DNA of 64,000 nucleotides, from positions 62,001-126,000 of the forward strand of contig JAJECO010000084.1 in the NCBI GenBank assembly GCA_022822005.1. Reading direction: 5' to 3'. Below, piece by piece: positions 1 through 64,000 of this stretch. The notes below the pieces were generated by a model. The model made no database searches. It had not been told where the DNA came from and saw only the letters and a program-made list of their open reading frames with translations. Position numbers and translations under genes: made by a program. Positions within the stretch are counted from its first letter, which is position 1; each line of letters begins with the position of its first letter. This stretch comes from Candidatus Poribacteria bacterium. GTDB lineage: Bacteria > Poribacteria > WGA-4E > PCPOR2b.

Positions 1-1361
1 ATTTTTACAAATCCTTCCGCATCAATCTCCCCAATATCACCCGTGTGGAACCATCCATCTGAATCAATCGCTTCCGCCGTATCTGACGGTTTGTTGAAAT
101 AGCCCTGCATAATGTGGGGACCACGCGACAGAATCTCACCATCTTCAGCGATCTTTACCTCTATGCCCGGAACAACGGGACCCACAGTGCCAAACTTCCA
201 CTGATCTGGACGGTTCACACTAATAACAGGCGAGGTTTCAGTCAGACCATATCCTTCAAGGATGAGGATGCCTGCTGCATGGAAGAACTCTGCAATCGCC
301 TGCGATAAGGGCGCACCACCGGACACAAAAAATCGCAAGCGTCCACCGGTTGCCGCCTTAAGTTTCTGGAAAACCAGCTTGTCGGCAATACTCGCCTTCA
401 GCGATAACATGGAGGAGGGCTCTCTTTTCTCCTGTACGGCTTGGCTTACCTTCGAACCAACACCGACGCTCCAGTGGAAAATCTTCTGCTTGAGACCAGA
501 ACCTTCCTTAACAGAACGGAGTATTCTTTCGTGCATCCCTTCATAGAGGCGGGGTACACTCATCATAATTGTGGGGCGAACGTCCTGCATATCTTGGCGG
601 ATCGTAAACAGGCTTTCAGCATACGATATATTCGCACCACCGCTAAGTGGCAGATAGTGCCCACCCATCCGTTCAAATACGTGCGATAACGGAAGGAAGG
701 AAAGGAAAATGTCATCAGGGGTGATTGACACAATCCCCGTTGCCGCCTGCACATTCGACATAAAGTTGCCGTGGGTCAGCATAGCGCCCTTCGGATCACC
801 TGTTGTGCCGGAGGTATAAATAATCGAGGCAAGATCATCGGGTTCAACAGCCTCACTCGCTTGCTGGTACTTCTCATCACCGTTTTCAACCTGCTGTCCA
901 AGCTCACATACCTGATCAAATGTACGCACCGAATCGTCCGGTAAATCATCAAAAACAATAATGTGCTGTAGATTCGTTGTGGCATTTGTGTCAAAGGCTT
1001 TGATCTTCTCCAACTGTTGTTCACTGGATACACAGATGACCTTTGCCCCCGAATCCCTGACGATGTACTCTACCTGTGCGGCCGTCAACGTTGAAAACAT
1101 CGGCACAGTAACGCCACCACCGGCAAGCGTTGCCAAGTCCGTTATTGCCCATTCCGGTCGGTTTTCCGATAACAGGGCGACTCGATCTCCTTTCTGCAAG
1201 CCGAGTTCAGCCAACCCCAAGCAAAAGTGCTTTATCCGCTCTCCAAGCGTTGCATAGGAGATGTCCTGCCACTGCTTATCAACTTTGTAAGATAACGCAG
1301 ACTTCGATCCGTGTTGCTGGATGGTATTTTGTACCATCTGGTTGATTGTTACTTTATCCAT
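1..1361 (-). CDS. Long-chain acyl-CoA synthetase (AMP-forming), C-terminus cut by window edge
   Basis: Adenylate-forming enzyme expected to convert a fatty acid, ATP and CoA to acyl-CoA, feeding lipid synthesis or beta-oxidation. The frame starts at an ATG at 1361 behind an AAGGAGG site and is still open at base 1, so about 453 codons are visible of the roughly 600 usual for the family. The P-loop YTSGTTGDPKG lies near residue 182, the A5 motif GYGLTETSP near 370 and the adenylate-binding GWFHTGDIGEID near 435, all intact. The C-terminal lid domain with the second catalytic lysine is outside the window. Family assignment is firm; chain-length specificity cannot be read. A gap of about 210 bases without visible signals separates it from the peptidase gene transcribed toward it. 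Confidence 0.9.
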   Translation of the reverse strand, partial: MDKVTINQMVQNTIQQHGSKSALSYKVDKQWQDISYATLGERIKHFCLGLAELGLQKGDRVALLSENRPEWAITDLATLAGGGVTVPMFSTLTAAQVEYIVRDSGAKVICVSSEQQLEKIKAFDTNATTNLQHIIVFDDLPDDSVRTFDQVCELGQQVENGDEKYQQASEAVEPDDLASIIYTSGTTGDPKGAMLTHGNFMSNVQAATGIVSITPDDIFLSFLPLSHVFERMGGHYLPLSGGANISYAESLFTIRQDMQDVRPTIMMSVPRLYEGMHERILRSVKEGSGLKQKIFHWSVGVGSKVSQAVQEKREPSSMLSLKASIADKLVFQKLKAATGGRLRFFVSGGAPLSQAIAEFFHAAGILILEGYGLTETSPVISVNRPDQWKFGTVGPVVPGIEVKIAEDGEILSRGPHIMQGYFNKPSDTAEAIDSDGWFHTGDIGEIDAEGFVK

Positions 1362-1572
1362 GACCAACCTCCTTGTATTAGGATTATGGGTAATCTGGAA
1401 AACGCTGACGTAAATACCTTATCGCTTACTCTCTATTCAGTTTCGCAACTGTCCCTCAACACTTGAGCTTCAATGCTCGTAGCACATATAGCACCGATGC
1501 GCATTATACCCTTACTTACAAAAGAGGGTCAACCGGAAAATAAGAGGATAAGAAAATGTTAAAACACGCCTA

Positions 1573-3585
1573 TCACACACTTTTCTCCTCATCACCTTTC
1601 ACATCATGGGTAATGTACTTGTTATACCACGCCAACTGGCGCGTTAGCACATCCAACTGATGGCGCGGCTCCCCAATACTATGCCCCTCGCGTGGATACT
1701 TGACAAACAGTGTCTCAACTCCAACAGCTTTAAGACCAGCGTAGAATTCCTCCGATTGTGGTAAGGGAACACGGATATCTTCCTCGCCGTGCAGGATGAG
1801 AGTCGGAGTCAGGGCACGATCCACATGGTTAATCGGCGACCGTTCACGATACAAGTCTAAACCCTTTGATGGAGGACCTGCAAAGTAGAGTGACATAAAA
1901 CTTGGAATATCGGTTTGTGCATAAAAACTGACCAAGTTGATGACGCCACACACATTACAAGCCGCTTTGAAGCGATCGGTATGAGTGATAACCCAGCCAG
2001 TCATGTAGCCACCGTAGCTTGAACCACCGACAATTAGACGGTCGGGATCGACAACCCCCTGCTCAATCAGAAAGTCAACACCCGTCATGATGTCTTGGTA
2101 ATCGCCGCCGCCCCAGTCACCGTAGTTTGCCGTGGCAAAGGCGTTCCCGTATCCATCCCCGCCGCGGAAGTTCGGGGCAAAGTAAGCAAAACCTTCGCCG
2201 CTGAAATAGTGCCATGTCGGTTTGAACCCTAAATCGCGTGAGCTACGGGGCCCACCGTGTGGCTCAACAATGAGCGGATAGCTTTTACCCGTCTCGTAAC
2301 CAACGGGTAAACAAAGCAACCCTTCGATCTCAAGCCCATCGCTGCTCTGCCACTGGACCACCCGCACTTCGCCAAGTGCAAAGTTTGCTATCTGCGGGTT
2401 GAGTGTCGTAAGCCGCTCCATCTCTCCCGTCTGGACAGTCCCGACGTAAAGGTCTGCTGGAGCGTACGACTCACTGCGAGTACATAGGAATGTGTCGCCA
2501 TCATTGGCGATGGAAATATCTCCAACAACACAATCGCCGTGAGTGATCTGACGAATTTCTCCCGTCTCTTTTGAAGTGGAATAAAGCTGCCAGCGCACCC
2601 GATCCATAGCGATAAAGTAGATTGCCTCGCCATCCGGAGACCAAACCGGTCCATCGGCATTACGGTCAAGCGGAACAGCAGTCAGGTTTGTTGACGTACC
2701 CCCTTCCGACGAGATGACGTGGAGATCCTTCTGACCATAACGTTCGGGGCTATGCAAGTATGCAATCTGTCCTCCATCCGGTGACCACCGCGGCGTACTC
2801 TCTCCACCGGTGTGCGCTGTCAATTTTTGGACGTTCTTGGTTTCGATGTCGACGACATGCACCGTCCCGTTAAACATCGTATCATTCGCCTTTGGGGAAG
2901 GCGTAGCAATAAAGACGATCTGTTCCCCATCCGGAGACCAATCGGGCTCGCTAACGTGAAAGTCCCCTACCGTCAGCCGCTGAGATTTGTCTACATCGGA
3001 ATCCTCAACCGACCCTTCCCCAACCAAACTAAAGAGCAGCTCAGGTTCGTCGTCCAGCGTTTCGACCTCAATAGCCCACAAATGTTGCTGTTTGAAGTCA
3101 TCCACCCCCATAACTATCCGGTCGTCTTGGGCTTTCTTTCGCCTCTCTTCAACCGCGCTATCTTTCTCGTCCTTGAGAAATGCGATCCGTTTTCCATCAG
3201 ATGACCATCGCGGATTTGATGCGCCGTTGCTTACATGGGTAAGTTGTTTTGCTTCACCACCCTCAATCGGAATAATCCAGATCTGTGCCTTGTCGTCCCC
3301 CCGTTTTGAAACAAAGGCAAGGCGCGTGCTGTCAGGTGACCATTGCGGATTGTTGTCCCCATTCGGACCGTTCGTCAATTGGAACGGTTCGCCGCCATCG
3401 GTTGAAACCAACCAAATATGGCCCCGGTGCTCGCTCTTTTCCGCTTCGAGGATTGGAACAGTTCGGACAAACACTGCCCATTTTCCATCAGGCGAGATCG
3501 CTGCTCCACTGAGTCCCCTCAACCCAACAATATCTTTCGGTTGAAGTGTTGGCAGCCCTTGACGTTTTTGAGTGTTCGCAGTCAT
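1573..3585 (-). CDS. S9 family peptidase (acylaminoacyl-peptidase/dipeptidyl aminopeptidase type)
   Basis: Serine peptidase of the prolyl-oligopeptidase family, expected to trim short peptides in the cytoplasm. The N-terminal half is a beta-propeller of TolB/WD40-like blades, each with a W-S-P-D-G core (for example NPQWSPDS, EPDWSPDG, TPRWSPDG). The C-terminal alpha/beta-hydrolase domain carries the triad: Ser523 in GGSSYGGY, Asp603 in HGEEDIRVP and His635 in EGHS. An upstream in-frame ATG at 3606 exists, but the AGGAG site sits 11 bases before the ATG at 3585, which also begins the family-like N-terminus, so 3585 is chosen. There is no signal peptide. It stands alone, with gaps of about 200 bases on both sides. 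Exact peptide specificity is unknown. Confidence 0.9.
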   Translation of the reverse strand: MTANTQKRQGLPTLQPKDIVGLRGLSGAAISPDGKWAVFVRTVPILEAEKSEHRGHIWLVSTDGGEPFQLTNGPNGDNNPQWSPDSTRLAFVSKRGDDKAQIWIIPIEGGEAKQLTHVSNGASNPRWSSDGKRIAFLKDEKDSAVEERRKKAQDDRIVMGVDDFKQQHLWAIEVETLDDEPELLFSLVGEGSVEDSDVDKSQRLTVGDFHVSEPDWSPDGEQIVFIATPSPKANDTMFNGTVHVVDIETKNVQKLTAHTGGESTPRWSPDGGQIAYLHSPERYGQKDLHVISSEGGTSTNLTAVPLDRNADGPVWSPDGEAIYFIAMDRVRWQLYSTSKETGEIRQITHGDCVVGDISIANDGDTFLCTRSESYAPADLYVGTVQTGEMERLTTLNPQIANFALGEVRVVQWQSSDGLEIEGLLCLPVGYETGKSYPLIVEPHGGPRSSRDLGFKPTWHYFSGEGFAYFAPNFRGGDGYGNAFATANYGDWGGGDYQDIMTGVDFLIEQGVVDPDRLIVGGSSYGGYMTGWVITHTDRFKAACNVCGVINLVSFYAQTDIPSFMSLYFAGPPSKGLDLYRERSPINHVDRALTPTLILHGEEDIRVPLPQSEEFYAGLKAVGVETLFVKYPREGHSIGEPRHQLDVLTRQLAWYNKYITHDVKGDEEKSV

Positions 3586-3888
3586 GAGATTCTCTGCTCC
3601 TATCAATCATGGTGTTTAGAGAATAGATGTGGGAAAGTTGGGGCAGTTGTGGTAAAATATCTTTTGACCCAATAATCTGAGTTTCGGTAGAAGAATATTA
3701 TAAAACGATAAGATTGCTCAAAACAAGCGAATCCGATAATACCCCATTTACCAGACATTTTCAAGTCCCTATTTCATCAAGGACTTCGAGAATCGGAGAC
3801 CGTTTTGAAAGGGCTGAGACCTGCAATAGCGGCGATCAAATCTGAGGACACGAAAAGAAGGAGAAGGCAGAGAACAGGCGTTCCGCCA

Positions 3889-4725
3889 ATGAATATGAAA
3901 AACGTGGATGAAGACGCTCTTTTTGACCTCGCACAGCAAGAAAATGATCAGATAGATCTGGCGACGGGTGCCCTCCTCATTGCCAAAGACGCCTATATCG
4001 ATCTGGACATTGAGGTGTATCTACAACGGTTGAATCAGATGGCTGAAGAAGTTCAATCACAGATCGGAGGGGAAACGGATACGCATGATCAGATTAACCA
4101 CTTAAACCGCTATCTATTTGAGACACAGGAATTCGCGGGCAGCAGTCAAGAAAATTACTACGATGCACGGAATAGTTATCTTAACGAAGTGCTTGAGCGC
4201 AAAATTGGCATTCCTATTACGCTTTCGGTTGTGTATATGGAAATTGGTAAGCGAATCGGGTTGCCGTTGGTAGGAGTCGGTTTCCCCGGCCACTTTATCG
4301 TCAAACATCGGGACTTAGAGACCGTAATCGACCCCTTTGAGAAAGGGAAAATCTTGTCCGATGAAGCTCTCTCGGACAGATTGACCCAGATTTTCCGTGA
4401 ACCCGTGCCGGCGCATCCCCGTTTCCTGCAAGCGGTTACGCATAAAGAGATTCTCGCACGGATGCTGCGAAACCTAAGACAAATTCACTTCAGGGATGGC
4501 GAGTACGAGAAAGCAGTTAAAACCGCCGAGCAGATCACATGGCTCGCCCCTCAATCCGCACAAGACTACCGAGATCTCGGTTATCTGTCCTATCAAGTCA
4601 AGGCATACGCCAAGTCTCTGGACTCCTTCGACGCCTATCTTCGCCTATCGGACGATCCCCCAGATCAAGAGGAAATTCATAGGAATATTCGTGTCCTGAC
4701 CCAACAGATTGCCAAACTGAATTAG
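3889..4725 (+). CDS. SirB1/transglutaminase-like family protein with TPR-like tail
   Basis: Member of the SirB1 family (transglutaminase-like fold plus tetratricopeptide-like helices). These proteins are widespread but their biochemical role is not settled. The core block around ERKIGIPITLSVVYMEIG and GFPGHFIVKH is diagnostic. The last 80 residues form helical pairs (EKAVKTAEQITWLAPQ and following) typical of the C-terminal repeats. The start is uncertain. ATG 3889 gives 278 residues, the family length, but has no clear ribosome site. A TTG at 3805 has GGAG six bases upstream and would add 28 basic residues with no family resemblance. It is not obviously in an operon; the next gene begins 95 bases later with its own strong ribosome site. 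Confidence 0.82.
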   Translation: MNMKNVDEDALFDLAQQENDQIDLATGALLIAKDAYIDLDIEVYLQRLNQMAEEVQSQIGGETDTHDQINHLNRYLFETQEFAGSSQENYYDARNSYLNEVLERKIGIPITLSVVYMEIGKRIGLPLVGVGFPGHFIVKHRDLETVIDPFEKGKILSDEALSDRLTQIFREPVPAHPRFLQAVTHKEILARMLRNLRQIHFRDGEYEKAVKTAEQITWLAPQSAQDYRDLGYLSYQVKAYAKSLDSFDAYLRLSDDPPDQEEIHRNIRVLTQQIAKLN

Positions 4726-4820
4726 CTGCACCCAATTCATATATCCAACCTTCCTGCGATTTAACCCCCGCCTACATCGACGCACGAAGGATGGGTACAG
4801 TATAACCCAGGAGGAACTGT

Positions 4821-5909
4821 ATGGACCGTAAACTCCGTTTCGCCGTGATTGGTGCCGGTAGATTTGCTGAAGAATGTCAGATTCCCGGCTTGCAGCGCCA
4901 CCCCGATGCAGAAGTTGTCGCACTGTGCCGACGCAACCGTGATTTGTGTGAACAAACCGCCCTTAAATTCGGCGTCCCTAAAGTCCATACAGACTATGCA
5001 GCCGTGATCGCCGATGATACGATCGATGCGGTGACAATCGTGACACCAAACGCCTTCCACCATCCCATTGCGGTAGAAGCACTCCAAGCAGGAAAGCACG
5101 TTTTCTGCGAGAAACCCTTAGCAATGAATGCCTCCGAAGCGCGTGAGATGTGCGACATCGCAGAAGCCAGTGGCAAAATCCATCATGTCGCTTTCACATT
5201 CCGATATACACACTGCCTCTATAAACTGCGTCAAATGCTCAATAACGGGGTGATTGGCAAACCGCTTTATGTTCGTATTCAATGCGATGGCTGGAGCGCG
5301 CTGCAATCATCAGCAACCGCAGCATGGCGCAACCAAAAAAGCCTTTCTGGAACTGGTATGCTTGGCGATATGGGATCTCACTTTTTTGATGCCATCCGCT
5401 GGGTATGCGGTGATATTACACAAATATGCGGCGTGCTACATAACGTGCCGCGTGTTCGTCCGCATGTCAGCACAGGTGAACCGACTCCAATTGATACCGA
5501 TGATCTCGCTGCCGCTTGGTTTGAAACCGAATCTGGCTTAAAAGGGCAGTTCTTCGTCAGTAGTATCACGCCGCCACGCCCAGAAAATAAGTACATCGAG
5601 GTCGTTGGCGAAGAGGGGGCACTGTTCGCTTACTTGAGTCGTGGCCATCAAGAGGGTCTGCGGTTTCGCCATCGGGACGGTGATTGGAAAACGATTGATC
5701 TGCCATCCGAAGCTGCTGAAGGCAAACCGCACGCGTTGGGACGAATGATGGGTAGTTACGTTGATGGGATTCTCAGGGGGAAACTTAATCCAGATCGAGA
5801 TCCTTCTTTCTTCGACGGCTGGAAGGTACAGTTAGCAATCGATGCAGTTGCCGAATCTGCCGAACAAAAAAAGTGGATCGATCTAGGAAACAGAACAACC
5901 GACCAATGA
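4821..5909 (+). CDS. Gfo/Idh/MocA family NAD(P)-dependent oxidoreductase
   Basis: Cytosolic dehydrogenase that would oxidise or reduce a sugar, inositol or related polyol with NAD(P). The Rossmann motif VIGAGRFAE is at residues 9-17 and the family lysine motif CEKPLA at 96-101. The substrate domain has the usual glycine-rich GMLGDMGSHFFDAIRW block, where the catalytic histidine is expected. Its 362 residues are normal for the family. The start is well supported: CAGGAGG lies seven bases before the ATG. This is one of five family members in the window, with no two adjacent on one strand. The substrate cannot be assigned from sequence alone. Confidence 0.9.
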   Translation: MDRKLRFAVIGAGRFAEECQIPGLQRHPDAEVVALCRRNRDLCEQTALKFGVPKVHTDYAAVIADDTIDAVTIVTPNAFHHPIAVEALQAGKHVFCEKPLAMNASEAREMCDIAEASGKIHHVAFTFRYTHCLYKLRQMLNNGVIGKPLYVRIQCDGWSALQSSATAAWRNQKSLSGTGMLGDMGSHFFDAIRWVCGDITQICGVLHNVPRVRPHVSTGEPTPIDTDDLAAAWFETESGLKGQFFVSSITPPRPENKYIEVVGEEGALFAYLSRGHQEGLRFRHRDGDWKTIDLPSEAAEGKPHALGRMMGSYVDGILRGKLNPDRDPSFFDGWKVQLAIDAVAESAEQKKWIDLGNRTTDQ

Positions 5910-5938
5910 TGTGTAATAACAAAGAATGTATTTTTTTC

Positions 5939-5967
5939 TTGACCGCATGTACATATTGGCATACAAT
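5939..5967 (+). promoter_or_regulatory. Sigma-70-type promoter candidate
   Basis: TTGACC (5939-5944), a 17-base spacer and TACAAT (5962-5967) match the -35/-10 consensus closely. It lies about 300 bases before the ATG at 6276, so it would give that gene a long untranslated leader. The leader (5975-6275) holds one short inverted pair, AGAAATC...GATTTCT near 5990-6022, and no convincing small gene. Confidence 0.5.
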
Positions 5968-6275
5968 TAATAGTAATGTGTTGATAATATATAGAAATCT
6001 CTAAGTCGTTCGGGCGATTTCTGCGTTTTAACAGTGCGTGCAAGGTTAGGGCACGAGCATTTCACTTTTTGCAAGGTTTTCTGCGTGAACAATCGGTGGA
6101 TGACCGCTCGACGCTGGCTCTGTACATCTTTCCAGTCAGGAACTTACAGCGGGTGCGCCTCTCCATCGACTGGTAAATCGTCTACCACAGAAAGATACAC
6201 TGCTTTAACATCTCATGCTAAGATGATACAAAAGGTTATCCAACTGTTGACGCAAACTATTTTTGGAGGTAACAA

Positions 6276-7754
6276 ATGAGCGCGAAAAAAACCTCAGGGG
6301 CTTTGATGACCTCGTTGATTGTTCACGGAGTCGCCTTCTTCGTCACGGGTATCTACCTCGTTACCCAAACCCAGCAGTTCAAAGATTTAGTCGGTGCCGA
6401 GGTGCTGCAGGCAAAGGAACCCCCTAAGCCACAAGTCCGGAAACCGGTCATCAAGCCGGTGGTCAAACCAACCGTTCCGACCACAAATACAGTGGTTGTC
6501 GAGCAGGTTCAGGTCCAACCCAGAGTGACGACAGCAGCCGTTGTGCGTCCGACCTCCGTGCAACCGCAAACCGTTTTGGAATTCTCCAATAAAGTGGTGA
6601 AGTTGGAAGCACCACTCAATCCTAACGTTCCCAAAGTAACAAGCCCAAATCAGCCCGTACCACAAGTCGTGACACATGCCGACCTGCCGGTTTCTGATGC
6701 GCCAGGGGCGTTGGCATTCTCCGCACCCGTCGCCACAGCTCCAAGCGCCGCAGCCGCCAACATTGGTCGCGGTATCGGCGGTATCGTGCAGGTGAAGGTC
6801 GCCTTTGCGCGTCCCAAGGGACTTGCTATGGTCGAAAATGTCGGTGCCGTTCGCGATGCTTTGAGCGATGTCGTTGAAAACATTACGCTCGGTAACGTCG
6901 AAGTGCCTCCACTGCCACGCGGTGAACCCGGTGGGCGTGTCGTTGGTCGTGGTGCCGATATTCGCGGTGTCTTCCGCTTCACCCGTGTCCGCCACAGCCT
7001 CGCTGACTGGTGGGCTGATGCCTCCTCGCTGAACGCTTTCACCAAATGGCTCAATGAACGTACCAAGATTAAGACAGACATGAACGTCGAAGGCGGCGCG
7101 TTGAAACTGAACGACGCTAACTTGATGAAATGTCCCTTAGTCTTCATGACGGGACATGATCCCGCACACGTTCGTTCCAAGAACCTAATGGGTCGCCAAT
7201 ATGGCGGCGGTAAGATGGACAGCCGATTCTCCGAGACAGAAATGGCTCAGTTGCGGCGATACCTTGTCGAAAAAGGCGGTCTCCTCGTCTTTGATGACTG
7301 CGGTATTGACGCGGCAGCGCAAGCGATGCCTCGTTTATTCTTGGCGCAGATGCGATATGTAATGCCAGAATATCAAGTTCAACGGATCCCAAACAACCAC
7401 GAAATGTACGATAACTTCTATGAGATGGGTGGTCCGCCAACCGGATTCGACATCTTCTGGTGGGGATCTCGCCCAGGCAGACGGAACTTTCTCGAAGGGA
7501 TTTCCGTTGGCGACAAAATCACGGTTATTTTGGTCCGCCGTGACTACATGTGTGCGATGGAATCGGTCAGCTTACCAACCCGTTCCGTCAAATACTCACC
7601 CGGTGTCTACCGTTTCATGACCAACGTCGCAGTTTATGCCCTGACGTCCGGCGCGATTTCGGACTATTCTGGATATGTGCCAGAAGATAGACTGGCACAG
7701 CAGAAGCTGCCAACTGAAGCGCCAGAAGCAGCAAAAATTGGAGCACTTGAATAG
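6276..7754 (+). CDS. DUF4159 domain protein with a TonB-like N-terminal anchor
   Basis: Envelope protein of unknown function. Residues about 9-30 form one hydrophobic membrane segment. They are followed by a long Pro/Val/Lys-rich stretch (PPKPQVRKPVIKPVVKP and onward, roughly residues 47-150) like the periplasm-spanning linker of TonB-type proteins. The C-terminal part, from about FRFTRVRHSLADWW to YRFMTN, is a DUF4159 domain, with the block LRRYLVEKGGLLVFDDCG. In other bacteria DUF4159 proteins often stand near MoxR/vWA genes, which are absent here. GGAGG sits six bases upstream of the ATG. A strong terminator follows, so it is probably a single-gene unit driven from the promoter at 5939. 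The N-terminal TonB resemblance is compositional only; no TonB C-terminal domain is present. Confidence 0.8.
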   Translation: MSAKKTSGALMTSLIVHGVAFFVTGIYLVTQTQQFKDLVGAEVLQAKEPPKPQVRKPVIKPVVKPTVPTTNTVVVEQVQVQPRVTTAAVVRPTSVQPQTVLEFSNKVVKLEAPLNPNVPKVTSPNQPVPQVVTHADLPVSDAPGALAFSAPVATAPSAAAANIGRGIGGIVQVKVAFARPKGLAMVENVGAVRDALSDVVENITLGNVEVPPLPRGEPGGRVVGRGADIRGVFRFTRVRHSLADWWADASSLNAFTKWLNERTKIKTDMNVEGGALKLNDANLMKCPLVFMTGHDPAHVRSKNLMGRQYGGGKMDSRFSETEMAQLRRYLVEKGGLLVFDDCGIDAAAQAMPRLFLAQMRYVMPEYQVQRIPNNHEMYDNFYEMGGPPTGFDIFWWGSRPGRRNFLEGISVGDKITVILVRRDYMCAMESVSLPTRSVKYSPGVYRFMTNVAVYALTSGAISDYSGYVPEDRLAQQKLPTEAPEAAKIGALE

Positions 7755-7793
7755 GATCCTTTGGTTCGGACATCTCTCGAATCAATCAAACAT

Positions 7794-7825
7794 AAAAAGC
7801 AGCCATTTACTTGGCTGCTTTTTTT
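7794..7825 (+). terminator. Rho-independent terminator
   Basis: GCAGCC and GGCTGC pair around an 8-base loop; A5 precedes and T7 follows, extending the stem. It lies 40 bases after the stop of the DUF4159 gene and just before the ribosome site of the next gene. Confidence 0.85.
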
Positions 7826-7855
7826 ATTGCCTTCCCAGCCAAGAAGGAGATTCGC

Positions 7856-9241
7856 ATGGACGCGTACAAGGCACAGTTAGCATTTTCAGAGACACAGTTG
7901 CGCCCACTCTACATCGAAGGGTACACCGACCAACTCAGCTATGCACCGGGTGACGAGATCGGGTTTCACATTTCTACCAGTGCATCGGAGTATTCACTGG
8001 AAATTGTGCGTGTTGGTGCAACCCGTGAGGTAGTTTGGAGTGAGAAAGAACTCCCCGGATCCGCGTACCCGATCCCAGAGGACGCCTCGGCGCACGGCTG
8101 CCGCTGGCCCACCAGTTTCAAGCTACGGGTGCCGGATACATGGCGGAGTGGCTACTATGAAGTCTCAATGCGAGCAGAAGATGACGGTGGGGACTTCACC
8201 TACAGAAATCGTCGGACAGCTGAAGGAATGATGCACTTCATCGTGCGGTCTGCGCAGCCGGGACGCGACACCAAGATCCTACTTCAACTCGCGACCAACA
8301 CCTATAACGCCTATAATAACTGGGGTGGATATAGCGTTTACGGTTATCACGGTCACAGCAACCTACAAGGGCATCGCGTCTCCTTCGACCGACCGATGGG
8401 CGGACTTTTTAGCAGATGGGAGTCGTTCTTTGTCGAATGGGCCGAACAGAATGGCTATACACTCGATTACGCCGCTAATAGTGATCTTGAGTTTCACCCG
8501 GAAATTTTGAAGGGATATCGACTGGTGTTGAGCGTCGGTCACGACGAATATTGGTCTGGCGGGATGCGCGACAACCTTGAGGCGTTCATCGCTGATGGCG
8601 GGAATGCGGCATTTTTTAGCGGCAATTCGGTCTGCTGGCAAGTCCGGAGCGAAGACGAAGGACGCGCGTTAACCTGCTGGAAGCAGTGGTACAACATGGA
8701 CCCGATCTACAAAACAGGGGACTACCGAACTTTGAGTACCTTATGGAGCCATCACCTCGTTGATCGCCCTGAGAACGAACTGACCGGCGTGGGCTTTCTC
8801 CACGGTGGATACCATCTCAGTCACGGTCAGTTCATGGACGGTTCAGGCGAGTATACGGTCCACCGTCCAGAGCACTGGGTTTTTGAGGGAACAGATCTCA
8901 GGCAGGGAGACGCCTTTGGTGGCAAGCACACCATCGTAGGTTACGAGTGTGACGGTTGCGAGTTAAAAATTGTAGATGGACTGCCTGTCCCAACGCATCG
9001 GGATGGTACGCCCGATAACTTCCTTATTCTCTGTACTGCCCCGGTGCGCTGGCATCCAGACGATTCCGAATGGTACGAGCGTTGGGATAGAGGTCGCACC
9101 GGTGCTGCAACGATGGGGATCTATACCCGCGGGGGAACCGTTTTCACCGCCGCTACAACCGATTGGGCGCATGGACTACAGGGCGGCGATCCGGTTGTGG
9201 AGCGCATCACACAAAATGTGCTAAACCGGTTATCTCGTTAA
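7856..9241 (+). CDS. N,N-dimethylformamidase large-subunit-like protein
   Basis: Resembles the beta/large-subunit C-terminal region of N,N-dimethylformamidase, the iron enzyme that splits dimethylformamide to dimethylamine and formate. Recognisable blocks are a beta-sandwich N-terminus with YAPGDEIGFHISTS, then NTYNAYNNWGGYS, then LSVGHDEYWSGGMRDNLEAF and GGNAAFFSGN in the glutamine-amidotransferase-like fold. The ATG at 7856 follows AAGGAG by six bases; the frame runs farther upstream through the terminator, but that extension has no ribosome site. No small alpha subunit gene is adjacent. Most uncultured relatives have unknown substrates, so true DMF hydrolysis is only a possibility. Its stop is 12 bases from the stop of the convergent oxidoreductase gene. 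Confidence 0.75.
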   Translation: MDAYKAQLAFSETQLRPLYIEGYTDQLSYAPGDEIGFHISTSASEYSLEIVRVGATREVVWSEKELPGSAYPIPEDASAHGCRWPTSFKLRVPDTWRSGYYEVSMRAEDDGGDFTYRNRRTAEGMMHFIVRSAQPGRDTKILLQLATNTYNAYNNWGGYSVYGYHGHSNLQGHRVSFDRPMGGLFSRWESFFVEWAEQNGYTLDYAANSDLEFHPEILKGYRLVLSVGHDEYWSGGMRDNLEAFIADGGNAAFFSGNSVCWQVRSEDEGRALTCWKQWYNMDPIYKTGDYRTLSTLWSHHLVDRPENELTGVGFLHGGYHLSHGQFMDGSGEYTVHRPEHWVFEGTDLRQGDAFGGKHTIVGYECDGCELKIVDGLPVPTHRDGTPDNFLILCTAPVRWHPDDSEWYERWDRGRTGAATMGIYTRGGTVFTAATTDWAHGLQGGDPVVERITQNVLNRLSR

Positions 9242-9253
9242 AACGGATAAGGT

Positions 9254-10228
9254 TTACAAGCGCCCCCGATGTCCCTGCTCAATGGCTTCACACAGTTCCA
9301 TCGTCTTCACCGCCTCCTCCATCGGGCTCCAAGGTGCAGTGTCATTCAGGATGCAGTCAGCGAAATGGCTTGTCTCGTTGAAGTCAGGTCCACCGACCGC
9401 GTCGAGATCAAGTGGTTCTTCACACAACGCACCATCTAAGTAAAGGGTGATTTCTGGCGTACGTGTCAAATCGAGGTATGCAGACATATCCTCGGTGTGG
9501 ACCTCGGCGGACTGAATCCGATAACCGACTCCATAGTGGCTCATCATTGTGCCGTGGCAACCATTATCAAAGGCAATGACAGCGTTGTAGCGAGGTGTGC
9601 CTTCCCGTTCACCATTCCACGAATGACCGTACACCTCCACAGCGGTTGCCGCTTCAGTCGGTGTACGACCTGCCATCCAGCGTAGCAGATCGACATGGTG
9701 GATTGCGTCGCAGATAATCTCTGGCGGCGCAACCTCTCGGCGTCCCGGGAGCTGCAACCCCGATGGCGGCTTATGATAATTTGCCGCGACCTGCACCGCG
9801 CCACCACGTTCCTGTAATAACTTTCGCACCGCCAATACCTCCGGTTTGTAGCGCCGATTGACGGATAAAATCGCTTTGCCCTTACTCTTGCGAGCAGCGT
9901 CAAGCATTTGCCGTGTTTCTCCGAGGTTCATCCCCGGTGACTTCTCGACCGAGGTATGTAGGTCACGTCCCAAACACTCCACCACAATCGGCAGCAGATG
10001 ACCGGGCATGGTAACAATGTAGACAACATCAAGGTCCACCCGATCTAGCATCTCGCGGTAATCGCTGAACGCAGATTCAGGTTCATGGGTGAGTTTTGCC
10101 TGCTCCAACCGTTGGTCGTCAATCTCTGCGATCGAGATAAGGTCCATCCGGGGCTCGGCTTTTACCATCGTAAAATGCCCCTGTGCGTGTCCACCGCAGC
10201 CGATAATACCGACTTTCAGATCCGCCAT
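9254..10228 (-). CDS. Gfo/Idh/MocA family oxidoreductase
   Basis: NAD(P)-dependent sugar-type dehydrogenase, 324 residues. The Rossmann motif GIIGCGGHA is at residues 7-15. The lysine motif reads EKSPG (95-99) instead of EKP; lysine is kept but proline is displaced by one, an uncommon variant. A histidine-containing block ICDAIHHVDLLRWMAG fits the catalytic helix. The frame extends to 10366, but GAGGAAG before the ATG at 10228, which begins MADLKVGIIG, supports the shorter form. It is convergent with the dimethylformamidase-like gene and lies downstream of the PHP gene on the same strand with a gap of about 160 bases. Confidence 0.88.
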   Translation of the reverse strand: MADLKVGIIGCGGHAQGHFTMVKAEPRMDLISIAEIDDQRLEQAKLTHEPESAFSDYREMLDRVDLDVVYIVTMPGHLLPIVVECLGRDLHTSVEKSPGMNLGETRQMLDAARKSKGKAILSVNRRYKPEVLAVRKLLQERGGAVQVAANYHKPPSGLQLPGRREVAPPEIICDAIHHVDLLRWMAGRTPTEAATAVEVYGHSWNGEREGTPRYNAVIAFDNGCHGTMMSHYGVGYRIQSAEVHTEDMSAYLDLTRTPEITLYLDGALCEEPLDLDAVGGPDFNETSHFADCILNDTAPWSPMEEAVKTMELCEAIEQGHRGRL

Positions 10229-10390
10229 TGTGCAACTTCCTCCCTCTTGGCTAACCGCCGCCCGTTTATGCCTATCGCTGAACGTTTCAGGATCTCTATT
10301 ATCAATCCACGCCTTTAAGAAGCGGGGTGACTGCCTACCCACACCCGTTTTGGGAACGAGCGGCAATCACCCGCGATTCACGAACCAATC

Positions 10391-11284
10391 TTAAAAGAAA
10401 ACTGGATTCGACCACGCCTTCTTACCAGCCTCATCGGTAATCTCGACACGGACGTACTTGATGCCGCTCGGCAATTCATACGTTTCCTCAGTCAGTGCCT
10501 CGCCTTCGGGGGCAACCACACGTTTGCCACGACTGCGCTGCGCTTTGAATACGATAGACTGTGCGGGTGAACACTTGACACTCACACTCCTCTTCTCTTC
10601 ATCTTCATCTACCACATCCAGATCGATTATTTCTGGACCAAGGGTTGAATAGAAAGCCCCAGTGCGAAACGCTGTCATAATAGCGTCGGTGGTTAGTTCA
10701 GGGGCCCGCACCATGACCCAGCCGTGAAAACAGTCGTGCTCGGTGCCGTGGGCGTCGTCTGAGGCAATGCCAAAGACCGGGCGCCCCGCCTTATCTAACA
10801 AATCGTCCCACGCCTGTTCGGAAAAGCCTTTGCCAATGCCCATACAGGTGTCATTATAGACTTCAACCGCAAAGTATCCACTCAACGGTAGATAGTCCAG
10901 TAGCGTGTGTCCACACCAATAGGGATGGCACAGCACCGCCTCGCCGCCCTGCCGCTTGATCTCTTCGATTACCGCGTTGGGATGCAGCTCGGCGCAGTTG
11001 ATGCGCTCATAGAGGTTTATAGCAACGATATGATATGTGTCGCCGCCATAGGGGTTGCTGGGGTGGACTTCACTGCCGGAGATTGCCAAGAAGCCGTCCC
11101 TGCTGTGGGCGGAAACATCGTTGACCTTGCGATGGTCAGTCAGCACCAAGAAGTCGTAGCCCGCCTCATGGTAAGCCGCAAAACGATCTGCCATCGGCAG
11201 TCTTCCATCAGATTCGGTGCTATGGCTATGGGTATTGCCACGATACCACTCTCCGGACTGTTTGAAGGGATTAACGTTTGACAT
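10391..11284 (-). CDS. PHP-domain metal-dependent phosphoesterase (CehA/McbA type)
   Basis: Predicted metal-dependent hydrolase of the PHP superfamily, acting on an unknown phosphoester or ester. Metal-ligand motifs are visible: H19-x-H21 in NTHSHSTESDG, then LTDH, SEVHP, LCHPYW and SDDAHG near the end of the barrel. A beta-sandwich of about 80 residues follows, as in the CehA/McbA subgroup. The start at 11284 has AAGGAG seven bases upstream; a longer frame to 11338 lacks one. At about 297 residues it is complete. No signal peptide is evident, so it is probably cytoplasmic. Confidence 0.85.
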   Translation of the reverse strand: MSNVNPFKQSGEWYRGNTHSHSTESDGRLPMADRFAAYHEAGYDFLVLTDHRKVNDVSAHSRDGFLAISGSEVHPSNPYGGDTYHIVAINLYERINCAELHPNAVIEEIKRQGGEAVLCHPYWCGHTLLDYLPLSGYFAVEVYNDTCMGIGKGFSEQAWDDLLDKAGRPVFGIASDDAHGTEHDCFHGWVMVRAPELTTDAIMTAFRTGAFYSTLGPEIIDLDVVDEDEEKRSVSVKCSPAQSIVFKAQRSRGKRVVAPEGEALTEETYELPSGIKYVRVEITDEAGKKAWSNPVFF

Positions 11285-11444
11285 AAAAAGTCTCCTTGTT
11301 GGTTTCGAGGGTGTGGTTGGACTGTTGTATTCTATCACACCGCTTTCAAAACGAAAACAGAAAAAAACAATCCAAAACCGCCGAAAAAAAGATTTACGAT
11401 CCGGGTGCAGTCGTGTAAAATATAGTTGAGGAGATCAGCATATA

Positions 11445-12191
11445 ATGAAGACGATTATTATCGGTGCCGGACGTGGCAGGCGGCTCATGCCGTTGACAGA
11501 AGACACGCCCAAATGTTTTGCAGCAGTTAAAGGAAAACGCATCCTGGATTGGATACTCGAAGCATGGTACGCAGCGAATGTAGCGGACATTGTCTTCGTC
11601 GGCGGGTATCAAATTCAACGCATCCAAGGTGATTACCCTGCCTTCCGCTTTTACCATAACACCGATTGGCAGCAGAATAATATTTTAGCCTCGCTCTTTC
11701 GCGCCGAAGCCGAAATGAACGAGCCTTTTGCCTGTACTTATGCAGATATTATCTATCGACCTTGGGTGACGCAGAAGTTGATGGAGACCCCTTACGACAT
11801 TACGCTTGTCGTCGATACCGCTTGGCGGGAGCGTTACGCAGCGCGTACACTTCACCCCGAAGATGATGGCGAAAAAGTCCTTGTAGACGGAGCGCGAGTT
11901 ACAAAAATCAGCCGTGATATAGCGTCCGAAGCTGCGCACGGGGAGTATATCGGTGTCGCGAAATTTAGCCAACGCGGGGCACGTCTTCTCCGAGATCATT
12001 TCCATCGGGCTTGTCATGAATATAACGGCACAGCCTTTCAGGGAGCAGCCTCCGTGCAGAAAGCATATCTGATCCAACTCTTTCAGGAGATGGTTGAGCA
12101 AGGGGTAGAAATTCACAAGGTAGATATTGCGGGCGGGTATTACGAAATCGACACCACGCAGGATTATGAGCTCGCAAACGAAGTTTGGTAG
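11445..12191 (+). CDS. Nucleotidyltransferase (sugar-phosphate/choline-phosphate cytidylyltransferase-like)
   Basis: Transfers a nucleoside monophosphate to a phosphorylated sugar or alcohol. The signature GAGRGRRLMPLTEDTPKC at residues 7-24 is the G-x-G-x-R...P-K motif that binds the NTP. The sequence NILASLFRAEAEM followed by a YADIIY acidic motif resembles the LicC/phosphocholine cytidylyltransferase branch more than RmlA. Its 248 residues suit a single catalytic domain without a left-handed beta-helix tail. GAGGAG lies ten bases before the ATG. The cupin gene follows after 78 bases in the same direction, and the two may be co-transcribed. The acceptor is not predictable from the sequence. 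Confidence 0.82.
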   Translation: MKTIIIGAGRGRRLMPLTEDTPKCFAAVKGKRILDWILEAWYAANVADIVFVGGYQIQRIQGDYPAFRFYHNTDWQQNNILASLFRAEAEMNEPFACTYADIIYRPWVTQKLMETPYDITLVVDTAWRERYAARTLHPEDDGEKVLVDGARVTKISRDIASEAAHGEYIGVAKFSQRGARLLRDHFHRACHEYNGTAFQGAASVQKAYLIQLFQEMVEQGVEIHKVDIAGGYYEIDTTQDYELANEVW

Positions 12192-12269
12192 ACTAAGTGA
12201 ATGCGTTGCTCGAAATTTCGGCAAATCAGGATTGGCGCGTGTGAGAAGAATTAGAACAGGAGAGCCCTT

Positions 12270-12995
12270 ATGCAAATTCTTAATCTCGAATCAGGAACAG
12301 CTTTCCAGATGGGAAAAGGAAAAAACTGGCGGGTCGTGCATCCCGACATGGGAGCGACACAGATAACCCTCAACCACGGTCAACACGCCCCCGGTCAAGA
12401 GTTCACACAACATATCCACGACGAATCGGAGGATATGATTGTGGTTCTTGAGGGTGGAGGTCATATTCGGCAGGGGGAGGTCTATACGCCAATTATTGCA
12501 GGCGACGGGATCTTTGTACCAGCCCGCGAGGTTCACGGTACTGTCAATACAACAGACCAACCAGCACGGCTTATCAGTTTCCAATCCCCGCCAGACATGG
12601 CACTGTATCGCGGTGAACGAGATCATCCCAACAGCTCACCTAAGCCAGAATCAGGGCATCGAAGCAATGTGCAAGTGATTCCAATGGCAAAATCAGGACC
12701 GGTGTTCGGCAAATCAGGAGATTGGCGTAGCGTTGTGTCGCCACGGAAAGGGAGTCAACATCTGTCGCTCGATTACGTCCAACTCAATATAGGCGAAGCA
12801 TTTACACACGAACCCACCACCACAGAATCGGTTTATGTGCTGATTGGTGGGGAAGCAGCAGTAACAACAAACGGAGATACATCATCACTTGGCCTGAGAG
12901 ATGTGCTTTTTCTCAAGCCTAAAGACACCTTCTCCCTATCACAGGTTGGCAGCGAGCCGACCACGCTGCTTCACTGTTGGGCATTAGGAAAATAG
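12270..12995 (+). CDS. Bicupin protein
   Basis: Two cupin beta-barrels in one 241-residue chain. The first is clear: QHIHDESEDMIVVLEG supplies the His-x-His...Glu metal-site pattern, and GDGIFVPAREVHG the second motif with its histidine. The second barrel (from about residue 140) is weaker: the metal-binding histidines are partly replaced (FTHEPTTTESVYVLIGGEA), so it may be structural. Such proteins act as isomerases, dioxygenases or ligand sensors in sugar metabolism. ACAGGAG stands eight bases upstream of the ATG. The neighbouring nucleotidyltransferase and glycosidase suggest a carbohydrate role; this is inference. Confidence 0.82.
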   Translation: MQILNLESGTAFQMGKGKNWRVVHPDMGATQITLNHGQHAPGQEFTQHIHDESEDMIVVLEGGGHIRQGEVYTPIIAGDGIFVPAREVHGTVNTTDQPARLISFQSPPDMALYRGERDHPNSSPKPESGHRSNVQVIPMAKSGPVFGKSGDWRSVVSPRKGSQHLSLDYVQLNIGEAFTHEPTTTESVYVLIGGEAAVTTNGDTSSLGLRDVLFLKPKDTFSLSQVGSEPTTLLHCWALGK

Positions 12996-13112
12996 ATAAT
13001 CCAAAGCATAGAAACAGGGAAACAGATTCATAATTTTGAGACAAATTTGCCTCAACGTCTATCAAACTTATGCAATTACGTTTCACGTTTTACGCACGGA
13101 GGCATATTACAC

Positions 13113-15518
13113 ATGAAAGAAGAAGCTGGTGATCTGACGATCTCCAGACAAGGCAGTCAGGTCGTAGCAAAAAGTAATCTATTCCAAATTAATTTCGACC
13201 TTTCCAAAGGGACCTGGAACTACACTGATAAAACGGGCCATAACGTTATCAGAGACGCATATACAAAAGTTATTTTACAGGATCGAACAGCCCTGACAAC
13301 ACTCGATCCGGGAATTTCGGAATTCATTACCAATCCTACCACCGAAGATGAGTTTGGCATCTACCAACCCATCACATTTTCGCACCAACCCGAAAAGCAT
13401 GGCGTACGGACCCACCTCCACCTGAAATGTTATCCCAGAAAATCTTATATTGTATTAACTGTCAGCGTAAAAAACACCGATGAAGAACCCATTGCGTTAG
13501 AACAGATTTCCACTATCGACATCTCTCCTCACAACGGTAAAGCCAAAGGCGGCATCTATCTCGGAGGCGCCCCGTCGGGCTATCACACTTTTCTGGATAT
13601 GAATACGCCGATAGCATCGGGTTTTACAGAGATTCATGATGGCTTTCACATCAATGAAGACGATTCCACTACCTCCTGTTACAATGGAGTTCTCTACGAT
13701 ACAGAAAGCAAGCGATCACTTGTCTTCGGCTTCTTGAGTTTTCAAAAATGGTGGTCTGCTGTCCAAATGGGATATGATGGTAGCACACAACGGGGGAAGG
13801 AAGAGAACCACGGCGTGAATCACTGGGCGCTCTACCATAAATGCGAAAATCATATCTGCCGTCAAGGGGAAGAGGTGTATGCTGAACCTGTTTATCTGAA
13901 CTTTGTACATCAGGGGTGGGAAGCATATCATCACTACGCCGAGATGCTAGGACACAGTGTGAAACCGAAATCGCTAAGTCGTGTCTTTTCTGGCTGGTGC
14001 GCACAAGACAGTGAGGACGAATCCGTCAACGATGCCAAAATCTCCGAACAGATTGAACAAATCACCAAAAACCGATTATCTGACCCATCGCTTCCCGGCG
14101 GTTTTGAATACGTTCAGATTGGAAAGGGCTGGGAAGCATCAGCCGGCAGCTTCCAAGCAGATGCACAAAAGTTTCCAAAAGGGATGAAATCGGTTGCCGA
14201 TCAGATTCATGCTAAAGGACTGAAAGCAGGGATCCTATTCACGCCGTTTTGCGTGGAGATCAACTCCGAACTTTTGAGAACGCATCCAGAGTATTTCCTG
14301 CAAGAACGTAACACACAAAAACCGGCCTCCATCACTCTACCAGAAGACGGGAAAGAGGTTGCAGTACTTGATGTCTCTCAACCGGGGGCGCAGGCACATA
14401 TCCGCGAGAACATCCGAAAACTGATTGACGAATGGGGATATGATCTGGTCAAAGCGGACTTACTCGCATACTCCACAGGACCGCTGGCAGAACTGAACAA
14501 CTTTGTGGCGCACGACGCATCGCTCACCACTGTTGAACTTTATCGACTTGGGGTTCAGTTACTGAATCAAATTATCAATGAGAATGATAAGGACGTTGTG
14601 CTTGCAGCCTGCAATACATGTCGGGGCCTAAGCATCGGCGACTTTGTACTGAATGAAACGGCCTCAGGTTATAGCGGTTATATCGGCGAAGCAGATTGGG
14701 AGAGTCCACAAGGGTTAAAGCCGATTGCCAGTGCCCATGCCGCGCATCTTCCGATATATGGCAACGCATGGACTAACGAGTTTGGCAGCCTCACCGTCAA
14801 TGAACCACTCCCCCTGAACGAAGCACTCATTGCAATGACAATGGCAGGCATGAGCGGCGGGGTGGTCACTTGCGGTGATGATTTCACAACACTCAAGCCG
14901 GAGCGGGCGGAATTGCTCGCCAAGATTTTTCCACTAATAGGCAATTCTGCAATACCCGTTGATCTCTATGACAGCAAATTCCCGCAAATCTGGAATCTAC
15001 CGGTGACATCCCCCAACGAATCCTACAATGTCGTTGGTGTGTTCAACTGGACAGACAGAATGGCAGATGTCGATTTTAATTTGGAATCGCTCGGCTTGGC
15101 TCGATCTCGATACTACCTCGTGCACGATTTCTGGAACCGTGAATTCCTCGGGAATGTGCGAGAACGGGTAGCACTGTTCGATATCCCTTCCCGCTCTGTC
15201 AAACTGCTGTGTCTACGCGCAGAACAGAATGTTCCCCAACTACTCGCCACAGATATCCACCTCACACAGGGTGCCGTGGATGTTCTATCCGCCGGTTGGG
15301 ATAAACGAAGCCAAAGTTTCTTAGCGGTATGCAAACCTCCAAGGCGCAGCAAAGCGACACTGTTCATTCATGTGCCTCAAGGTTTCGTCCCCGCCGCAAT
15401 CTCGTGTTACGGCGCCGACTACCACTTTCGATGGGACAGACAGATCTACGAAATTGAATTCAATTCAAGCACACCACTCGTACAGTTCAGCGTTCAATTT
15501 GCCAAGACATCGGGATAA
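13113..15518 (+). CDS. GH36-like alpha-galactosidase/melibiase family glycoside hydrolase
   Basis: Glycosidase of clan GH-D, expected to release alpha-galactosyl or related residues from oligosaccharides. It has an N-terminal supersandwich (to about residue 290), a TIM barrel, then a C-terminal beta domain. In the barrel AGILFTPFCVEINSELLRTHPEYF and YDLVKADLLAY are typical; Asp449 in VKAD is the expected nucleophile. The usual acid/base block (C-x-x-G-G-x-R) is represented by the diverged ACNTCRGLSIGDFV, so the activity may differ from classical enzymes. The ATG at 13113 has GGAGG ten bases upstream; an open frame from a TTG at 13047 adds 22 residues and is less likely. At 801 residues it is slightly long for GH36. 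No export signal is seen. Confidence 0.8.
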   Translation: MKEEAGDLTISRQGSQVVAKSNLFQINFDLSKGTWNYTDKTGHNVIRDAYTKVILQDRTALTTLDPGISEFITNPTTEDEFGIYQPITFSHQPEKHGVRTHLHLKCYPRKSYIVLTVSVKNTDEEPIALEQISTIDISPHNGKAKGGIYLGGAPSGYHTFLDMNTPIASGFTEIHDGFHINEDDSTTSCYNGVLYDTESKRSLVFGFLSFQKWWSAVQMGYDGSTQRGKEENHGVNHWALYHKCENHICRQGEEVYAEPVYLNFVHQGWEAYHHYAEMLGHSVKPKSLSRVFSGWCAQDSEDESVNDAKISEQIEQITKNRLSDPSLPGGFEYVQIGKGWEASAGSFQADAQKFPKGMKSVADQIHAKGLKAGILFTPFCVEINSELLRTHPEYFLQERNTQKPASITLPEDGKEVAVLDVSQPGAQAHIRENIRKLIDEWGYDLVKADLLAYSTGPLAELNNFVAHDASLTTVELYRLGVQLLNQIINENDKDVVLAACNTCRGLSIGDFVLNETASGYSGYIGEADWESPQGLKPIASAHAAHLPIYGNAWTNEFGSLTVNEPLPLNEALIAMTMAGMSGGVVTCGDDFTTLKPERAELLAKIFPLIGNSAIPVDLYDSKFPQIWNLPVTSPNESYNVVGVFNWTDRMADVDFNLESLGLARSRYYLVHDFWNREFLGNVRERVALFDIPSRSVKLLCLRAEQNVPQLLATDIHLTQGAVDVLSAGWDKRSQSFLAVCKPPRRSKATLFIHVPQGFVPAAISCYGADYHFRWDRQIYEIEFNSSTPLVQFSVQFAKTSG

Positions 15519-15587
15519 AACGCTCTTTTACGCCCCGATAGAATCGGGAGATTTTGTTGTGCTCAACACGACACAAAAGGAGGCTTT

Positions 15588-16604
15588 ATGGACTACCCCC
15601 AAGTATTAAGAGAACTTGAGGATCTGGTCAACGAGACCTACAGCCTATGGGATCACAACCGCGTTGGGTTCCAATGGCGACACTACACCTGGAACCATAC
15701 AATGCGGGTGCGTGCCATGAGCATGGAACTCGGCAGGCGCGAAGGCGGCGATGTCGCCAAACTCGAAGTAGCGGGAACGCTGCACGACATCACCAAGCGG
15801 TACGACGGTGAAATCTTGTCGGACGAGAACGGTAAACGGGTCGTCAATCACGACGGTCTTTGGCTGAATGAACAACTCATGCCGAGTCGAGAGAACCTCG
15901 TCACCCGCCTCTATGACGAACACAATCTCGGCGGCACCGTCCACCATGAATCCGGAGCAGTTGTCGCCGAAAAGATACTGGCGATGTACGATTTTGATCA
16001 GGATTTTATCGACGCTGTTCGCGCTATTGTGCTCGCACATCTGAAGCCGATGAACCTTACAGAGGAACGGTACGATTTTCTCTACGGGAACGTCGAAAAT
16101 CAGATCCTCTATGACGCGGATACAATGGACCCCAATGTCGGCTATACCGCATTTTTCCGCAATGTCCACATCCACAGCTACTCCGCTATCCGGCGCAACG
16201 GCAAGTTTGATCTTGAGGAGTATGCCCAAAGTCTACCTCGCTGGGTAAATTCCAAGCAGGCTTTCGTCGAACATCTGTTGACAGAATCGGCAAAGGAGGT
16301 CGGGCAGGCTCGGCAGGACCGAAACGCGGAGTTAGTGGACAAGATTGCGGCGGAAGTCGGAGATATGGAGACAAACCGAAAATACGGGCTGCTTGGCGTC
16401 ATCGAATACTTCGTCAGCGACACCGAAGATCCGCACTTCATGAACCAATTAGCACACCTCAAAGAGGGTTGGATCCCAGAACGTCAGAAATGGCTCGACG
16501 AGGAAAAGACCACAAGCGCAGCTCGCGATCGTGCGGGTGAGGCGTTAGATCGGGTGATCGATTTCACGGATACCCTTGAGCGTGAATATCTGGGCGAAAT
16601 TTGA
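15588..16604 (+). CDS. HD-domain phosphohydrolase-like protein
   Basis: Metal-dependent HD superfamily protein, 338 residues, likely a nucleotide or phosphate-ester hydrolase. His37 (WNHTMRV) and the HD pair His66-Asp67 (TLHDITK) set the metal site, supported by VHHESG near residue 121 and YDADTMDPN farther on. The final 100 residues are helical and charged with no recognised domain. AAAGGAGG lies five bases upstream of the ATG, a very strong site. It follows the glycosidase after 69 bases on the same strand, and a perfect inverted repeat after the stop could end transcription. The physiological substrate is unknown. Confidence 0.82.
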   Translation: MDYPQVLRELEDLVNETYSLWDHNRVGFQWRHYTWNHTMRVRAMSMELGRREGGDVAKLEVAGTLHDITKRYDGEILSDENGKRVVNHDGLWLNEQLMPSRENLVTRLYDEHNLGGTVHHESGAVVAEKILAMYDFDQDFIDAVRAIVLAHLKPMNLTEERYDFLYGNVENQILYDADTMDPNVGYTAFFRNVHIHSYSAIRRNGKFDLEEYAQSLPRWVNSKQAFVEHLLTESAKEVGQARQDRNAELVDKIAAEVGDMETNRKYGLLGVIEYFVSDTEDPHFMNQLAHLKEGWIPERQKWLDEEKTTSAARDRAGEALDRVIDFTDTLEREYLGEI

Positions 16605-16653
16605 GGGAGAGCGGACGAGAAAATTTTTCAGGAAAACGATATTTTGTGTAACC

Positions 16654-16679
16654 GAGGGATTGGGGCAGCTCAATCCCTC
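16654..16679. terminator. Perfect stem-loop between convergent genes, possible bidirectional terminator
   Basis: GAGGGATTG and CAATCCCTC form a 9-base perfect stem around an 8-base loop, midway between the stops of the HD and DUF2203 genes. There is no T-run on either side, so termination activity is uncertain. Confidence 0.4.
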
Positions 16680-16705
16680 AATTCCTGTAGACACTACTTT
16701 ATACT

Positions 16706-17092
16706 TTACTCTTCAACCAACTGTCTTCCGGCAAACCCGGCATCAACCTCGTGCCAGTATAAGACCGCTTCTTCCCCGGCTCTCCAGCAGAGATAGACCT
16801 CCCTGCCTTCCCGAAGGTGAGGGAAGTCAATTAGCCCCGGATTTATATCTTTTATCGTGCACCCATAAGACTGAATTTCTTCAATAGCGTCCCGGAACTT
16901 TCCTGTCAATTCGAGAAACTGCGGTGTTTTTCGATGCCCACCGTTGTGACGAATGACCTCAAAGAGTGGAGTCAATTCCGCCCCAAGCTCCTCTAACTCC
17001 TCCCGAAACTCCCTCAATTCTGACAGTTTCTGCTCTAACATAGGAATCAATCGGTTCGCTTCTTCCACTGTAAAATACCGCTTTCGTCGCAT
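16706..17092 (-). CDS. DUF2203 family protein
   Basis: Small cytosolic protein of 128 residues in the DUF2203 family, function unknown. The N-terminal FTVEEANRLIPMLEQKLSEL and the C-terminal LCWRAGEEAVLYWHE followed by GFAGR are the hallmarks; between them lies a charged two-helix coiled coil. The start at 17092 is the only sensible ATG, with a weak ribosome site. It is convergent with the HD gene, and its upstream side is filled by a repeat. Confidence 0.85.
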   Translation of the reverse strand: MRRKRYFTVEEANRLIPMLEQKLSELREFREELEELGAELTPLFEVIRHNGGHRKTPQFLELTGKFRDAIEEIQSYGCTIKDINPGLIDFPHLREGREVYLCWRAGEEAVLYWHEVDAGFAGRQLVEE

Positions 17093-17152
17093 TATTCACC
17101 CAACCTTTATGCCAAGATAAACTATAATATTGACTTCATATATGGTGAATTA

Positions 17153-17325
17153 GAGAAATAAGTAGACACTTACCAATAACTCCAACCTTCGAGAAGTTAC
17201 CAAAGTCCCCCTGACAAGTGGTACATCCCGCCTGTCCCGATTCATCGGGGATTTATCGGGGGCGGGATTTAGGGGGTTGGCTGTGCATCGAAGGTGCATA
17301 AGTAATTCTAAAATCTACCATAATA
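17153..17325. repeat. Dispersed G-rich repeat (GACAAG...GGGGGTT family), copy 1
   Basis: Begins AGAAATAAGTAGACAC and CTTCGAGAAGTTACC, passes through a TCCCGATTCATCGGGG hairpin and ends TAGGGGGTTGGCTGTGC then ATCGAAGGTGCATAAGT. The same order of words recurs at 57889-58053, and parts at 23622-23702, 40161-40230, 48057-48100 and 59655-59762. It fills the space between DUF2203 and the cytochrome gene. The function is unknown; it looks like a non-coding mobile or recombinational repeat. Confidence 0.75.
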
Positions 17326-17359
17326 ACGATTTCCAGAAGTGTAACCCATATTTCATAAA

Positions 17360-20300
17360 ATGTCAAAAGAGTTAAAACCGTGGAGGCTCTCACCAGTGCG
17401 TATCAGCAGTCATCTGTTTCCCTTTACCTATTTCTATACATGCGTTGGCTCTCTTTTCGCCCTCAGTGCCACTGTTATTCTGATGTTCACCTTCTGTGGG
17501 GTAGGATCAGCCGACCAAAATTCGACAGATGCGAGACCATACGGACTCAATCAACGGATCCCGTGGGAAACATCTCGCGTCGTAGGTGCCCCCGATGCCA
17601 CCGACGATCTCTCAATCTTAGGGCGCGAACCGGACCAGTTCGTAGAGGCAGGAAAAGCGATCTTCAACGGGAAGGGCTCGTGCTACTCCTGTCATACACT
17701 GAACCCCTCCGCACCACCGGGCAGGGGACCCGACCTCACTAATATTGGGGTGGCGGCTGCAACCCGAAAACCGGGTATGGGGGCGAAAGCGTATCTCATC
17801 GAGTCCCTCTACGACCCAGCCGCATTCCTCGTCCACGGGTACGGTAAGACCATGACGTCGGCGTGGAGACCACCGACCAGTCTATCGAATTTAGAGATTG
17901 AAGCTGTTATCGCATTCCTTCAGAGTCAGGGAGGGGCGGTAGACCTCACACCCTTTGAACCACCAGTTGATATACAAGCCGTCGCAAAGGAGATGGAGGC
18001 ACGTCCGCTTATCCATGCCGCAGACGCCGAGCGCGGAGCGGATGTATTCGTCAATGTTGTCAAGTGCGTCGCGTGCCACGATGTCAGTGGGATTGAGAAA
18101 CCGGAGGGGCAGATCCTCAACGATGGTGTTGAGGTTTTTCCGGGACCCGACCTCACCGATATCGCCGCACTAAACAGCATCGGTTATATCGAGGAATCCA
18201 TTCTGAAACCCAACGCCGAGATTGTGCGAGGGTACGGTGTGGCATCCATCGTAACCGGCGGCATGGTGCTTCAGGGAACGCTCATCTCACAGGACAACGA
18301 AAAAATCGTCCTGCATGTCGAAGAATCAGCGGAACCGACGGAAAGGACGCTTCCTTTGAGCGAGATTGATCCTGAACCCATCGAAGTGTTAACGGATCTG
18401 GCGGAGCAAGGATATTTTTGGGTTCAGGTGACGCCTAACAATTCGGAACCGATCCGCGGCGATCTCGCCCAAGAGGATGAAGAGACCCTGACGCTCAAGG
18501 TCGAGGATTCCCCCAACGGGATCCAAACGGTGCTAAAATCGAACCTGAAGACCTACGTCACTGTCACCTTATTTGACGGCGAGTCAATAGTCGGAACGTT
18601 AGTCTCTGAAGACGAGGATCAGGTTGTTATAGAGGCTAACAGCGTAAAACGCACTATCGACAAATTCGATATTGACGAGGGGCCAACCTACAGCCGCGCT
18701 TTTGGGAAGCGAATCAACGTCAAATCCGCAATGCCGGACAATTACGCACAACTCCTGTCGGTCAATCAGCATTACGACCTACTCGCATTTCTATCCACAC
18801 TGACCAGCAAAACGTCAGGATCAGAATCCGGCCCAGCCATATCGCTCCGTCCCAAACAAACATTCACCAAATTTCCGTTAAATCAACCGGTGTATATCGA
18901 ACCTGAACCGGGCACCGACCAACTCCTCGTCATCGAACTGGGGGGCAAGATCCGCCGCTTCAAAGACGATCCAGACGCGGGAAATGCCGAATTTCTAATT
19001 GACACAGGTCGTGAAACCTACGGCTTGACGTTCCACCCAAATTACGAAGAAAACGGCTACCTCTATGTGGTCAGCAATGGACCGATAGGGGGAAAAGTTA
19101 CCGAGACCAGAAACTATGTTTCGCGCTTTACGGTAGATCGCCAACCGCCGTACGGCTGTGATCCGAACTCCGAACTGATTATCTTGGAATGGCTGTCAAA
19201 CAACCATAACGGCGGCGATCTCGCGTTCGGTCCCGACGGTTACCTCTACATCCCCGCCGGTGACGGCGCGATGGACTCCGATACCAACCTCACCGGCCTC
19301 CCCGGGAGTTACGATAGAGATCCAAAGGGGCAAGACCTCAGCAACCTGCCCGCGACTATCATGCGTATTGATGTCGATCATCCAGAGGCGGGGCGCCCCT
19401 ATTCGATTCCGAGCGATAACCCTTTCCTCCACCTTGAGGGAGCGCGTCCCGAAATTTGGGTCTACGGCATCCGCAACCCGTGGCGAATCACCTTCGACCG
19501 CAAGACTGGACATCTGTGGGCAGGAAATGTCGGGCAAGATCGGTGGGAGATGATTCATCTGGTGCAGCGCGGAGCCAACTACGGCTGGAGCCTTTACGAA
19601 GGTAGCCATCCCTTTTTCCTAAACCGCAAACAGGGACCCACGCCTATTGTCAAACCGACGGTCGAACACCCCCACTCCGAGGCTCGTTCAATCACCGGGG
19701 GCGTTGTCTATTACGGGTCAAAGTTTCCAGAATTACGGGGTGCCTACGTCTACGGCGACTACGCAACCGGAAAAATGTGGGCACTGCGCCACGACGGAGA
19801 GCAACTTATCTGGCATCGAGAAATCGGTGATACAACACTACAAATCGTGAGTTTCGGCGTTGATCATAACGGCGAAATACTAATCGTAGATCTGGCGCGT
19901 GGTCTCTATCAATTAGAGCGCAAGCCCAAGTCCACAGAAAGGTTTCCGACCCGCTTGAGTGAAACGGGTATGTTCATATCAGTTAAAAATCATCAGGCCG
20001 ATCCGGGGCTGATCCCCTACTCAGTTAATGCGCCGCTGTGGGCGGACAGCGCGCATGTAGAACGTTTCATCGCACTACCGGGGGATTCCCAAATCGAGAT
20101 GTCAGCCGCGGATGGGGTCGGTTGGACCTTCCCGGACGGAACCGCACTGATCCAAACCTTCGCGCTCAATCTGGAAGCGGGAAATCCCAACTCCACACAC
20201 CAAATCGAAACACGGATGCTGACTCGACAACAGGGCGAGTGGGTGGGATATTCTTACATCTGGAACGATGAACAAACCGACGCAACCCTTGTCGATGCCG

Positions 20301-20926
20301 CTGGGACAGATCGCGTCTTCACGATTCAGGATTCAAGTGCCCCCGGAGGCAGCAGAGAACAGTCTTGGCACTATCCCAGTCGAGAGGCGTGTATGGATTG
20401 CCACAGCCGTGCCGCCAACTACGTCTTAGGACTCACCACACTTCAAATGAACAAGGTCCACAATTACGGGGCAGTTTCGGATAATCAGCTGCGGACGCTG
20501 AATCATATCGGTGCTTTCAAGAAGCCGCTATCGAAGTCCCCGGAGGAGTATTCCAAGTTAGTTGATCCGTACAACCCCAAAGAACCACTTGAGGAAAGAG
20601 CTCGGTCATATCTACACGCTGCCTGTGCAAACTGCCATGTCCACACAGGCGGCGGCAACGCCCGTATCGTGTTAGATTTCAAGACGGACATAGACCAAAC
20701 CTACAGCGTCGGTTTCCGCCCGCAGCACGATACTTACGGCATCCCCGATGCAATGCTCATCGCACCGGGTGATCCAGAGCGTTCAATCCTTTATCAGCGC
20801 GTCGCCCGGAGTGGCAAAGGCAAAATGCCACCTCTCGCAACCTCACAGAAAGACGAACAAGCAGCGCAACTGTTATTCGACTGGATCTCACAGATGAAAC
20901 CAATCTCTGAAAACCGGGAGCGTTAG
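17360..20926 (+). CDS. Four-haem c-type cytochrome fused to a PQQ-type glucose/sorbosone dehydrogenase and an SO2930-like domain
   Basis: Exported redox protein of 1188 residues. A hydrophobic segment (about 22-50) acts as signal or anchor. A haem-binding CYSCH at 108-112 and a second CVACH at 236-240 form two cytochrome c modules. Next come two or three small beta-repeats (GTLISQDNEKIVL, GDLAQEDEETLTL, GTLVSEDEDQVVI) and a planctomycete-type KSAMPDNYAQLL block. Then a glucose/sorbosone-dehydrogenase propeller (NHNGGDLAFGPDGYLY, then WVYGIRNPWRITFDR). The last 330 residues match the SO2930 diheme family (YSVNAPLWADSA, FPDGTAL), with CMDCH at 1011-1015 and CANCH at 1089-1093. It presumably oxidises a sugar in the periplasm and passes electrons through its own haems. 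The start lacks a clear ribosome site. Confidence 0.88.
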   Translation: MSKELKPWRLSPVRISSHLFPFTYFYTCVGSLFALSATVILMFTFCGVGSADQNSTDARPYGLNQRIPWETSRVVGAPDATDDLSILGREPDQFVEAGKAIFNGKGSCYSCHTLNPSAPPGRGPDLTNIGVAAATRKPGMGAKAYLIESLYDPAAFLVHGYGKTMTSAWRPPTSLSNLEIEAVIAFLQSQGGAVDLTPFEPPVDIQAVAKEMEARPLIHAADAERGADVFVNVVKCVACHDVSGIEKPEGQILNDGVEVFPGPDLTDIAALNSIGYIEESILKPNAEIVRGYGVASIVTGGMVLQGTLISQDNEKIVLHVEESAEPTERTLPLSEIDPEPIEVLTDLAEQGYFWVQVTPNNSEPIRGDLAQEDEETLTLKVEDSPNGIQTVLKSNLKTYVTVTLFDGESIVGTLVSEDEDQVVIEANSVKRTIDKFDIDEGPTYSRAFGKRINVKSAMPDNYAQLLSVNQHYDLLAFLSTLTSKTSGSESGPAISLRPKQTFTKFPLNQPVYIEPEPGTDQLLVIELGGKIRRFKDDPDAGNAEFLIDTGRETYGLTFHPNYEENGYLYVVSNGPIGGKVTETRNYVSRFTVDRQPPYGCDPNSELIILEWLSNNHNGGDLAFGPDGYLYIPAGDGAMDSDTNLTGLPGSYDRDPKGQDLSNLPATIMRIDVDHPEAGRPYSIPSDNPFLHLEGARPEIWVYGIRNPWRITFDRKTGHLWAGNVGQDRWEMIHLVQRGANYGWSLYEGSHPFFLNRKQGPTPIVKPTVEHPHSEARSITGGVVYYGSKFPELRGAYVYGDYATGKMWALRHDGEQLIWHREIGDTTLQIVSFGVDHNGEILIVDLARGLYQLERKPKSTERFPTRLSETGMFISVKNHQADPGLIPYSVNAPLWADSAHVERFIALPGDSQIEMSAADGVGWTFPDGTALIQTFALNLEAGNPNSTHQIETRMLTRQQGEWVGYSYIWNDEQTDATLVDAAGTDRVFTIQDSSAPGGSREQSWHYPSREACMDCHSRAANYVLGLTTLQMNKVHNYGAVSDNQLRTLNHIGAFKKPLSKSPEEYSKLVDPYNPKEPLEERARSYLHAACANCHVHTGGGNARIVLDFKTDIDQTYSVGFRPQHDTYGIPDAMLIAPGDPERSILYQRVARSGKGKMPPLATSQKDEQAAQLLFDWISQMKPISENRER

Positions 20927-21025
20927 ACGGACCCTTTTTTCATGAGACTGTTGTCCCTCGCTCAACAACCATATCACCAAGCGAAGAGATTTCGCTGATA
21001 ACCGATACCAAAAGGAAGGATAAAC

Positions 21026-22066
21026 ATGGCAAATCAATACCGTGTCTGTATTGTAGGATGTGGCAGGATGGGTGGAACCATCGACGAAGAGGTAAGCAGG
21101 GGACCCAATAAGCCCTTGCCCTATTCTCATGCCGCGGGATATACAGCTTATGAACGGACGACCATTGTTGCCGCGTCGGATGTCGTGGAAGAAAAGGCAA
21201 AATATGTCTGCTCAAAGTGGGATATCCCCAAACAATATGCGGACTATCGGGAGATGATAGAGAAAGAGAAGCCCGATATCGTCAGCGTAGCGACCCGTCC
21301 GGGCAATCATGCGGAAATCACCATCTTTGCAGCAGAACACGGGGTGAAAGGGGTGTACTGCGATAAGCCGTTGTGTGCTTCAATGGAGGAAGCAGATGCA
21401 ATGGTCGATGCCTGCGAGCGGTATGGAATGAAATTTAATCTGGGAACACAACGTCGGTACACCCCCGGCTATCTCAAGATGCGGGAAATTGTGGAAAGTG
21501 GCGAAATCGGCGAGCTGCATTCGGTCATCGCCTATTCCGGCGGTTCCGCGCTCTGGGGATACACGCACGCTGCGGACATGCTCCTCTTTTTTGCAAGTGA
21601 TTCCGAGGTCGAATACGTTCAGGGCAACGTCGCTGTCGAGGACGCAGATTTTGATGATAATCGTACCGACGCAGATCCATCCATCGTTATGGGATACGTC
21701 CGGTTCAAAAATGGGGTTCACGGGGTCAGTATCCCCGGAAGCGCTTACGAGTTTGAAGTCGATTGCAGCGACGGCACAGTGCGCTCACTGAATAACGGAG
21801 CAGGTTTCCAACTTCGCAAACGGGGCGGAGAGTACAACCACATTGTAGATGTTGCGTTCCCGCCCTTTGTGCGGGAAAGCGGTACCGTCGGCTGCATTAA
21901 GGATATCGTCGAAGCAATCGAAACTGGTCGCGAAACAACAGGAAACATCCACCTCGCACGTATCAGCACAGAAATTACGATCGGCATCGTCGATTCACAA
22001 CGTCAAAAAGGGGCACGGGTCGAAATGCCGATGGAAAATAGGTCCCTATATCTGGGCAGATGGTAA
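21026..22066 (+). CDS. Gfo/Idh/MocA family oxidoreductase
   Basis: NAD(P)-dependent sugar-type dehydrogenase of 346 residues. The nucleotide motif VGCGRMGGTIDEE is at 10-22, and the lysine motif DKPLC (113-117) has Asp in place of the usual Glu, a common variant. The catalytic helix region reads GYTHAADMLLFF, keeping the histidine-Ala-Asp pattern. AAAGGAAGG lies eight bases upstream of the ATG. Located 100 bases after the cytochrome/dehydrogenase gene on the same strand and convergent with the next gene (13 bases between stops). Pairing with the periplasmic sugar dehydrogenase hints at sugar oxidation; this is inference. Confidence 0.88.
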   Translation: MANQYRVCIVGCGRMGGTIDEEVSRGPNKPLPYSHAAGYTAYERTTIVAASDVVEEKAKYVCSKWDIPKQYADYREMIEKEKPDIVSVATRPGNHAEITIFAAEHGVKGVYCDKPLCASMEEADAMVDACERYGMKFNLGTQRRYTPGYLKMREIVESGEIGELHSVIAYSGGSALWGYTHAADMLLFFASDSEVEYVQGNVAVEDADFDDNRTDADPSIVMGYVRFKNGVHGVSIPGSAYEFEVDCSDGTVRSLNNGAGFQLRKRGGEYNHIVDVAFPPFVRESGTVGCIKDIVEAIETGRETTGNIHLARISTEITIGIVDSQRQKGARVEMPMENRSLYLGRW

Positions 22067-22078
22067 TCTAAGGATGAC

Positions 22079-23572
22079 CTAAGCGGTGAACTGAAACGCA
22101 TAGAGTTTGCAATCATACATCTGAAAACGCAAACGGATCGGAACCCCTGCGAGTCCGCTGACATCTGATTTCCCTTGAAAACGAACCGGCATCGCAACTG
22201 AGTTTCCATTGTGTTCGTCGGAATCCGCCAAGGTATAGCCCTCAATCGGCTCTCCATCGGCGGACTGAATCTCGGCACGGAGAATACCGCCCGCACCTGT
22301 ATCTACATTCAGTGCTAACCGATCGCCCGTAAATATCAACGGCGGGGTGGTTAGCGTCCCACCCTCGTAAGGGGTGTCCACTGAAACGAAGCCGTCCAAT
22401 CGAGAAATAGCCCGAAACAATCCACTTCCTTTCGTCTCAGACCCCGGATCAACTTGGCTGGAATGGTCAAAATTCGATCCTTTGTAGTAGTGCCATAAGT
22501 CATCTCCCACCCTTACGACACCGGGTGCCGCGTAAATCATCCGCGATGAGAGACTCCCCCACCGCCCAAGCCGCAGAAACGGTTTCCGCTGCCCTGCGTG
22601 CTGCCAGTTGATCCCATCCCGACTGGTCAGCAGCCGCACGTCACAAGTATCCGGAAAATTAATCTGCCGCTCATTCGGTATCTCTTTGCAATCCCAGTGA
22701 TACAGGAAACTTGGCAGCATAAAGTAAGCATCCTGCGCGAAGGGATACTTCATGCAAGCGTTGGTATAGACATCCACGTACGATCCAATCCGGTCACGAC
22801 AAGCGGGTGGCACCGGCGCGCGAAAATCCTCCGGCGATGCTTCAAACACAATCTCAGTCTCCGACCAACCGTGAAAATCGTTCGACTCAACACGCCCAAC
22901 AGAACGACCTTGGTAGCCCTCCTTCTGCGTCCGTGAACGCACATACCCCACGTATTTCTGAAGCCGCTCGTCCCAGAAAGGAACGTTCTGCGTGTCGCAG
23001 TGGCGGGTATCGACACGCTTGTCGTACACTTTCCAGTAGATTCCATCTTCGGAGTACATCGCCACCAAGCCACCGATCTTCCCGGATTCAATATCCTCCG
23101 GCGGAATCCGCTGCATCTTGGTCCAAAGTTTGTAACGTTCTTCGGGCGGACAGGCGGGATTCGTATCCCTGAAAACGGTCGCACCTTCCATCTCGCCGCG
23201 CGGTGCGTCGGGAAGACGTGGTGCAACGAGGTTGTTTTCTTTTGATCCCTGAAACTCAATAAGGTTTTGATTCAGTTTCGTCCAGTGGACTCCGTCGTGC
23301 GATTCCGCATAAGCAATACCTCGTAAGATTTCCGATGATCCTTCCGGCAAAATCACGTCATACCAGAGCCGAAATCGATCACCTTCCCTCAACACGGTAT
23401 TGTAGGCACCGATGACCCCTTCCCACGGCCGATCCACTTCGAGCACCGGTTCAGGCAGCTGTTGCGGAGGATTCATCGTGAGAGTCACGCCATCGCTTTC
23501 AGCAATAAATTTCTCGTCGATAAACAACTGTTTCTCTGAGTTGACAGTGATTGGTGCATCTTTATCTGGCAT
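22079..23572 (-). CDS. Five-bladed beta-propeller glycosidase-like protein (GH32/43/62-fold)
   Basis: 497 residues with the repeated short-sandwich pattern of the five-bladed propeller glycosidase superfamily: FRLWYDV...GIAYAESHDGVHW, YKLWTKM...MYSEDGIYW, KYVGYVRSRT and VRLLTSRDGINW. Such proteins are numerous in planctomycetes and relatives and are usually annotated only as hypothetical; some are arabinanase or sucrase relatives. A C-terminal beta-sandwich from about residue 400 probably binds sugar. No signal peptide is seen. GGAGG stands nine bases before the ATG. The catalytic acids cannot be assigned with confidence, so enzymatic function is open. Confidence 0.75.
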   Translation of the reverse strand: MPDKDAPITVNSEKQLFIDEKFIAESDGVTLTMNPPQQLPEPVLEVDRPWEGVIGAYNTVLREGDRFRLWYDVILPEGSSEILRGIAYAESHDGVHWTKLNQNLIEFQGSKENNLVAPRLPDAPRGEMEGATVFRDTNPACPPEERYKLWTKMQRIPPEDIESGKIGGLVAMYSEDGIYWKVYDKRVDTRHCDTQNVPFWDERLQKYVGYVRSRTQKEGYQGRSVGRVESNDFHGWSETEIVFEASPEDFRAPVPPACRDRIGSYVDVYTNACMKYPFAQDAYFMLPSFLYHWDCKEIPNERQINFPDTCDVRLLTSRDGINWQHAGQRKPFLRLGRWGSLSSRMIYAAPGVVRVGDDLWHYYKGSNFDHSSQVDPGSETKGSGLFRAISRLDGFVSVDTPYEGGTLTTPPLIFTGDRLALNVDTGAGGILRAEIQSADGEPIEGYTLADSDEHNGNSVAMPVRFQGKSDVSGLAGVPIRLRFQMYDCKLYAFQFTA

Positions 23573-23621
23573 GCTTTGACCTCCGGTTATGTACCATCCT
23601 CTACACCATTAGACTGAAGAA

Positions 23622-23702
23622 TTGCCCAAGTCCCCTTGACAAGGAGGATTTAGGGGTTCGTTGTGGGTAGGAAGCGTCTAAGTAATTCTAAAATCTACCA
23701 AT
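23622..23702. repeat. Dispersed G-rich repeat, short copy
   Basis: AAGTCCCCTTGACAAGGAGG, ATTTAGGGGTTCG and TCTAAGTAATTCTAAAATC repeat words of the copy at 17153-17325 in the same order with a large internal deletion. It lies between two divergently placed genes and ends six bases before the stop of the oxidoreductase. Confidence 0.65.
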
Positions 23703-23707
23703 GATAG

Positions 23708-24709
23708 TCAATCGTTCTCATCAATCATACCTGCAGCACGAAGTACAGTCTCCTGAACGGTAAATTCATGGTCGAGAGAACGGTCCGGCGATTTCTCACC
23801 CCGAATATCCGCAATGAATGCGCGAAGGCTCTCGACATAGCGTGGACGGGGCTCCACCGGTACCTCCTGCCAACCTTCAGCATATCCATCCCGCGTTTCA
23901 TCGAGACACAAGCGTAACGCCGGCGGCTCCAACGGTTCAAGGATTGCGCTGCCGCGCGTCCCGTAAACTTCCAACCGTCTTGACGCTCCAGACGAAACCT
24001 CCAGTCCTGTTGATTCTATAACCGCCATCGCACTCGGATATTCAAAGACAGACGTTGTGTTATCCTGATACCACGGGAAGTCCTTATTCTCATTCTTCAA
24101 AAACGGTGTCACCCGTTCTGGACGACCCAATAACGCGACAAAGATGTCGATCAGATGGCAGGCAAGTATAAACATAATGCCACCCTCATGTTCCCCGCGT
24201 GAATCCCACAGCTTCCACGCCTCTTCTGTCGAACCGCCAGACGCTATCCGTCCACGAACGGAGAAGATGTCTCCCAGCTTGCCCGACCACGCCCAATCGA
24301 GGATAAACTGAAACCCCGCGTTGTAGCGAAACATATACCCGAGTTGTACCAGCAACCCTTTCTCACGTGCGAGTTCTAAAACGGCGCGGAACGCCTCCAA
24401 ATCATCGCCGGCGGGCTTATCGAGCCAAACATGCTTGCCGTGCTCAAGTGCCTCCCGCGCAAAGCCAAGGTTCTCCGAGACTTTCCCTTGGATAGCAATC
24501 CCAACAATCGTTTCATCTTCCAGCATCTCCTCTTTCGACGAAAACCAAGGCGCATCAACAAAAGGCGGTTTGCTGCCAAGTGTGTTGCGGGTGTCTGATG
24601 TCGGCTCAAAGATGCCGCAAAAATCGACCTCATCGTTCTCCTGCATCACCCGCGCTTTGCCTGACGCATGGTCATGGGAGATACCGTACTGTGCAAGTTT
24701 AATCTTCAT
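23708..24709 (-). CDS. Gfo/Idh/MocA-like oxidoreductase with atypical nucleotide-binding loop
   Basis: 333-residue relative of the Gfo/Idh/MocA dehydrogenases. The glycine-rich loop is replaced by YGISHDHASGKA (8-19), seen in a subgroup with degenerate Rossmann motifs, while the DKPAG motif (97-101) and the EGGIMFILACHLIDIF catalytic-helix region are kept. AAGGAGG lies six bases before the ATG at 24709; an in-frame upstream ATG at 24733 would overlap that site. It follows the phosphatase gene by 27 bases in the same direction and is probably co-transcribed. Its first 37 codons were duplicated and survive as a broken fragment at 25597-25707. Confidence 0.85.
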   Translation of the reverse strand: MKIKLAQYGISHDHASGKARVMQENDEVDFCGIFEPTSDTRNTLGSKPPFVDAPWFSSKEEMLEDETIVGIAIQGKVSENLGFAREALEHGKHVWLDKPAGDDLEAFRAVLELAREKGLLVQLGYMFRYNAGFQFILDWAWSGKLGDIFSVRGRIASGGSTEEAWKLWDSRGEHEGGIMFILACHLIDIFVALLGRPERVTPFLKNENKDFPWYQDNTTSVFEYPSAMAVIESTGLEVSSGASRRLEVYGTRGSAILEPLEPPALRLCLDETRDGYAEGWQEVPVEPRPRYVESLRAFIADIRGEKSPDRSLDHEFTVQETVLRAAGMIDEND

Positions 24710-24736
24710 TGATACCCTCCTTTGGAAGTCCAAGCC

Positions 24737-25423
24737 TCACGATGTAACCGCCTCCGGCGGCAGGTGGCTGATTTTGTTAAGATAATGCAGTTGTCTCCGC
24801 TCCAATGTGAACAGGATTTTACTGATCCCTGTATTGTTGTGGGTGAAACGCGAATAGTTTACATCGGGTGGCAAGCCAAAGAAGGCATCGATCAAGCTCC
24901 CACCGGAACCGCCGTGAGAGACAACGGCAATCCGTTGCTCTGTATCGACGTGATATTCGGTCAAATGGGCAATGAAAGCCAAGCCGTTCTCGTGCGCCAG
25001 TTGATATATAACTTCAGGGACCGCTCCCTCGTGAAACCGCCAGTCCTCGTGAAACCACCAACCTTGGTCGGTTACATCGTCGGGTAAAACGACATTGGGG
25101 CAGATTTCACGGATTTCGAAGCGGGTCAACCCAGGCAGTTGCGAGGTGATTTCATCTCCACGGGGTTCCCAAACACCGCCCCACTCATGAAGCCCAACGA
25201 AAACATGCGGGGAAAGGTCGAGAATCTCGCTGATAATCTGGGCGGTCTGCAAAGTTCTTAGCATCGGGCTACAGTAGAGCCGAGTTACGCCCTCATCTTT
25301 GAGGGATTCACCGGCCCAGCGTGCCTGTTCTACCCCAAGATCTGTCAGCGGTGGATCTGGAACACGCGGGAGTATCCCTTCGTTGTTGGCAGATTGTCCG
25401 TGTCGAATTAGGTAAAGTTCCAT
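24737..25423 (-). CDS. Histidine phosphatase family protein (copy 1)
   Basis: Phosphoglycerate-mutase-like phosphatase, 228 residues. The phospho-accepting histidine is in LIRHGQS (residues 5-11). SPMLRTLQTAQ supplies the conserved arginine and VSHGGSGGS the second catalytic histidine. The substrate is unknown; the family ranges from sugar phosphates to protein phosphohistidine. It is clearly paralogous over its full length with the gene at 25735-26409. Unlike that copy it has an in-frame 18-base tandem duplication that repeats FHE in WWFHEDWRFHEG. A GGAGG site lies 12 bases upstream of the ATG. Confidence 0.88.
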   Translation of the reverse strand: MELYLIRHGQSANNEGILPRVPDPPLTDLGVEQARWAGESLKDEGVTRLYCSPMLRTLQTAQIISEILDLSPHVFVGLHEWGGVWEPRGDEITSQLPGLTRFEIREICPNVVLPDDVTDQGWWFHEDWRFHEGAVPEVIYQLAHENGLAFIAHLTEYHVDTEQRIAVVSHGGSGGSLIDAFFGLPPDVNYSRFTHNNTGISKILFTLERRQLHYLNKISHLPPEAVTS

Positions 25424-25454
25424 GACGATTGATTTCCTCCAAATAAAATGATGT

Positions 25455-25596
25455 CTAGTACACTGTCAGATAAATGCTAATGGTCCTGCTCGTTGTGGAT
25501 TGACAAATCCACAACACCGCCGCAAATCGAGCTTGGATATGGCTATCCAAGCCGAGCAGGGAGTGACTTGTCATAACTTACTTGACAGAGCACTAG
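25455..25596. mobile_element. Small inverted-repeat element with CTAG ends (MITE-like)
   Basis: The left end CTAGTACACTGTCAGATAA and the inverse of the right end, CTAGTGCTCTGTCAAGTAA, match at 15 of 19 positions, and both start with CTAG. Inside are two hairpins: GTTGTGGATT/AATCCACAAC with loop GACA, and CTTGGATA/TATCCAAG-type. These are the same hairpins that form the core of the ATAACGCAAGTTGC element family. Non-coding, 142 bases. It sits exactly at the break point of the truncated oxidoreductase fragment. Confidence 0.75.
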
Positions 25597-25707
25597 TGTC
25601 AGCTCAAAAATACCGCAAAAATCAACGTCATTGTTCTCCTCCATCATCCGCGCTCTTCCTGACGCATGATCGTGGGAAATACCGTACTGTGCAAGTTTAA
25701 TCTTCAT
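25597..25707 (-). pseudogene. Truncated 5-prime fragment of a duplicated Gfo/Idh/MocA gene
   Basis: Starts with an ATG at 25707 behind its own GGAGGGG site and reads MKIKLAQYGISHDHASG..., matching the first 37 residues of the intact gene at 23708-24709 with few changes. Similarity stops at FEL, where the CTAG-ended element begins; translation then runs through element sequence to a stop. The rest of the gene is absent. Confidence 0.85.
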
Positions 25708-25734
25708 CAATCCCCTCCTTTGAAATACCGAACC

Positions 25735-26409
25735 TCACCACGTAACTGCCTCCGGTGGCAGATGACTGATCCTGTTGAGACACTGCAGCTGCCTCCGCCC
25801 CGATGTAAATGATAATTTACTAACCCCCGTATTGTTTTGGGTAAAACGGGAATAACCCGCATCGGGTGGCAAGCCAAAGAAGGCACTCATCAAGCTCCCG
25901 CCGGAACCGCCGTGAGAGACAGCCGCAACTCGCTCGTCTGTATTACCGTGATGCGCTTCCAAATGGGCGATAAAAGCCAAGCCGTTCTCGTGCGATAGTT
26001 GACACATACTCTCAATATCCCCTGCAAACCCTTCGTGAAACCACCAGCCGTGGTCGGTTACATTGTCAGGTAAAACGACATCGGGGCAGACTTCACGCAT
26101 TCCAGCACGATTTAATCCGGGCAATTGTACGGCAGTTCCATCTCCACGGGCTTCCCCGATGCCACCCCATTCATGCAGTCCAACGAAGACGTGAGGAGGC
26201 AGATCAAGACTATCACTAACCATCTGGGCAGTCTGTAAAGTCCTTAACATTGGGCTGCAGTAAAGTCGGGTGATGCCCTCATCCTTGAGAGATTCACCCA
26301 CCCAACGTGCCTGTTTCACTCCAATATCTGTCAGCGGCGGATCCGCAATGCGTGGGAGTTTCCCCTCATTGTTGGTCGATTGACCGTGTCGAATCAGGTA
26401 AAGTTCCAT
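25735..26409 (-). CDS. Histidine phosphatase family protein (copy 2)
   Basis: 224-residue paralogue of the phosphatase at 24737-25423, with the same motifs: LIRHGQS at 5-11, SPMLRTLQTAQ, and VSHGGSGGS. It lacks the 18-base internal duplication of copy 1 and reads WWFHEGFAG there, probably the ancestral form. GGAGG is well spaced before the ATG. It is followed by a start-proximal remnant of the downstream oxidoreductase, so it is the upstream unit of a tandem duplication. The substrate is unknown. Confidence 0.88.
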   Translation of the reverse strand: MELYLIRHGQSTNNEGKLPRIADPPLTDIGVKQARWVGESLKDEGITRLYCSPMLRTLQTAQMVSDSLDLPPHVFVGLHEWGGIGEARGDGTAVQLPGLNRAGMREVCPDVVLPDNVTDHGWWFHEGFAGDIESMCQLSHENGLAFIAHLEAHHGNTDERVAAVSHGGSGGSLMSAFFGLPPDAGYSRFTQNNTGVSKLSFTSGRRQLQCLNRISHLPPEAVTW

Positions 26410-26569
26410 AATTATTCGTTCCCTCCAAATATCTCTATTTCAAGTGTCAATAAAATCAAATATCTTCAATCAGTGCTCGGAGTCAAGGTATTATACTACG
26501 TTTCAGCACTATCCGCATGATAATAATGAGAGGTAAATTTCTGGGTAAAAATTTGGCTTTCGTGATATA

Positions 26570-26758
26570 ATAACGCAAGTTGCTAGTGATGTGAAATGTC
26601 GCAAAGCGGAAGAATGAAAACGAAATCGAGTGCCTCACCGCTCGCAGTGGATTGACAAATCCACTGCACACGCGCAAAGATGGCTTGGATAGGCATATCC
26701 AAGTCTCGGACTCTCGGAACGGAGCCGAGCCGGCTTAGCAACTAGCAACTTAGGTTAT
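26570..26758. mobile_element. Two-hairpin inverted-repeat element, reference copy
   Basis: Bounded by ATAACGCAAGTTGCTAGT (26570) and ACTAGCAACTTAGGTTAT (ending 26758), which are inverted copies with three differences. The core has hairpin GCAGTGGATT/AATCCACTGC with loop GACA (26644-26667) and hairpin TTGGATA/TATCCAA (26685-26702). No open frame of note. The same element in opposite orientation is at 61229-61396. It fills most of the 430-base gap before the aminotransferase gene; the remaining bases show nothing recognisable. Confidence 0.85.
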
Positions 26759-26836
26759 AATAACCGGGCAAAGGGATTGAAACAGGATTTAAGGATTTTT
26801 AGGACTAAACGCTGCTTTGAGGTTAAGGAGGAATTT

Positions 26837-28069
26837 ATGGCAAATCAACTCGCTATATCCGGTGGGACACCCGTCCGTGACACAGAAAAAGACCCGTGGC
26901 CCATCTCACCCCTAAACGCCATGGAAGAATGGGAGTCGGAAATAGAACCGAGATTGCGCGAAGTCTATCTCAGTGCGACAGAAGGATTGGGCGGTCAAAA
27001 GATAGAAGAACTTAACGAAAAATACGCCGAATATAGCGGTACAAAATACGCCATGTTCATGCCGCACGGGACCGATGCAATCAGTGCCGCACTGGCTGGT
27101 GCGCTCGATCTGGACGGCTTCGGCGATGGCGGTGAGGTAATTATCCCAAACTACACCTTTGTTGCAACGGCGAGCGCTGCCCTCGACCGAAACTGCACCA
27201 TCGCGTTTGTGGATATTGATCCGGACAACTTCACAATTGATCCCGCTGCTGTGGAAGCTGCGATTGACCCAAATCGAACACGGGCGATTTTGCCGGTGCA
27301 CTTGGGCGGACACCCCGCAAATATGGAGGCGCTGCGACAGATCGCAGATCGGCATGGACTCGCGATAGTTGAAGATTGTGCACAGGCACACGGCGCAGCG
27401 TGTCAAGGGACAAAGGTAGGAGCACTCGGTGATGCCGGAGCTTTCAGTTTCCAATCGTCCAAAAACCTAACTTCGGGTGAAGGTGGGATGGTAACAACGG
27501 ATGATAAAGACGTTCGAGACCGCGTCTACGCCTTTATGAACGTTGGACGGGCACCGGGCGGCGCACGATGGGAGTATCCCCGCCTCGGTTGGAACTACCG
27601 ACCGTCGGAGTACCTTGCAGCACTGCTCATCCCGCGTCTGGGTAGATTGGAGGGACAAACCAAAATCCGAAATGCAAACGCTGCCTACCTCTCAACGGAA
27701 CTGAAACAGATTCAGGGGTTCACACCCCCGAAACTGAGCCCTTGGGTCACGCAACACGGTTATCATCTCTATTGTGCCAAGTACAATCCAGAAGGGTTCG
27801 GTGGGATGCCACGGAGTAAATTCCTCGAAGCACTGGGCGCAGAGGGAATCCCCTGCTCAAGCGGATACGGCGCGCCACTCTCACAGGAGGCTGGCATCGC
27901 ACATGTTACCGAAAAATACCCGCGCCTGATTCGCACACTGCCCTCTCCCGTAGCAGAGCAGGTGTGTCAAGAAAGCGTCTGGCTATTCCAGAATCTACTG
28001 CTCGGTTCACGCAAGGACATGGACTACATCGTCGAAGCAATCGCGAAGATTCAAAGGGCATGGACGTAG
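26837..28069 (+). CDS. DegT/DnrJ/EryC1/StrS family aminotransferase
   Basis: PLP-dependent sugar aminotransferase fold, 410 residues. Asp180 in VEDCAQAHGA contacts the PLP ring, and Lys209 in FSFQSSKNLTSGEGG is the Schiff-base lysine. The N-terminal AISGGTPVRD is typical of the AHBA-synthase/StsC branch. It would transfer an amino group to a keto-sugar or cyclitol; many relatives in environmental genomes have no assigned substrate. The ATG at 26837 has AAGGAGG six bases upstream; the frame is open for 20 codons before it without a ribosome site. There are no partner sugar-nucleotide genes nearby. Confidence 0.9.
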   Translation: MANQLAISGGTPVRDTEKDPWPISPLNAMEEWESEIEPRLREVYLSATEGLGGQKIEELNEKYAEYSGTKYAMFMPHGTDAISAALAGALDLDGFGDGGEVIIPNYTFVATASAALDRNCTIAFVDIDPDNFTIDPAAVEAAIDPNRTRAILPVHLGGHPANMEALRQIADRHGLAIVEDCAQAHGAACQGTKVGALGDAGAFSFQSSKNLTSGEGGMVTTDDKDVRDRVYAFMNVGRAPGGARWEYPRLGWNYRPSEYLAALLIPRLGRLEGQTKIRNANAAYLSTELKQIQGFTPPKLSPWVTQHGYHLYCAKYNPEGFGGMPRSKFLEALGAEGIPCSSGYGAPLSQEAGIAHVTEKYPRLIRTLPSPVAEQVCQESVWLFQNLLLGSRKDMDYIVEAIAKIQRAWT

Positions 28070-28117
28070 AAACAACAATCGTTGTTCCCTACAAGAGCAA
28101 ACCCAACAAATCCCACT

Positions 28118-28168
28118 GTAGTTGCCCGTTTCTTAATCCCGATTTATCGGGGATTCATCGGGCGCATA
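28118..28168. repeat. Short dispersed repeat with CCCGAT...ATCGGG hairpin, copy 1
   Basis: TGTAGTTGCCCGTTTCTTAA then CCCGATTTATCGGGG and ATTCATCGGGCG recur almost unchanged at 57569-57620, and the hairpin part also at 17228-17261 and 50199-50231. It lies directly before the msrA ribosome site and could affect its leader. Confidence 0.7.
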
Positions 28169-28181
28169 TATGGAGGAACGT

Positions 28182-28721
28182 ATGAACTTAGAAACAGCAA
28201 CACTCGCCGGTGGATGTTTTTGGTGTGTCGAAGCCATTTATCAAGACCTTCAAGGTGTACATGAGGTGATTTCCGGCTATTCAGGTGGTGTGGTCGAAAA
28301 TCCTACCTATCAACAGGTTTGCAGCGAAACCACGGGCCACGCTGAAGTTGTGCAGATCTCTTTCGATCCTGAGATCATCTCTTACGAAGACATACTGTAC
28401 ATATTCTGGCGTACCCACGATCCAACCACCCTGAATCGGCAAGGTGCTGATGTTGGAACGCAATACCGCTCTGCAATCTTTTATCACAGCGAAGAACAGA
28501 AGGAAATAGCACATAAATCAAAGGAAGATACCGATGCTTCGGGGCTATGGCAGGATCCGATCGTTACCGAAATTGAGCCGGTGGACGTATTTTATCCCGC
28601 AGAGGCGTATCACCAGAACTATTTCCGACTGAACCCCTACCAGCCATACTGCCAAATGATCATCGATCCCAAAGTGCGGAAGTTTAGGAAGGCATTTCGC
28701 GATAAATTGAATACGAACTAA
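28182..28721 (+). CDS. msrA: Peptide methionine-(S)-S-oxide reductase MsrA
   Basis: Reduces methionine-S-sulfoxide in oxidised proteins back to methionine, using thioredoxin-type reductants. The catalytic GCFWCVEA has Cys12 as nucleophile. The family blocks GYSGGVVENPTYQQVCS, HAEVVQISFDP and GTQYRSAIFY are intact, as is YHQNYF near the C-terminus. Its 179 residues are typical, without an MsrB fusion. The ATG at 28182 follows TGGAGG; the ATG at 28170 overlaps that ribosome site and is rejected. Cytosolic (no signal peptide). It stands alone, between a hairpin repeat and a MITE-like element. Confidence 0.95.
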   Translation: MNLETATLAGGCFWCVEAIYQDLQGVHEVISGYSGGVVENPTYQQVCSETTGHAEVVQISFDPEIISYEDILYIFWRTHDPTTLNRQGADVGTQYRSAIFYHSEEQKEIAHKSKEDTDASGLWQDPIVTEIEPVDVFYPAEAYHQNYFRLNPYQPYCQMIIDPKVRKFRKAFRDKLNTN

Positions 28722-28752
28722 ATCCACGAATCTACGCGAAACCCCTTCTGAT

Positions 28753-28874
28753 TAGGGTCATTTAGTTTTTCTGTAGGAGGGATTTCCCAATCCCGACACG
28801 TCGCTCTATGAGCGACCGCCAGACTCCGACTGTTCAAACAAAATGCGTAATAAGCCTAAAACTGAATAGCCCTA
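28753..28874. mobile_element. Small inverted-repeat element, TAGGG(TC/CT)ATTTAGTTTT ends, copy 1
   Basis: The left end TAGGGTCATTTAGTTTT and the inverse of the right end, TAGGGCTATTCAGTTTT, form terminal inverted repeats. Inside are GTCGCTC/GAGCGAC (7-base perfect stem, 28800-28816) and GGGATT/AATCCC. A second copy with a cut left end is at 58051-58165. Non-coding. Confidence 0.75.
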
Positions 28875-28901
28875 CCTTCTGATGGTGAGAATTTATCAGT
28901 T

Positions 28902-28931
28902 CGTTTGTCGAGTTTCTATACTCGACAAACG
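28902..28931. repeat. Perfect 12-base inverted repeat
   Basis: CGTTTGTCGAGT and ACTCGACAAACG pair around a 6-base loop. No T-run follows, so it is not an obvious terminator. It lies in the 440-base space between msrA and mmsA, which otherwise holds the element at 28753 and no gene. Confidence 0.6.
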
Positions 28932-29159
28932 CTAGAAGGGTTACTGTGGAAGAAATGTTGTTTGTCTTGATTTATCGCGGATCAACCCTATGCACCACAC
29001 CTATAGCCCGCTGGGGCTTTGAGAATCAGGATAGCAGATCCGCACTTCCAACTGTCAGGGTGAAACAAGCAACTTACCCACTGGTATACAGAGGTTACGG
29101 CATACGGAGTATGCCTACTTACCCTCGGATTATCGTCACACGAAAGGAAACAGATAGCT

Positions 29160-30617
29160 ATGAGCACAGAAACTGTCCTCAATAATTATATTAATAACGA
29201 ATGGCGTCGATCCAGCACCAGCGAATATATAGATGTTACAAATCCCGCCACGGCAGAAGTTCTCGGAGTGGTGCCCCTCTCTCCAAGTGCTGAGGTCGAT
29301 CTCGCGGTACAGGCGGCAGCCGATGCGCTTGTCGAGTGGCGACGCACACCGGCACCAGACCGTGTCCAATACCTCTTCAAACTGAAAAACCTGCTCGAAG
29401 AAAACTACGATGATATCTCCCACACCATCACGCTGGAATGCGGTAAAACGTTAGACGAAGCGCGGGGCGAGATGCGTCGTGCTATCGAAAACGTTGAGGT
29501 CGCCTGCGGCATTTCGACGCTGATGCAGGGTTACAACCTCGAAGATATTGCAACCGGTATCGATGAAATTATGATTCGGCAGCCGGTGGGTGTTTGCGCC
29601 GCAATCGCTCCCTTTAACTTCCCCGCCATGATCACATCGTGGTTCATGCCGTATGCGATCGCCTGCGGTAACACGTATATCGTAAAGCCTTCTGAGAAGG
29701 TGCCGCTGACGATGCAGAAGATCTTTCAGCTCATCGAAAGCACAGGGCTGCCTAAAGGCGTCGTCAATCTGGTGAACGGTTCTGAGGCAACAGTGAACGC
29801 TATTCTGGACAATCCCACCATTAAGGCGGTCAGCTTTGTCGGTTCGACTGCTACCGCCAGATATGTGTACAGCCGAGCGACAGCCAACGGAAAACGCGCC
29901 CAATGCCAAGGCGGGGCAAAAAATCCAATCATCGTCCTACCGGATGCGGACCCGGAAATGACGCGCCACGCAACAGCCGAGAGTGCTTATGGGTGTGCAG
30001 GGCAGCGATGCTTGGCGGCTTCGCTGGCTGTCACCGTCGGTGAAGCGCGAGACTGGTTCATAGATGCAATGACCGATGCCGCGGAAACGCGAGCAGTTGG
30101 CTACGGATTAGAGGATGGCGTTGAGATGGGTCCTGTGATAACGCCTGAAAGCAAATCCCGGGTTGAGGGACTCATCCAGAAAGGACTGGACGAGGGCGCG
30201 AAGGCTTTGGTCGACGGACGCAATTCCCAGATTGCTGGATATGAGAATGGAAACTTCGTCCGACCGACACTCTTGGGCGATGTGAACCCATCAAGCGAAA
30301 TCGCCAAGACAGAAATTTTCGGTCCCGTATTGAGCGCAATCCATGTGGACACGATTGACGATGCCATTTCACTGGTCAACGGCGGAAGTTATGGGAATAT
30401 GGCGTGTCTATTCACCAGTAGTGGAGCAGCAGCACGAAAGTTCCGCTACGAGGCGGAGATCGGTAATATCGGAATTAACCTCGGCGTTGCAGCGCCGATG
30501 GCGTTCTTCCCCTTCAGCGGATGGAAGGATAGTTTCTTCGGGGATATGCACGGGCAAGGCAGAGATGCAATCGAGTTCTTCACGCAGAAAAAGGTGGTCG
30601 TGGAACGTTGGGCGTAA
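29160..30617 (+). CDS. mmsA: CoA-acylating methylmalonate-semialdehyde dehydrogenase
   Basis: Converts methylmalonate or malonate semialdehyde with CoA and NAD to propionyl- or acetyl-CoA, in valine, thymine or inositol breakdown. 485 residues. The catalytic Cys284 lies in [11 protein letters not shown]. The usual aldehyde dehydrogenase general-base glutamate motif is replaced by [16 protein letters not shown], the signature that marks the CoA-dependent MMSDH branch. The N-terminal INNEWRRS and [15 protein letters not shown] also fit. An AAAGGA site is 12 bases upstream of the ATG. No neighbouring inositol or valine genes are visible, although the many inositol-dehydrogenase-type oxidoreductases in the window would suit an inositol route (inference). 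Confidence 0.9.
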
Positions 30618-30755
30618 CAAACTACTAAGGAAAGCAGCGAAATCAACCTTCTCGTAGGGGCGGGACCGCCCATGGCAGCGGACACAGCGAAACAGATACC
30701 CCTTTGTTATTAACACAACGCTATCAACGACTGACCAACGGGCAGAGAATTCCGA

Positions 30756-31586
30756 TTAGTCCGTTCCATCGAAATCGAGGTCCAGTTGTGAATCCGTATC
30801 ATCTCGGTAGAGGTCGTAATTCAAACTGCGATCGACGGGGCCTCCATGTTGGTTAATGAACTTCCGGACTTCATTGACGCAGCCGCGTATGTCGTTGCGA
30901 AGCTCGTCCGTACCGAAACGCAGAACCGACCAGCCATTGGCTGTTAGGTAGGTATTTCTCCTCCTATCACGATCTCTCGCAGCTTTGGTCGAATGGTAGG
31001 TATCGCCATTGCACTCGATGTCAATCTTGGCACCATCGTCGCATTCAACAAAGAAATCCAGATCATAAGCAGCATCGCTCTGCCGAATTTCATACTGACG
31101 TTCGGCTTGGACCTCTGCAGCTTTTAACGCTTCCCACATCAAATCCTCTATCGGACTCGTGTGATACAGATCGTTAATCTCTTGTGCCATGCTGAATTTT
31201 GCTAATGTCGTCTTAATGAAAGTGATGCGCCGTGGCCGTTTGCTTGGAATTGGCTGCGACAAACGCTGCAGTGGGGAAATCTCCAACCTGTAATACAGCG
31301 TTTCTGCGTTTTGGTGTCCCGCTTCATCAGGCAACAACTCGATTCGTGGGGCGGTACTTATCCGCTCTATCTCTGCATAGTAGTTCACAGCAAAAGCAGC
31401 CCTTTCGAAAACCCTTGTTTGGTAGAATGCCAAGTATCGCAGCCGTTCTATATCCCGGATATATCGATTGGCACTTTTAACGGGAATGCGGTACCAACCC
31501 TGTGTTCGTGCGATCTCCAAGTCCCGGTGATTGTTCATAATTGCTACAAGGACTTCGGGAACGGGATAATTTGAGGTGGTTGCCAT
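30756..31586 (-). CDS. PDDEXK-type endonuclease-like protein (DUF559-related)
   Basis: 276 residues. The C-terminal half is a Vsr/DUF559-like restriction-endonuclease fold: PIEDLMWEAL, then AAYDLDFFVEC with the metal Asp, KIDIECNGDTYH with the E-x-N variant of the ExK motif, and a terminal NGWSVLRFG strand. The N-terminal half is unassigned and rich in Arg/Tyr. DUF559 proteins are repair or mobile-element nucleases of poorly known function. ATG 31586 is preferred because the first ATG (31598) directly abuts the ribosome site. It is an orphan: no methylase or transposase is near. Confidence 0.7.
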   Translation of the reverse strand: MATTSNYPVPEVLVAIMNNHRDLEIARTQGWYRIPVKSANRYIRDIERLRYLAFYQTRVFERAAFAVNYYAEIERISTAPRIELLPDEAGHQNAETLYYRLEISPLQRLSQPIPSKRPRRITFIKTTLAKFSMAQEINDLYHTSPIEDLMWEALKAAEVQAERQYEIRQSDAAYDLDFFVECDDGAKIDIECNGDTYHSTKAARDRDRRRNTYLTANGWSVLRFGTDELRNDIRGCVNEVRKFINQHGGPVDRSLNYDLYRDDTDSQLDLDFDGTD

Positions 31587-31661
31587 CTTGTGGATCATCC
31601 TTCCTTACCGGTCAGTTGTTCAAAATGATACCCACTCCTGTGCAGATTGTAAAGGTGAAAG

Positions 31662-33200
31662 ATGAAAAATCCAATGGAACCGATCGACCTCCGAGAAAGC
31701 GCGCTACTCGGCATCGAACATATTTGTAACAGCGTAGATCGTGAGCGCGACTGCCGTCCGTACTTCCGCTTCAACCTGATTGCGCCGCCCGTCTGGTCTC
31801 AGCACGAAGCCGCCGACACACCACACACCGTCGGCCGGTTTCTACACGCACTCAATGCGTGTCATGGGATGGTTGGCTTGCCGGACGATACGGAGCTGCT
31901 GGAAGGGCTGCGCAAACAGATTTTTGCCAGCTGCGACCATAGTGACGGTTTCGCTTGGGACGACATAGGCAGCGATTCCAGTCCACCCTTGGCTTACATG
32001 CACCATCAGCGCGAGGCGTTGCTCGCCTTAATCGCTGTCTGGCGGATCTGGGGCGACCCGCAAGCCGAACAATATGCCAAAGCACTCGTTGCAGCGATGG
32101 AGAAAACAACCCGTGCCACCGGGACCTATCCGGGGAGATGCTTGGGACCAGAGGGCTGGCAGGATGAGAATATAGCAACGACAACTTCAGAGCGAGCAAT
32201 CGGCGCTCTGATCGCCTACAGTCATACCTTCGACGATTCACTTGGGATAGATCTCGCACTTCGTTTCGCCCGCCACGCCCTGGCAGTTAGCTTCAGAGAA
32301 AACGGAGAGTTGACCCCAGCCTGTGGAACACATATCCACTCCATCACCGGAACGATCGCTTCGCTGGCAGAACTCGGATTGGTCACCGGAGAACGGGAGT
32401 TTACCACCCGGGCACGACTCATATTTGATGTGGGTATGCTACCCTATCGCACCTCAACCGGTTGGGTTAAGGAAAGCGCGAACGCAAAATATGGTCGAGG
32501 CGAGGCGAACTGTACCTCAGATCTGATTGAGGCAGCATGTCTGCTTGGTGCATCGGGTTATACCCCCTATTTTGAAGATGCAGAACGGATGCTCTGCAAC
32601 CACCTCCTCGCCTCTCAGATGGACGACCTATCATGGGTTACCGAAAACGAGGGGATGGCAAACACCGAAACACGGGCGTATGAAGGGCTGCGAGGACGGG
32701 CACGTGGCGCCTTCTGCTTCGGTGAACCGAACGGTTTCCACTCCTATAACTCAGATTTGACCGGTGCCGCCTTACAAGGCATCGCGGCTGCTTGGGAACA
32801 CATTGTCACCTGCGAAGATAACGGCAACGTCCGTGTCAACCTGCTATTGTCCCGCGAGCACGAAGCGGTTAACGTCATCAGCAGCGGTACTAACCTCGTG
32901 GTCGAGGCAAAACGCCCCATCGAGACGCTGTCTATTCGCGTTCCCCCTTGGTGTGAATCCCTTAGGGCAACGGTTGACGGGATCAAGATACCAATAACTG
33001 GATATAACCTGAAAGCAGATCAAGTCCGTGAAGGGACTCAAGTTAAAATGAGCTTTGATCGACCACAGTTTATGACACAGGAACGTGCCGTGGGATATGA
33101 AAATCCCTATCGGATTCAGTGGTCAGGAAACAGGGTAACTGCGATGGATGGCGCGGGGCAGCACATGGCATTGTACCCGGCATTGTACCCGGCGGACTGA
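31662..33200 (+). CDS. GH127-like six-hairpin glycoside hydrolase family protein
   Basis: 512 residues in the (alpha/alpha)6 barrel plus beta-sandwich pattern of GH127/beta-L-arabinofuranosidase-like proteins (formerly DUF1680). Helical repeats fill residues 30-380, and a beta-rich C-terminus with VNLLLSREHEAVNV and LSIRVPPWCESLRATVDG is characteristic. The cysteine and glutamate set of true GH127 arabinofuranosidases is not evident, so activity is uncertain. No signal peptide. The gene ends in an exact 12-base tandem repeat that duplicates ALYP at the protein end. It is divergent from the nuclease gene with 75 bases between starts. Confidence 0.7.
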   Translation: MKNPMEPIDLRESALLGIEHICNSVDRERDCRPYFRFNLIAPPVWSQHEAADTPHTVGRFLHALNACHGMVGLPDDTELLEGLRKQIFASCDHSDGFAWDDIGSDSSPPLAYMHHQREALLALIAVWRIWGDPQAEQYAKALVAAMEKTTRATGTYPGRCLGPEGWQDENIATTTSERAIGALIAYSHTFDDSLGIDLALRFARHALAVSFRENGELTPACGTHIHSITGTIASLAELGLVTGEREFTTRARLIFDVGMLPYRTSTGWVKESANAKYGRGEANCTSDLIEAACLLGASGYTPYFEDAERMLCNHLLASQMDDLSWVTENEGMANTETRAYEGLRGRARGAFCFGEPNGFHSYNSDLTGAALQGIAAAWEHIVTCEDNGNVRVNLLLSREHEAVNVISSGTNLVVEAKRPIETLSIRVPPWCESLRATVDGIKIPITGYNLKADQVREGTQVKMSFDRPQFMTQERAVGYENPYRIQWSGNRVTAMDGAGQHMALYPALYPAD

Positions 33201-33208
33201 AAATTACC

Positions 33209-33238
33209 TTGACCCGCCTTGTAATCTTGCGTTATTCT
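33209..33238 (+). promoter_or_regulatory. Sigma-70-type promoter candidate upstream of the MFS pair
   Basis: TTGACC, an 18-base spacer and TATTCT lie about 130 bases before the first transporter gene. The match is fair; no other good candidate is seen in this gap. Confidence 0.35.
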
Positions 33239-33366
33239 ACCTCCTAACGTCGGGTGATACGATATCGGGTGGTATTCTCTTTTTTGCGCCGATCGGGTAC
33301 AGTGTCGTTCGGCTGAGATGTCTCGACCACGACTTACGCAATCTGAATGTTTGAACCCTTACATTA

Positions 33367-34572
33367 ATGCCAAAAAATTCCCCATTGTCGCCCCGAAAAC
33401 AGCTCTATTTCCTCACCGTCGTCCATACCGTCATCGATTCCTACGCGACCGTCTTACCACATCTACTCCCCTTGCTGCTCAAAAAGCTGGCATCTCAGAC
33501 CGCTGCTCGGAATAGCCTCGCGGGGATAATCATTTCAGTCTATAGCACCTTCAGCTCGCTGGGACAGATCTTCTTCGGTTGGGCATCAGATCGGTTTCAG
33601 ACGATCCATTTCGTCACTTTTGGCGTCGCGTTCACCGCTATCGCGCTGAGCCTACTGGGGATAGCGCCTTCGCTTTTCTTGGTCCTCTTGCTACTGGGAA
33701 TTGGCGGATGCGGTGTTGCCGCCTTCCATCCGAAAGCTACCAGTCAAGCAGCAGCGCTCGCCAGAGGGGAAAGGGGTTTTGCCATATCAATATTCCTGAC
33801 AGGAGGAAACATCGGGCGTGGCCTCGGTCCCTTACTCATCATGTACCTGGTGGTGTATCGTTACGGGTTAGAGTCTATGCCGTGGTGCATGTCCGCTGGA
33901 GTACTCGTTGCGCTGCTTATCCCGAAAGTTTTGAGAACACCGTCGCCAGCAGCGGTGAATGTATCACCTCAGGTGGCAGCAGCACCCACAAACGGCTCCG
34001 CAAAACGAAAGAATCTTTGGGAGGCAATTCGCCCCCACTGGCAACCGCTCCTCGTGCTATATCTACTCTCCGTCATACGCACAATAACAGGGATCGGACT
34101 GGAAAATTTTCTCTCGTTATACCTTGATGACCTGCAGTACTCCAACCTCGCACGATCCGGAGTTATTGGATTGTTTATATTCGCCGGTTCGATGGGCATC
34201 ATGGTAGGTGGATCGTTGTCCGATCGGATCAATTACTACGGCTTATTACTGTTCTCTTTTATCGCTTCCCCGCCACTTCTATACCTCTCCCTGCATAGTA
34301 CAGGGGGCACCTTTCTTGTTCTTCTCTTCCTGGGCAACTTTGTCCTTTCCAGTTCAACTACGATTAACATCGTTCTTGCCCAGCGATTACTCCCTGAACA
34401 CGAGAATATTGCTTCCAGTTTCATGATGGGGGCAGCATGGAGTATCGGCGGATTGGTGAGTATCCCGGTTGGACTGCTTGGAGATCACTTTGGGTTAGCG
34501 AGGGTGTTGGACGGATTGGTGATGCTGCCATTGATAACTGTCGTGCTAGTTCCCTTGCTCAAACGGAAATAA
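33367..34572 (+). CDS. MFS transporter (copy 1)
   Basis: Twelve-helix major facilitator in the inner membrane, 401 residues, resembling fosmidomycin-resistance-type (FsrA) permeases. Short polar loops follow each helix, with GWASDRF after helix 2 and GGSLSDRI in the second half as the paired MFS loop motifs. A charged central loop occupies residues 190-220. The substrate is not predictable. The start ATG has no clear ribosome site. Its stop overlaps the next start as TAATG, so the two genes are translationally coupled. The second gene is a full-length paralogue, suggesting tandem duplication. Confidence 0.85.
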   Translation: MPKNSPLSPRKQLYFLTVVHTVIDSYATVLPHLLPLLLKKLASQTAARNSLAGIIISVYSTFSSLGQIFFGWASDRFQTIHFVTFGVAFTAIALSLLGIAPSLFLVLLLLGIGGCGVAAFHPKATSQAAALARGERGFAISIFLTGGNIGRGLGPLLIMYLVVYRYGLESMPWCMSAGVLVALLIPKVLRTPSPAAVNVSPQVAAAPTNGSAKRKNLWEAIRPHWQPLLVLYLLSVIRTITGIGLENFLSLYLDDLQYSNLARSGVIGLFIFAGSMGIMVGGSLSDRINYYGLLLFSFIASPPLLYLSLHSTGGTFLVLLFLGNFVLSSSTTINIVLAQRLLPEHENIASSFMMGAAWSIGGLVSIPVGLLGDHFGLARVLDGLVMLPLITVVLVPLLKRK

Positions 34573-35768
34573 TGCTAAATAAATCTAACACCACCCTTCG
34601 GAATCGGCTTTATCTGTTGACGTTCGCCCATGCTGTTGTTGACACCTACGCTACCACCTTACCCCATCTCTTACCGCTTCTATTCAGAAAACTGGTGTCG
34701 CAAACCACTTCGTGGAGTAGCCTCGCAGGAATGCTAATCGCCGTCTCTGGGGTTTTCAATTCCTTTAGTCAAGTCCTCTTCGGCCAACTCGCAGACCGAG
34801 GACGGACAGTACATTTCTTGATCCTCGGTGTTGCTATACCTTCGGTTTGCACCAGCTTAATGGGGGTTGCCCCATCACTTCTCCTCCTAATGCTATTACT
34901 AATAATTGGAGGCATGGGTGTGGCAGCATTCCATCCGCCAGCAGCCGTTCAGGCAGCAGCATTAGCCAAGCGAGGGCGAGGATTCGGTGTGTCACTGTTT
35001 ATCACCGGAGGAAACGTAGGACAAGCAATTGGACCGTTCTGTATCATGCTACTGTTAAACCGCTATGGATTGGAGTGGTTGGTGTGGTGCATGATTCCGG
35101 GACTTCTCGTCGCACTACTTGTCGCAAAAACCAACTCCTCTCGAACAACTAAGGAAGAGATTGTGGCGACCACTCAAATCTCACATACCGAATCAGAGAA
35201 AGCAACAGTCTGGATTGCCCTCCGCCCCCAACTGCGCCCGCTCATCGTGATATATCTAATCACTACCCTGAGAACTGTCACGACAGTCGGGGTGTTGAAC
35301 TTCTTGTCACTGCATCTTGATCAACAGGATTTTTCAAACATCGAGCGCTCGGCGGTGCTCTCCCTCTTTGTATTCGCGGGTTCAATAGGCATCATCACCG
35401 GTGGCTCGCTTTCAGATCGGATTGATCGTTACACGCTGTTACGCTTTTCGTTACTCGTTGCGCCACCGATTCTATACGCGGCGTTACATAGCAGCGGCAC
35501 ACTCTTTTTAGTACTACTCCCTCTGGGAAATTTTACGCTCTCCACTTCAGTCACGGTCAATATCGTTTTGGCACAACAGCTGCTTCCTCAGCATGAAAGC
35601 CTCGCTTCCAGCCTCGCAATGGGCGCCGCATGGGGAACCGCAGGATTATTGAACTATCCGGTCGGTATGATCGGCGATCAGGTTGGATTGCCAAAACTGC
35701 TAGATGGATTGGTGATGCTGCCATTGATAACCGTTGTGCTAGTCCCCTTCCTGAAACAGAAACGGTGA
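34572..35768 (+). CDS. MFS transporter (copy 2)
   Basis: 398-residue paralogue of the preceding permease, collinear in all twelve helices. Near-identical segments include THLLPLL-type helix 1 ends, GQLADRG and GGSLSDRID loop motifs, and the terminal LDGLVMLPLITVVLVP, where the DNA of both genes is also nearly unchanged. The ATG is formed by the last base of the previous TAA, so it is probably read by re-initiating ribosomes; a longer frame from 34437 lies inside copy 1 and is not used. Coupled pairs of MFS half-relatives sometimes form hetero-oligomers; whether these do is unknown. Confidence 0.85.
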   Translation: MLNKSNTTLRNRLYLLTFAHAVVDTYATTLPHLLPLLFRKLVSQTTSWSSLAGMLIAVSGVFNSFSQVLFGQLADRGRTVHFLILGVAIPSVCTSLMGVAPSLLLLMLLLIIGGMGVAAFHPPAAVQAAALAKRGRGFGVSLFITGGNVGQAIGPFCIMLLLNRYGLEWLVWCMIPGLLVALLVAKTNSSRTTKEEIVATTQISHTESEKATVWIALRPQLRPLIVIYLITTLRTVTTVGVLNFLSLHLDQQDFSNIERSAVLSLFVFAGSIGIITGGSLSDRIDRYTLLRFSLLVAPPILYAALHSSGTLFLVLLPLGNFTLSTSVTVNIVLAQQLLPQHESLASSLAMGAAWGTAGLLNYPVGMIGDQVGLPKLLDGLVMLPLITVVLVPFLKQKR

Positions 35769-35802
35769 GGGGAAAATAAACCGTCAGATTTGATAACTTT
35801 AC

Positions 35803-35831
35803 TTGACCACTTCATGTTTGTGTGGTATAAT
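35803..35831 (+). promoter_or_regulatory. Strong sigma-70 promoter of the VOC-bioD unit
   Basis: TTGACC (35803-35808), a 17-base spacer and a perfect TATAAT (35826-35831), 52 bases before the ATG at 35883. This is among the best promoter matches in the window. Confidence 0.75.
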
Positions 35832-35882
35832 TTACATCAATAAAATTATTGTTAACATCCGTGAACATGAGGAAAGAAAAAT

Positions 35883-37006
<1,124 letters not shown>

Positions 37007-37025
37007 CTCCTGAACTCACGTTGCA

Positions 37026-40000
37026 TCACTCAGATCCTGCTACAGGTAACCCAACAAAAAGCCGGCTATCAATATCTGTAAGCGGATCGACTTCACCGCA
37101 CGCTGCGGCACGGGCGAAAACGATGCCGGGATGTTTGGCTCGCATCGCACGAGAAAGAACGGTAAACCCTTTCGATTGGCTGCTGTCACGTAGTTCCCAC
37201 GCAACGCGTTGCAGCTCCGAGCTAAATCGAACAAGCCCTTCACGTGAGCCAATGCACAGCGTGTAGAGTTCATTAGACGTTAAACCATCGCAATACCCGT
37301 TACGAATCACGATATCTCCCCCTCGAATATCTGAAACCACCCCTCGCGCCCCAACAACACAAGCGAGTCGATAAAGCCTGCTCGTAAAGGCGCGGCTTTT
37401 GACTGCGAGGATGTGCGGTCCCAAGTTATTATCATCATAGTTTTCGTAAGCGGCAATCCATTCCATAAGTTCCTCCGCGTAAGTGTTCCACGCTGTTGCA
37501 TCGTCGGGATCAGTAGGAACGGGAGGACTACCATCGCCCCTACTGAGGAACGGACTCATGGAGGCTCCCGATCTCTTTGCAATCTCAAATCCCCGCTGCG
37601 TCAGACGTTCAGCAACCTCAATGGTACGATCAATCCCCTCGCGTTTGAGGAGTGTTTTCAGCGTATCCGTTAATGACTGCCGCGTGACCAAACCCTCAGG
37701 GATAGCAACCTCCATTCCGACAATTTCTGCAAGCTCATCACGTCCTTCGGGGGTGAGACTCAAACTTGCCAACCCCCATATCGCATCATGCCCCGGGGCT
37801 AACGCTGTGCATATATTCGGATCTTGTTTGAGATGCCCAGCGATGGACAGCTGCTCACCGGCTTCCTGTTGACCCTCCGCTGTGATCGGCAAGAAAATCG
37901 CCGCTTGGTCGCCGTCAAAGTCAGCATTCATCAACTCACAGACAAAGGGATGAACACGGATAGCGCGGTCTGGCTGGCGCACCGGATGGAATGCAACAAA
38001 GGAGGTAGGCGAAAACGCAGGTGCTCGATGTACAATCACCCATGAACGTGCCATCAGCTCATCGAGGAGATGTGTTGCCCTCTGGCTTTTTCCTTGTACC
38101 TCTTTGCTTTCACCAAGTTCTTTTGCAACCCGCGACCCAAAAAGTGCCCACGCCATCTGCTCAGGAATGCCGACCTGATCGGCGCGTAACTTCGCATCTG
38201 GTACAATAACGCTGCGTCCACTGAAAAGCGTCCGTGCGTCAAAGCGCATATCCGCGGGCCCTAGAAGTGCGTCGAAATATTCCGCAAGGCGTGTTTGGAG
38301 CTGCTTGAGGGTTTGAAGAGTTAAACTTTCCGGTGCATCATTTGCAAACATCCGCTCTGCTCTGGTATTGACATCGGCAAGTGCACGATACTCGGAAACG
38401 TCTTCACATATACCAACTTCATCAATAATTTGAGCATGGAGCCACGGATGGGGGACTGGCTGGGCAAGCTGGAGCGTATTCCCAATCGGACGCGCAAATC
38501 GGAAAGTCAATTTGTCATCGTCCAAGTTAGCGTGGATGCCCCCCGCCGACAGTCGCTCCCTGAGTTTGGCAAACATCGGCGTCGGTGGGCCCGCCTGTTC
38601 AACTGTCCCTGCTGTAACGCGATCGGGAAGTGTCTCCACATCTGCCCGCGTCGAAGCACGGGTGTTGAAATGTTCCCGCAAAGTCTCAAACGCTGAAACG
38701 TTGCGTAGTGTATAGTATTCCAGTTCGCCAAACCCTTGATGGTATATAGGTTCGTCATGAACGATGGGCTCGGAGACCTTGAGCTTATCCAGCGCAATGT
38801 GAACCGTCTTTCCCCAATAAACCCAACCAACCGTACTCGGCCGATCCAGTTTCTTACCGTTGGCTCCAAACGTGAGGGTTTCCATCCCATCTTCAGGCAG
38901 TCCTACCTTTTGGAGTCGCTCACGGAGTTGATCGGCACTGGATGCTTGAAATGGCGGCACAATAGCGACTTCACCCTCCACCCGCGCGATGCGGCTCATG
39001 ACCGCTTCACGAATCTGACCAAAGTTCATCCGTCCATGCAAAGCACCAAAACTGAAAACGAGCTCCACCGGCGTACCATCGGCGAGGTGGGGCATCTCAT
39101 CGTCAGGAAGGATGCGCGAAATGACCCCCTTCGTCCCGTGACGGTTACTGATCTTATCGCCCGGTTCAACGGCATAAGGAAAATTTAGACGTGCAGCGCA
39201 CGACTCACTAATCGCAATCCCGTCCTCAAAGGTCTCTCCACCCCAAGAGATAAAAGCGGTCAACAGATTACGGCCACACCAAAAGTCAGGCACATCGGGC
39301 TCGTAACCCGTCTGGACAAGCGCAGGCTCTGGAGTAGAAGGCGACAACCACTGACGCATCATGTTCGCACCCATGAGTATTCGCGATGGATCATTGTGTT
39401 CGAGAAAAGGGATCAGTGCTGCAGATAGACCAAGCGTCGCCTCAGGGCTTTCATCCACGATGACCAATTTTTCATCACGGATCTCCGCGCCTCTCGCAAT
39501 CGTTAGAATTTTGCCAACGTTGGGTCCCTCTGGCGTTTCAAATGGACAAGTCCGCCCAAAGTGTCCGGGGCTAAACACCTGATTCCCCTGTGAAATTTGC
39601 ACCCTACGCAGATGCGTCTGCTTGTCCAGCCAGTTGGTTCGAGAGAGTTTCTGAGCGGTGGGTGTATCACTAAAGAATTCACGCACCCATCTATCAATCG
39701 GGAGCCATGAGCGAACAAGTGATGTTTCCCATTCCAGATCTGGCGGTGCTTCCCTGATGCGTACTTTGAAGTAGTCGTACAGTTGATCTCCCATACACGC
39801 AACCTTCGCTTTTTCCAGCTTCACGGTTGAAGCGATCGGCACAACAACATAGGGTTCACCGTCGAGTGTGAACATGCCATCCGTATCAGGCTGCGGAACG
39901 TCCGTGTATTCGACCTCAACATAACCCCCAGTTGACGCCAGCACGATTCTGATCCGACAGGTATACGCACCGATTGATTCAAAATGATATCCAGCGAGCG

Positions 40001-40091
40001 GCACCCGATCAGCAAGAAGTTCTGGCAGTTGTTCTTTCATCAATTCTTCAAAGGATTCTTTGTGCCAAAATGCGGTGATGTTGTGCGACAT
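37026..40091 (-). CDS. Compact single-chain RNA polymerase beta/beta-prime-like protein
   Basis: 1021 residues holding, in the order of normal rpoB then rpoC, recognisable parts of both catalytic subunits. Beta part: GMFTLDGEPYVVVPI (72-86), TH-x-RR (159-163), GRTCPFETPEGPN (179-191), AFISWGGETFEDGIAISE (279-296), GDKISNRHGTKG (311-322), GRMNFGQI (353-360), ALDKLKVSEP (433-442), GFGELEYY (453-460). Beta-prime part: LQLAQPVPHPW (540-550), SGRSVIVPD (624-632), HRAP (688-691), the catalytic NADFDGDQ (722-729), GFEIAKRSG (834-842), then DGLTSNELYTLCIGSREGL (935-953), matching the bridge-helix start. Both double-psi barrels are therefore present with the three metal-binding Asp. The flap, zinc ribbon, jaw and most of the trigger-loop region are missing. 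AGGAGG stands six bases before the ATG. A template-directed RNA (or DNA) synthesising activity is inferred; the target is unknown. Confidence 0.85.
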   Translation of the reverse strand: MSHNITAFWHKESFEELMKEQLPELLADRVPLAGYHFESIGAYTCRIRIVLASTGGYVEVEYTDVPQPDTDGMFTLDGEPYVVVPIASTVKLEKAKVACMGDQLYDYFKVRIREAPPDLEWETSLVRSWLPIDRWVREFFSDTPTAQKLSRTNWLDKQTHLRRVQISQGNQVFSPGHFGRTCPFETPEGPNVGKILTIARGAEIRDEKLVIVDESPEATLGLSAALIPFLEHNDPSRILMGANMMRQWLSPSTPEPALVQTGYEPDVPDFWCGRNLLTAFISWGGETFEDGIAISESCAARLNFPYAVEPGDKISNRHGTKGVISRILPDDEMPHLADGTPVELVFSFGALHGRMNFGQIREAVMSRIARVEGEVAIVPPFQASSADQLRERLQKVGLPEDGMETLTFGANGKKLDRPSTVGWVYWGKTVHIALDKLKVSEPIVHDEPIYHQGFGELEYYTLRNVSAFETLREHFNTRASTRADVETLPDRVTAGTVEQAGPPTPMFAKLRERLSAGGIHANLDDDKLTFRFARPIGNTLQLAQPVPHPWLHAQIIDEVGICEDVSEYRALADVNTRAERMFANDAPESLTLQTLKQLQTRLAEYFDALLGPADMRFDARTLFSGRSVIVPDAKLRADQVGIPEQMAWALFGSRVAKELGESKEVQGKSQRATHLLDELMARSWVIVHRAPAFSPTSFVAFHPVRQPDRAIRVHPFVCELMNADFDGDQAAIFLPITAEGQQEAGEQLSIAGHLKQDPNICTALAPGHDAIWGLASLSLTPEGRDELAEIVGMEVAIPEGLVTRQSLTDTLKTLLKREGIDRTIEVAERLTQRGFEIAKRSGASMSPFLSRGDGSPPVPTDPDDATAWNTYAEELMEWIAAYENYDDNNLGPHILAVKSRAFTSRLYRLACVVGARGVVSDIRGGDIVIRNGYCDGLTSNELYTLCIGSREGLVRFSSELQRVAWELRDSSQSKGFTVLSRAMRAKHPGIVFARAAACGEVDPLTDIDSRLFVGLPVAGSE

Positions 40092-40138
40092 GCTATCCTC
40101 CTGTTTCCTTCGTATTGTGTTTGTGTAAGTTATAAAGT

Positions 40139-40258
40139 TAGGACTGACGCAGCACGTTCATAAGTCCCCCTGATTTTCCAAAGTCCCCTTGACAAGGGGG
40201 GCGAGGGGGGTTAAAAACAAAATCTACCCCTTGTGTGCTAAATTTGCGTAAGCCCTGA
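40139..40258. repeat. Inverted-end repeat containing a G-rich dispersed repeat core
   Basis: AGGACTGACGCAG at the left and TTGCGTAAGCCCT at the right are inverted relatives (AGG-CTTACGCA type ends). Between them are TCCCCTTGACAAGGGG, a perfect hairpin, and the GGGGGGTT words of the dispersed repeat. It occupies the 190 bases between the sigma factor and the polymerase-like gene. Confidence 0.55.
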
Positions 40259-40281
40259 AAGTGTAAAACGCTGCTCTTTGC

Positions 40282-40896
40282 TCATTCCTTATCTTCTTCC
40301 CAACCGCTTGCGATTTCCCTCCATTCGCGAGCGAGATGTCTTATGGAATAGTATAAACGCGACTTCACAGTGCCTTCTGGAATGCCCAGCTCTATGGCGA
40401 CTTCTCGAAGTGCCATCTCTTTCTGATATATGAGGTGCAGCACCTCTCGTTTCTCTTGGGGCAGCCCATCAACAAGTTGCCAGAGCAGCTGGGACCGTTC
40501 GGCTTGCTCCACCATCACTTCGGGACCGCCCGATGAGGTATCAATCAGCCAAGCCGGATCTGGTGGACGTTCTCCCTCATCATCGTATTCGTCCGGCGGC
40601 GTTTCGAGCGGCTCTTGCCGCCGTCGCCGCACAGTGCGCAGATAATTGAGGGCGAGATTCGTTGCGATGCGAAAAAGCCAGCCCTTGAACTCGCCTTGAC
40701 CATTCCACTGTTCAGCGCGCGTCCAGACACGCAAAAACACCTCTTGAACCAGATCTTCGGCAGCACTCTCAACCTGCACGATGCTAAGGATATGCTGGCG
40801 GACGGACGCACTGTGCCGTGCAAAAAGGATCTCAAAAGCAGCGGCATCGCGTTTCACAGTCTTACAAATGAGGGTTTGGTCTGATTGCTCCATCAT
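40282..40896 (-). CDS. ECF-type RNA polymerase sigma factor
   Basis: Sigma-70 family factor of the extracytoplasmic-function group, 204 residues. Region 2 spans AAFEILFARHSASVRQHI to FKGWLFRIATNLALNYLR and includes the DLVQEVFLRVW core-binding and -10 recognition helices. An acidic linker (EYDDEGERPPDP) follows, then region 4 with LPQEKREVLHLIYQKEMAL and the helix-turn-helix IPEGTVKSRLYYSIRHL. ATG 40896 follows GGAAG; a frame to 41004 is open but unsupported. No anti-sigma gene follows. Instead the compact polymerase-like gene lies 190 bases downstream on the same strand, so the two may form one unit. A GAACTT/GTGTC pair 18-45 bases upstream resembles an ECF promoter. Confidence 0.9.
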   Translation of the reverse strand: MMEQSDQTLICKTVKRDAAAFEILFARHSASVRQHILSIVQVESAAEDLVQEVFLRVWTRAEQWNGQGEFKGWLFRIATNLALNYLRTVRRRRQEPLETPPDEYDDEGERPPDPAWLIDTSSGGPEVMVEQAERSQLLWQLVDGLPQEKREVLHLIYQKEMALREVAIELGIPEGTVKSRLYYSIRHLAREWREIASGWEEDKE

Positions 40897-41143
40897 AAAA
40901 GACTTCCACTGTAAATGACACCGCGGGGGAGATAAAAGTTCATGGCATAGACCAAAAAATGGGATTAGGTCGAAACGGTCCCATCTTATCTGTCGAAATA
41001 ACACAACAAGGAAATAGGTCAGAGGAGAGACAAAATTCTGATATCCGACTCCTCTCTGATTTTTGGATTTTGGGTAGCATGAAGGGGTGCAAATGTGATA
41101 AGATGCAGGTGTTACATATCACACAACACATTGGGCCAAAAAT

Positions 41144-42118
41144 ATGTCAAAACTAAGAATTGGTATTATAGGATCTGGCGGCACCGGGACGCGTCACGCA
41201 GAGAGATTCTCTGAAATGGAAGCCGCCGAGGTTGTGGCAATCGCTTCGAGAAACACTGAAACAGGCAACGCGCTTGCTGAAAAACATGGAGCGGAGTTTA
41301 TCCCCGATTGGCAGGCACTTGTCGAACGCGATAACCTGGACGGGGTCCTCATCTGCACTCACAACGACACCCACGCCGAAATAGCGCTTGCGGCACTCCG
41401 TTGTGATAAACATATCTTTATGGAATATCCGTTGGCACGGTCAATCGATGCGGGGGAAGCCGTAGTCGAAATCGCAGAAAGTAACCAACGGGTTCTCCGG
41501 ATTAACCACTCTGAAACCGTGTCCAATTCACATCGAGCGGTTAAGCAGCGCGCCCAAGAGCTCGGAGACCTGCTGTTGACCACCTTTCTGCGCCTCACAC
41601 CGGGACGAGGCGCGCGCCCAGAGATCTTGTTCAACCTGCCTGTCTCCGGTCCGCCAGCACACTTTTTCATCTATCATATCTACCCAATTATCGACATCTT
41701 CGGAGGTGCCAGATCGGTAGAAGGTTCTGCGGTCTACGAAGGATTAACCGATCAAGGCAATTATAACCGATTTGTCAACACAGTCAATGTGAAGTTCAAG
41801 AACGGCGGGATCGGGAGTTGGGTCTGGGCAGGAGGTGTTGAGATTCAGGAGTCTGAACAGCACTCCCGTTATATCCTGACCGGCGGTACAATCAGCGATA
41901 GCGATGGCAAGTGGCACTGTTCAACGGGAGCAGAGGTCGAGGAAATTCCGCCGGTTGATGCCCCAAACATTTCACTTCAGGAACGGTGGGTGCAGGAGAT
42001 CCAGACGCAAGAGACAAGTGCAGCGCATAGAGACGCAGTCACCGCACTTGAAGCGATACGGGTGAGCCTGTCTGCTGAACAGTCTATGCAGGAAAAACGG
42101 CGAATTGTGTTGGAATAA
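41144..42118 (+). CDS. Gfo/Idh/MocA family protein with altered lysine motif
   Basis: 324-residue Rossmann-fold protein with GIIGSGGTGTRHAERF at the N-terminus and the NDTHAEIALAAL helix of the family. The normally invariant E-K-P motif reads MEYPLA (residues 93-98), so the lysine thought to hold the substrate and NAD ribose is Tyr95. The bases GAA TAT CCG show this is not a reading error in translation. The second domain is normal in length. It may be a non-catalytic or altered-specificity member. It starts divergently from the sigma factor gene with about 250 bases between, where TTGGAT and GATAAGAT give only a weak promoter. Confidence 0.85.
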   Translation: MSKLRIGIIGSGGTGTRHAERFSEMEAAEVVAIASRNTETGNALAEKHGAEFIPDWQALVERDNLDGVLICTHNDTHAEIALAALRCDKHIFMEYPLARSIDAGEAVVEIAESNQRVLRINHSETVSNSHRAVKQRAQELGDLLLTTFLRLTPGRGARPEILFNLPVSGPPAHFFIYHIYPIIDIFGGARSVEGSAVYEGLTDQGNYNRFVNTVNVKFKNGGIGSWVWAGGVEIQESEQHSRYILTGGTISDSDGKWHCSTGAEVEEIPPVDAPNISLQERWVQEIQTQETSAAHRDAVTALEAIRVSLSAEQSMQEKRRIVLE

Positions 42119-42175
42119 AGAGAGGGCAAGTGAGCGGCTAATCTCCGAACCGGTGGAAGATGAAAGGAGCTTCAC

Positions 42176-43369
42176 ATGCGGAATTCGTTATCAATGACAG
42201 TAGGTAGCGGCGGTGGACAGATTAATGGCAGCGATGATCGCGTTATTCAGGCGGGTATCGATTACCTCAACGCACTCGGCGGCGGAACGCTGAAACTCTT
42301 GCCCGGCACCTATCATCTTAACAACGCAATCTACTTACGAAGCAACATACAGATTGAAGGGAGCGGTAACGAAACAGTGCTGGTTAAAAATCCATCTGTG
42401 AGCACTCCCCTCGCTATCGATTCGGATTGGTACGATTCAGACGTAACCCTGACCAAGGGCAACGGCTTTGAAGTGGGATACGGGGTTTGCCTGAGAGCAA
42501 AGACACCCCATGACGGCGGGTCAAATGTCATTAAGCGCACGATCGTCGCAAAGGAGGGAAATCGCCTCTGGCTCGATAAATCCCTCGAAAAGAATTTCTG
42601 GGCAGACCACGAAGCACAGATCTCGACCCTGTTCCCGATTCTGAGCGGTGAACATATTTGCGATGTGGAGATCAGAGATCTTGCCCTCGACGGCAACCGA
42701 TCTAATAATGAACGCCTCGATGGAAACTATGCCGGCTGCATCTTCATGCAGGACTGTGAGCGAATAACAATAGATCACGTCGAAGCGCGGAACTATAACG
42801 GTGATGGCATTTCATGGCAAATCTGCCACGACGTGACCGTGACAAATTGCCGGAGCCTAAACAACGCCGATTTGGGGTTGCATCCGGGCTCCGGATCCCA
42901 ACGTCCGATCATGCAGGATAATTACCTTGCAGGAAATCGGTTGGGGCTTTTCTTCTGCTGGGGCGTGAAACACGGGACCGCAGAGAACAACCAGATTCTC
43001 AATAACTGTCAATATGGCATCTCCGTAGGACATCGAGACACCGATAATATCATCCGACACAACCGTATCGAGGGCAGCGGGGAGGTCGGAATCACTTTCC
43101 GTAACGAACCAAACGAAGGGCGTAGCCCCCATCGAAATCTTGTTGAAAATAACCGGATTGCGAACAGTGGACCGGATAAAAGTGGAATCGGCATTGATAT
43201 TCAGGGTGAGACTCAGTCCATTACGATTCGAGAAAATCAGATAGCTGAAACGCGGAAGGGCGGCGAACACATCGGTGTACAGATTGGTGAAAAGACTTCT
43301 AACATCCTTCTTGAGAAAAACGAGTTTTCAGGGGTAGCTGTGGGCGTCAGGGATTTGCGGGACGAATAG
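42176..43369 (+). CDS. Right-handed parallel beta-helix repeat protein
   Basis: 397 residues with the stacked-coil pattern of pectin-lyase-like proteins: GGTLKLLPGTYHLNNAIYL, then many short N/D-rich turns such as EARNYNGDGISWQICHDVTVTNC, and an end in coils like NRIANSGPDKSGIGIDIQG. It would bind or cleave a polysaccharide. There is no signal peptide, which is unusual for an external lyase; a cytosolic epimerase/isomerase or a missed leader is possible. AAAGGAG precedes the ATG by seven bases. The gene lies 57 bases after the atypical oxidoreductase and is likely co-transcribed. Catalytic residues are not identifiable by eye. Confidence 0.78.
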   Translation: MRNSLSMTVGSGGGQINGSDDRVIQAGIDYLNALGGGTLKLLPGTYHLNNAIYLRSNIQIEGSGNETVLVKNPSVSTPLAIDSDWYDSDVTLTKGNGFEVGYGVCLRAKTPHDGGSNVIKRTIVAKEGNRLWLDKSLEKNFWADHEAQISTLFPILSGEHICDVEIRDLALDGNRSNNERLDGNYAGCIFMQDCERITIDHVEARNYNGDGISWQICHDVTVTNCRSLNNADLGLHPGSGSQRPIMQDNYLAGNRLGLFFCWGVKHGTAENNQILNNCQYGISVGHRDTDNIIRHNRIEGSGEVGITFRNEPNEGRSPHRNLVENNRIANSGPDKSGIGIDIQGETQSITIRENQIAETRKGGEHIGVQIGEKTSNILLEKNEFSGVAVGVRDLRDE

Positions 43370-43384
43370 AGGCTCTCGCACCGT

Positions 43385-43413
43385 TTGACAGGACGCTGAT
43401 AATGTGATAAGAT
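43385..43413 (+). promoter_or_regulatory. Sigma-70 promoter of the N-methylglutamate/glutamate synthase cluster
   Basis: A perfect TTGACA (43385-43390), 17-base spacer and TAAGAT (43408-43413), about 62 bases before the GTG start at 43475. Confidence 0.65.
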
Positions 43414-43474
43414 ACGCCACAAATGGTTGCATTTTAACGTGGCAGCTTAGGTCATAATCAAGGAGAAATTAAGA

Positions 43475-44383
43475 GTGTGTGGTATCGTCGGCTTTTTAGA
43501 TAAAACGCAAAATCGTAATGCACCCGTGGGCAAAACTGTCCTCACCATGCTCACGGCACTGGGAGTACGGGGACCGGATTCGGCGGGGGTGGCACTTTAT
43601 ACTCCTCCAGAAAATGGGGCGTTCACGCTGCAGGTAAAATTGGGAGAACTTGACGGTGCAGCCGAAAGAGGAACTTCGATTGCAGAGGGGGTCAAGGCAT
43701 TCGGCTCCGTGCAAAAGGTGAAAACAACCGCTGAGTATCTACGGCTCGTCATCGATCTGCAAGGGGAACCAAGAGTATTAACGCAATTCATTGAGTCCTT
43801 AGATGAAGACATCGAAGTCGTCAGTATGGGGCGCGAACTGGAAATTGTCAAGCAGGTCGGCACACCGCAAAATCTCGACGCAACCCATGGCGTCTCTACA
43901 TTTCTGGGCACACACGGTATCGGCCACACACGCCTTTCGACAGAGAGCCGTGTCGATCTAAGTCACTCGCAACCCTTCTGGGCACACAACTATCCTGACC
44001 TCGCCATCGTCCACAACGGACACATCACGAACTACCACAAATTACGCTGTATCTATGAACAACGTGGTGTCCGATTCTATACGGAAAACGACTCCGAAAT
44101 CATCGGTGTCTACCTCGCTGACCAGCTATCCCAAGGACTGACCTTCAAAGAAGCGTTAGATGCGTCGCTTGCCGATTTGGATGGTTCCTTCAGTTATCTC
44201 GCGGCAACAGAGAACTACATCGGATTTGCCAAAGACCCCTTCGCCTTCAAACCACTACTCTTTACCGAAACAGATGATTATGTCGCTGTCGCAACCGAAG
44301 AGATCGCCATCCGCGCTGCCTTCGGGGACGGCTATGAGGTGCGCGAAGCACAAGCAAAGGATGTGGCTATATGGCAGACATAA
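43475..44383 (+). CDS. mgsA: Glutamine amidotransferase class II subunit (MgsA/GlxB-type)
   Basis: 302 residues corresponding to domain 1 of the glutamate synthase large subunit as a separate protein. After GTG start and Met removal, Cys2 (M-CGIVGFLD) becomes the N-terminal nucleophile that splits glutamine. IVHNGHITNYHKLR, ENDSEIIGVYLADQL and LDGSFSYLAATE complete the fold. Size and gene order (GATase, GXGXG, FMN domain, type III glutamine synthetase) match N-methylglutamate synthase MgsABC with GmaS, or the equivalent GlxBCD-GlnT. Split archaeal-type glutamate synthase is the alternative. AAGGAG precedes the GTG. The gene overlaps the next by 13 bases. Confidence 0.8.
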   Translation: MCGIVGFLDKTQNRNAPVGKTVLTMLTALGVRGPDSAGVALYTPPENGAFTLQVKLGELDGAAERGTSIAEGVKAFGSVQKVKTTAEYLRLVIDLQGEPRVLTQFIESLDEDIEVVSMGRELEIVKQVGTPQNLDATHGVSTFLGTHGIGHTRLSTESRVDLSHSQPFWAHNYPDLAIVHNGHITNYHKLRCIYEQRGVRFYTENDSEIIGVYLADQLSQGLTFKEALDASLADLDGSFSYLAATENYIGFAKDPFAFKPLLFTETDDYVAVATEEIAIRAAFGDGYEVREAQAKDVAIWQT

Positions 44384-45081
44384 TCTGTGACGGTAAAACG
44401 ACCCGCGACATCAATGCGGAAATCAAACGCCTCATCGCTAACGGTGAGACCGACATCTGTATGAGAAATCCCGTCGCCCGGCACAATCTCGGCGTAGCAA
44501 TTCTACAGTCGGTAAAACTGACCTTTGACGGAAGTGTTGGTTACTACTGCGCTGGCATGGTCGACGGACCCACCGTCGAAATCAAAGGAAGTGCGGGATG
44601 GGGATTGGCGGAGTCGATGATGGGCGGCACCGTTACCGTCGAAGGGAATGCAGGCAACGGCGCAGCAGCTTCAATTCGAGGCGGAACAGTTGTGGTTCAC
44701 AGCGATGCGGCTTCGCGGTTAGGCGTTTCGATGAAAGGCGGACTGATTATCGTCGGCGGAAACTGCGGCTATATGGCGGGGTTCATGGCGCAGCGAGGGA
44801 CAATGATTGTCTGCGGAGATACCGGCGAAGCCTTTGCCGATTCGATGTATGAGGCGGTGTGTTTTGTCGGCGGGAATATCGCTGAACTCGGCAACGACGC
44901 CATAATTGAACAACCGACCGCAGAAGACCTCACCTTCCTCGAATCCACCCTATCTCAACATCTCCCGTCCAGAGTTGGCAATTCACAGGCTCCTATCCGC
45001 AATTTCAAGAAAGTCGTCTCCGGGCGCAAGCTGTGGAACTTCGACAAAGACGAGCGATCAGTGTGGCGAGAGGCGCTATAA
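44371..45081 (+). CDS. mgsB: GXGXG-domain subunit (MgsB/GlxC-type)
   Basis: 236 residues equal to domain 3 of the glutamate synthase large subunit: a right-handed beta-helix with repeated glycine triplets, for example GSAGWGLAESMMGGTV, GNAGNGAAASIRGGTV, MKGGLIIVGGNCGYMAG and GDTGEAFADSMYEG-like coils. It holds the amidotransferase and FMN domains together and helps form the ammonia tunnel. It begins inside the end of mgsA (13-base overlap), so translation is coupled and the subunits are expected in fixed ratio. Confidence 0.85.
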   Translation: MADIICDGKTTRDINAEIKRLIANGETDICMRNPVARHNLGVAILQSVKLTFDGSVGYYCAGMVDGPTVEIKGSAGWGLAESMMGGTVTVEGNAGNGAAASIRGGTVVVHSDAASRLGVSMKGGLIIVGGNCGYMAGFMAQRGTMIVCGDTGEAFADSMYEAVCFVGGNIAELGNDAIIEQPTAEDLTFLESTLSQHLPSRVGNSQAPIRNFKKVVSGRKLWNFDKDERSVWREAL

Positions 45082-45100
45082 CAAGAGAAACTTTTTTACT

Positions 45101-46444
45101 ATGCCAGACAAATCAGATTACCTCCGAACCAGTGGAACATTCACCCCTGACATTATTGAAGATATCCAAGTCAAAGCGGAATTAGGACGATACCGTATCC
45201 GCGGATTTGGGACGTTGCGCGAACGGCGATGGGCAACGTTCGATGACCTGACCTTCATCCCCTGTACCTTGACCCGCATCCCACTCGAAGGCTATCGGGA
45301 ACGCTGTTCACCCAAAACCCTCCTCGGCACCCGCTTCGCCGAAAAGCCAATTGAACTCGAAGTTCCCATCATGATCACCGGCATGAGTTGGGGCGCACTC
45401 TCCTACAACGCGAAAGTCGCACTCGCAAAGGGCGCGAATATTGTCGGATCCTCTAACACCACCGGCGACGGCGGGATGCTGATGGCAGAACGCGAACACA
45501 GCCGGACACTGATATACGAGGTACTACCATCCCGCTACGGTATCGACGTCCACCACTTACAGATGGCGGACGGCATCGAGTTGACGATTGGACAGGGCGC
45601 GAAGCCGGGAACGGGCGGATTGCTGCTCGGCTCAAAGGTGTTAGATACGGTTGCGGAACAACGCGACCTACCCCTCGGTGTCGATCAGCGTAGCCCGGCA
45701 CGGCACCCCGACTTCCTCGGTCCCGACGATATGATCATCAAAATCGAAGAATTACGGGAGGCGACCGACTGGCAGGTGCCAATCTTCGTGAAGATGGGTG
45801 CAACGCGGGTATTCGACGACGTGAAGTTGGCGGCAAAGGCGGGCGCCGATGTCATCGTCGTAGATGGCATGGAAGGTGGCACCGGCGCATCCGCCGAAAT
45901 TTGTCAGGAGCATACCGGGGTGCCCACGCTCGCCGCTGTATGTGAGGCACGCGCAGCACTCGAAGACCTCGGATTGTACGGCGAAGTGCAGCTTATTATT
46001 GCAGGCGGCATCCGACACGGTGTGGACGCAGCAAAGGCGATGGCACTCGGTGCGGACGCGGTATACATCGGCACGGCAGGGCTGATGGCACTCAACTGCA
46101 ACAAACCCATCCATGTCGAGGATTACCACGAACTCGGTACCGAGCCGTACCACTGCCACCACTGTCACACAGGCCGCTGTCCCGTCGGGATCACAACCCA
46201 AGACCCCGATCTGATGAAACGCCTCGACATCGACGAAGCAGCAGAGCGCGTCGCCAACCTGCTGCAAGCGATGACCTCAGAAATCCAGATCCTTGCGCGC
46301 GCGTGCGGCAAGGCGGACGTGCATGATCTCGACCCCGAAGACCTCCGGGCGTTGAACCTGGAGGCATCAATGATTTGCGGAATCCCGCTCGTCGGGACGA
46401 ACCGTGTGTTTGGCGGCGGACCAGGGTGGAAAGAACGGGAATAA
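45101..46444 (+). CDS. mgsC: FMN-binding glutamate-synthase-type catalytic subunit (MgsC/GlxD-type)
   Basis: 447 residues matching the central and FMN domains of the glutamate synthase large subunit. GMSWGALSYNAKVALAKGA, GEGG-like TTGDGGML, the phosphate-binding DGMEGGTGASAE and IIAGGIRHGVDAAKAMALGA form the FMN barrel. CHHCHTGRCPVG carries the cysteines of the [3Fe-4S] cluster. It would join ammonia (or, as MgsC, methylamine released from gamma-glutamylmethylamide) to a keto-acid carbon skeleton. The ATG at 45101 follows AGAGAAAC weakly; a frame open from 44906 overlaps mgsB without family similarity. No NADPH-binding small subunit is adjacent. Confidence 0.85.
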   Translation: MPDKSDYLRTSGTFTPDIIEDIQVKAELGRYRIRGFGTLRERRWATFDDLTFIPCTLTRIPLEGYRERCSPKTLLGTRFAEKPIELEVPIMITGMSWGALSYNAKVALAKGANIVGSSNTTGDGGMLMAEREHSRTLIYEVLPSRYGIDVHHLQMADGIELTIGQGAKPGTGGLLLGSKVLDTVAEQRDLPLGVDQRSPARHPDFLGPDDMIIKIEELREATDWQVPIFVKMGATRVFDDVKLAAKAGADVIVVDGMEGGTGASAEICQEHTGVPTLAAVCEARAALEDLGLYGEVQLIIAGGIRHGVDAAKAMALGADAVYIGTAGLMALNCNKPIHVEDYHELGTEPYHCHHCHTGRCPVGITTQDPDLMKRLDIDEAAERVANLLQAMTSEIQILARACGKADVHDLDPEDLRALNLEASMICGIPLVGTNRVFGGGPGWKERE

Positions 46445-46569
46445 TATTTATTTTAACTTTTAACGCAAACGCACAACGGTGCAAAGACGCGAAGCTAAAA
46501 TAATAATAAAAAAACTTTGCGTCCTTGCGTTGAAGTAAATCAAACGGCAATGAGAAAGGAGCCATGATA

Positions 46570-47904
46570 ATGACGTTAGACGAGGTGAAAACGTTAGTCG
46601 CCGAGAAGGGAATCGAGTTTTTCCTCTGTTCCTTTGTAGAAATGGCTGGAGCCCCAAAAGCGAAGGTGGTACCAACGACGCATATTGATGACATGGCAGA
46701 TGAGGGCGCTGGTTTCGCAGGGTTTGCCGCAGGTGAGATGGGACAGGGACCACATGACCCGGACATGGCAAGCCTCCCTGACTTTAACTCACTCACAATC
46801 GTGCCGTGGCGCGAAAATGTGGCGTGGTTGGCAGGAAATGTGCACGTAGAAGATGAGCCATGGCCCTATTGTCCACGTACCATCTTGCAGCGGGGATTGG
46901 AGAACGCGAAACAAAAAGGTTACCTCTTCAACGTCGGCGTTGAGGCAGAGTTTATGCTGTTGAAACAAGCTGAGGACGGCAGTTACGCGCCGTGGGACTC
47001 GCTCGATACACTCGGTAAGCCCTGCTATGACCTGCGGGCACTCCACCGCAACCTCGACACAATGACCACCCTGATTAAGTATCTACAGGGGTTAGGCTGG
47101 GGACCATACGCCAACGACCATGAGGACGCCAACTGCCAATTTGAACTCAACTGGCTCTATTCCGATGCACTGACCACCGCAGATCGGCATACCTTCTTCA
47201 AGTGGATGGTCAAGACCGTCGCCGAAGAGCAAGGACTAACAGCGACCTTCATGCCCAAGCCTTTTGCAAATTTAACCGGCAACGGCGCGCATCTTCACAT
47301 GAGCCTGTGGGATACGGAAAACCGGACCAATCACTTCCTCGACGAATCCGATGAAAACGGCCTGTCCCAACTCGCCTACTGGTTTATGGGTGGCATTCTT
47401 CACCACGCCAAAGCACTCGTTGCTGTCACCAATCCTCTTGTCAATAGCTACAAACGCTTAATTTCTGGCGCACCCCGCTCCGGCGCAACATGGGCACCCG
47501 TCTATATCACGTATGGTGGAAGCAACCGGACACAGATGATCCGTATCCCCGGTCCTGGACGGATTGAAAATCGTTCAGGCGACGGTGCGGCAAATCCGTA
47601 CCTCGCCATGGCAGCAACACTCGCCGCCGGACTTGACGGCATAGAAAACCAAATTGATCCCGGAGCGCGCAACGACGATAACCTCTACGAGATATCGTTG
47701 GACGAGCTGCAACGACGTGGTATTGACGTGCTACCAAGAACACTCAGCCAAGCGCTCGACTACCTGGAAGAGGACGAGGTTATCCAGAGCGCACTTGGAC
47801 CTGAATATGCGCCCTATTACATCGAAGTCAAGCGCGAAGAGTGGCGAAGTTACCACCAAAGCATCAGCCAGTGGGAAACCGAGAATTACCTTGGACTCTA
47901 CTAA
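46570..47904 (+). CDS. gmaS: Type III glutamine synthetase / gamma-glutamylmethylamide synthetase (GlnT/GmaS)
   Basis: 444 residues. ATP-dependent ligase joining glutamate with ammonia or methylamine. Blocks include GVEAEFMLL with the metal glutamate, DANCQFELNW, NGAHLHMSLW, GAPRSGATWAPV, GSNRTQMIRIPGPGRIENR and GAANPYLAM. These follow the subfamily found with GlxBCD/MgsABC rather than the ordinary GlnA. Following mgsABC by about 125 bases, it completes a possible methylamine to gamma-glutamylmethylamide to N-methylglutamate route; N-methylglutamate dehydrogenase genes are not in the window. ATG 46570 is preferred because AAAGGAG is eight bases upstream; ATG 46564 is only two away. The choice between GlnT and GmaS is not decidable by eye. 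Confidence 0.8.
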   Translation: MTLDEVKTLVAEKGIEFFLCSFVEMAGAPKAKVVPTTHIDDMADEGAGFAGFAAGEMGQGPHDPDMASLPDFNSLTIVPWRENVAWLAGNVHVEDEPWPYCPRTILQRGLENAKQKGYLFNVGVEAEFMLLKQAEDGSYAPWDSLDTLGKPCYDLRALHRNLDTMTTLIKYLQGLGWGPYANDHEDANCQFELNWLYSDALTTADRHTFFKWMVKTVAEEQGLTATFMPKPFANLTGNGAHLHMSLWDTENRTNHFLDESDENGLSQLAYWFMGGILHHAKALVAVTNPLVNSYKRLISGAPRSGATWAPVYITYGGSNRTQMIRIPGPGRIENRSGDGAANPYLAMAATLAAGLDGIENQIDPGARNDDNLYEISLDELQRRGIDVLPRTLSQALDYLEEDEVIQSALGPEYAPYYIEVKREEWRSYHQSISQWETENYLGLY

Positions 47905-48056
47905 CGGGTAACGGAGCGTTATTGCACCGCACACACTCAGGGGACATTCCAAACTAAAATTGATCGAGAATTTTCACATAAGAGCCTACTTGAAAAGTCA
48001 TTTTGGGTAAAATTATTTGCCCTGAAACTGAGTCTTTTCTTCAAAACTCGATTCCT

Positions 48057-48100
48057 TCCGTATTTCCCCCCTGACAAGGGGGACGAGGGGGGTTCAAAGG
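48057..48100. repeat. Dispersed G-rich repeat, minimal copy
   Basis: CCCCCCTGACAAGGGGGACG and AGGGGGGTTC reproduce the centre of the repeat described at 17153-17325. It lies between the convergent ends of gmaS and the activator gene; the other bases of this 230-base gap show nothing. Confidence 0.6.
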
Positions 48101-48134
48101 AAACACGCTCTCTTTTTTGATGCCTCTTGGGGGC

Positions 48135-50066
48135 TCAATCCGACATGGGGAGTTTATATAGCTTCACTTTCCGATAAAGGGTGGACCTGTCGATTTTCAA
48201 TGCTTCGGCAGCCTTGGTAACATTATTATTCATTACTTTGAGCGCGTGGGCAAGTGTTTGACGTTCAACCTCTTCAAACGGTAGAATTTCTGTTGAATCG
48301 GGAGAGAGGGAGATAGGTTGGGAAGAAATCATTGACAAAATCTGCGAGGGCAGGCTGCTCGGTTGTAACAACTCTGTGGTCTCAAGTAAAACAGCGCGTT
48401 CAATGATGTTTTCCAGCTCACGTACATTACCGGGAAAGTCGTACTGCATCAATAATCGTAAGGTATCAGCGGAAATGGCGTTAATGGATTTCGTGGTATT
48501 TTCGACATATTTTTTTAGAAAATGATTTGCTAAGAGTGGGATATCCTCGCGACGGTCTCTAAGCGGAGGCACCACGATTGGGAAAGCGGCGATCCGATAG
48601 AACAGATCTGTCCGGAAAGTCCCCGCTTCCACCGCAGCTTCTAAGTTCTGATTTGTCGCTGTCAGCACTCGGATGTCAATTGGGATATTGGTTGTACCCC
48701 CGACGCGCTGGACCCGACGCTCTTGAAGGACACGCAGCAATTTCGCTTGTAGAGCCAATTCCATATCACCAATTTCATCAAGAAAGATAGTCCCTTGATT
48801 CGCATGTTCAAATTTGCCGATTCGTTTCGCAGTGGCACCGGTGAAAGCCCCCCGTTCATGTCCGAACAACTCGCTCTCAATGAGTGTCTCAGGAATGGCA
48901 GCGCAATTGACGGTAACAAATGGACCCGCTTTTCGAGAGCTATTAAAGTGGATCGCCCTTGCGACCAATTCTTTACCGGTCCCGCTCTCTCCTGAAATCA
49001 GCACGGTGATATCACTTTCAGCTGCCCGTTGCATCAACGCAAATGTCTGCTGCATGATCTGGCTTTTGCCGACAATTTCACCGAAGGAGTGGTTCGTTTC
49101 AAGCTCGGTGCGTAAGCGGAGTACCTCCGCTTTCATCTGCTGGATCTCAACCTCTTTGGACATATCCCGGTAACTGACAACGTTACCGGCAAAGTCGCCT
49201 TGACTGTTCGACACCGGGGTAATCAAGCGATAAAACAACCTCGGTTCAGACTGACTCGCGTCGCCAATCTCTTCCACCATGTCTTCAAGATTCTCAGCGT
49301 GTGCCCCGCCCCCCGGTTGCGAGAGTTCTGTCTCTTGGAAACGTTCTCTCATATGTTCTCTGATGTCGTCCGGCGGCATCTGCCGCAGCTGCTCTTCCGT
49401 TAAGTCAAACAACTGCTGATAGTATTGATTTGCAAACAGTAGGTGTCCGTCGTCATCAAACATGCCGATCGCATCTGCAGCAGAATCAAGCACAGTCTCA
49501 AGCCTTTGATGACTGATTTCGAGGTTTTGATGATTCGTTACGATTTGCTGCTGTTTTTTGGCTAATTCCTGTTCGATATTCCACTTTTCGACAAGGGCGA
49601 GCGTAATTTGCTGGACCTCCTCCGGCGCAAAAGGCTTGCGGATATAGAGCAATTTATGAAGCAGTTCCATATCACGGACAATTTCAGGCAGCGGTTTATC
49701 CGTGTAAGCAGTCATAATGATCAGTTCAATGTCCTTCTCGATCTGTCTGATCCGACGGATTGCTTCAACGCCATCAATCCCCGGTGGCATCCTAACATCA
49801 ATGTATGCCACCGCAATGGGACGGTCCGATTCCTTTGCCGTGCGTATAATATCGTACGCTTCCTCGCCGCTTGTCGCATGTAAAAGTTCAAAGGGAGGCA
49901 GAAAGGCGTTTCTATTCTGCGAATTCTCGTCAAGAAGGGATGCTGCCAACTGATCTGTTAATGTCTGTGTACCGTTGGGATTCAACATATCTTCAAAGTC
50001 GCTATGGATCCCGTCTTCATCATCAACAATCAAAACACGATAATTCCAATTTTCTTTTAGTTCCAT
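48135..50066 (-). CDS. Sigma-54-dependent response regulator (REC-PAS-AAA+-Fis HTH)
   Basis: NtrC-type transcription activator, 643 residues. An atypical receiver occupies about 1-165: VDDEDG acid pair at 14-19, phospho-acceptor Asp90 in [10 protein letters not shown], with an unusual 30-residue insert after the first helix. A PAS domain follows (about 195-320). The AAA+ domain has Walker A GESGTGKE (359-366) and the sigma-54 contact loop GAFTGA (406-411). The C-terminal Fis-type helix-turn-helix is [19 protein letters not shown]. It should open sigma-54 promoters on phosphorylation. It is the last gene of a same-strand series after two sensor kinases, and it faces the gmaS cluster. The only good -24/-12 site I found in the window is at 59372. 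Confidence 0.92.
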
Positions 50067-50087
50067 TCGATAATCCCAGTTGCTATA

Positions 50088-50245
50088 TTATACGCAAGTT
50101 GCTAGTTGTCCAGTCTGTTCGGCTTGGATAGCCATATCCAAGCCATCTTTGTAAATATGCAGTGGATTTGTCAATCCACTGCGAGTTGCTTTGAATCCCG
50201 CCTGTCCCGATTCATCGGGGATTTATCGGGGCGGTGATGGAGTGA
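50088..50245. mobile_element. Two-hairpin element, degenerate copy
   Basis: Starts TTATACGCAAGTTGCTAGTT, then TTGGATAGCCATATCCAA and CAGTGGATTTGTCAATCCAC, the same core as at 26570-26758. The right end is replaced by a TCCCGATTCATCGGGG hairpin module. It lies between the sigma-54 activator and the upstream kinase, beside AACGTGAAACGTGAAACGTG triplets at about 50285-50305. Confidence 0.75.
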
Positions 50246-50363
50246 ATTTAGCGTAATTCTGATAAAGCATAACGCATTGTTAGAACGTGAAACGTGAAAC
50301 GTGAGTTAGTTCATTGGTTCATTGGGTAATTAATGAACTAATGCATCCAATGAGAGGACCGTC

Positions 50364-53300
50364 CTACGGCAGAATTGAGGAACACCGCATCATAATTCGC
50401 ATCGTTGTGCCTTTGCCGATACCCTCGCTCAAGGCGTGAATTTTTCCGCCAGAGCCAATCACAAAGTTGGCACTCGAATGCAGACCGAGCCCCGTACCCG
50501 AATCCTTCGTCGTGTAACCGGCATTGAAAATTAACTTTGAGTCCTTCTGTGCGACACCAATGCCGTTATCGGTAACATCAAGATAGAGAAAATCCTCACG
50601 GATATAGGCTTTAATCTCAATGCGTGGCGCTTCATTGAGACCACCCGATTGAATCAGTTCATCAATGGCTTCAATCGAATTTTTCAACAGATTCACCAGC
50701 ATTTGCTGGAATTGACTCTCCTGAATCTGAATCTCTTGGGGCGCGCCTTCGCAGTCAACATTGACCTCGATGCTTCTTTTGCCGATCGAATCGTGCTGTA
50801 ATTTCACCGCGCTCAAGATTGTCTGATGCAGGTCGATAGTTTTCCGCGTCATACTGGGCTGATTAGAGGATTTTTGCGTCCGGATAATATCAATGATATG
50901 CGTGACCCTCCCACTAACACGCTCAAGTGTCTTAACCATCTTTTCATTCTGATTGGTAAAGTCTGCGGCGAGCGCGATCATAAAGGGGAGTACCTGCTGC
51001 CCTTTCGGGTCATTTTTGATGAAATCAACCCAATCCTCCTGATGGGCTTTAACCATATCGGCAAGTGCGGAGAAGCGGTTTATGAGTTGATTCCCCACTA
51101 TGTTCTCTTGGAGGACGTTAATGCCTACCGTGACGCTGTTGATGGCGTTGCCGATATTGTGGAGGATGGTCTCGACAATTTCCAACCGTCCTTGCGCGAA
51201 TGCTTGCATCAACGCTTCTTCGGCGATCACTTGATGTGTCACATCGCGGAAAACGATTACCCCCCCTTTGTCAGTGCCCGTTTTGTCCCGTAGCGGCCTC
51301 CCACTGACGCTAATAAAAACACCGTCTGGCACTTTCGGGTTGCGCACAAACATCTCTACCTCGTCTGAGATCTGGCCCTGGAGGGCCCGTGCCAGTGGCA
51401 GTTCCTCTGGTGGAAAGGGGGTCACTCTATCGGAAAAAAAGAGACCATAGCTATCACTCCATTCATCAGGACCTGTATCTGTTGGACCGATTCCGACAAT
51501 TTTTTCGGCACTTGGATTAAAAATTGTGAAGGCACCATCTGCATCGGCGACGATCACCCCATCACTGATACTATTAAAAATAGATTCCATCAGGTTGCCC
51601 TGCTCTTCGAGTTGGTTAACTATGTTTTTTAACTCGATCTCCGCCTGTCTGAGTTCCGTGACATCGCGTGAAACAGAAACGCCCCCGGTCACAACACCTT
51701 GTGCATCGCGTAGGGGTCTTGCGCTGACGCTCAAATGCAGCCCCTCCTGCATTTTCGGGGTGGACATAAACATACTGATGTTGTCTGACTCCTCACCACG
51801 GAGGGTGCGTATAAGTGGAAGTTCATCTGCGGAAAAGGGGGTTTTTTCATCGGGGTGAAAGAAGCCGAATCGTTCAGGTGCGTCCTTAATGTCCATGGGC
51901 TCCAGATGCTGACCGGTCATCTGTTCCGCAGTTTGATTATACATGACGTATCGCCCCTTATCATCGGCAACGACAACCCCATCGCTCATATTATTAAAAA
52001 CGACTTCCAAGAGTTGCGTCTGATTTTCGAGCTCAGCGACTGTTTGCTCCAACTGGATCTGTGTCTGTTTGAGCTCCGTGATATTGTGGGCAACAACCAC
52101 CCCGCCTCTCGAAACGCCATTTTTGTCAAGGAGCGGCCTTCCATTGATACTGACATAAACCTCCTGTGATAGTTGCGGGTTCCTTATGTGCATTTCGATG
52201 TTGTCTGTCGGCTCACCCTTGACGGCGCGGGCGAGTGGAAGTTGATCTGGAGTAAACAGTGATCCGGTCGTGGAGTCAAAAAGACCGTATTGTTCAGATG
52301 ATTGAGGAAGATCTAGCGCATCAAACTGTTGATCGCCAATCATCTGTTCCGCAGCCGGATTCGCCATTATGTATTCCCCATTTTCATTCGCAACGAGCAC
52401 TCCATCGCTCATATTATTAAAAACGGTTTCCAAGAGTTGCGTCTGATTTTCGAGTTGGATCTGTGTCTGTTTGATCTCCGTGATGTCGCGGGTAACAACT
52501 ACCCCTCCTCTCGAAACGCCATTTTCATCGAGTAGCGGTCTCCCATTGACACTAGCATAAACCTCCTGTGACAGGTGCTCGTTGTTTATACACACTTCGA
52601 CGTTGTTTGGCGACTCACCTTTGATGGCACGGGCGAGTGGGAGTTGATCTGGGGGAAACAGTGCTCCGGTCGTGGGGTGAAAAATACCATATTGTTCAGA
52701 TGCGCGAGGAAGGTCTAGCTCATCAAACTGTTGGCCACCAATCATCTGTTGAAGGGCCGGATTCGCCATTATGTATTGCCCGTTTTCATCCGCCACGAGC
52801 ACCCCATCGCTCATATTACTGAAAATAATATCCATCAGTTGCGTCTGATCTTGAAGTTCACGAATGGTTTGATTTAACCGTTCCTCGATTTCTTTATAGT
52901 CAGTGATATCTCGGCAGGTTATAACCATGCCAACAACCTTTCCTCTTTGATTGATAGAGGGCATGGCGTTATAGTTCACTTGGATTTTTTGATCCGATCT
53001 GGTAGTGAGGATAGCCTCATAATCCCCCTTGCCATCGGTAGACAAATCCGGGGCGATAGGGGTATCTGGGTGGAGTATACCCCTCAAAACCGCTGTTATA
53101 GGACAATCGCCCTCAGTATCAACGCGGAAAATTTGCTGTATGTTTGCCCCAGAAGCCGCTTCAAATTGACAACCTATCATACGTTCGGCGGCCGGATTCA
53201 TAAATGTTACCAATCCCTTTCGATCCGTGGCAATTACAGCATCACTCACATTATTGAAAATGGTCGTGAGCTGCTGTTCTTCTCTGAATCGCTGATCTTC

Positions 53301-53672
53301 CTGATACCAGTAAAGATGAGTTTCGATGCTCAGGTGTAATTGGTTCGTTCCATACGGTTTGAAAACATGGCCAAATGCCCGAGTTGTCCTTACCTTCTCC
53401 AATAAATTTTCGTTTACATAATTCGTCAGATATATCACTGGAATATCGAAACGGTTATATATCTCTTGGGCAATGTCGACGCCATCCATTTCCCCTTCAA
53501 CGTCCATATCAATTAGGACTAAATCGGGGCGCATTTCTGTCACTTTCGCAATTGCTTGCGCCTTGGCGGAGACTATAGCGCAAATGGTGTATCCTAGCGT
53601 TGTTAATCGTTCTTCAATGTCTTCGGCAACAGCGGTGTTGCTTTCAACGATTATAATTTTTGCGTTTGCCAT
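50364..53672 (-). CDS. Receiver-PAS5-histidine kinase (copy 1)
   Basis: 1102-residue hybrid sensor without membrane segments, so cytosolic. An N-terminal receiver has phospho-acceptor Asp55 (LIDMDVEGEMDG). Five PAS domains follow, each with an SDGV-(V/L)-VAD...MANPA-type core and a linker ending RDITELKQ; the first reads SDAVIATDRKG. The kinase has a His838-containing dimerisation helix (ETILHNIGNAINSV) and an ATPase domain with LLKNSIEAID, DNGIGV and GTGLGLHSSANFV. The frame opens with a TTG one codon earlier, but the ATG at 53672 follows AAGGAG by six bases. It is 30 bases downstream of copy 2 and upstream of the sigma-54 activator, its likely partner. Confidence 0.9.
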   Translation of the reverse strand: MANAKIIIVESNTAVAEDIEERLTTLGYTICAIVSAKAQAIAKVTEMRPDLVLIDMDVEGEMDGVDIAQEIYNRFDIPVIYLTNYVNENLLEKVRTTRAFGHVFKPYGTNQLHLSIETHLYWYQEDQRFREEQQLTTIFNNVSDAVIATDRKGLVTFMNPAAERMIGCQFEAASGANIQQIFRVDTEGDCPITAVLRGILHPDTPIAPDLSTDGKGDYEAILTTRSDQKIQVNYNAMPSINQRGKVVGMVITCRDITDYKEIEERLNQTIRELQDQTQLMDIIFSNMSDGVLVADENGQYIMANPALQQMIGGQQFDELDLPRASEQYGIFHPTTGALFPPDQLPLARAIKGESPNNVEVCINNEHLSQEVYASVNGRPLLDENGVSRGGVVVTRDITEIKQTQIQLENQTQLLETVFNNMSDGVLVANENGEYIMANPAAEQMIGDQQFDALDLPQSSEQYGLFDSTTGSLFTPDQLPLARAVKGEPTDNIEMHIRNPQLSQEVYVSINGRPLLDKNGVSRGGVVVAHNITELKQTQIQLEQTVAELENQTQLLEVVFNNMSDGVVVADDKGRYVMYNQTAEQMTGQHLEPMDIKDAPERFGFFHPDEKTPFSADELPLIRTLRGEESDNISMFMSTPKMQEGLHLSVSARPLRDAQGVVTGGVSVSRDVTELRQAEIELKNIVNQLEEQGNLMESIFNSISDGVIVADADGAFTIFNPSAEKIVGIGPTDTGPDEWSDSYGLFFSDRVTPFPPEELPLARALQGQISDEVEMFVRNPKVPDGVFISVSGRPLRDKTGTDKGGVIVFRDVTHQVIAEEALMQAFAQGRLEIVETILHNIGNAINSVTVGINVLQENIVGNQLINRFSALADMVKAHQEDWVDFIKNDPKGQQVLPFMIALAADFTNQNEKMVKTLERVSGRVTHIIDIIRTQKSSNQPSMTRKTIDLHQTILSAVKLQHDSIGKRSIEVNVDCEGAPQEIQIQESQFQQMLVNLLKNSIEAIDELIQSGGLNEAPRIEIKAYIREDFLYLDVTDNGIGVAQKDSKLIFNAGYTTKDSGTGLGLHSSANFVIGSGGKIHALSEGIGKGTTMRIMMRCSSILP

Positions 53673-53705
53673 CAAAATCTCCTTGGCTCATGTTAAGATG
53701 TGGAC

Positions 53706-56700
53706 CTACGGCAGAATTGATGAGCACCGCATCATAATTCGCATCGTTGTGCCTTTGCCGATGCCCTCGCTCAAGGGGTAAATCTTCCCGCCAGAGCCAA
53801 TCACAAAATTGGCACTCGAATGGAGACCGAGCCCGGTCCCCGAGTCCTTTGTCGTGTAACCGGCATTGAAGATTAACTTCGAGTCCTTCTGTGCGACACC
53901 AATGCCGTTATCGGTAACATCAAGATAGAGGAAATCCTTACGGATATAGGCTTTAATTTCAACGCGCGGCTTTTCATTGAGTCCGCCCGATTGAATCAGT
54001 TCATCAATGGCTTCAATCGAATTTTTCAACAGATTCACCAACATCTGCTGGAATTGACTCTCCTGAATCTGAATCTCTTGGGGCGCGTTCTCGCAATCGA
54101 CATCGACTTGGATGCCTCTTTTGCCAATCGAATCGTGCTGCAATTTGACCGCGCTCAAGATTGTCTGATGCAGGTCGATAGTTTTCCGCGTCATACTGGG
54201 CTGATTAGAGGATTTTTGCGTCCGGATAATATCAATGATATGCGTGACTCTCTCATTGACGCGCTCAAGTGTCTTGACCATCTTTTCATTCTGATTGGTA
54301 AAGTCTGCGGCGAGCGCGATCATGAATGGGAGTACCTGCTGCCCTTTCGGGTCATTTTCAATGAAATCAACCCAATCCTCCTGATGTGCCTTAACCATAT
54401 GGGCGAGTGCAGAGAAGCGGTGTATGAGTTGACTCCCCACTATATTCTCTTGGAGGACGTTAATGCCTACCGTGACGCTGTTGATGGCGTTGCCGATATT
54501 GTGGAGGATGGTCTCGACAATTTCCAACCGTCCTTGCGCGAATGCTTGGGTCAACGCTTCTTCGGCGATCACCCGATGCGTCACATCGCGGAACACTGCC
54601 ACCCCTCCTTTGTCAGTGTCCATTTCGTCCCGTATCGGTCTCCCACTGACGCTGATAAAAACACCGTCTGGCACTTTCGGGTTGCGTACAAACATCTCTA
54701 CGTCGTCTGAGGTCTCACCTTTGAGGGCAAGTGCGAGCGGCAGTTCATCTGATGGAAAGGGGGTCACTCTATCGGGGAAAAAGAGCCCATAGTTATCACT
54801 CCATTCATCAGGATCTGTCTCTACTGCCCCCATTCCGATAATTTTTTCGGCACTTGGATTAAAAATTGTCAGGGCACCATCTGCATCGGCGACGACCACC
54901 CCATCACTGATACTATTAAAAATAGATTCCATCAGGTTGCCCTGCTCTTCGAGTTGGCTAACTATGCTTTTTAACTCGATCTCCACCTGTTTGAGCTCTG
55001 TGATATCGCGGACAACAACCACCCCGCCTCTCGAAACGCCATTTTCGTCGAGTAGAGGCCTCCCACTCACACTGAGATAAGCCTCCTTTGACAGTTGCTC
55101 GTTGTTTATACGCATTTCGACGTTGTCTGTCGCCTCACCCTTGACGGCACGGGCGAGTGGGAGTTGGTCTGAGGGAAACAATGATTCTGTCGTGGGGTGA
55201 AAAACACTATATTGTTCAGATGCGCGAGGCAGGTCTAGGTCATCAAGAGGTTGACCGACCATCTGTTGCACGGCTGAATTCGCCATTATGTATTGCCCCC
55301 TGTCGTCGGCGACAACCACCCCATCGCTCATATTATTAAAAATAATCTCCATCAGTCGCGTCTGATCTTCTAGGTCCCTGACAGTTTGTTCTAACCTAGC
55401 CTCTGTGCTCTTAGCTTTCGTCACATCGCGGAAAACAATCACGCCCCCTCTCACACTGTTTCGTTCGTCCTGTAGGGGTCTTCCAGTGACATTGATAAAA
55501 CAACCGTCTGGATTTTCCGGATTGCGCATAAACAGATCGACTTCATCTGTTACCCGCCCCTGCATGGCGTGAACGAGCGGAAGTTCCTCGTTAGGAAAGG
55601 GGGTAACTTTATCGGGATAAAAGGTGCCGTACGCGTCACTCCATTGATCAGGCGGCGTGTCTGTTGCCCCCATACCGACAATCCGTTCCGCACTTGGATT
55701 GACAAGCAAAAAGTTTCCCGCTTCATCGGTGACAACGACGCCATCACTGATACTATTAAAAACGGTTTCCGTCAGTTGAACCTGATTTTGCAGTTCCTGC
55801 ATCGTTTTTTCTAACTGTGCCTCTGCGGCTTTACTCTTTGTGATATCGCGTAGAATGGCAACACAGCCGATAACCTCCCGATTTTCATCAAATAAGGGGA
55901 GGGCACTCGCCATGACATTAATTCCGTCCATCTGTCCCTCATTGCGTACAAAAATCTCTCTATCCCTTATCGCCTTACCCCGGAAGATATATCTGGACAG
56001 AAGCCGATCAATTGGAATGTGTCTCTCTTTGTTAGGATAAAAAACACCGTACGTTTCAGACCAATTACTGGGGCGTGGATCCAGGGGCCTCGTACCTAAC
56101 ATCTGTTTTATACTTGGATTGACCAACATTATTTTACCCGCTGCGCTGACGACGACGATACCATCAGACATACTATCAAAAACGGTTTCCATCAGTTGGG
56201 TTTTATCGCGTAACTCGCTGATGGTTTGTTCCAATTTGGTCTGTGTCGCCTTGAGCTCGGTAATATCGTGGAAAACGATAACGCCCCCTTTCAAATCGCC
56301 TTGTCCGTCGAGTAGGGGTCTCCCGTTAATATTAATAAAAATCTCCTCCGCTTGGGTATCGTTGGACACAAGCATTTCGATATTGTCCGTTGTTTCACCA
56401 CGGAGGGCACACGCGATCGGCAACTCATCTCCGGAAAAAAGCGTCTTACCATCGGGATAAAAGAGACCATAACGTTCAGGACGGTCAGCGATCAATATCT
56501 CCTTTGAAAGGGGTCCAACCATCTCTTGCGCCCTGGTATTAGCTATGAGGTATTGCCCATCCGTATCGACGGCCATTACCCCATCGCTGATACTATTAAA
56601 AATGGTTTCCATCAGTTGGGTCTGATCTTGAAGCTGATTGATGGTCTGGTTTAACCGGTCCTCCAACGCTTTATAGTCAGTGGTATCTCGGAAGGTTATA

Positions 56701-57470
56701 ACCGTGCCAACTACCTCTCCTTTTTGATTGGTAGAGGGCGCGATGCTATAGTCAATATGGGTTTTTCGCCCCGATTTGCTAGTAAAGATGGTGCTACCCT
56801 TTACCTCAGCATCAGTCGGTAATTCGGAGGAACCAGCAGTGCCTATATCCAACACATTTTTCAAAACCGCTGTTATAGGACAATTTCCCTCAGTATCAAT
56901 CTGGAAAATTTGCTTTATGTTCACCCTGGCAGCTTCTTCCCGGTGCCAACCTGTCATACGTTCAGCGGCCGGATTCATAAATGTTATCAATTCCTTGTTG
57001 TCCGTGGCAATCACGGCGTCACTGATACCGTTGAGAATCGTAGTAAGCTGCCGTTCTTTGACTTTGGTTTCTCGTTCCATCCTATGCTGATATACAGTGC
57101 TCTCAACGGTCAAGTATAATCGTCTTTTTCCATGGGGCTGAGGGAGATAATCAAACAGATTGGTTATCCCCGCTCGTTTTAATAAATCTTTTTTCTCCGA
57201 GAAGACGTCGTTTGAATAATCAGCGAGATATATGGTCGGAATGTCCAAGGAGTTGCGTATCCGTTTGGCGGTCTCTATGCCATCTATTTCCCCTTCGAGT
57301 TCTACATTGATGAGGACGACATCGGGCGACATTTCTGCCGCTTTTTCAACCGCTTCTGCTCCGGTTGGAACCGCAGCACAAACACTGTATTCTAACTCTT
57401 TGAGCCGTCTTTCAAGGTGTTCAGCAACGGATTTCTTTTGTTCAACGATCAAGATGTTTATGTTTTCCAT
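53706..57470 (-). CDS. Receiver-PAS6-histidine kinase with inactive receiver (copy 2)
   Basis: 1254-residue paralogue of the next gene. The receiver has Asn55 where phosphorylation should occur (LINVELEGEIDG) and has lost the acid pair (IVEQKK), so it cannot be phosphorylated in the usual way. Six PAS domains follow; the third reads SDGIVVVSAAGK and the fourth SDGVVVTDEAGN, so they are divergent and may sense different ligands. The kinase, with His990 in ILHNIGNAINSV and GTGLGLHSSANF, is almost the same as in copy 1, also at the DNA level, which points to recent duplication or gene conversion. There is no membrane segment. It is probably first gene of the kinase-kinase-activator series; a perfect palindrome lies 47 bases upstream. 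Confidence 0.9.
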   Translation of the reverse strand: MENINILIVEQKKSVAEHLERRLKELEYSVCAAVPTGAEAVEKAAEMSPDVVLINVELEGEIDGIETAKRIRNSLDIPTIYLADYSNDVFSEKKDLLKRAGITNLFDYLPQPHGKRRLYLTVESTVYQHRMERETKVKERQLTTILNGISDAVIATDNKELITFMNPAAERMTGWHREEAARVNIKQIFQIDTEGNCPITAVLKNVLDIGTAGSSELPTDAEVKGSTIFTSKSGRKTHIDYSIAPSTNQKGEVVGTVITFRDTTDYKALEDRLNQTINQLQDQTQLMETIFNSISDGVMAVDTDGQYLIANTRAQEMVGPLSKEILIADRPERYGLFYPDGKTLFSGDELPIACALRGETTDNIEMLVSNDTQAEEIFININGRPLLDGQGDLKGGVIVFHDITELKATQTKLEQTISELRDKTQLMETVFDSMSDGIVVVSAAGKIMLVNPSIKQMLGTRPLDPRPSNWSETYGVFYPNKERHIPIDRLLSRYIFRGKAIRDREIFVRNEGQMDGINVMASALPLFDENREVIGCVAILRDITKSKAAEAQLEKTMQELQNQVQLTETVFNSISDGVVVTDEAGNFLLVNPSAERIVGMGATDTPPDQWSDAYGTFYPDKVTPFPNEELPLVHAMQGRVTDEVDLFMRNPENPDGCFINVTGRPLQDERNSVRGGVIVFRDVTKAKSTEARLEQTVRDLEDQTRLMEIIFNNMSDGVVVADDRGQYIMANSAVQQMVGQPLDDLDLPRASEQYSVFHPTTESLFPSDQLPLARAVKGEATDNVEMRINNEQLSKEAYLSVSGRPLLDENGVSRGGVVVVRDITELKQVEIELKSIVSQLEEQGNLMESIFNSISDGVVVADADGALTIFNPSAEKIIGMGAVETDPDEWSDNYGLFFPDRVTPFPSDELPLALALKGETSDDVEMFVRNPKVPDGVFISVSGRPIRDEMDTDKGGVAVFRDVTHRVIAEEALTQAFAQGRLEIVETILHNIGNAINSVTVGINVLQENIVGSQLIHRFSALAHMVKAHQEDWVDFIENDPKGQQVLPFMIALAADFTNQNEKMVKTLERVNERVTHIIDIIRTQKSSNQPSMTRKTIDLHQTILSAVKLQHDSIGKRGIQVDVDCENAPQEIQIQESQFQQMLVNLLKNSIEAIDELIQSGGLNEKPRVEIKAYIRKDFLYLDVTDNGIGVAQKDSKLIFNAGYTTKDSGTGLGLHSSANFVIGSGGKIYPLSEGIGKGTTMRIMMRCSSILP

Positions 57471-57516
57471 TTTATTCCCATTCTTTTGTTATGTTAGGTA
57501 GGACTTACGCACTTCA

Positions 57517-57544
57517 GTAGTGAACAATGACCATTGTTCACTAC
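57517..57544. promoter_or_regulatory. Perfect 13-base inverted repeat upstream of the kinase genes
   Basis: GTAGTGAACAATG and CATTGTTCACTAC separated by AC. It lies 47 bases before the start of the kinase gene (minus strand), where an operator or leader hairpin would sit. It could instead be the tip of a small element starting AGGACTTACGCA at 57500. Confidence 0.45.
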
Positions 57545-57568
57545 GAACTTTGTGATGGTGCCTCTATT

Positions 57569-57620
57569 GTAGTTGCCCGTTTCTTAATCCCGATAAGTCG
57601 GGGATTCATCGGGCGTCCGT
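57569..57620. repeat. Short dispersed repeat with CCCGAT...ATCGGG hairpin, copy 2
   Basis: TTGTAGTTGCCCGTTTCTTA then CCCGATAAGTCGGGG and ATTCATCGGGCG repeat the copy at 28118-28168. It is followed to 57720 by CTCTCGGAACGGAG-type words and GGCGATAAATCGCC, both also found in other gaps. The space 57471-58349 contains only repeats and no gene. Confidence 0.65.
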
Positions 57621-57888
57621 TCCGCCTGCCTGCTCTCGGCTTGTCGGAGTCCCGATTCCATCGGGAAGACCACGGTTGAGAAGGGTGTCTAGCGGCGATA
57701 AATCGCCGAACTACAAGTTAAAAACTCTCGGAACGGAGGGGTTGAGCACCCAACTGCGTAACTTCTATGTAGGTATAAAAAAAGTGAAATTTAGATATGA
57801 GAACAATTGTGGATAAAGTACCTGATCGGTTCATTTTTAGAAGCTCTTTACAACTGTTCCCCAAGAATGGAGTCATTTACAGTGAATT

Positions 57889-58053
57889 ATAGAAATAAGT
57901 GGACATTTGCCAATAACTCCGACCTTCGAGAAGTTGCCAAAGTCCCCATGACAAGTTTCCCCCCTGACAAGGGGGATTTAGGGGGTTACGTATCAAGTCC
58001 CCCTGACAAGGGGGATTTAGGGGGTTAGTTGCACATCGAAAGTGTATAAGTAG
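57889..58053. repeat. Dispersed G-rich repeat, long copy with internal duplication
   Basis: AGAAATAAGTGGACATTTGC, CTTCGAGAAGTTGCCAAAG and CATCGAAAGTGTATAAGTAG match the copy at 17153-17325 in order. The CTGACAAGGGGGATTTAGGG unit occurs twice in tandem here. Confidence 0.75.
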
Positions 58054-58165
58054 TAGTTTTTCTGTAGGAGGGATTTCCAAATCCCGACACGTCGATATAG
58101 GAGCGACTGCCCGACTCCGACTTTTCAAACAAAACGGGTAATAAGCCTAAAACTAAATAGCCCTA
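58051..58165. mobile_element. Small inverted-repeat element, copy 2 with truncated left end
   Basis: TAGTTTTTCTGTAGGAGGGA to AAAACTAAATAGCCCTA follows the copy at 28753-28874 closely. Its left terminal repeat is missing where it joins the G-rich repeat, so one element has inserted into or recombined with the other. Confidence 0.7.
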
Positions 58166-58314
58166 GACGTACGCATTTCAGCACAATTGGTGTGGGGCAA
58201 ATCCGAGAGAATCTCCTATATCAGGATTATCGTGAACTGGAATGAAGATAGAGTAGGAAACGCCGTTAGGAGGAGAGTTAGGAATAACACTGCATTGATG
58301 CGACAGGAACAGCA

Positions 58315-58340
58315 AGGGGTAAAGCGAGAACTTTACCCCT
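58315..58340 (-). terminator. Stem-loop terminator of the secreted-protein gene
   Basis: AGGGGTAAAG and CTTTACCCCT pair perfectly around a 6-base loop, ten bases after the stop codon of the minus-strand gene. The following T-tract is weak. Confidence 0.6.
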
Positions 58341-58349
58341 CCTAAGAAT

Positions 58350-59321
58350 TTACTTCAGAATGGTTGCTTTCCGGGTTTTGCTGAAGTTACCCATTGACAG
58401 GTTGTAGAAGTAGATGCCGCTTGCTACCGACTCGCCAGCGTCGTTTGTACCATCCCAGTAAACCGCGTCCGCCTTCGTTTCGTAGCTGCCAGCACGCTGA
58501 TGCCCCAAGTTAAACTGCCTTACTACATCGCCGCTTGCATCATAAATGGTCAAGGTCACATCCGCATCTTCTGCCAGACGGTACGGAATCCATGTCTCTG
58601 GATTGAAAGGATTCGGGTAGTTCGGTAACAGTTCGGTTAGGTATCTAAAGTTGTTTAACGTGACGGCGGTGGTCAGTTGAGATACGTTACCCATCGCATC
58701 TTCGGCGGTGATCAGAATCTCCTTTACGCCATTTGCTGCTATGTTATCCTCACCGATTACGATCTCTGCGCTATACACCCCATTCTCACCGGGGAGAAGT
58801 GAAATCGGGTGGGATTGAGTCGTATCCAGCGCCGAAATATCCGCTGTAACTCCCAGGTCCCACTCCCCAATGTTTACCGCGATGGGCAATGTCTCACCGT
58901 TGGTAACAGTTCGACGGGTCTCGACCTCCCACAGCATTGGATGGGTTCTATCAATGACAAGTGCGTCTTCCTGCACTGTAATCACACCATTGAAATTGAC
59001 AGCAACATCATAAGTCCCATCGGGGTGTTTGCCTGCGATAACCCTAAAGTCACCCACGTAGGTACCTCTTTGCTCCTCTACCATCGGTTTGTTCTTTATA
59101 ATCCGAGGGACGGAGAAGGTCCCCTTCAAACCCGCGTCCCCAAGGGCTTTCACTCTGACAATATCGCCAGCGACAGTAATGTTACTAATAGATGTCTCAA
59201 TCGCGATCGATTGGCTAACGGTCAAGCAAAAGATACTCACAAGCCCGAATAGGAGAGGGAGTAAGTTTTTAACAGTTTTGATACCTTCAATTGTTTTCGC
59301 TCTATTATGCTTTAGTGTCAT
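58350..59321 (-). CDS. Secreted protein with T9SS-like C-terminal sorting domain
   Basis: 323 residues. A signal peptide (hydrophobic LLPLLFGLVSIFCLTVSQS, about 20-38, followed by SIA-IE) is followed by beta-sandwich domains of unknown function. The last 95 residues form a FlgD/Por-like tail: LLPNYPNPFNPETWIPYRLA, IYDASGDVVRQFNLG, GSYETKADAVYWDGTNDAG, SGIYFYNL and a basic end KTRKATILK. This tail is the cell-surface sorting signal in type IX systems and is frequent in Poribacteria-like genomes. The role at the surface is unknown. GGAG precedes the ATG by nine bases. A -24/-12 sigma-54 promoter stands 51 bases upstream. Confidence 0.85.
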   Translation of the reverse strand: MTLKHNRAKTIEGIKTVKNLLPLLFGLVSIFCLTVSQSIAIETSISNITVAGDIVRVKALGDAGLKGTFSVPRIIKNKPMVEEQRGTYVGDFRVIAGKHPDGTYDVAVNFNGVITVQEDALVIDRTHPMLWEVETRRTVTNGETLPIAVNIGEWDLGVTADISALDTTQSHPISLLPGENGVYSAEIVIGEDNIAANGVKEILITAEDAMGNVSQLTTAVTLNNFRYLTELLPNYPNPFNPETWIPYRLAEDADVTLTIYDASGDVVRQFNLGHQRAGSYETKADAVYWDGTNDAGESVASGIYFYNLSMGNFSKTRKATILK

Positions 59322-59371
59322 TGAATCAGTCTCCGATGTTTAGTTAAGTTGAGAAATCCTGCCCTATTATG

Positions 59372-59387
59372 TGCATAAACCGTGCCA
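59372..59387 (-). promoter_or_regulatory. Sigma-54 (-24/-12) promoter
   Basis: Read on the minus strand: TGGCACGGTTTATGCA, against the consensus TGGCACG-N4-TTGCW; only the first T of TTGC is changed, and GG/GC spacing is exact. The gene start at 59321 is 51 bases downstream. A sigma-54-dependent activator gene lies in the same window. Confidence 0.7.
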
Positions 59388-59603
59388 ACATCTAAATAAA
59401 AGATGAGGGACGGCTCTATTGACTGGAATTGAGGGCTGAAATCCTTTGATAGACTGATCTTTGAAGAATATGGGCAAGCGGAGGGCAAGTGATAACGGAT
59501 GGCTGGAGGACGGTTGGAAATGTCGCAAAATACAACAATTGGAACGGGTTAAACGGGACGATATCGGCGGGAACCCTGTAATAACAAGGGATTGGGCAAA
59601 TCT

Positions 59604-59636
59604 GTCGCAAAATACGACGACATCGCATTTTGCGAC
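59604..59636. repeat. 10-base inverted repeat GTCGCAAAAT/ATTTTGCGAC
   Basis: Perfect arms around 13 bases; a further copy of TGTCGCAAAATAC lies at about 59520. It is in the 59322-59769 gap, which has no gene and also contains the sigma-54 promoter and a G-rich repeat. Confidence 0.55.
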
Positions 59637-59654
59637 GTTCAGAAGGGAGCAATA

Positions 59655-59762
59655 AAAGTCCCCCTGACAAGTTTCCCCCCTGACAAGGGGGGCGAGGGGG
59701 GTTGGGGATTTAGGGGGTTGACTGTGCATCGAAGGTGTCTAAGTCATCCCAAAATCTATCAT
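59655..59762. repeat. Dispersed G-rich repeat, copy before the tetR-type gene
   Basis: AAAGTCCCCCTGACAAG, ATTTAGGGGGTTGACTGTGC, ATCGAAGGTGTCTAAGT and AAAATCTATC match the right half of the copy at 17153-17325. Confidence 0.7.
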
Positions 59763-59769
59763 AAAACGT

Positions 59770-60354
59770 TTAAGAGGTTAAAACTCCTTGCAATCCGAAA
59801 TTTAAAACTTCGTCTAAAATGTGATCCAGTTGAGAAATAGCTTCCACGTCTTCAAAGATGTGATTGACCACCTCTTTCACGCAGCCCAGAACACAACACG
59901 CAATTACCTGCGTGTTGCACTCTCTAACTAAACCGAGTTCAATACCGTGTTGGAGACTCGATTCGATTGTGCCTAACACCGTCTCATAAAACTCTCGCAA
60001 CTTACCGTCAAACTCACTGTCCAAACCGCCTGCGCGACTCAATACAATCTGGGTCATGTCCCGATCTTCTAATGCAAGCATGATAATCGATCGCAGGATA
60101 CTTTTCAACTGTTCTGATGAAGACACTGAAGGATCTAAATCAAGCCGACTTACAACCCCTCCAAGTTCCTCAGCTAACTGGTCAAGAATGCTATTAAAGA
60201 TATCCCTTTTGCTTTGAAAATAGAGATAAAATGTACCCCTAGCGATACCGGCTCGCTCGATGATATCTGAGATACTCGCTTGATAATACCCCTTCTGTGA
60301 AAAGACCGCTTTCGCACAACGTACCACCATTTTCCTTCGCTCTTCCCTTAACAC
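59770..60354 (-). CDS. TetR/AcrR family transcriptional regulator
   Basis: 194-residue one-component repressor. The DNA-binding helix-turn-helix is ASISDIIERAGIARGTFYLYFQSKRDIF (residues about 25-52); the rest is the helical ligand-binding and dimer domain, including CCVLGCVKEVVNHIF. The start is a GTG at 60354 with GGAG ten bases upstream. The TetR signature is intact and the length typical. No transporter or enzyme gene stands next to it, so target and ligand are unknown. Confidence 0.9.
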   Translation of the reverse strand: MLREERRKMVVRCAKAVFSQKGYYQASISDIIERAGIARGTFYLYFQSKRDIFNSILDQLAEELGGVVSRLDLDPSVSSSEQLKSILRSIIMLALEDRDMTQIVLSRAGGLDSEFDGKLREFYETVLGTIESSLQHGIELGLVRECNTQVIACCVLGCVKEVVNHIFEDVEAISQLDHILDEVLNFGLQGVLTS

Positions 60355-60421
60355 TCTTGACTTTCTCCAATCTATTTTACATTAAATTTAACCCACGTTG
60401 CTGGACCTATTGACATTTACC

Positions 60422-60738
60422 TTAAACTCCCACTACTCTCTTTAGATCGCTTTTGGGTTCCAACCGCACATGGAAACCTAACCCTGAAAGAATACTCAGC
60501 AGGCTATCCAAACGAGGGTTGTGCTTGCTCGCTAACACAATATAGGCGTTCACGACTGATACCTACACGCTTGGCAAGTTGTCCGATATCCCCTTATAGC
60601 CAGTCCGTAATGAATTCGTAGTTCGCACAGGGCCGCGGTCAATCGTTTATAATCTCCAAAACTCCCCAGATGTAACCTGTTAATTCGTTCCCGTATGATG
60701 GTACGGGTCTTCCTGTTCTGGATAAGGTTCGCGTCCAT
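60422..60738 (-). pseudogene. Frameshifted HTH regulator/antitoxin-like gene
   Basis: Three reading frames together give one short HTH protein. MDANLIQNRKTRTIIRERIN to the HYGLAIRG region is in the first frame. GDIGQLAKRVGISRERLY, a clear Xre-type helix-turn-helix, is in the second. NPRLDSLLSILSGLGFHVRLE, the usual antitoxin tail, is in the third. At least two single-base shifts break it. It resembles HigA/Xre antitoxins of chromosomal addiction modules; no toxin partner remains. Confidence 0.65.
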
Positions 60739-60879
60739 CTGGCATCATGTAATTGCGTACATCTCAAGAGATTATCTCCATAATAATTTAAATTGTAATA
60801 TTTTTATTACAATTTGTCTATAAAAAAGGGGAGGCGTTTTAGGGATAATCCCGAATCGCGCAGCCCCTTTTAATTCTGA

Positions 60880-60908
60880 TTGAAACCAATGGCGTAAAGG
60901 GTTATACT
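60880..60908 (+). promoter_or_regulatory. Sigma-70-type promoter candidate at the edge of a repeat
   Basis: TTGAAA, a 17-base spacer and TATACT, two bases before the inverted-repeat element at 60911. The next gene is 550 bases away, so its use is doubtful. Confidence 0.35.
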
Positions 60909-60910
60909 AT

Positions 60911-61142
60911 GATAACATAAGTTGCTGGTGTTAAAAACCCAGCGGTTTGCGATTTAGGGTCATTTATGGTAAAAATTATAATTACTGATACATTGGAATA
61001 ATAACCACTGGTGCTAGTTTGCAGCTGTTGATAACGTCAAACGTGATGCCCCGATAAATCGGGACAGGCTGTGAAACATGAAAACTATTGGCTCTTCGGT
61101 GCCTTTAGCCCCAGAGGGGCGACATGTGCAACTTGCGTTATC
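60911..61142. mobile_element. Longer inverted-repeat element with GATAAC..AAGTTGC ends
   Basis: GATAACATAAGTTGC at the left and GCAACTTGCGTTATC at the right are inverted copies, the same ends as the two-hairpin family, but the 232-base interior is different. It contains CCCGATAAATCGGG and AGCCCCAGAGGGGC words and no gene. Just to its right are ACGTTTCACGTTTTACC and GGCGATAAATCGC-type repeats (to 61225). The 60355-61458 space has no intact gene. Confidence 0.65.
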
Positions 61143-61228
61143 TTAATTACGTTTCACGTTTTACCTTTCACGTGTGGGGCGGCGATAAATCGCTGAACTA
61201 CAACGATAACCCGCAACTTACGTTATCT

Positions 61229-61396
61229 ATAACCTGAGTTGCCAGTTGCTAAGCCGGCTCGGCTTGGATAGACATATCCAAGCCATCTTTGCGCGTGTGC
61301 AGTGGATTTGTCAATCCACTGCAAGCAGTGAGGAACTCGATTTCGTTTTCATGCTTCCGCTTGGCGACATTTCACATCAATAGCAACTTGCGTTAT
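61229..61396. mobile_element. Two-hairpin inverted-repeat element, reverse-oriented copy
   Basis: ATAACCTGAGTTGCCAGT to TAGCAACTTGCGTTAT. It shares with the 26570-26758 copy, in reverse, both hairpins (TTGGATA/TATCCAA and GCAGTGGATT/AATCCACTGC) and the tail segment with GATGTGAAATGTCG-like and GAAAACGAAATCGAG words. This is the clearest pair showing the element moves as a unit. Confidence 0.85.
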
Positions 61397-61458
61397 CTAT
61401 AAGGAAACACGCTCGATTGATCTAATGTAACCAACGCCTTAAGGAGATAACATAAGAT

Positions 61459-62133
61459 ATGTCAGAACAACTCACGTTGAAACAACGGATACATAACAGT
61501 GAACCTATTCACATCGGCGGCGCTCCCACAGGTGCCTCGAAAAGTGAACTCGAAGCTATTCTCGGTCAAGACACTTACGATTTGATCGGGACCGATGCCC
61601 AACATTCAGCATTCAATGAAGAGAAACTCGTTTCATTTTGCGCCAACCTGGAAGAACTGGGGATGCCCGTTCAGTTGCGCATCAAACATACCCGAAACGC
61701 TTACCTCATTGGAAATATTCTCGACTTGGGTCCTCTGGCAATTTGCGTGCCGCAGGTCGAAACAGAGGAAACTGTTGAAGAAGCGATCGACGCCTTCTAC
61801 TATCCACCAGTTGGAAAACGGAGTTGGGGTCCCAGTTCTGGGTACGGTTTCAAGCCGGATATGGACCGTTTAGAATACGCGGAATGGTGGAACAACAACG
61901 GTATCCTCAGCCTACAACTGGAATCTGTTGACGCGATCATCAATGCCCGAAAACTTGCCAAACCCGGCGTTGATATGCTCATGTTCGGCGCGAATGACTT
62001 AGGATTTAGCCTCGAAACCTATCCGAATCCCCCGTTCAAAACGGTTGAGGAATGTTTCCAGCATGTTGTGGAACAGATGGAAGGGACCCAAGTCAAGGTG
62101 GGAGTTGGCTACACACCCGGCGGACGGCTCTAA
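61459..62133 (+). CDS. HpcH/HpaI-type class II aldolase family protein
   Basis: 224-residue TIM-barrel aldolase relative (2-oxo-3-deoxy-aldarate/4-hydroxy-2-oxoalkanoate aldolase group), which splits hydroxy-keto acids into pyruvate and an aldehyde. IGTDAQHSAFN near residue 42 holds the His/Asp of the active site, AICVPQVET the substrate strand, and LQLESVDAIINARK plus VDMLMFGANDL the metal Glu/Asp pair. It is about 30 residues shorter than the family, mostly at the C-terminus. AAGGAG is 12 bases before the ATG. A two-hairpin element stands on each side of the gene. A role in sugar-acid breakdown is likely but unproven. Confidence 0.85.
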   Translation: MSEQLTLKQRIHNSEPIHIGGAPTGASKSELEAILGQDTYDLIGTDAQHSAFNEEKLVSFCANLEELGMPVQLRIKHTRNAYLIGNILDLGPLAICVPQVETEETVEEAIDAFYYPPVGKRSWGPSSGYGFKPDMDRLEYAEWWNNNGILSLQLESVDAIINARKLAKPGVDMLMFGANDLGFSLETYPNPPFKTVEECFQHVVEQMEGTQVKVGVGYTPGGRL

Positions 62134-62148
62134 GCCACCACATCTAAG

Positions 62149-62305
62149 ATAACCTGAGTTGCTAGTTGCCAAACCAGCTCGGCTTGGATAGGCATATCCA
62201 AGCCATTTGGGACGAGGGTTTGCAGTGGATTTGTCAATCCACTGCGAGCGGGGAGGGATTCTCCCCCCGGTTTGCAACGGTCCCTATAACTAGCAACTTG
62301 CGTTA
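62149..62305. mobile_element. Two-hairpin inverted-repeat element, copy downstream of the aldolase
   Basis: ATAACCTGAGTTGCTAGTT to ACTAGCAACTTGCGTTA, with TTGGATA/TATCCAA and GCAGTGGATT/AATCCACTGC hairpins. Between the second hairpin and the right end the sequence differs from the other copies (GGGGAGGG...CCCCCCGG). Confidence 0.8.
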
Positions 62306-62378
62306 AGATATATAAAGATTATGCGACTGTAGTCGCGTAACTTCTCACGAACTCAGTGATAGAGAAAGGATCAGTTCA

Positions 62379-63146
62379 ATGATTATTGTCGACACCCACT
62401 GCCACGCCGGGCTGAACAAATACGAACCCATCGAAACGCTGCTTTACCACATGGAGCAATCCGATGTCGATCGGGCGGTCTTGATACAGCACCAGGGGAC
62501 TACCGACAATAGTTATCATGTTGAATGTTTGCACGCCCACCCAGACAAACTTGCCTCGGCGATGATTGTGGAAAGCACCGACGACGGGGAGCGGATGCGT
62601 TACTGGGCTGATCAGGGGATTGTGGGAATCCGTCTCAGCGCAAACTCACGCGCGGAAGCGTCCGATCCACTCGCACAGTGGCGTACCGCCGCTGAACTCA
62701 ATCTCGTTGTCAGTGCGCCATCAAGTCCATCAACGCTCCTAAGCGATGAACTTGCTGAAGTCATGGAACTTTTCCCTGACCTCCAGATTGTTATCGAACA
62801 CTTGGGGGGCGTGGGTACAGAGGCGGTGCCGCCTTACGATGAGTTCAAACAAGCTCTCGCCTTGGCAAAACACCCGAACCTGACAATAAAACTACCGGGG
62901 TTCGGGGAATTCTGTAACCTGCCCTACCCGTTCGATGAGGTTCCTCCGTTGGCTCGTATGGCCGTGGATGCGTTTGGACCGCAACGGGTGATGTGGGGGA
63001 GCGACTTCCCACCAGTCAGCTCGAGGGAAGGATACCATCATTCACTTCAGTTCCCGCTCGACTACTTCTCCGATTTGAGCGAGGAAGAGCGGGAGTGGAT
63101 TTTCGGACGAACTGCACTATCAGTGTGGCAATTCGCTGATTCTTGA
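62379..63146 (+). CDS. Amidohydrolase family protein (amidohydro_2 TIM barrel)
   Basis: 255-residue metal-dependent hydrolase or decarboxylase. DTHCHAG (residues 5-11) supplies the H-x-H ligands, IVIEHLGGVG the third histidine and MWGSDFPPV the catalytic Asp. These are the marks of the group containing 2-pyrone-4,6-dicarboxylate lactonase and L-fucono-lactonase. AAAGGAT is eight bases before the ATG. It follows the aldolase with an element between and could act on a lactone or carboxylic acid in the same route; this is inference from position. Confidence 0.87.
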   Translation: MIIVDTHCHAGLNKYEPIETLLYHMEQSDVDRAVLIQHQGTTDNSYHVECLHAHPDKLASAMIVESTDDGERMRYWADQGIVGIRLSANSRAEASDPLAQWRTAAELNLVVSAPSSPSTLLSDELAEVMELFPDLQIVIEHLGGVGTEAVPPYDEFKQALALAKHPNLTIKLPGFGEFCNLPYPFDEVPPLARMAVDAFGPQRVMWGSDFPPVSSREGYHHSLQFPLDYFSDLSEEEREWIFGRTALSVWQFADS

Positions 63147-63178
63147 TGTGCGACTTACATCATGCCGATGGGTATACT

Positions 63179-63385
63179 AACGTAGGTTGCTACTCATAAC
63201 GCAAGTTGCTAGTCGTCCAACTCGATCGGCTTGGATAGGCATATCCAAGTCTTAGACTCTCCCCGATAAGATCGGGACAGGCGGAACGGAGCCATCTTTG
63301 TACGTGTGCAGTAGATTTGTCAATCCACTGCACACAGGTACGGACGACTTGGATATGTCTATTCGAGTCAAGCAGGTTTGATAAA
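63179..63385. mobile_element. Two-hairpin element, copy with inserted GC-rich hairpin
   Basis: ATAACGCAAGTTGCTAGT at 63196 (preceded by a second, partial end AACGTAGGTTGCTA at 63179), TTGGATAGGCATATCCAA, then a CCCGATAAGATCGGG module inserted between the two hairpins, and CAGTAGATTTGTCAATCCAC. No right terminal repeat is seen. Confidence 0.7.
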
Positions 63386-63405
63386 CAACAAATGGAGATG
63401 ATATC

Positions 63406-64000
63406 ATGGCGAGCACAGTAAAAAATGAACTACCCCAACCGACAACCGATCTGAATCTGGCAAAGGCACACTTAGACGAGTTCGGCTATTGCCTACTCGC
63501 CAACGCGCTCACCCCAAAGCAGGTCGAGGCGTTACGCACTCGACTGGTAGAGCAAGCAGCCGCAGAAAAGGAACAAGGGCTTGCCTATGAGGATGGCGGC
63601 ACGGATAGGGACAGCGGTATCAATCAACGGGTCTGGATGCTGATTAACAAGGGCAAAATTTTTCATGAACCGCTGCTCCACAAAGGTGTCCGCGAACTAA
63701 TCGGGCACGTCCTTGGCGAGCAATACCTGTTGTCGTGCTATACCGCCAACATCGCCAAGCCGGGCGGCGTGGCAATGAATCTGCACACAGATCAGTGGTG
63801 GATGCCGCCACCGACTCGGCGCGAGCGTTCCCCGCTTCCCGTCGGTTCAATCACGCGGGAACGTCGAGATATCGATGACACCGGTCCACCGTCGATGATT
63901 GCACCGGCTGTCGTTGTCAATGTTATGTGGATGCTGGTGGATTTCACCGCTGAAAACGGCGGCACCCGAATCGTACCCCGATCCCATTTGACAGGACGGC
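63406..64000 (+). CDS. Phytanoyl-CoA dioxygenase family protein, C-terminus cut by window edge
   Basis: Fe(II)/2-oxoglutarate-dependent hydroxylase fold. 198 codons are visible and the frame is open at the edge. FGYCLLANALTPKQVEALR is the typical N-terminus; HTDQWWMPPP holds the H-x-D iron ligands near residue 127; ENGGTRIVPRSH is the start of the strand leading to the distal histidine. The third ligand and the 2-oxoglutarate arginine are expected just after the edge or at the edge. GGAG lies eight bases before the ATG. This family is large in sponge-associated and planctomycete-like bacteria; substrates are mostly unknown. Confidence 0.9.
   Translation, partial: MASTVKNELPQPTTDLNLAKAHLDEFGYCLLANALTPKQVEALRTRLVEQAAAEKEQGLAYEDGGTDRDSGINQRVWMLINKGKIFHEPLLHKGVRELIGHVLGEQYLLSCYTANIAKPGGVAMNLHTDQWWMPPPTRRERSPLPVGSITRERRDIDDTGPPSMIAPAVVVNVMWMLVDFTAENGGTRIVPRSHLTGR

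Follow-up and report, generated by a model that had tools for sequence, protein, structure and literature searches.

The window that we analyzed is a 64,000-nucleotide stretch of a Candidatus Poribacteria genome (G000:C20:62001-126000; the source genome is 6.0 Mb and 97.8% complete). On its minus strand, an open reading frame at positions 37026 to 40091 encodes a 113-kDa protein of 1021 residues, in which RpoB landmarks come first and RpoC landmarks after. The features of the locus are as follows, with the evidence for each in parentheses.

40917..40942, minus strand: conserved ECF-type promoter, TGAAC-N15-GGTGTC, upstream of the sigma gene (motif comparison)
40282..40896, minus strand: dedicated ECF sigma factor of ~204 aa with regions 2 and 4 (Pfam, synteny, tree)
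40185..40217, minus strand: GC-rich (C-rich), inserted-looking sequence in the gap between the sigma and polymerase genes, outside the conserved unit
37026..40091, minus strand: fused β/β' mini RNA polymerase (ORF, profile, alignment, and model evidence)
38472..40091, minus strand: β-like part, aa 1-540 (E. coli RpoB alignments)
aa 179-191, minus strand: GRTCPFETPEGPN, β landmark (motif check of the translated ORF)
39204..39275, minus strand: β ED motif, E289 and D290, equivalent to E. coli E813/D814 (alignment, motif check)
39126..39161, minus strand: GDKISNRHGTKG, with the β double-psi barrel lysines K313 and K321, equivalent to E. coli K1065/K1073 (alignment)
aa 317-322, minus strand: RHGTKG (motif check of the translated ORF)
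aa 353-360, minus strand: GRMNFGQI (motif check of the translated ORF)
38262..38393, minus strand: β' clamp-helix hairpin, aa 567-610, predicted dock for sigma region 2 (alignment, profile, model)
38196..38222, minus strand: SGRSVIVPD, aa 624-632, equivalent to E. coli β' SGRSV around R352 (alignment, motif check)
37905..37928, minus strand: NADFDGDQ, aa 722-729, catalytic metal triad D724/D726/D728 (motif check)
37044..37352, minus strand: F-loop/bridge-helix-like region and short C terminus, with a β' region-H-like motif at the end and no trigger loop (alignment)

RpoB profiles cover the N-terminal half of the open reading frame and RpoC profiles the C-terminal half, with high significance. 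The protein matches TIGR02013 rpoB (E = 8.7e-55), rpoC_TIGR (E = 3.6e-28), and the fused β/β' profile PRK14844 (E = 9.5e-54), and its Pfam matches are PF00562 (1.4e-36), PF00623 (9.8e-20), and PF04565 (1.5e-9). Based on these E values, its likeness to β and β' is far above chance. A first-pass annotation had described β and then β' landmarks, collinear in one 1021-residue chain, and this description held, with all of the quoted motifs found. Its numbering of the catalytic aspartates as 725, 727, and 729 was wrong by one residue, which is the only error that we found in it. Its claim that the polymerase is additional to the housekeeping enzyme is correct: full-size rpoB (1486 aa) and rpoC (1420 aa) are present as separate genes on another contig (G000:C58), and the mini polymerase is therefore an extra enzyme. 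The annotation would have been refuted by a genome lacking other rpoB and rpoC genes, which is not the case here. We also rejected an assembly artefact of rpoB and rpoC, since these genes are on a different contig and orthologues of the mini polymerase occur in independent genomes with conserved flanks. The housekeeping RpoB of the source genome (L141:4146-8606) is interrupted by a large insertion close to E. coli position 356, in which we noticed by eye an HNH-like CxxC...HH pattern; a Pfam search gave no match.

The sigma gene product matches Sigma70_r2 (1.2e-16) and r4_2 (5.1e-10) in Pfam and thus has sigma-70 regions 2 and 4 without region 3, as expected of an ECF factor. The GTG codon at 41004 probably extends this gene spuriously. 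At all 13 loci that have upstream sequence (10 in Poribacteria and the others in Hydrogenedentota, Gemmatimonadota, and Myxococcota), an ECF sigma gene is directly upstream of the polymerase gene on the same strand, and at one of them (L036) the two genes share a 4-bp overlap. No other conserved neighbor was found at the 13 loci, including an adjacent anti-sigma gene, which is common but not universal for ECF factors. Among the ECF factors of the same genomes, the partner sigmas group together in a single long-stemmed clade (100/99). Sigma and polymerase identities are correlated (r = 0.88 for 28 pairs, a value inflated by shared ancestry), and the two genes are co-inherited one-to-one in four phyla. 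Both the gene pair and its co-inheritance are shown by these data. A natural sigma-polymerase fusion at L038 was rejected, the N-terminal extension there being an out-of-frame overlap with the sigma gene. The sequence at 40185 to 40217 of the window is absent or different in the sister species and resembles an inserted repeat.

Parts kept and lost in the mini polymerase

Alignments with E. coli show that the chain is a stripped but collinear bacterial-type β plus β', as the first-pass annotation had proposed. It has counterparts of approximately residues 31-63, 86-146, 441-583, 648-709, 793-825, 1054-1124, and 1179-1342 of E. coli β and of approximately residues 265-309, 330-518, 575-~800, and 1331-1363 of β'. 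In these alignments there is no counterpart of the β lobe (147-440) or of the β flap with its flap-tip helix (826-1053), and the β' zinc ribbon, most of the clamp, and the jaw are missing. There is also no counterpart of β' residues ~801-1147, which hold the trigger loop (QLTMRTFHIGG, 929-939). The chain has no alpha domain, and the sigma-polymerase unit has no alpha gene.

The DxDxD metal triad is invariant in ten aligned family members, while the surroundings of NADFDGD diverge in some members. Barrel lysine K321 is conserved in every member that covers the position and K313 in most; the counterpart of E. coli β' N458 is incompletely conserved. The clamp helices are supported both by a profile comparison with PDB β' chains, in which the alignment begins at about position 562, and by an AlphaFold2 (AF2) model, in which they are placed at 565-582 and 587-607 with good confidence. 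A long helix at 938-969 is modeled with low to moderate confidence. In E. coli, R275 and E295 of β' contact sigma. The equivalent residues are V574 and T594 here and V/A/L and T/V/A in the family; we infer from sequence alone that such replacements would suit a private sigma.

AF2 gave a poor model from ten sequences only (pLDDT 52) and a better one (pLDDT 80.4, pTM 0.74) from 99 rows that included RpoB and RpoC fragments. A Foldseek search with the AF2 model retrieved solved polymerase β chains (E = 5.7e-22) and β' chains (E = 1.4e-19). This likeness is partly expected because the input alignment held RpoB and RpoC fragments, but sequence profiles alone, compared with PDB chains, agree with it. 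Profiles, model, and structure search all support the presence of both β and β' barrel domains, and based on fold and motifs we assign the protein to the two-barrel (multisubunit-type) polymerase superfamily; that it synthesizes RNA is inferred. A wrong fold was the other result that would have refuted the first-pass annotation, and the predicted fold resembles both subunits, although the barrel-to-barrel geometry was not measured.

The dN/dS values are low (0.13-0.15 for the polymerase and 0.11-0.20 for sigma), which shows that both genes are under purifying selection. One alternative is that the protein is a noncatalytic relic or a regulator, for example a sigma sink. The absence of a trigger loop and the loss of most peripheral domains are consistent with this, as is the divergent NADFDGD context of some members. 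Against it are the invariant metal triad, the conservation of K321 wherever the position is covered, and a dN/dS of ~0.14, and we consider it very unlikely. The first-pass suggestion that the enzyme is probably active is supported by the triad, by purifying selection, and by a model that matches both subunits, but it remains an inference without activity data.

Promoter motif and targets

The motif TGAAC-N15-GGTGTC is found with identical spacing before the sigma start at 13 of 13 loci and also in a 14th genome (G102), in which the sigma fragment runs into the contig end. In Hydrogenedentota, Gemmatimonadota, and Myxococcota the motif is kept even though the remaining upstream region differs. 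A promoter of the -35 GAAC/-10 GTC type at the factor's own gene is a further ECF criterion that is met. The exact long motif TGAACTTT-N12-GGTGTCAT occurs once per genome, at the own sigma gene, in seven of the eight family-1 (f1) genomes that have the system (G000 and G002-G007), and the eighth (G008) has one site with one mismatch. The family-2 (f2) genomes G009 and G012 each have two exact sites, the second of which precedes two ABC-2/DUF3526 permease genes (L174:7389-10554 and L175:2099-5262). No exact match was found in ten scanned genomes without an intact system. Other matches, to looser or shorter versions of the motif, are mostly within ORFs, and in a control with N16 spacing there was no match at any sigma gene in six genomes. 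These results show that the promoter is both conserved and specific. The first-pass annotation had proposed a separate target set for the polymerase, which is supported by the dedicated ECF sigma and its promoter, neither of which it had noticed.

The family and other nonstandard polymerases

Relatives of the mini polymerase are distributed patchily across six phyla and form a single deep clade. Identity to the orthologues is 84-90% (segments) in the same genus, 52-68% in the same family, and ~47-49% overall in a related family. Outside Poribacteria, orthologues are found in Hydrogenedentota (two), Gemmatimonadaceae, Myxococcales, Chloroflexi, and Latescibacterota. The Hydrogenedentota group has the polymerase in only 2 of 68 genomes, and a search of many f3 Poribacteria genomes did not detect it. 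Synteny is kept within the genus, where the system lies between bioD and a Gfo/Idh gene; between genera, the flanks differ. One species retains only a remnant beside bioD (G001:C1:3597475-3597639), consisting of the C-terminal 55 residues and containing a stop; the system has therefore been lost in that species and is dispensable. A copy in G079 (L134:4266-6368) lacks the first ~300 residues, has MDLDFDGD instead of NADFDGD and CARTV instead of SGRSV, and has no sigma upstream; it may be decayed, or the assembly may be broken there.

In a tree of 1009 columns, all members of the family group in a single clade (100/100) on a long stem, separate from the housekeeping, fused alpha-β-β', mReC-like, and fused viral enzymes. 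The family did not arise by recent copying of Poribacteria rpoBC, but its root cannot be placed firmly because the branches are long.

The mini system resembles a housekeeping RNA polymerase (alpha2-β-β'-omega) with an ECF sigma in its collinear motifs, both barrels, clamp helices, ECF regions 2 and 4, and ECF-type promoter. It differs in being one 1021-aa chain without alpha, lobe, flap, zinc ribbon, jaw, or trigger loop, and in having a sigma and a promoter of its own. The YonO protein of Bacillus phage SPbeta is also a single two-barrel chain, of ~100 kDa, without a recognizable trigger loop (PMC5467207). In contrast to YonO, the mini enzyme has many bacterial motifs, clamp helices, a chromosomal locus, and a sigma link, and there is no sequence match between the two. 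We rejected membership in the YonO family, since the best BLASTP match (E = 0.15) is away from the active site and a profile search at maximum sensitivity gave no match, whereas E. coli β (4e-63) and β' (1.6e-49) do match. Jumbo-phage multisubunit enzymes such as the AR9 nvRNAP (PMC7598289) likewise lack alpha, and the AR9 enzyme requires a promoter-specificity protein, but enzymes of this type are viral, consist of several chains, and use a specificity factor that is not recognizably a sigma. The mReC phage polymerase (PMC7481178) and the viral proteins L260 and L289 are, like the mini polymerase, divergent yet alignable to cellular β and β', but they are larger, with either two genes (~900 and ~1000 aa) or one fused chain (~2010-2030 aa), and form a separate clade. 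The fused β-β' polymerases of ~2010-2030 aa on viral contigs are L260, L289, and L290; of these, L260 and L289 group in one clade together with L115, L117, and L124.

A second alternative is that the mini polymerase is a domesticated phage polymerase of the jumbo phage, mReC, or YonO type. Phage two-gene and fused two-barrel polymerases do match its profile. However, the mini clade is separate from the mReC-like and fused viral enzymes (100/100 stem, long branches), viral contigs yield only distant relatives and no orthologue, YonO searches are without a match, and the polymerase is paired with a bacterial sigma. We consider domestication very unlikely, and we rejected a known phage or plasmid origin, there being only distant viral relatives and no record that matches over 80% of the protein. 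PADLOC gave no defense-system match for the polymerase.

A selfish self-transcribing cassette, in which sigma and polymerase express only themselves without benefit to the host, is possible; this reading is about purpose and is compatible with the explanation that we favor below. In f1, the exact long motif is found only at the own operon, and the patchy distribution (2 of 68 Hydrogenedentota genomes), the different flanks in each genus, and the decay in G001 all fit this view. On the other hand, flanks are conserved within the genus, both genes are under purifying selection, the second target operon is conserved in G009 and G012, no conserved mobility gene adjoins the locus, and no phage or plasmid record reaches the 80% match.

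Larger single-chain alpha-β-β' polymerases, also extra to housekeeping rpoB and rpoC, are carried by two related genomes of the phylum, G075 and G083 (only 2 of the 59 phylum genomes sampled): L137:5638-12288 (2216 aa) and L136:6895-13599 (2234 aa). In the 2216- and 2234-aa chains, alpha domains precede β and β' (PF01000, 7.5e-21 and 3e-20; PF01193, 1.1e-15 and 6.9e-22), and L136 has a second dimerization domain (PF13656, 9e-12). An ECF sigma gene is directly downstream in L137 and divergent upstream in L136. These proteins share with the mini polymerase the single chain, the adjacent ECF sigma, and the additional status. In contrast to it, they have alpha domains and the main β and β' domains, and they branch with the housekeeping enzymes (98/96), so the arrangement of a sigma with a single-chain polymerase probably arose more than once. 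G008 also contains parts of another fused large polymerase, cut at contig edges (L139:5031-8865 and L138:702-3149), with a downstream sigma that is 71% identical to the L137 sigma; it is possible that G008 holds three core polymerases.

Proposed mechanism and significance

The explanation that we consider likely is that the gene pair is a self-contained, autoregulated, orthogonal transcription system, chromosomal and of two genes, made up of an ECF sigma and a single-chain core. Sigma region 2 would bind the mini core through the kept β' clamp helices, and sigma would direct the core to TGAAC-N15-GGTGTC promoters and open them. The core would carry out two-metal RNA synthesis at the interface of the β and β' double-psi barrels without alpha, flap, zinc ribbon, or trigger loop. 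From the main promoter, the holoenzyme would transcribe its own sigma-polymerase operon, which would amount to positive autoregulation; in f2, the second promoter would drive the ABC-2 permease operon, and the regulon would be very small. Catalysis, sigma binding, the pairing of sigma with the mini core and not with the housekeeping core, and autoregulation are all inferred, in the absence of biochemical or expression data.

In known ECF holoenzymes, sigma region 4 docks on the β flap and enfolds the flap-tip helix (PMC6411747). The mini core has no flap, and sigma must therefore be held differently. A polymerase can remain active without a trigger loop, given that YonO is processive and has no recognizable one (PMC5467207), and the jumbo-phage enzymes indicate that alpha can be dispensable (PMC7598289). 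Nevertheless, the missing trigger loop and the incomplete conservation of the N458 counterpart count against the favored explanation, as do the finding of a single target beyond the operon, in f2 only, and the dispensability of the system in G001. Adjacency and autoregulation would equally result if sigma used the housekeeping core.

This last point is the basis of the main rival explanation, in which sigma uses the housekeeping polymerase and merely controls the mini gene, the product of which is a separate, sigma-independent enzyme (e.g., RNA copying or promoter unspecific). In its favor, ECF sigmas normally work with the housekeeping core, the flap on which sigma region 4 docks is absent from the mini core, and YonO is a stripped two-barrel enzyme that functions with no known sigma (PMC5467207). 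Against it, the clamp helices, the main known role of which is sigma binding, are among the few noncatalytic parts kept; sigma and polymerase are co-inherited one-to-one; and the genomes are nearly devoid of other promoters of the TGAAC-N15-GGTGTC type. We consider this rival unlikely. In its boldest form, the favored explanation is of a 113-kDa single-chain, sigma-dependent, orthogonal polymerase with its own promoter, carried on the chromosome in several phyla, deeply branched from housekeeping enzymes, and serving mainly itself and at most a few genes. We lean toward this reading, but only by a modest margin.

We found no description of a sigma-linked single-chain core in the open-access literature that we searched, subscription papers being outside that scope, and within this literature a chromosomal, single-chain second core dedicated to a sigma appears to be undescribed. 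Bacteria are taught as having one core RNA polymerase common to all sigma factors. If confirmed, a second natural core that has its own sigma and promoter would break this rule, and proof of sigma dependence would make the whole system categorically new. It would show how much reduction, to a core without flap, trigger loop, or alpha, is compatible with sigma dependence, and it would provide a compact orthogonal transcription system for study. With the mini system, the question of which core parts are truly needed by a sigma factor becomes open to testing.

Follow-up and report, generated by a model that had tools for sequence, protein, structure and literature searches.

A conserved chromosomal cassette pairs an ECF sigma factor gene with a predicted flapless, single-chain RNA polymerase

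Results

The window, which is the whole 64,000-nucleotide stretch of Candidatus Poribacteria DNA that we analysed, carries on its minus strand a gene coding for an ECF sigma factor composed of sigma regions 2 and 4 (40282..40896, −; Pfam Sigma70_r2 and Sigma70_r4_2), followed by a gene coding for a predicted flapless single-chain β/β′ RNA polymerase of 1021 aa (37026..40091, −), an assignment based on Pfam, hhalign and an AF2 model. The true start of the sigma gene is probably ATG 40896 or 40893; the alternative start, GTG 41004, lies upstream of the ECF-type promoter TGAACTTTTATCTCCCCCGCGGTGTC that precedes the gene (40917..40942, −) and bears the conserved pattern GAAC-N15-GGTGTC. The neighbours of this cassette are ordinary chromosomal genes (bioD, a MocA oxidoreductase gene, MFS, glutamine synthetase and PAS kinase genes). 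Elsewhere in the window, two adjacent response-regulator, multi-PAS, histidine-kinase genes coding for 1103 and 1254 aa (50364-57470) adjoin a sigma-54 activator gene (48135-50066). Normal rpoB and rpoC genes are present on another contig of the same genome, and the 1021-aa protein, hereafter the mini-polymerase, is thus not the sole polymerase of its host.

Three Pfam domains, Rpb2_3, Rpb2_6 and Rpb1_2, occur together in the 1021-aa chain, which hhalign matched to β and β′ with probabilities of 100% and 99.9%, respectively; as these matches show, the protein is a fusion of β and β′. The initial annotation had placed the motifs FEDGIAISE and GDKISNRHGTKG only 14 residues apart, and this count is exact at 39159..39206 (−), which codes for the junction residues 296-311 (ESCAARLNFPYAVEPG): FEDGIAISE occupies residues 288-296, the linker residues 297-310 and GDKISNRHGTKG residues 311-322. 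Profile-profile alignment, which together with motif spacing delimits the junction, puts this 14-aa linker in the place of E. coli β 825-1052, a segment left unmatched. Where the motif search worked, which was in 11 family members, FED and GDK are spaced by 14 aa (15 in L011), compared to 255-274 aa in 14 canonical RpoB proteins and 142 aa in two actinobacterial ones, so that the figure of more than 200 residues first given for normal β applies to most bacteria and not to all. The short junction of 14-15 residues recurs in 30 out of 30 aligned family members, including those of the Latescibacterota group; judged from this alignment, it is a family trait and not a chance event. Relocation of the flap to another part of the chain, which would have refuted the annotation, was ruled out: profile-profile alignment to E. 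coli β revealed no flap-like segment elsewhere in the 1021-aa chain, and structural alignment paired 526 of the 529 N-terminal model residues with β 22-1165 of 8i23_C (Z 28.5, rmsd 4.9), leaving no room for a relocated flap. Since the flap is absent rather than moved, the chain lacks the site on which sigma region 4 usually docks.

According to the predicted domain map, the flap is one deletion among many. On the β side, residues 59-84 correspond to E. coli β 121-146, residues 86-300 to 442-824 with large gaps, and residues 301-526 to 1053-1342. On the β′ side, residues 568-608 correspond to E. coli β′ 269-309, residues 609-774 to 330-510 and residues 775-954 to 567-784, with weak but collinear matches of residues 531-566 to 96-131 and of residues 990-1014 to 1330-1354. 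The parts lost comprise both lobes and the flap of β, and the zinc finger, most of the clamp, the lid, the rudder, most of switch 2, the trigger loop and the jaw of β′; those retained are both psi-barrels, NADFDGD, a bridge-helix-like helix and the clamp-helix hairpin of β′. The first double-psi barrel (β; residues 301-440; 38772..39191, −) includes GDKISNRHGTKG with K313 and K321 and is supported by Pfam Rpb2_6 (residues 308-439, E 1.4e-36) and by alignment to β 1053-1242, while the second (β′; residues 619-780; 37752..38237, −) is supported by Pfam Rpb1_2 (residues 673-746, E 9.8e-20) and by alignment. The catalytic NADFDGD was located by family alignment at residues 722-728 (37908..37928, −), and residues K313/K321, R237, R354, H431, R626 and R689 are also retained in the window protein. 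As the bridge helix of E. coli spans β′ 769-804, its equivalent in the mini-polymerase is residues 939-970 (37182..37277, −), which form a 32-residue helix in the AF2 model. No residues equivalent to the trigger loop, expected after the bridge helix, were found, the alignment to β′ reaching 784 and then only 1330-1354, nor did the alignment to E. coli β′ reveal equivalents of the zinc-finger cysteines. The clamp helices of β′, which form the dock for sigma region 2, are retained at residues 566-609 (38265..38396, −), as indicated by hhalign to β′ 269-309 and by the AF2 helices 566-583 and 588-609.

The AF2 model (pLDDT 85.8, pTM 0.84) was computed from an alignment with rows from both the family and canonical subunits; it supports the predicted fold without being an independent proof of it, as the canonical rows bias the model toward the known fold. 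A model built from 12 family sequences only (pLDDT 53.5, pTM 0.38) was not used. In its domains the protein agrees with a two-barrel RNA polymerase, one of its two DPBB domains bearing the DxDxD Mg motif (NADFDGD) and the other the conserved Lys (K321), whereas DNA-dependent RNA synthesis is inferred. It fits neither the definition of canonical RpoB (TIGR02013, 185.9 bits for a cut-off of 801; flap and lobes absent) nor that of canonical RpoC (TIGR02386, 97.9 bits for a cut-off of 963.5).

The sigma factor qualifies as an ECF (group 4) factor, with regions 2 and 4 only, no region 1.1 or 3, and a score of 112.4 bits against the NCBIfam sigma70-ECF cut-off of 42.9. At all 31 full-length loci (13/13 in a first set and 18/18 in a second), the polymerase gene is preceded on the same strand by an orthologous ECF sigma gene. 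These loci span Poribacteria, Hydrogenedentota, the phylum of L010 (labelled Gemmatimonadaceae) and L015 (Latescibacterota), and a Myxococcales-labelled MAG. For a single contig, the label of its MAG can be in error; the 18 members of the second set come from 18 genomes, four of which are single-contig pieces of 5.7-6.5 Mb. The distribution is patchy, with the family found in 11 out of 84 genomes of Poribacteria, 22 out of 64 genomes from the L010 phylum and 2 out of 68 from the L008 phylum; one poribacterial locus (L007) is nearly identical to that of the window. Besides the sigma gene, no neighbour is common to distant family members. The two genes abut or overlap in several loci (L008, L088 and L327), and a single gene intervenes between them in five of the 31. 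In three Latescibacterota-group loci (L339:1453-3243, L333:4508-6370 and L338), the sigma and polymerase genes are separated by an ABC exporter gene with transmembrane and ATPase domains, and in L336 and L341 the gap is filled by a gene coding for a 396-aa product without named domain. An apparent N-terminal fusion with sigma in L010 (1244-aa frame) was discarded, since the upstream sigma gene overlaps the frame and had been read there out of frame. Of 22 relatives examined, the 10 that carry the polymerase also have the sigma orthologue (59-100% identity), which is missing from the 12 that do not, and the other ECF factors of these relatives are at most 36% identical to it. In one genome (L194, G001:C1:3597475-3597639), only the last 55 polymerase codons remain beside bioD and the sigma gene is gone too; loss of the cassette in G001 indicates that the system is dispensable.

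Pairwise dN/dS ratios range from 0.13 to 0.17 for the polymerase gene and from 0.08 to 0.23 for the sigma gene, and are alike across the polymerase domains (0.14 for the clamp helices); purifying selection thus acts on both genes. That the gene is a pseudogene or results from faulty assembly could be argued on the ground that a few members are truncated or contain in-frame stops (L193/G064 and G001), but this reading is refuted for the family by 31 full-length loci, several of them on complete single-contig genomes (G127, G128, G139 and G140), by dN/dS near 0.14 and by a 14-15-aa linker throughout. The copy at L193:4269-6353 (G064:C330), which lacks the first 310 codons and has decayed motifs, is probably a dying gene.

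In the 30-member alignment, D726, D728 and D290 are invariant, D724 is found in 28 and K321 in 29 members, and the equivalents of K1073, E813/D814, R678 and R1106 are retained in nearly all; the bridge-helix residues are weakly conserved. Eight members carry R689S/P691Q (β′ R425 and P427), and the Asn of NADFDGD is variable. We take these three positions to be involved in sugar recognition in canonical enzymes, and substrate choice may thus differ. Lineage-specific catalytic or substrate-binding changes were observed in L131 (D724N, R354L) and L343 (D724Y, K321R), both of which look impaired from their predicted sequences, in L009 and L012 (K313A/T and R237H) and in L333-L342; these members may have lost activity or altered their substrate choice. 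The substitutions in L131, L343 and L009/L012, the loss of the trigger loop and the retention of the clamp helices would also suit a protein that is no polymerase at all and binds sigma as a regulator, either as an anti-sigma factor or as a decoy core, the more so as the gene directly follows that of the ECF sigma factor, the usual place of a cognate anti-sigma gene. A decoy, however, needs no catalytic site, whereas the active-site Asp residues and K321 are conserved as given above and dN/dS is low throughout both barrels, which makes this explanation improbable.

The promoter is as constant as the gene pair. In all 13 loci of the first set, TGAAC-N15-GGTGTC precedes the sigma gene at an unchanged position, and a strict scan of 484 kb on both strands returned 13 matches, each at a sigma gene. 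The second set yielded GAAC-N15-GGNGTC in 18 out of 18 loci, with a single correctly oriented copy per locus and no copy in the opposite orientation, while chance alone predicts about one match over the entire set. Altogether, GAAC-N15-GGNGTC precedes the sigma gene with fixed spacing in 31 out of 31 loci. This is the predicted architecture of an autoregulated ECF promoter; its reading by the sigma factor is inferred. The constant spacing of 15 nt is in line with a rigid arrangement but does not discriminate, because the promoters are orthologous. Only one strict copy exists in the 6.0-Mb genome to which the window belongs, and about one per cassette-bearing relative. When one mismatch was allowed, this genome gave 8 sites compared to 12 for a reversed-pattern control, and the numbers in relatives were chance-like. 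Further strict promoters are almost absent, hence most genomes show no regulon. In two related genomes, a second exact copy lies before an ABC-2 type permease gene (L141, G012:C27; L142, G009:C1), the only extra conserved promoter target seen.

The retained clamp helices differ from those of E. coli at positions that contact sigma. In E. coli β′ numbering, R275 is replaced by A or V and E295 by A, T, S or G in all 30 members, and A302 by R in 26; the window protein has V574, T594 and R601 at these positions. In E. coli, R275Q, E295K and A302D each singly weaken holoenzyme formation (PMC8321222). Such uniform, family-wide changes fit a putative private interface between sigma and core. Of the two docks expected of a holoenzyme-forming core, the mini-polymerase has the β′ clamp helices for region 2 and lacks the β flap for region 4. 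The proposal in the initial annotation that sigma must be contacted in another way is strengthened by the kept hairpin, its replaced contact residues and the constant upstream ECF gene; without data on a complex, a different sigma contact and a different exit path for this flapless chain are still inferences.

The sigma factor itself retains the usual ECF core-binding motif of region 2.2 (DLxQE) and a normal region 4. It could serve the normal, flap-bearing polymerase and only control the expression of the mini-polymerase, which would then be independent of sigma and might act, for instance, on templates that are primed or single-stranded, or at promoters that it reads itself. The general nature of the DLxQE motif speaks for such an arrangement, as does the clear −35 element GAAC, where the E. 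coli enzyme needs its flap tip (PMC8321222). ECF genes also frequently adjoin their own targets (PMC4598750), some of the operons include an ABC exporter or another gene, and the permease gene of two genomes has the second promoter. What it leaves unexplained is the constraint on the clamp dock (dN/dS 0.14) amid near-total loss of peripheral parts and the uniform change of the sigma-contact residues. We consider it unlikely, though still a serious contender to a dedicated sigma-polymerase pair.

Full-length homologues were found neither among 50,697 phage records and 72,556 plasmids nor in IMG/VR; the VIA list consists mainly of the β half, and missing matches there carry no conclusion. Trigger-loop-less polymerases with two barrels, in a single chain or split, are mainly known from phages (PMC5467207, PMC10770324, PMC7598289), and the mini-polymerase might be a remnant of a YonO-type or jumbo-phage-type enzyme. 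With chromosomal neighbours and no full-length viral match, it does not qualify as phage-encoded. YonO showed no detectable similarity to the family (hhalign probability of 0.1% with both profiles), with the reservation that it was entered as a single sequence and that very remote homology is not excluded. The best matches by sequence and structure are bacterial β and β′, and the idea of a prophage or phage origin was dropped, its chances being very slim. In an unrooted tree, the family forms one clade (100/100 support) on a long branch, separate from the canonical polymerases, those of phages and the all-in-one fusion. Viral polymerases of ~1470 aa from IMG/VR, in which β and the first part of β′ are fused (L116, L118 and L125), form a separate clade. 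The all-in-one fusion is a ~2160-residue frame from Poribacteria (L297:6114-13469, G069:C244) that joins an alpha N-terminal domain, which may represent a diverged second copy of alpha, to β and β′, with a different ECF sigma gene 3 nt downstream. Partial copies of the same type occur in G008 (L137, with sigma downstream, and L136). It seems that no complete single-chain core enzyme with a sigma of its own has been described before. A shared origin of the mini-polymerase family and L297 is suggested by the unrooted tree and not settled, given the meeting of long branches and the lack of an archaeal outgroup.

Discussion

What began with an absent flap extends to a conserved sigma-plus-polymerase cassette, whose enzyme activity and holoenzyme formation are inferred. 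The genomes themselves show that the chain is a fusion that has lost parts and kept its catalytic motifs, that it is strictly paired with one sigma subfamily behind a conserved promoter, and that selection on the pair is purifying. We favour, with a probability of about 0.58, an accessory chromosomal two-gene system made of a reduced, flapless single-chain polymerase and a dedicated ECF sigma factor, in which catalysis and sigma binding are both inferred. The mini-polymerase is, on this account, a putative descendant of bacterial β and β′ or shares a common ancestor with them. It would make RNA on DNA, and the retained β′ clamp helices, with a re-written contact surface, would receive sigma region 2. 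In E. coli, the enzyme without flap tip cannot use the −35 element, the flap tip being needed at −10/−35 promoters (PMC8321222). With no flap to hold region 4, contact with the −35 element would thus have to be made by sigma alone on DNA or with the help of a new surface. The GAAC-N15-GGTGTC promoter would provide self-activation of the pair, and few other promoters would be served. The missing trigger loop leads us to expect lower accuracy and no RNA cleavage, as reported for YonO, a polymerase showing that a trigger-loop-less single chain can be processive (PMC5467207).

Several points count against a dedicated pair. Its sigma factor, with the usual ECF core-binding motif, may act on the normal polymerase; catalytic residues are changed in a few members and the bridge helix is weakly conserved; and a regulon is not apparent in the majority of genomes. 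There are no biochemical or expression data for the mini-polymerase and none on its complex with sigma or DNA, and its function is inferred. Whether several phyla possess, beside their normal polymerase, an orthogonal second transcription machine with its own ECF holoenzyme and a promoter otherwise unused in most genomes seems to us evenly balanced.

The general view is that bacteria rely on one core RNA polymerase with exchangeable sigma factors. If the proposed pairing is true, a conserved cassette of a sigma factor and a reduced core would break this one-core rule in cells, beyond phages. As the flap and trigger loop are lost and the clamp helices kept, what sigma really needs of a polymerase would become testable, including −35 recognition without a flap and the minimum size of a sigma-dependent polymerase. 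A single-chain, sigma-programmed polymerase of ~115 kDa with one strict promoter would also be an orthogonal laboratory tool. We found no description of a chromosomal, sigma-linked single-chain polymerase in the open-access text of PubMed Central.

Canonical bacterial β and β′ are the nearest relatives of the mini-polymerase. They share with it two double-psi barrels, NADFDGD, GDK..RHGxKG, FED, RMNxGQ and the clamp helices, are 27-30% identical to it over the β half and give its best structure matches, but amount to ~2750 residues in E. coli compared to one chain of 1021. The fused host RpoB-RpoC proteins (NCBIfam PRK14844 and PRK09603) likewise join β and β′ in one chain, yet they are essential housekeeping enzymes with the full domain set and ~2840-2890 residues, as estimated from profile lengths. 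Hodgkinia RpoB has also lost its flap-tip helix and altered its clamp-helix contacts (PMC8321222); it is the eroded sole polymerase of an endosymbiont, in which the flap tip alone is lost and no sigma is dedicated. YonO of Bacillus phage SPbeta is likewise a single chain with few peripheral domains and no trigger loop that works beside the host polymerase (PMC5467207), but it is a phage late-gene polymerase, whereas the mini-polymerase family is chromosomal, sigma-linked and clearly similar to RpoB/RpoC. P23-45 gp64/gp96 and phi14:2 gp66 are also reduced single-chain two-barrel proteins, which are viral and for which no sigma partner is described (PMC10770324). Finally, the AR9 nvRNAP is another non-canonical polymerase that requires its own sigma-like factor, gp226, at promoters; it differs in its split β/β′ fragments, in the lack of sigma sequence similarity of gp226 and in its use of uracil-template promoters (PMC7598289).
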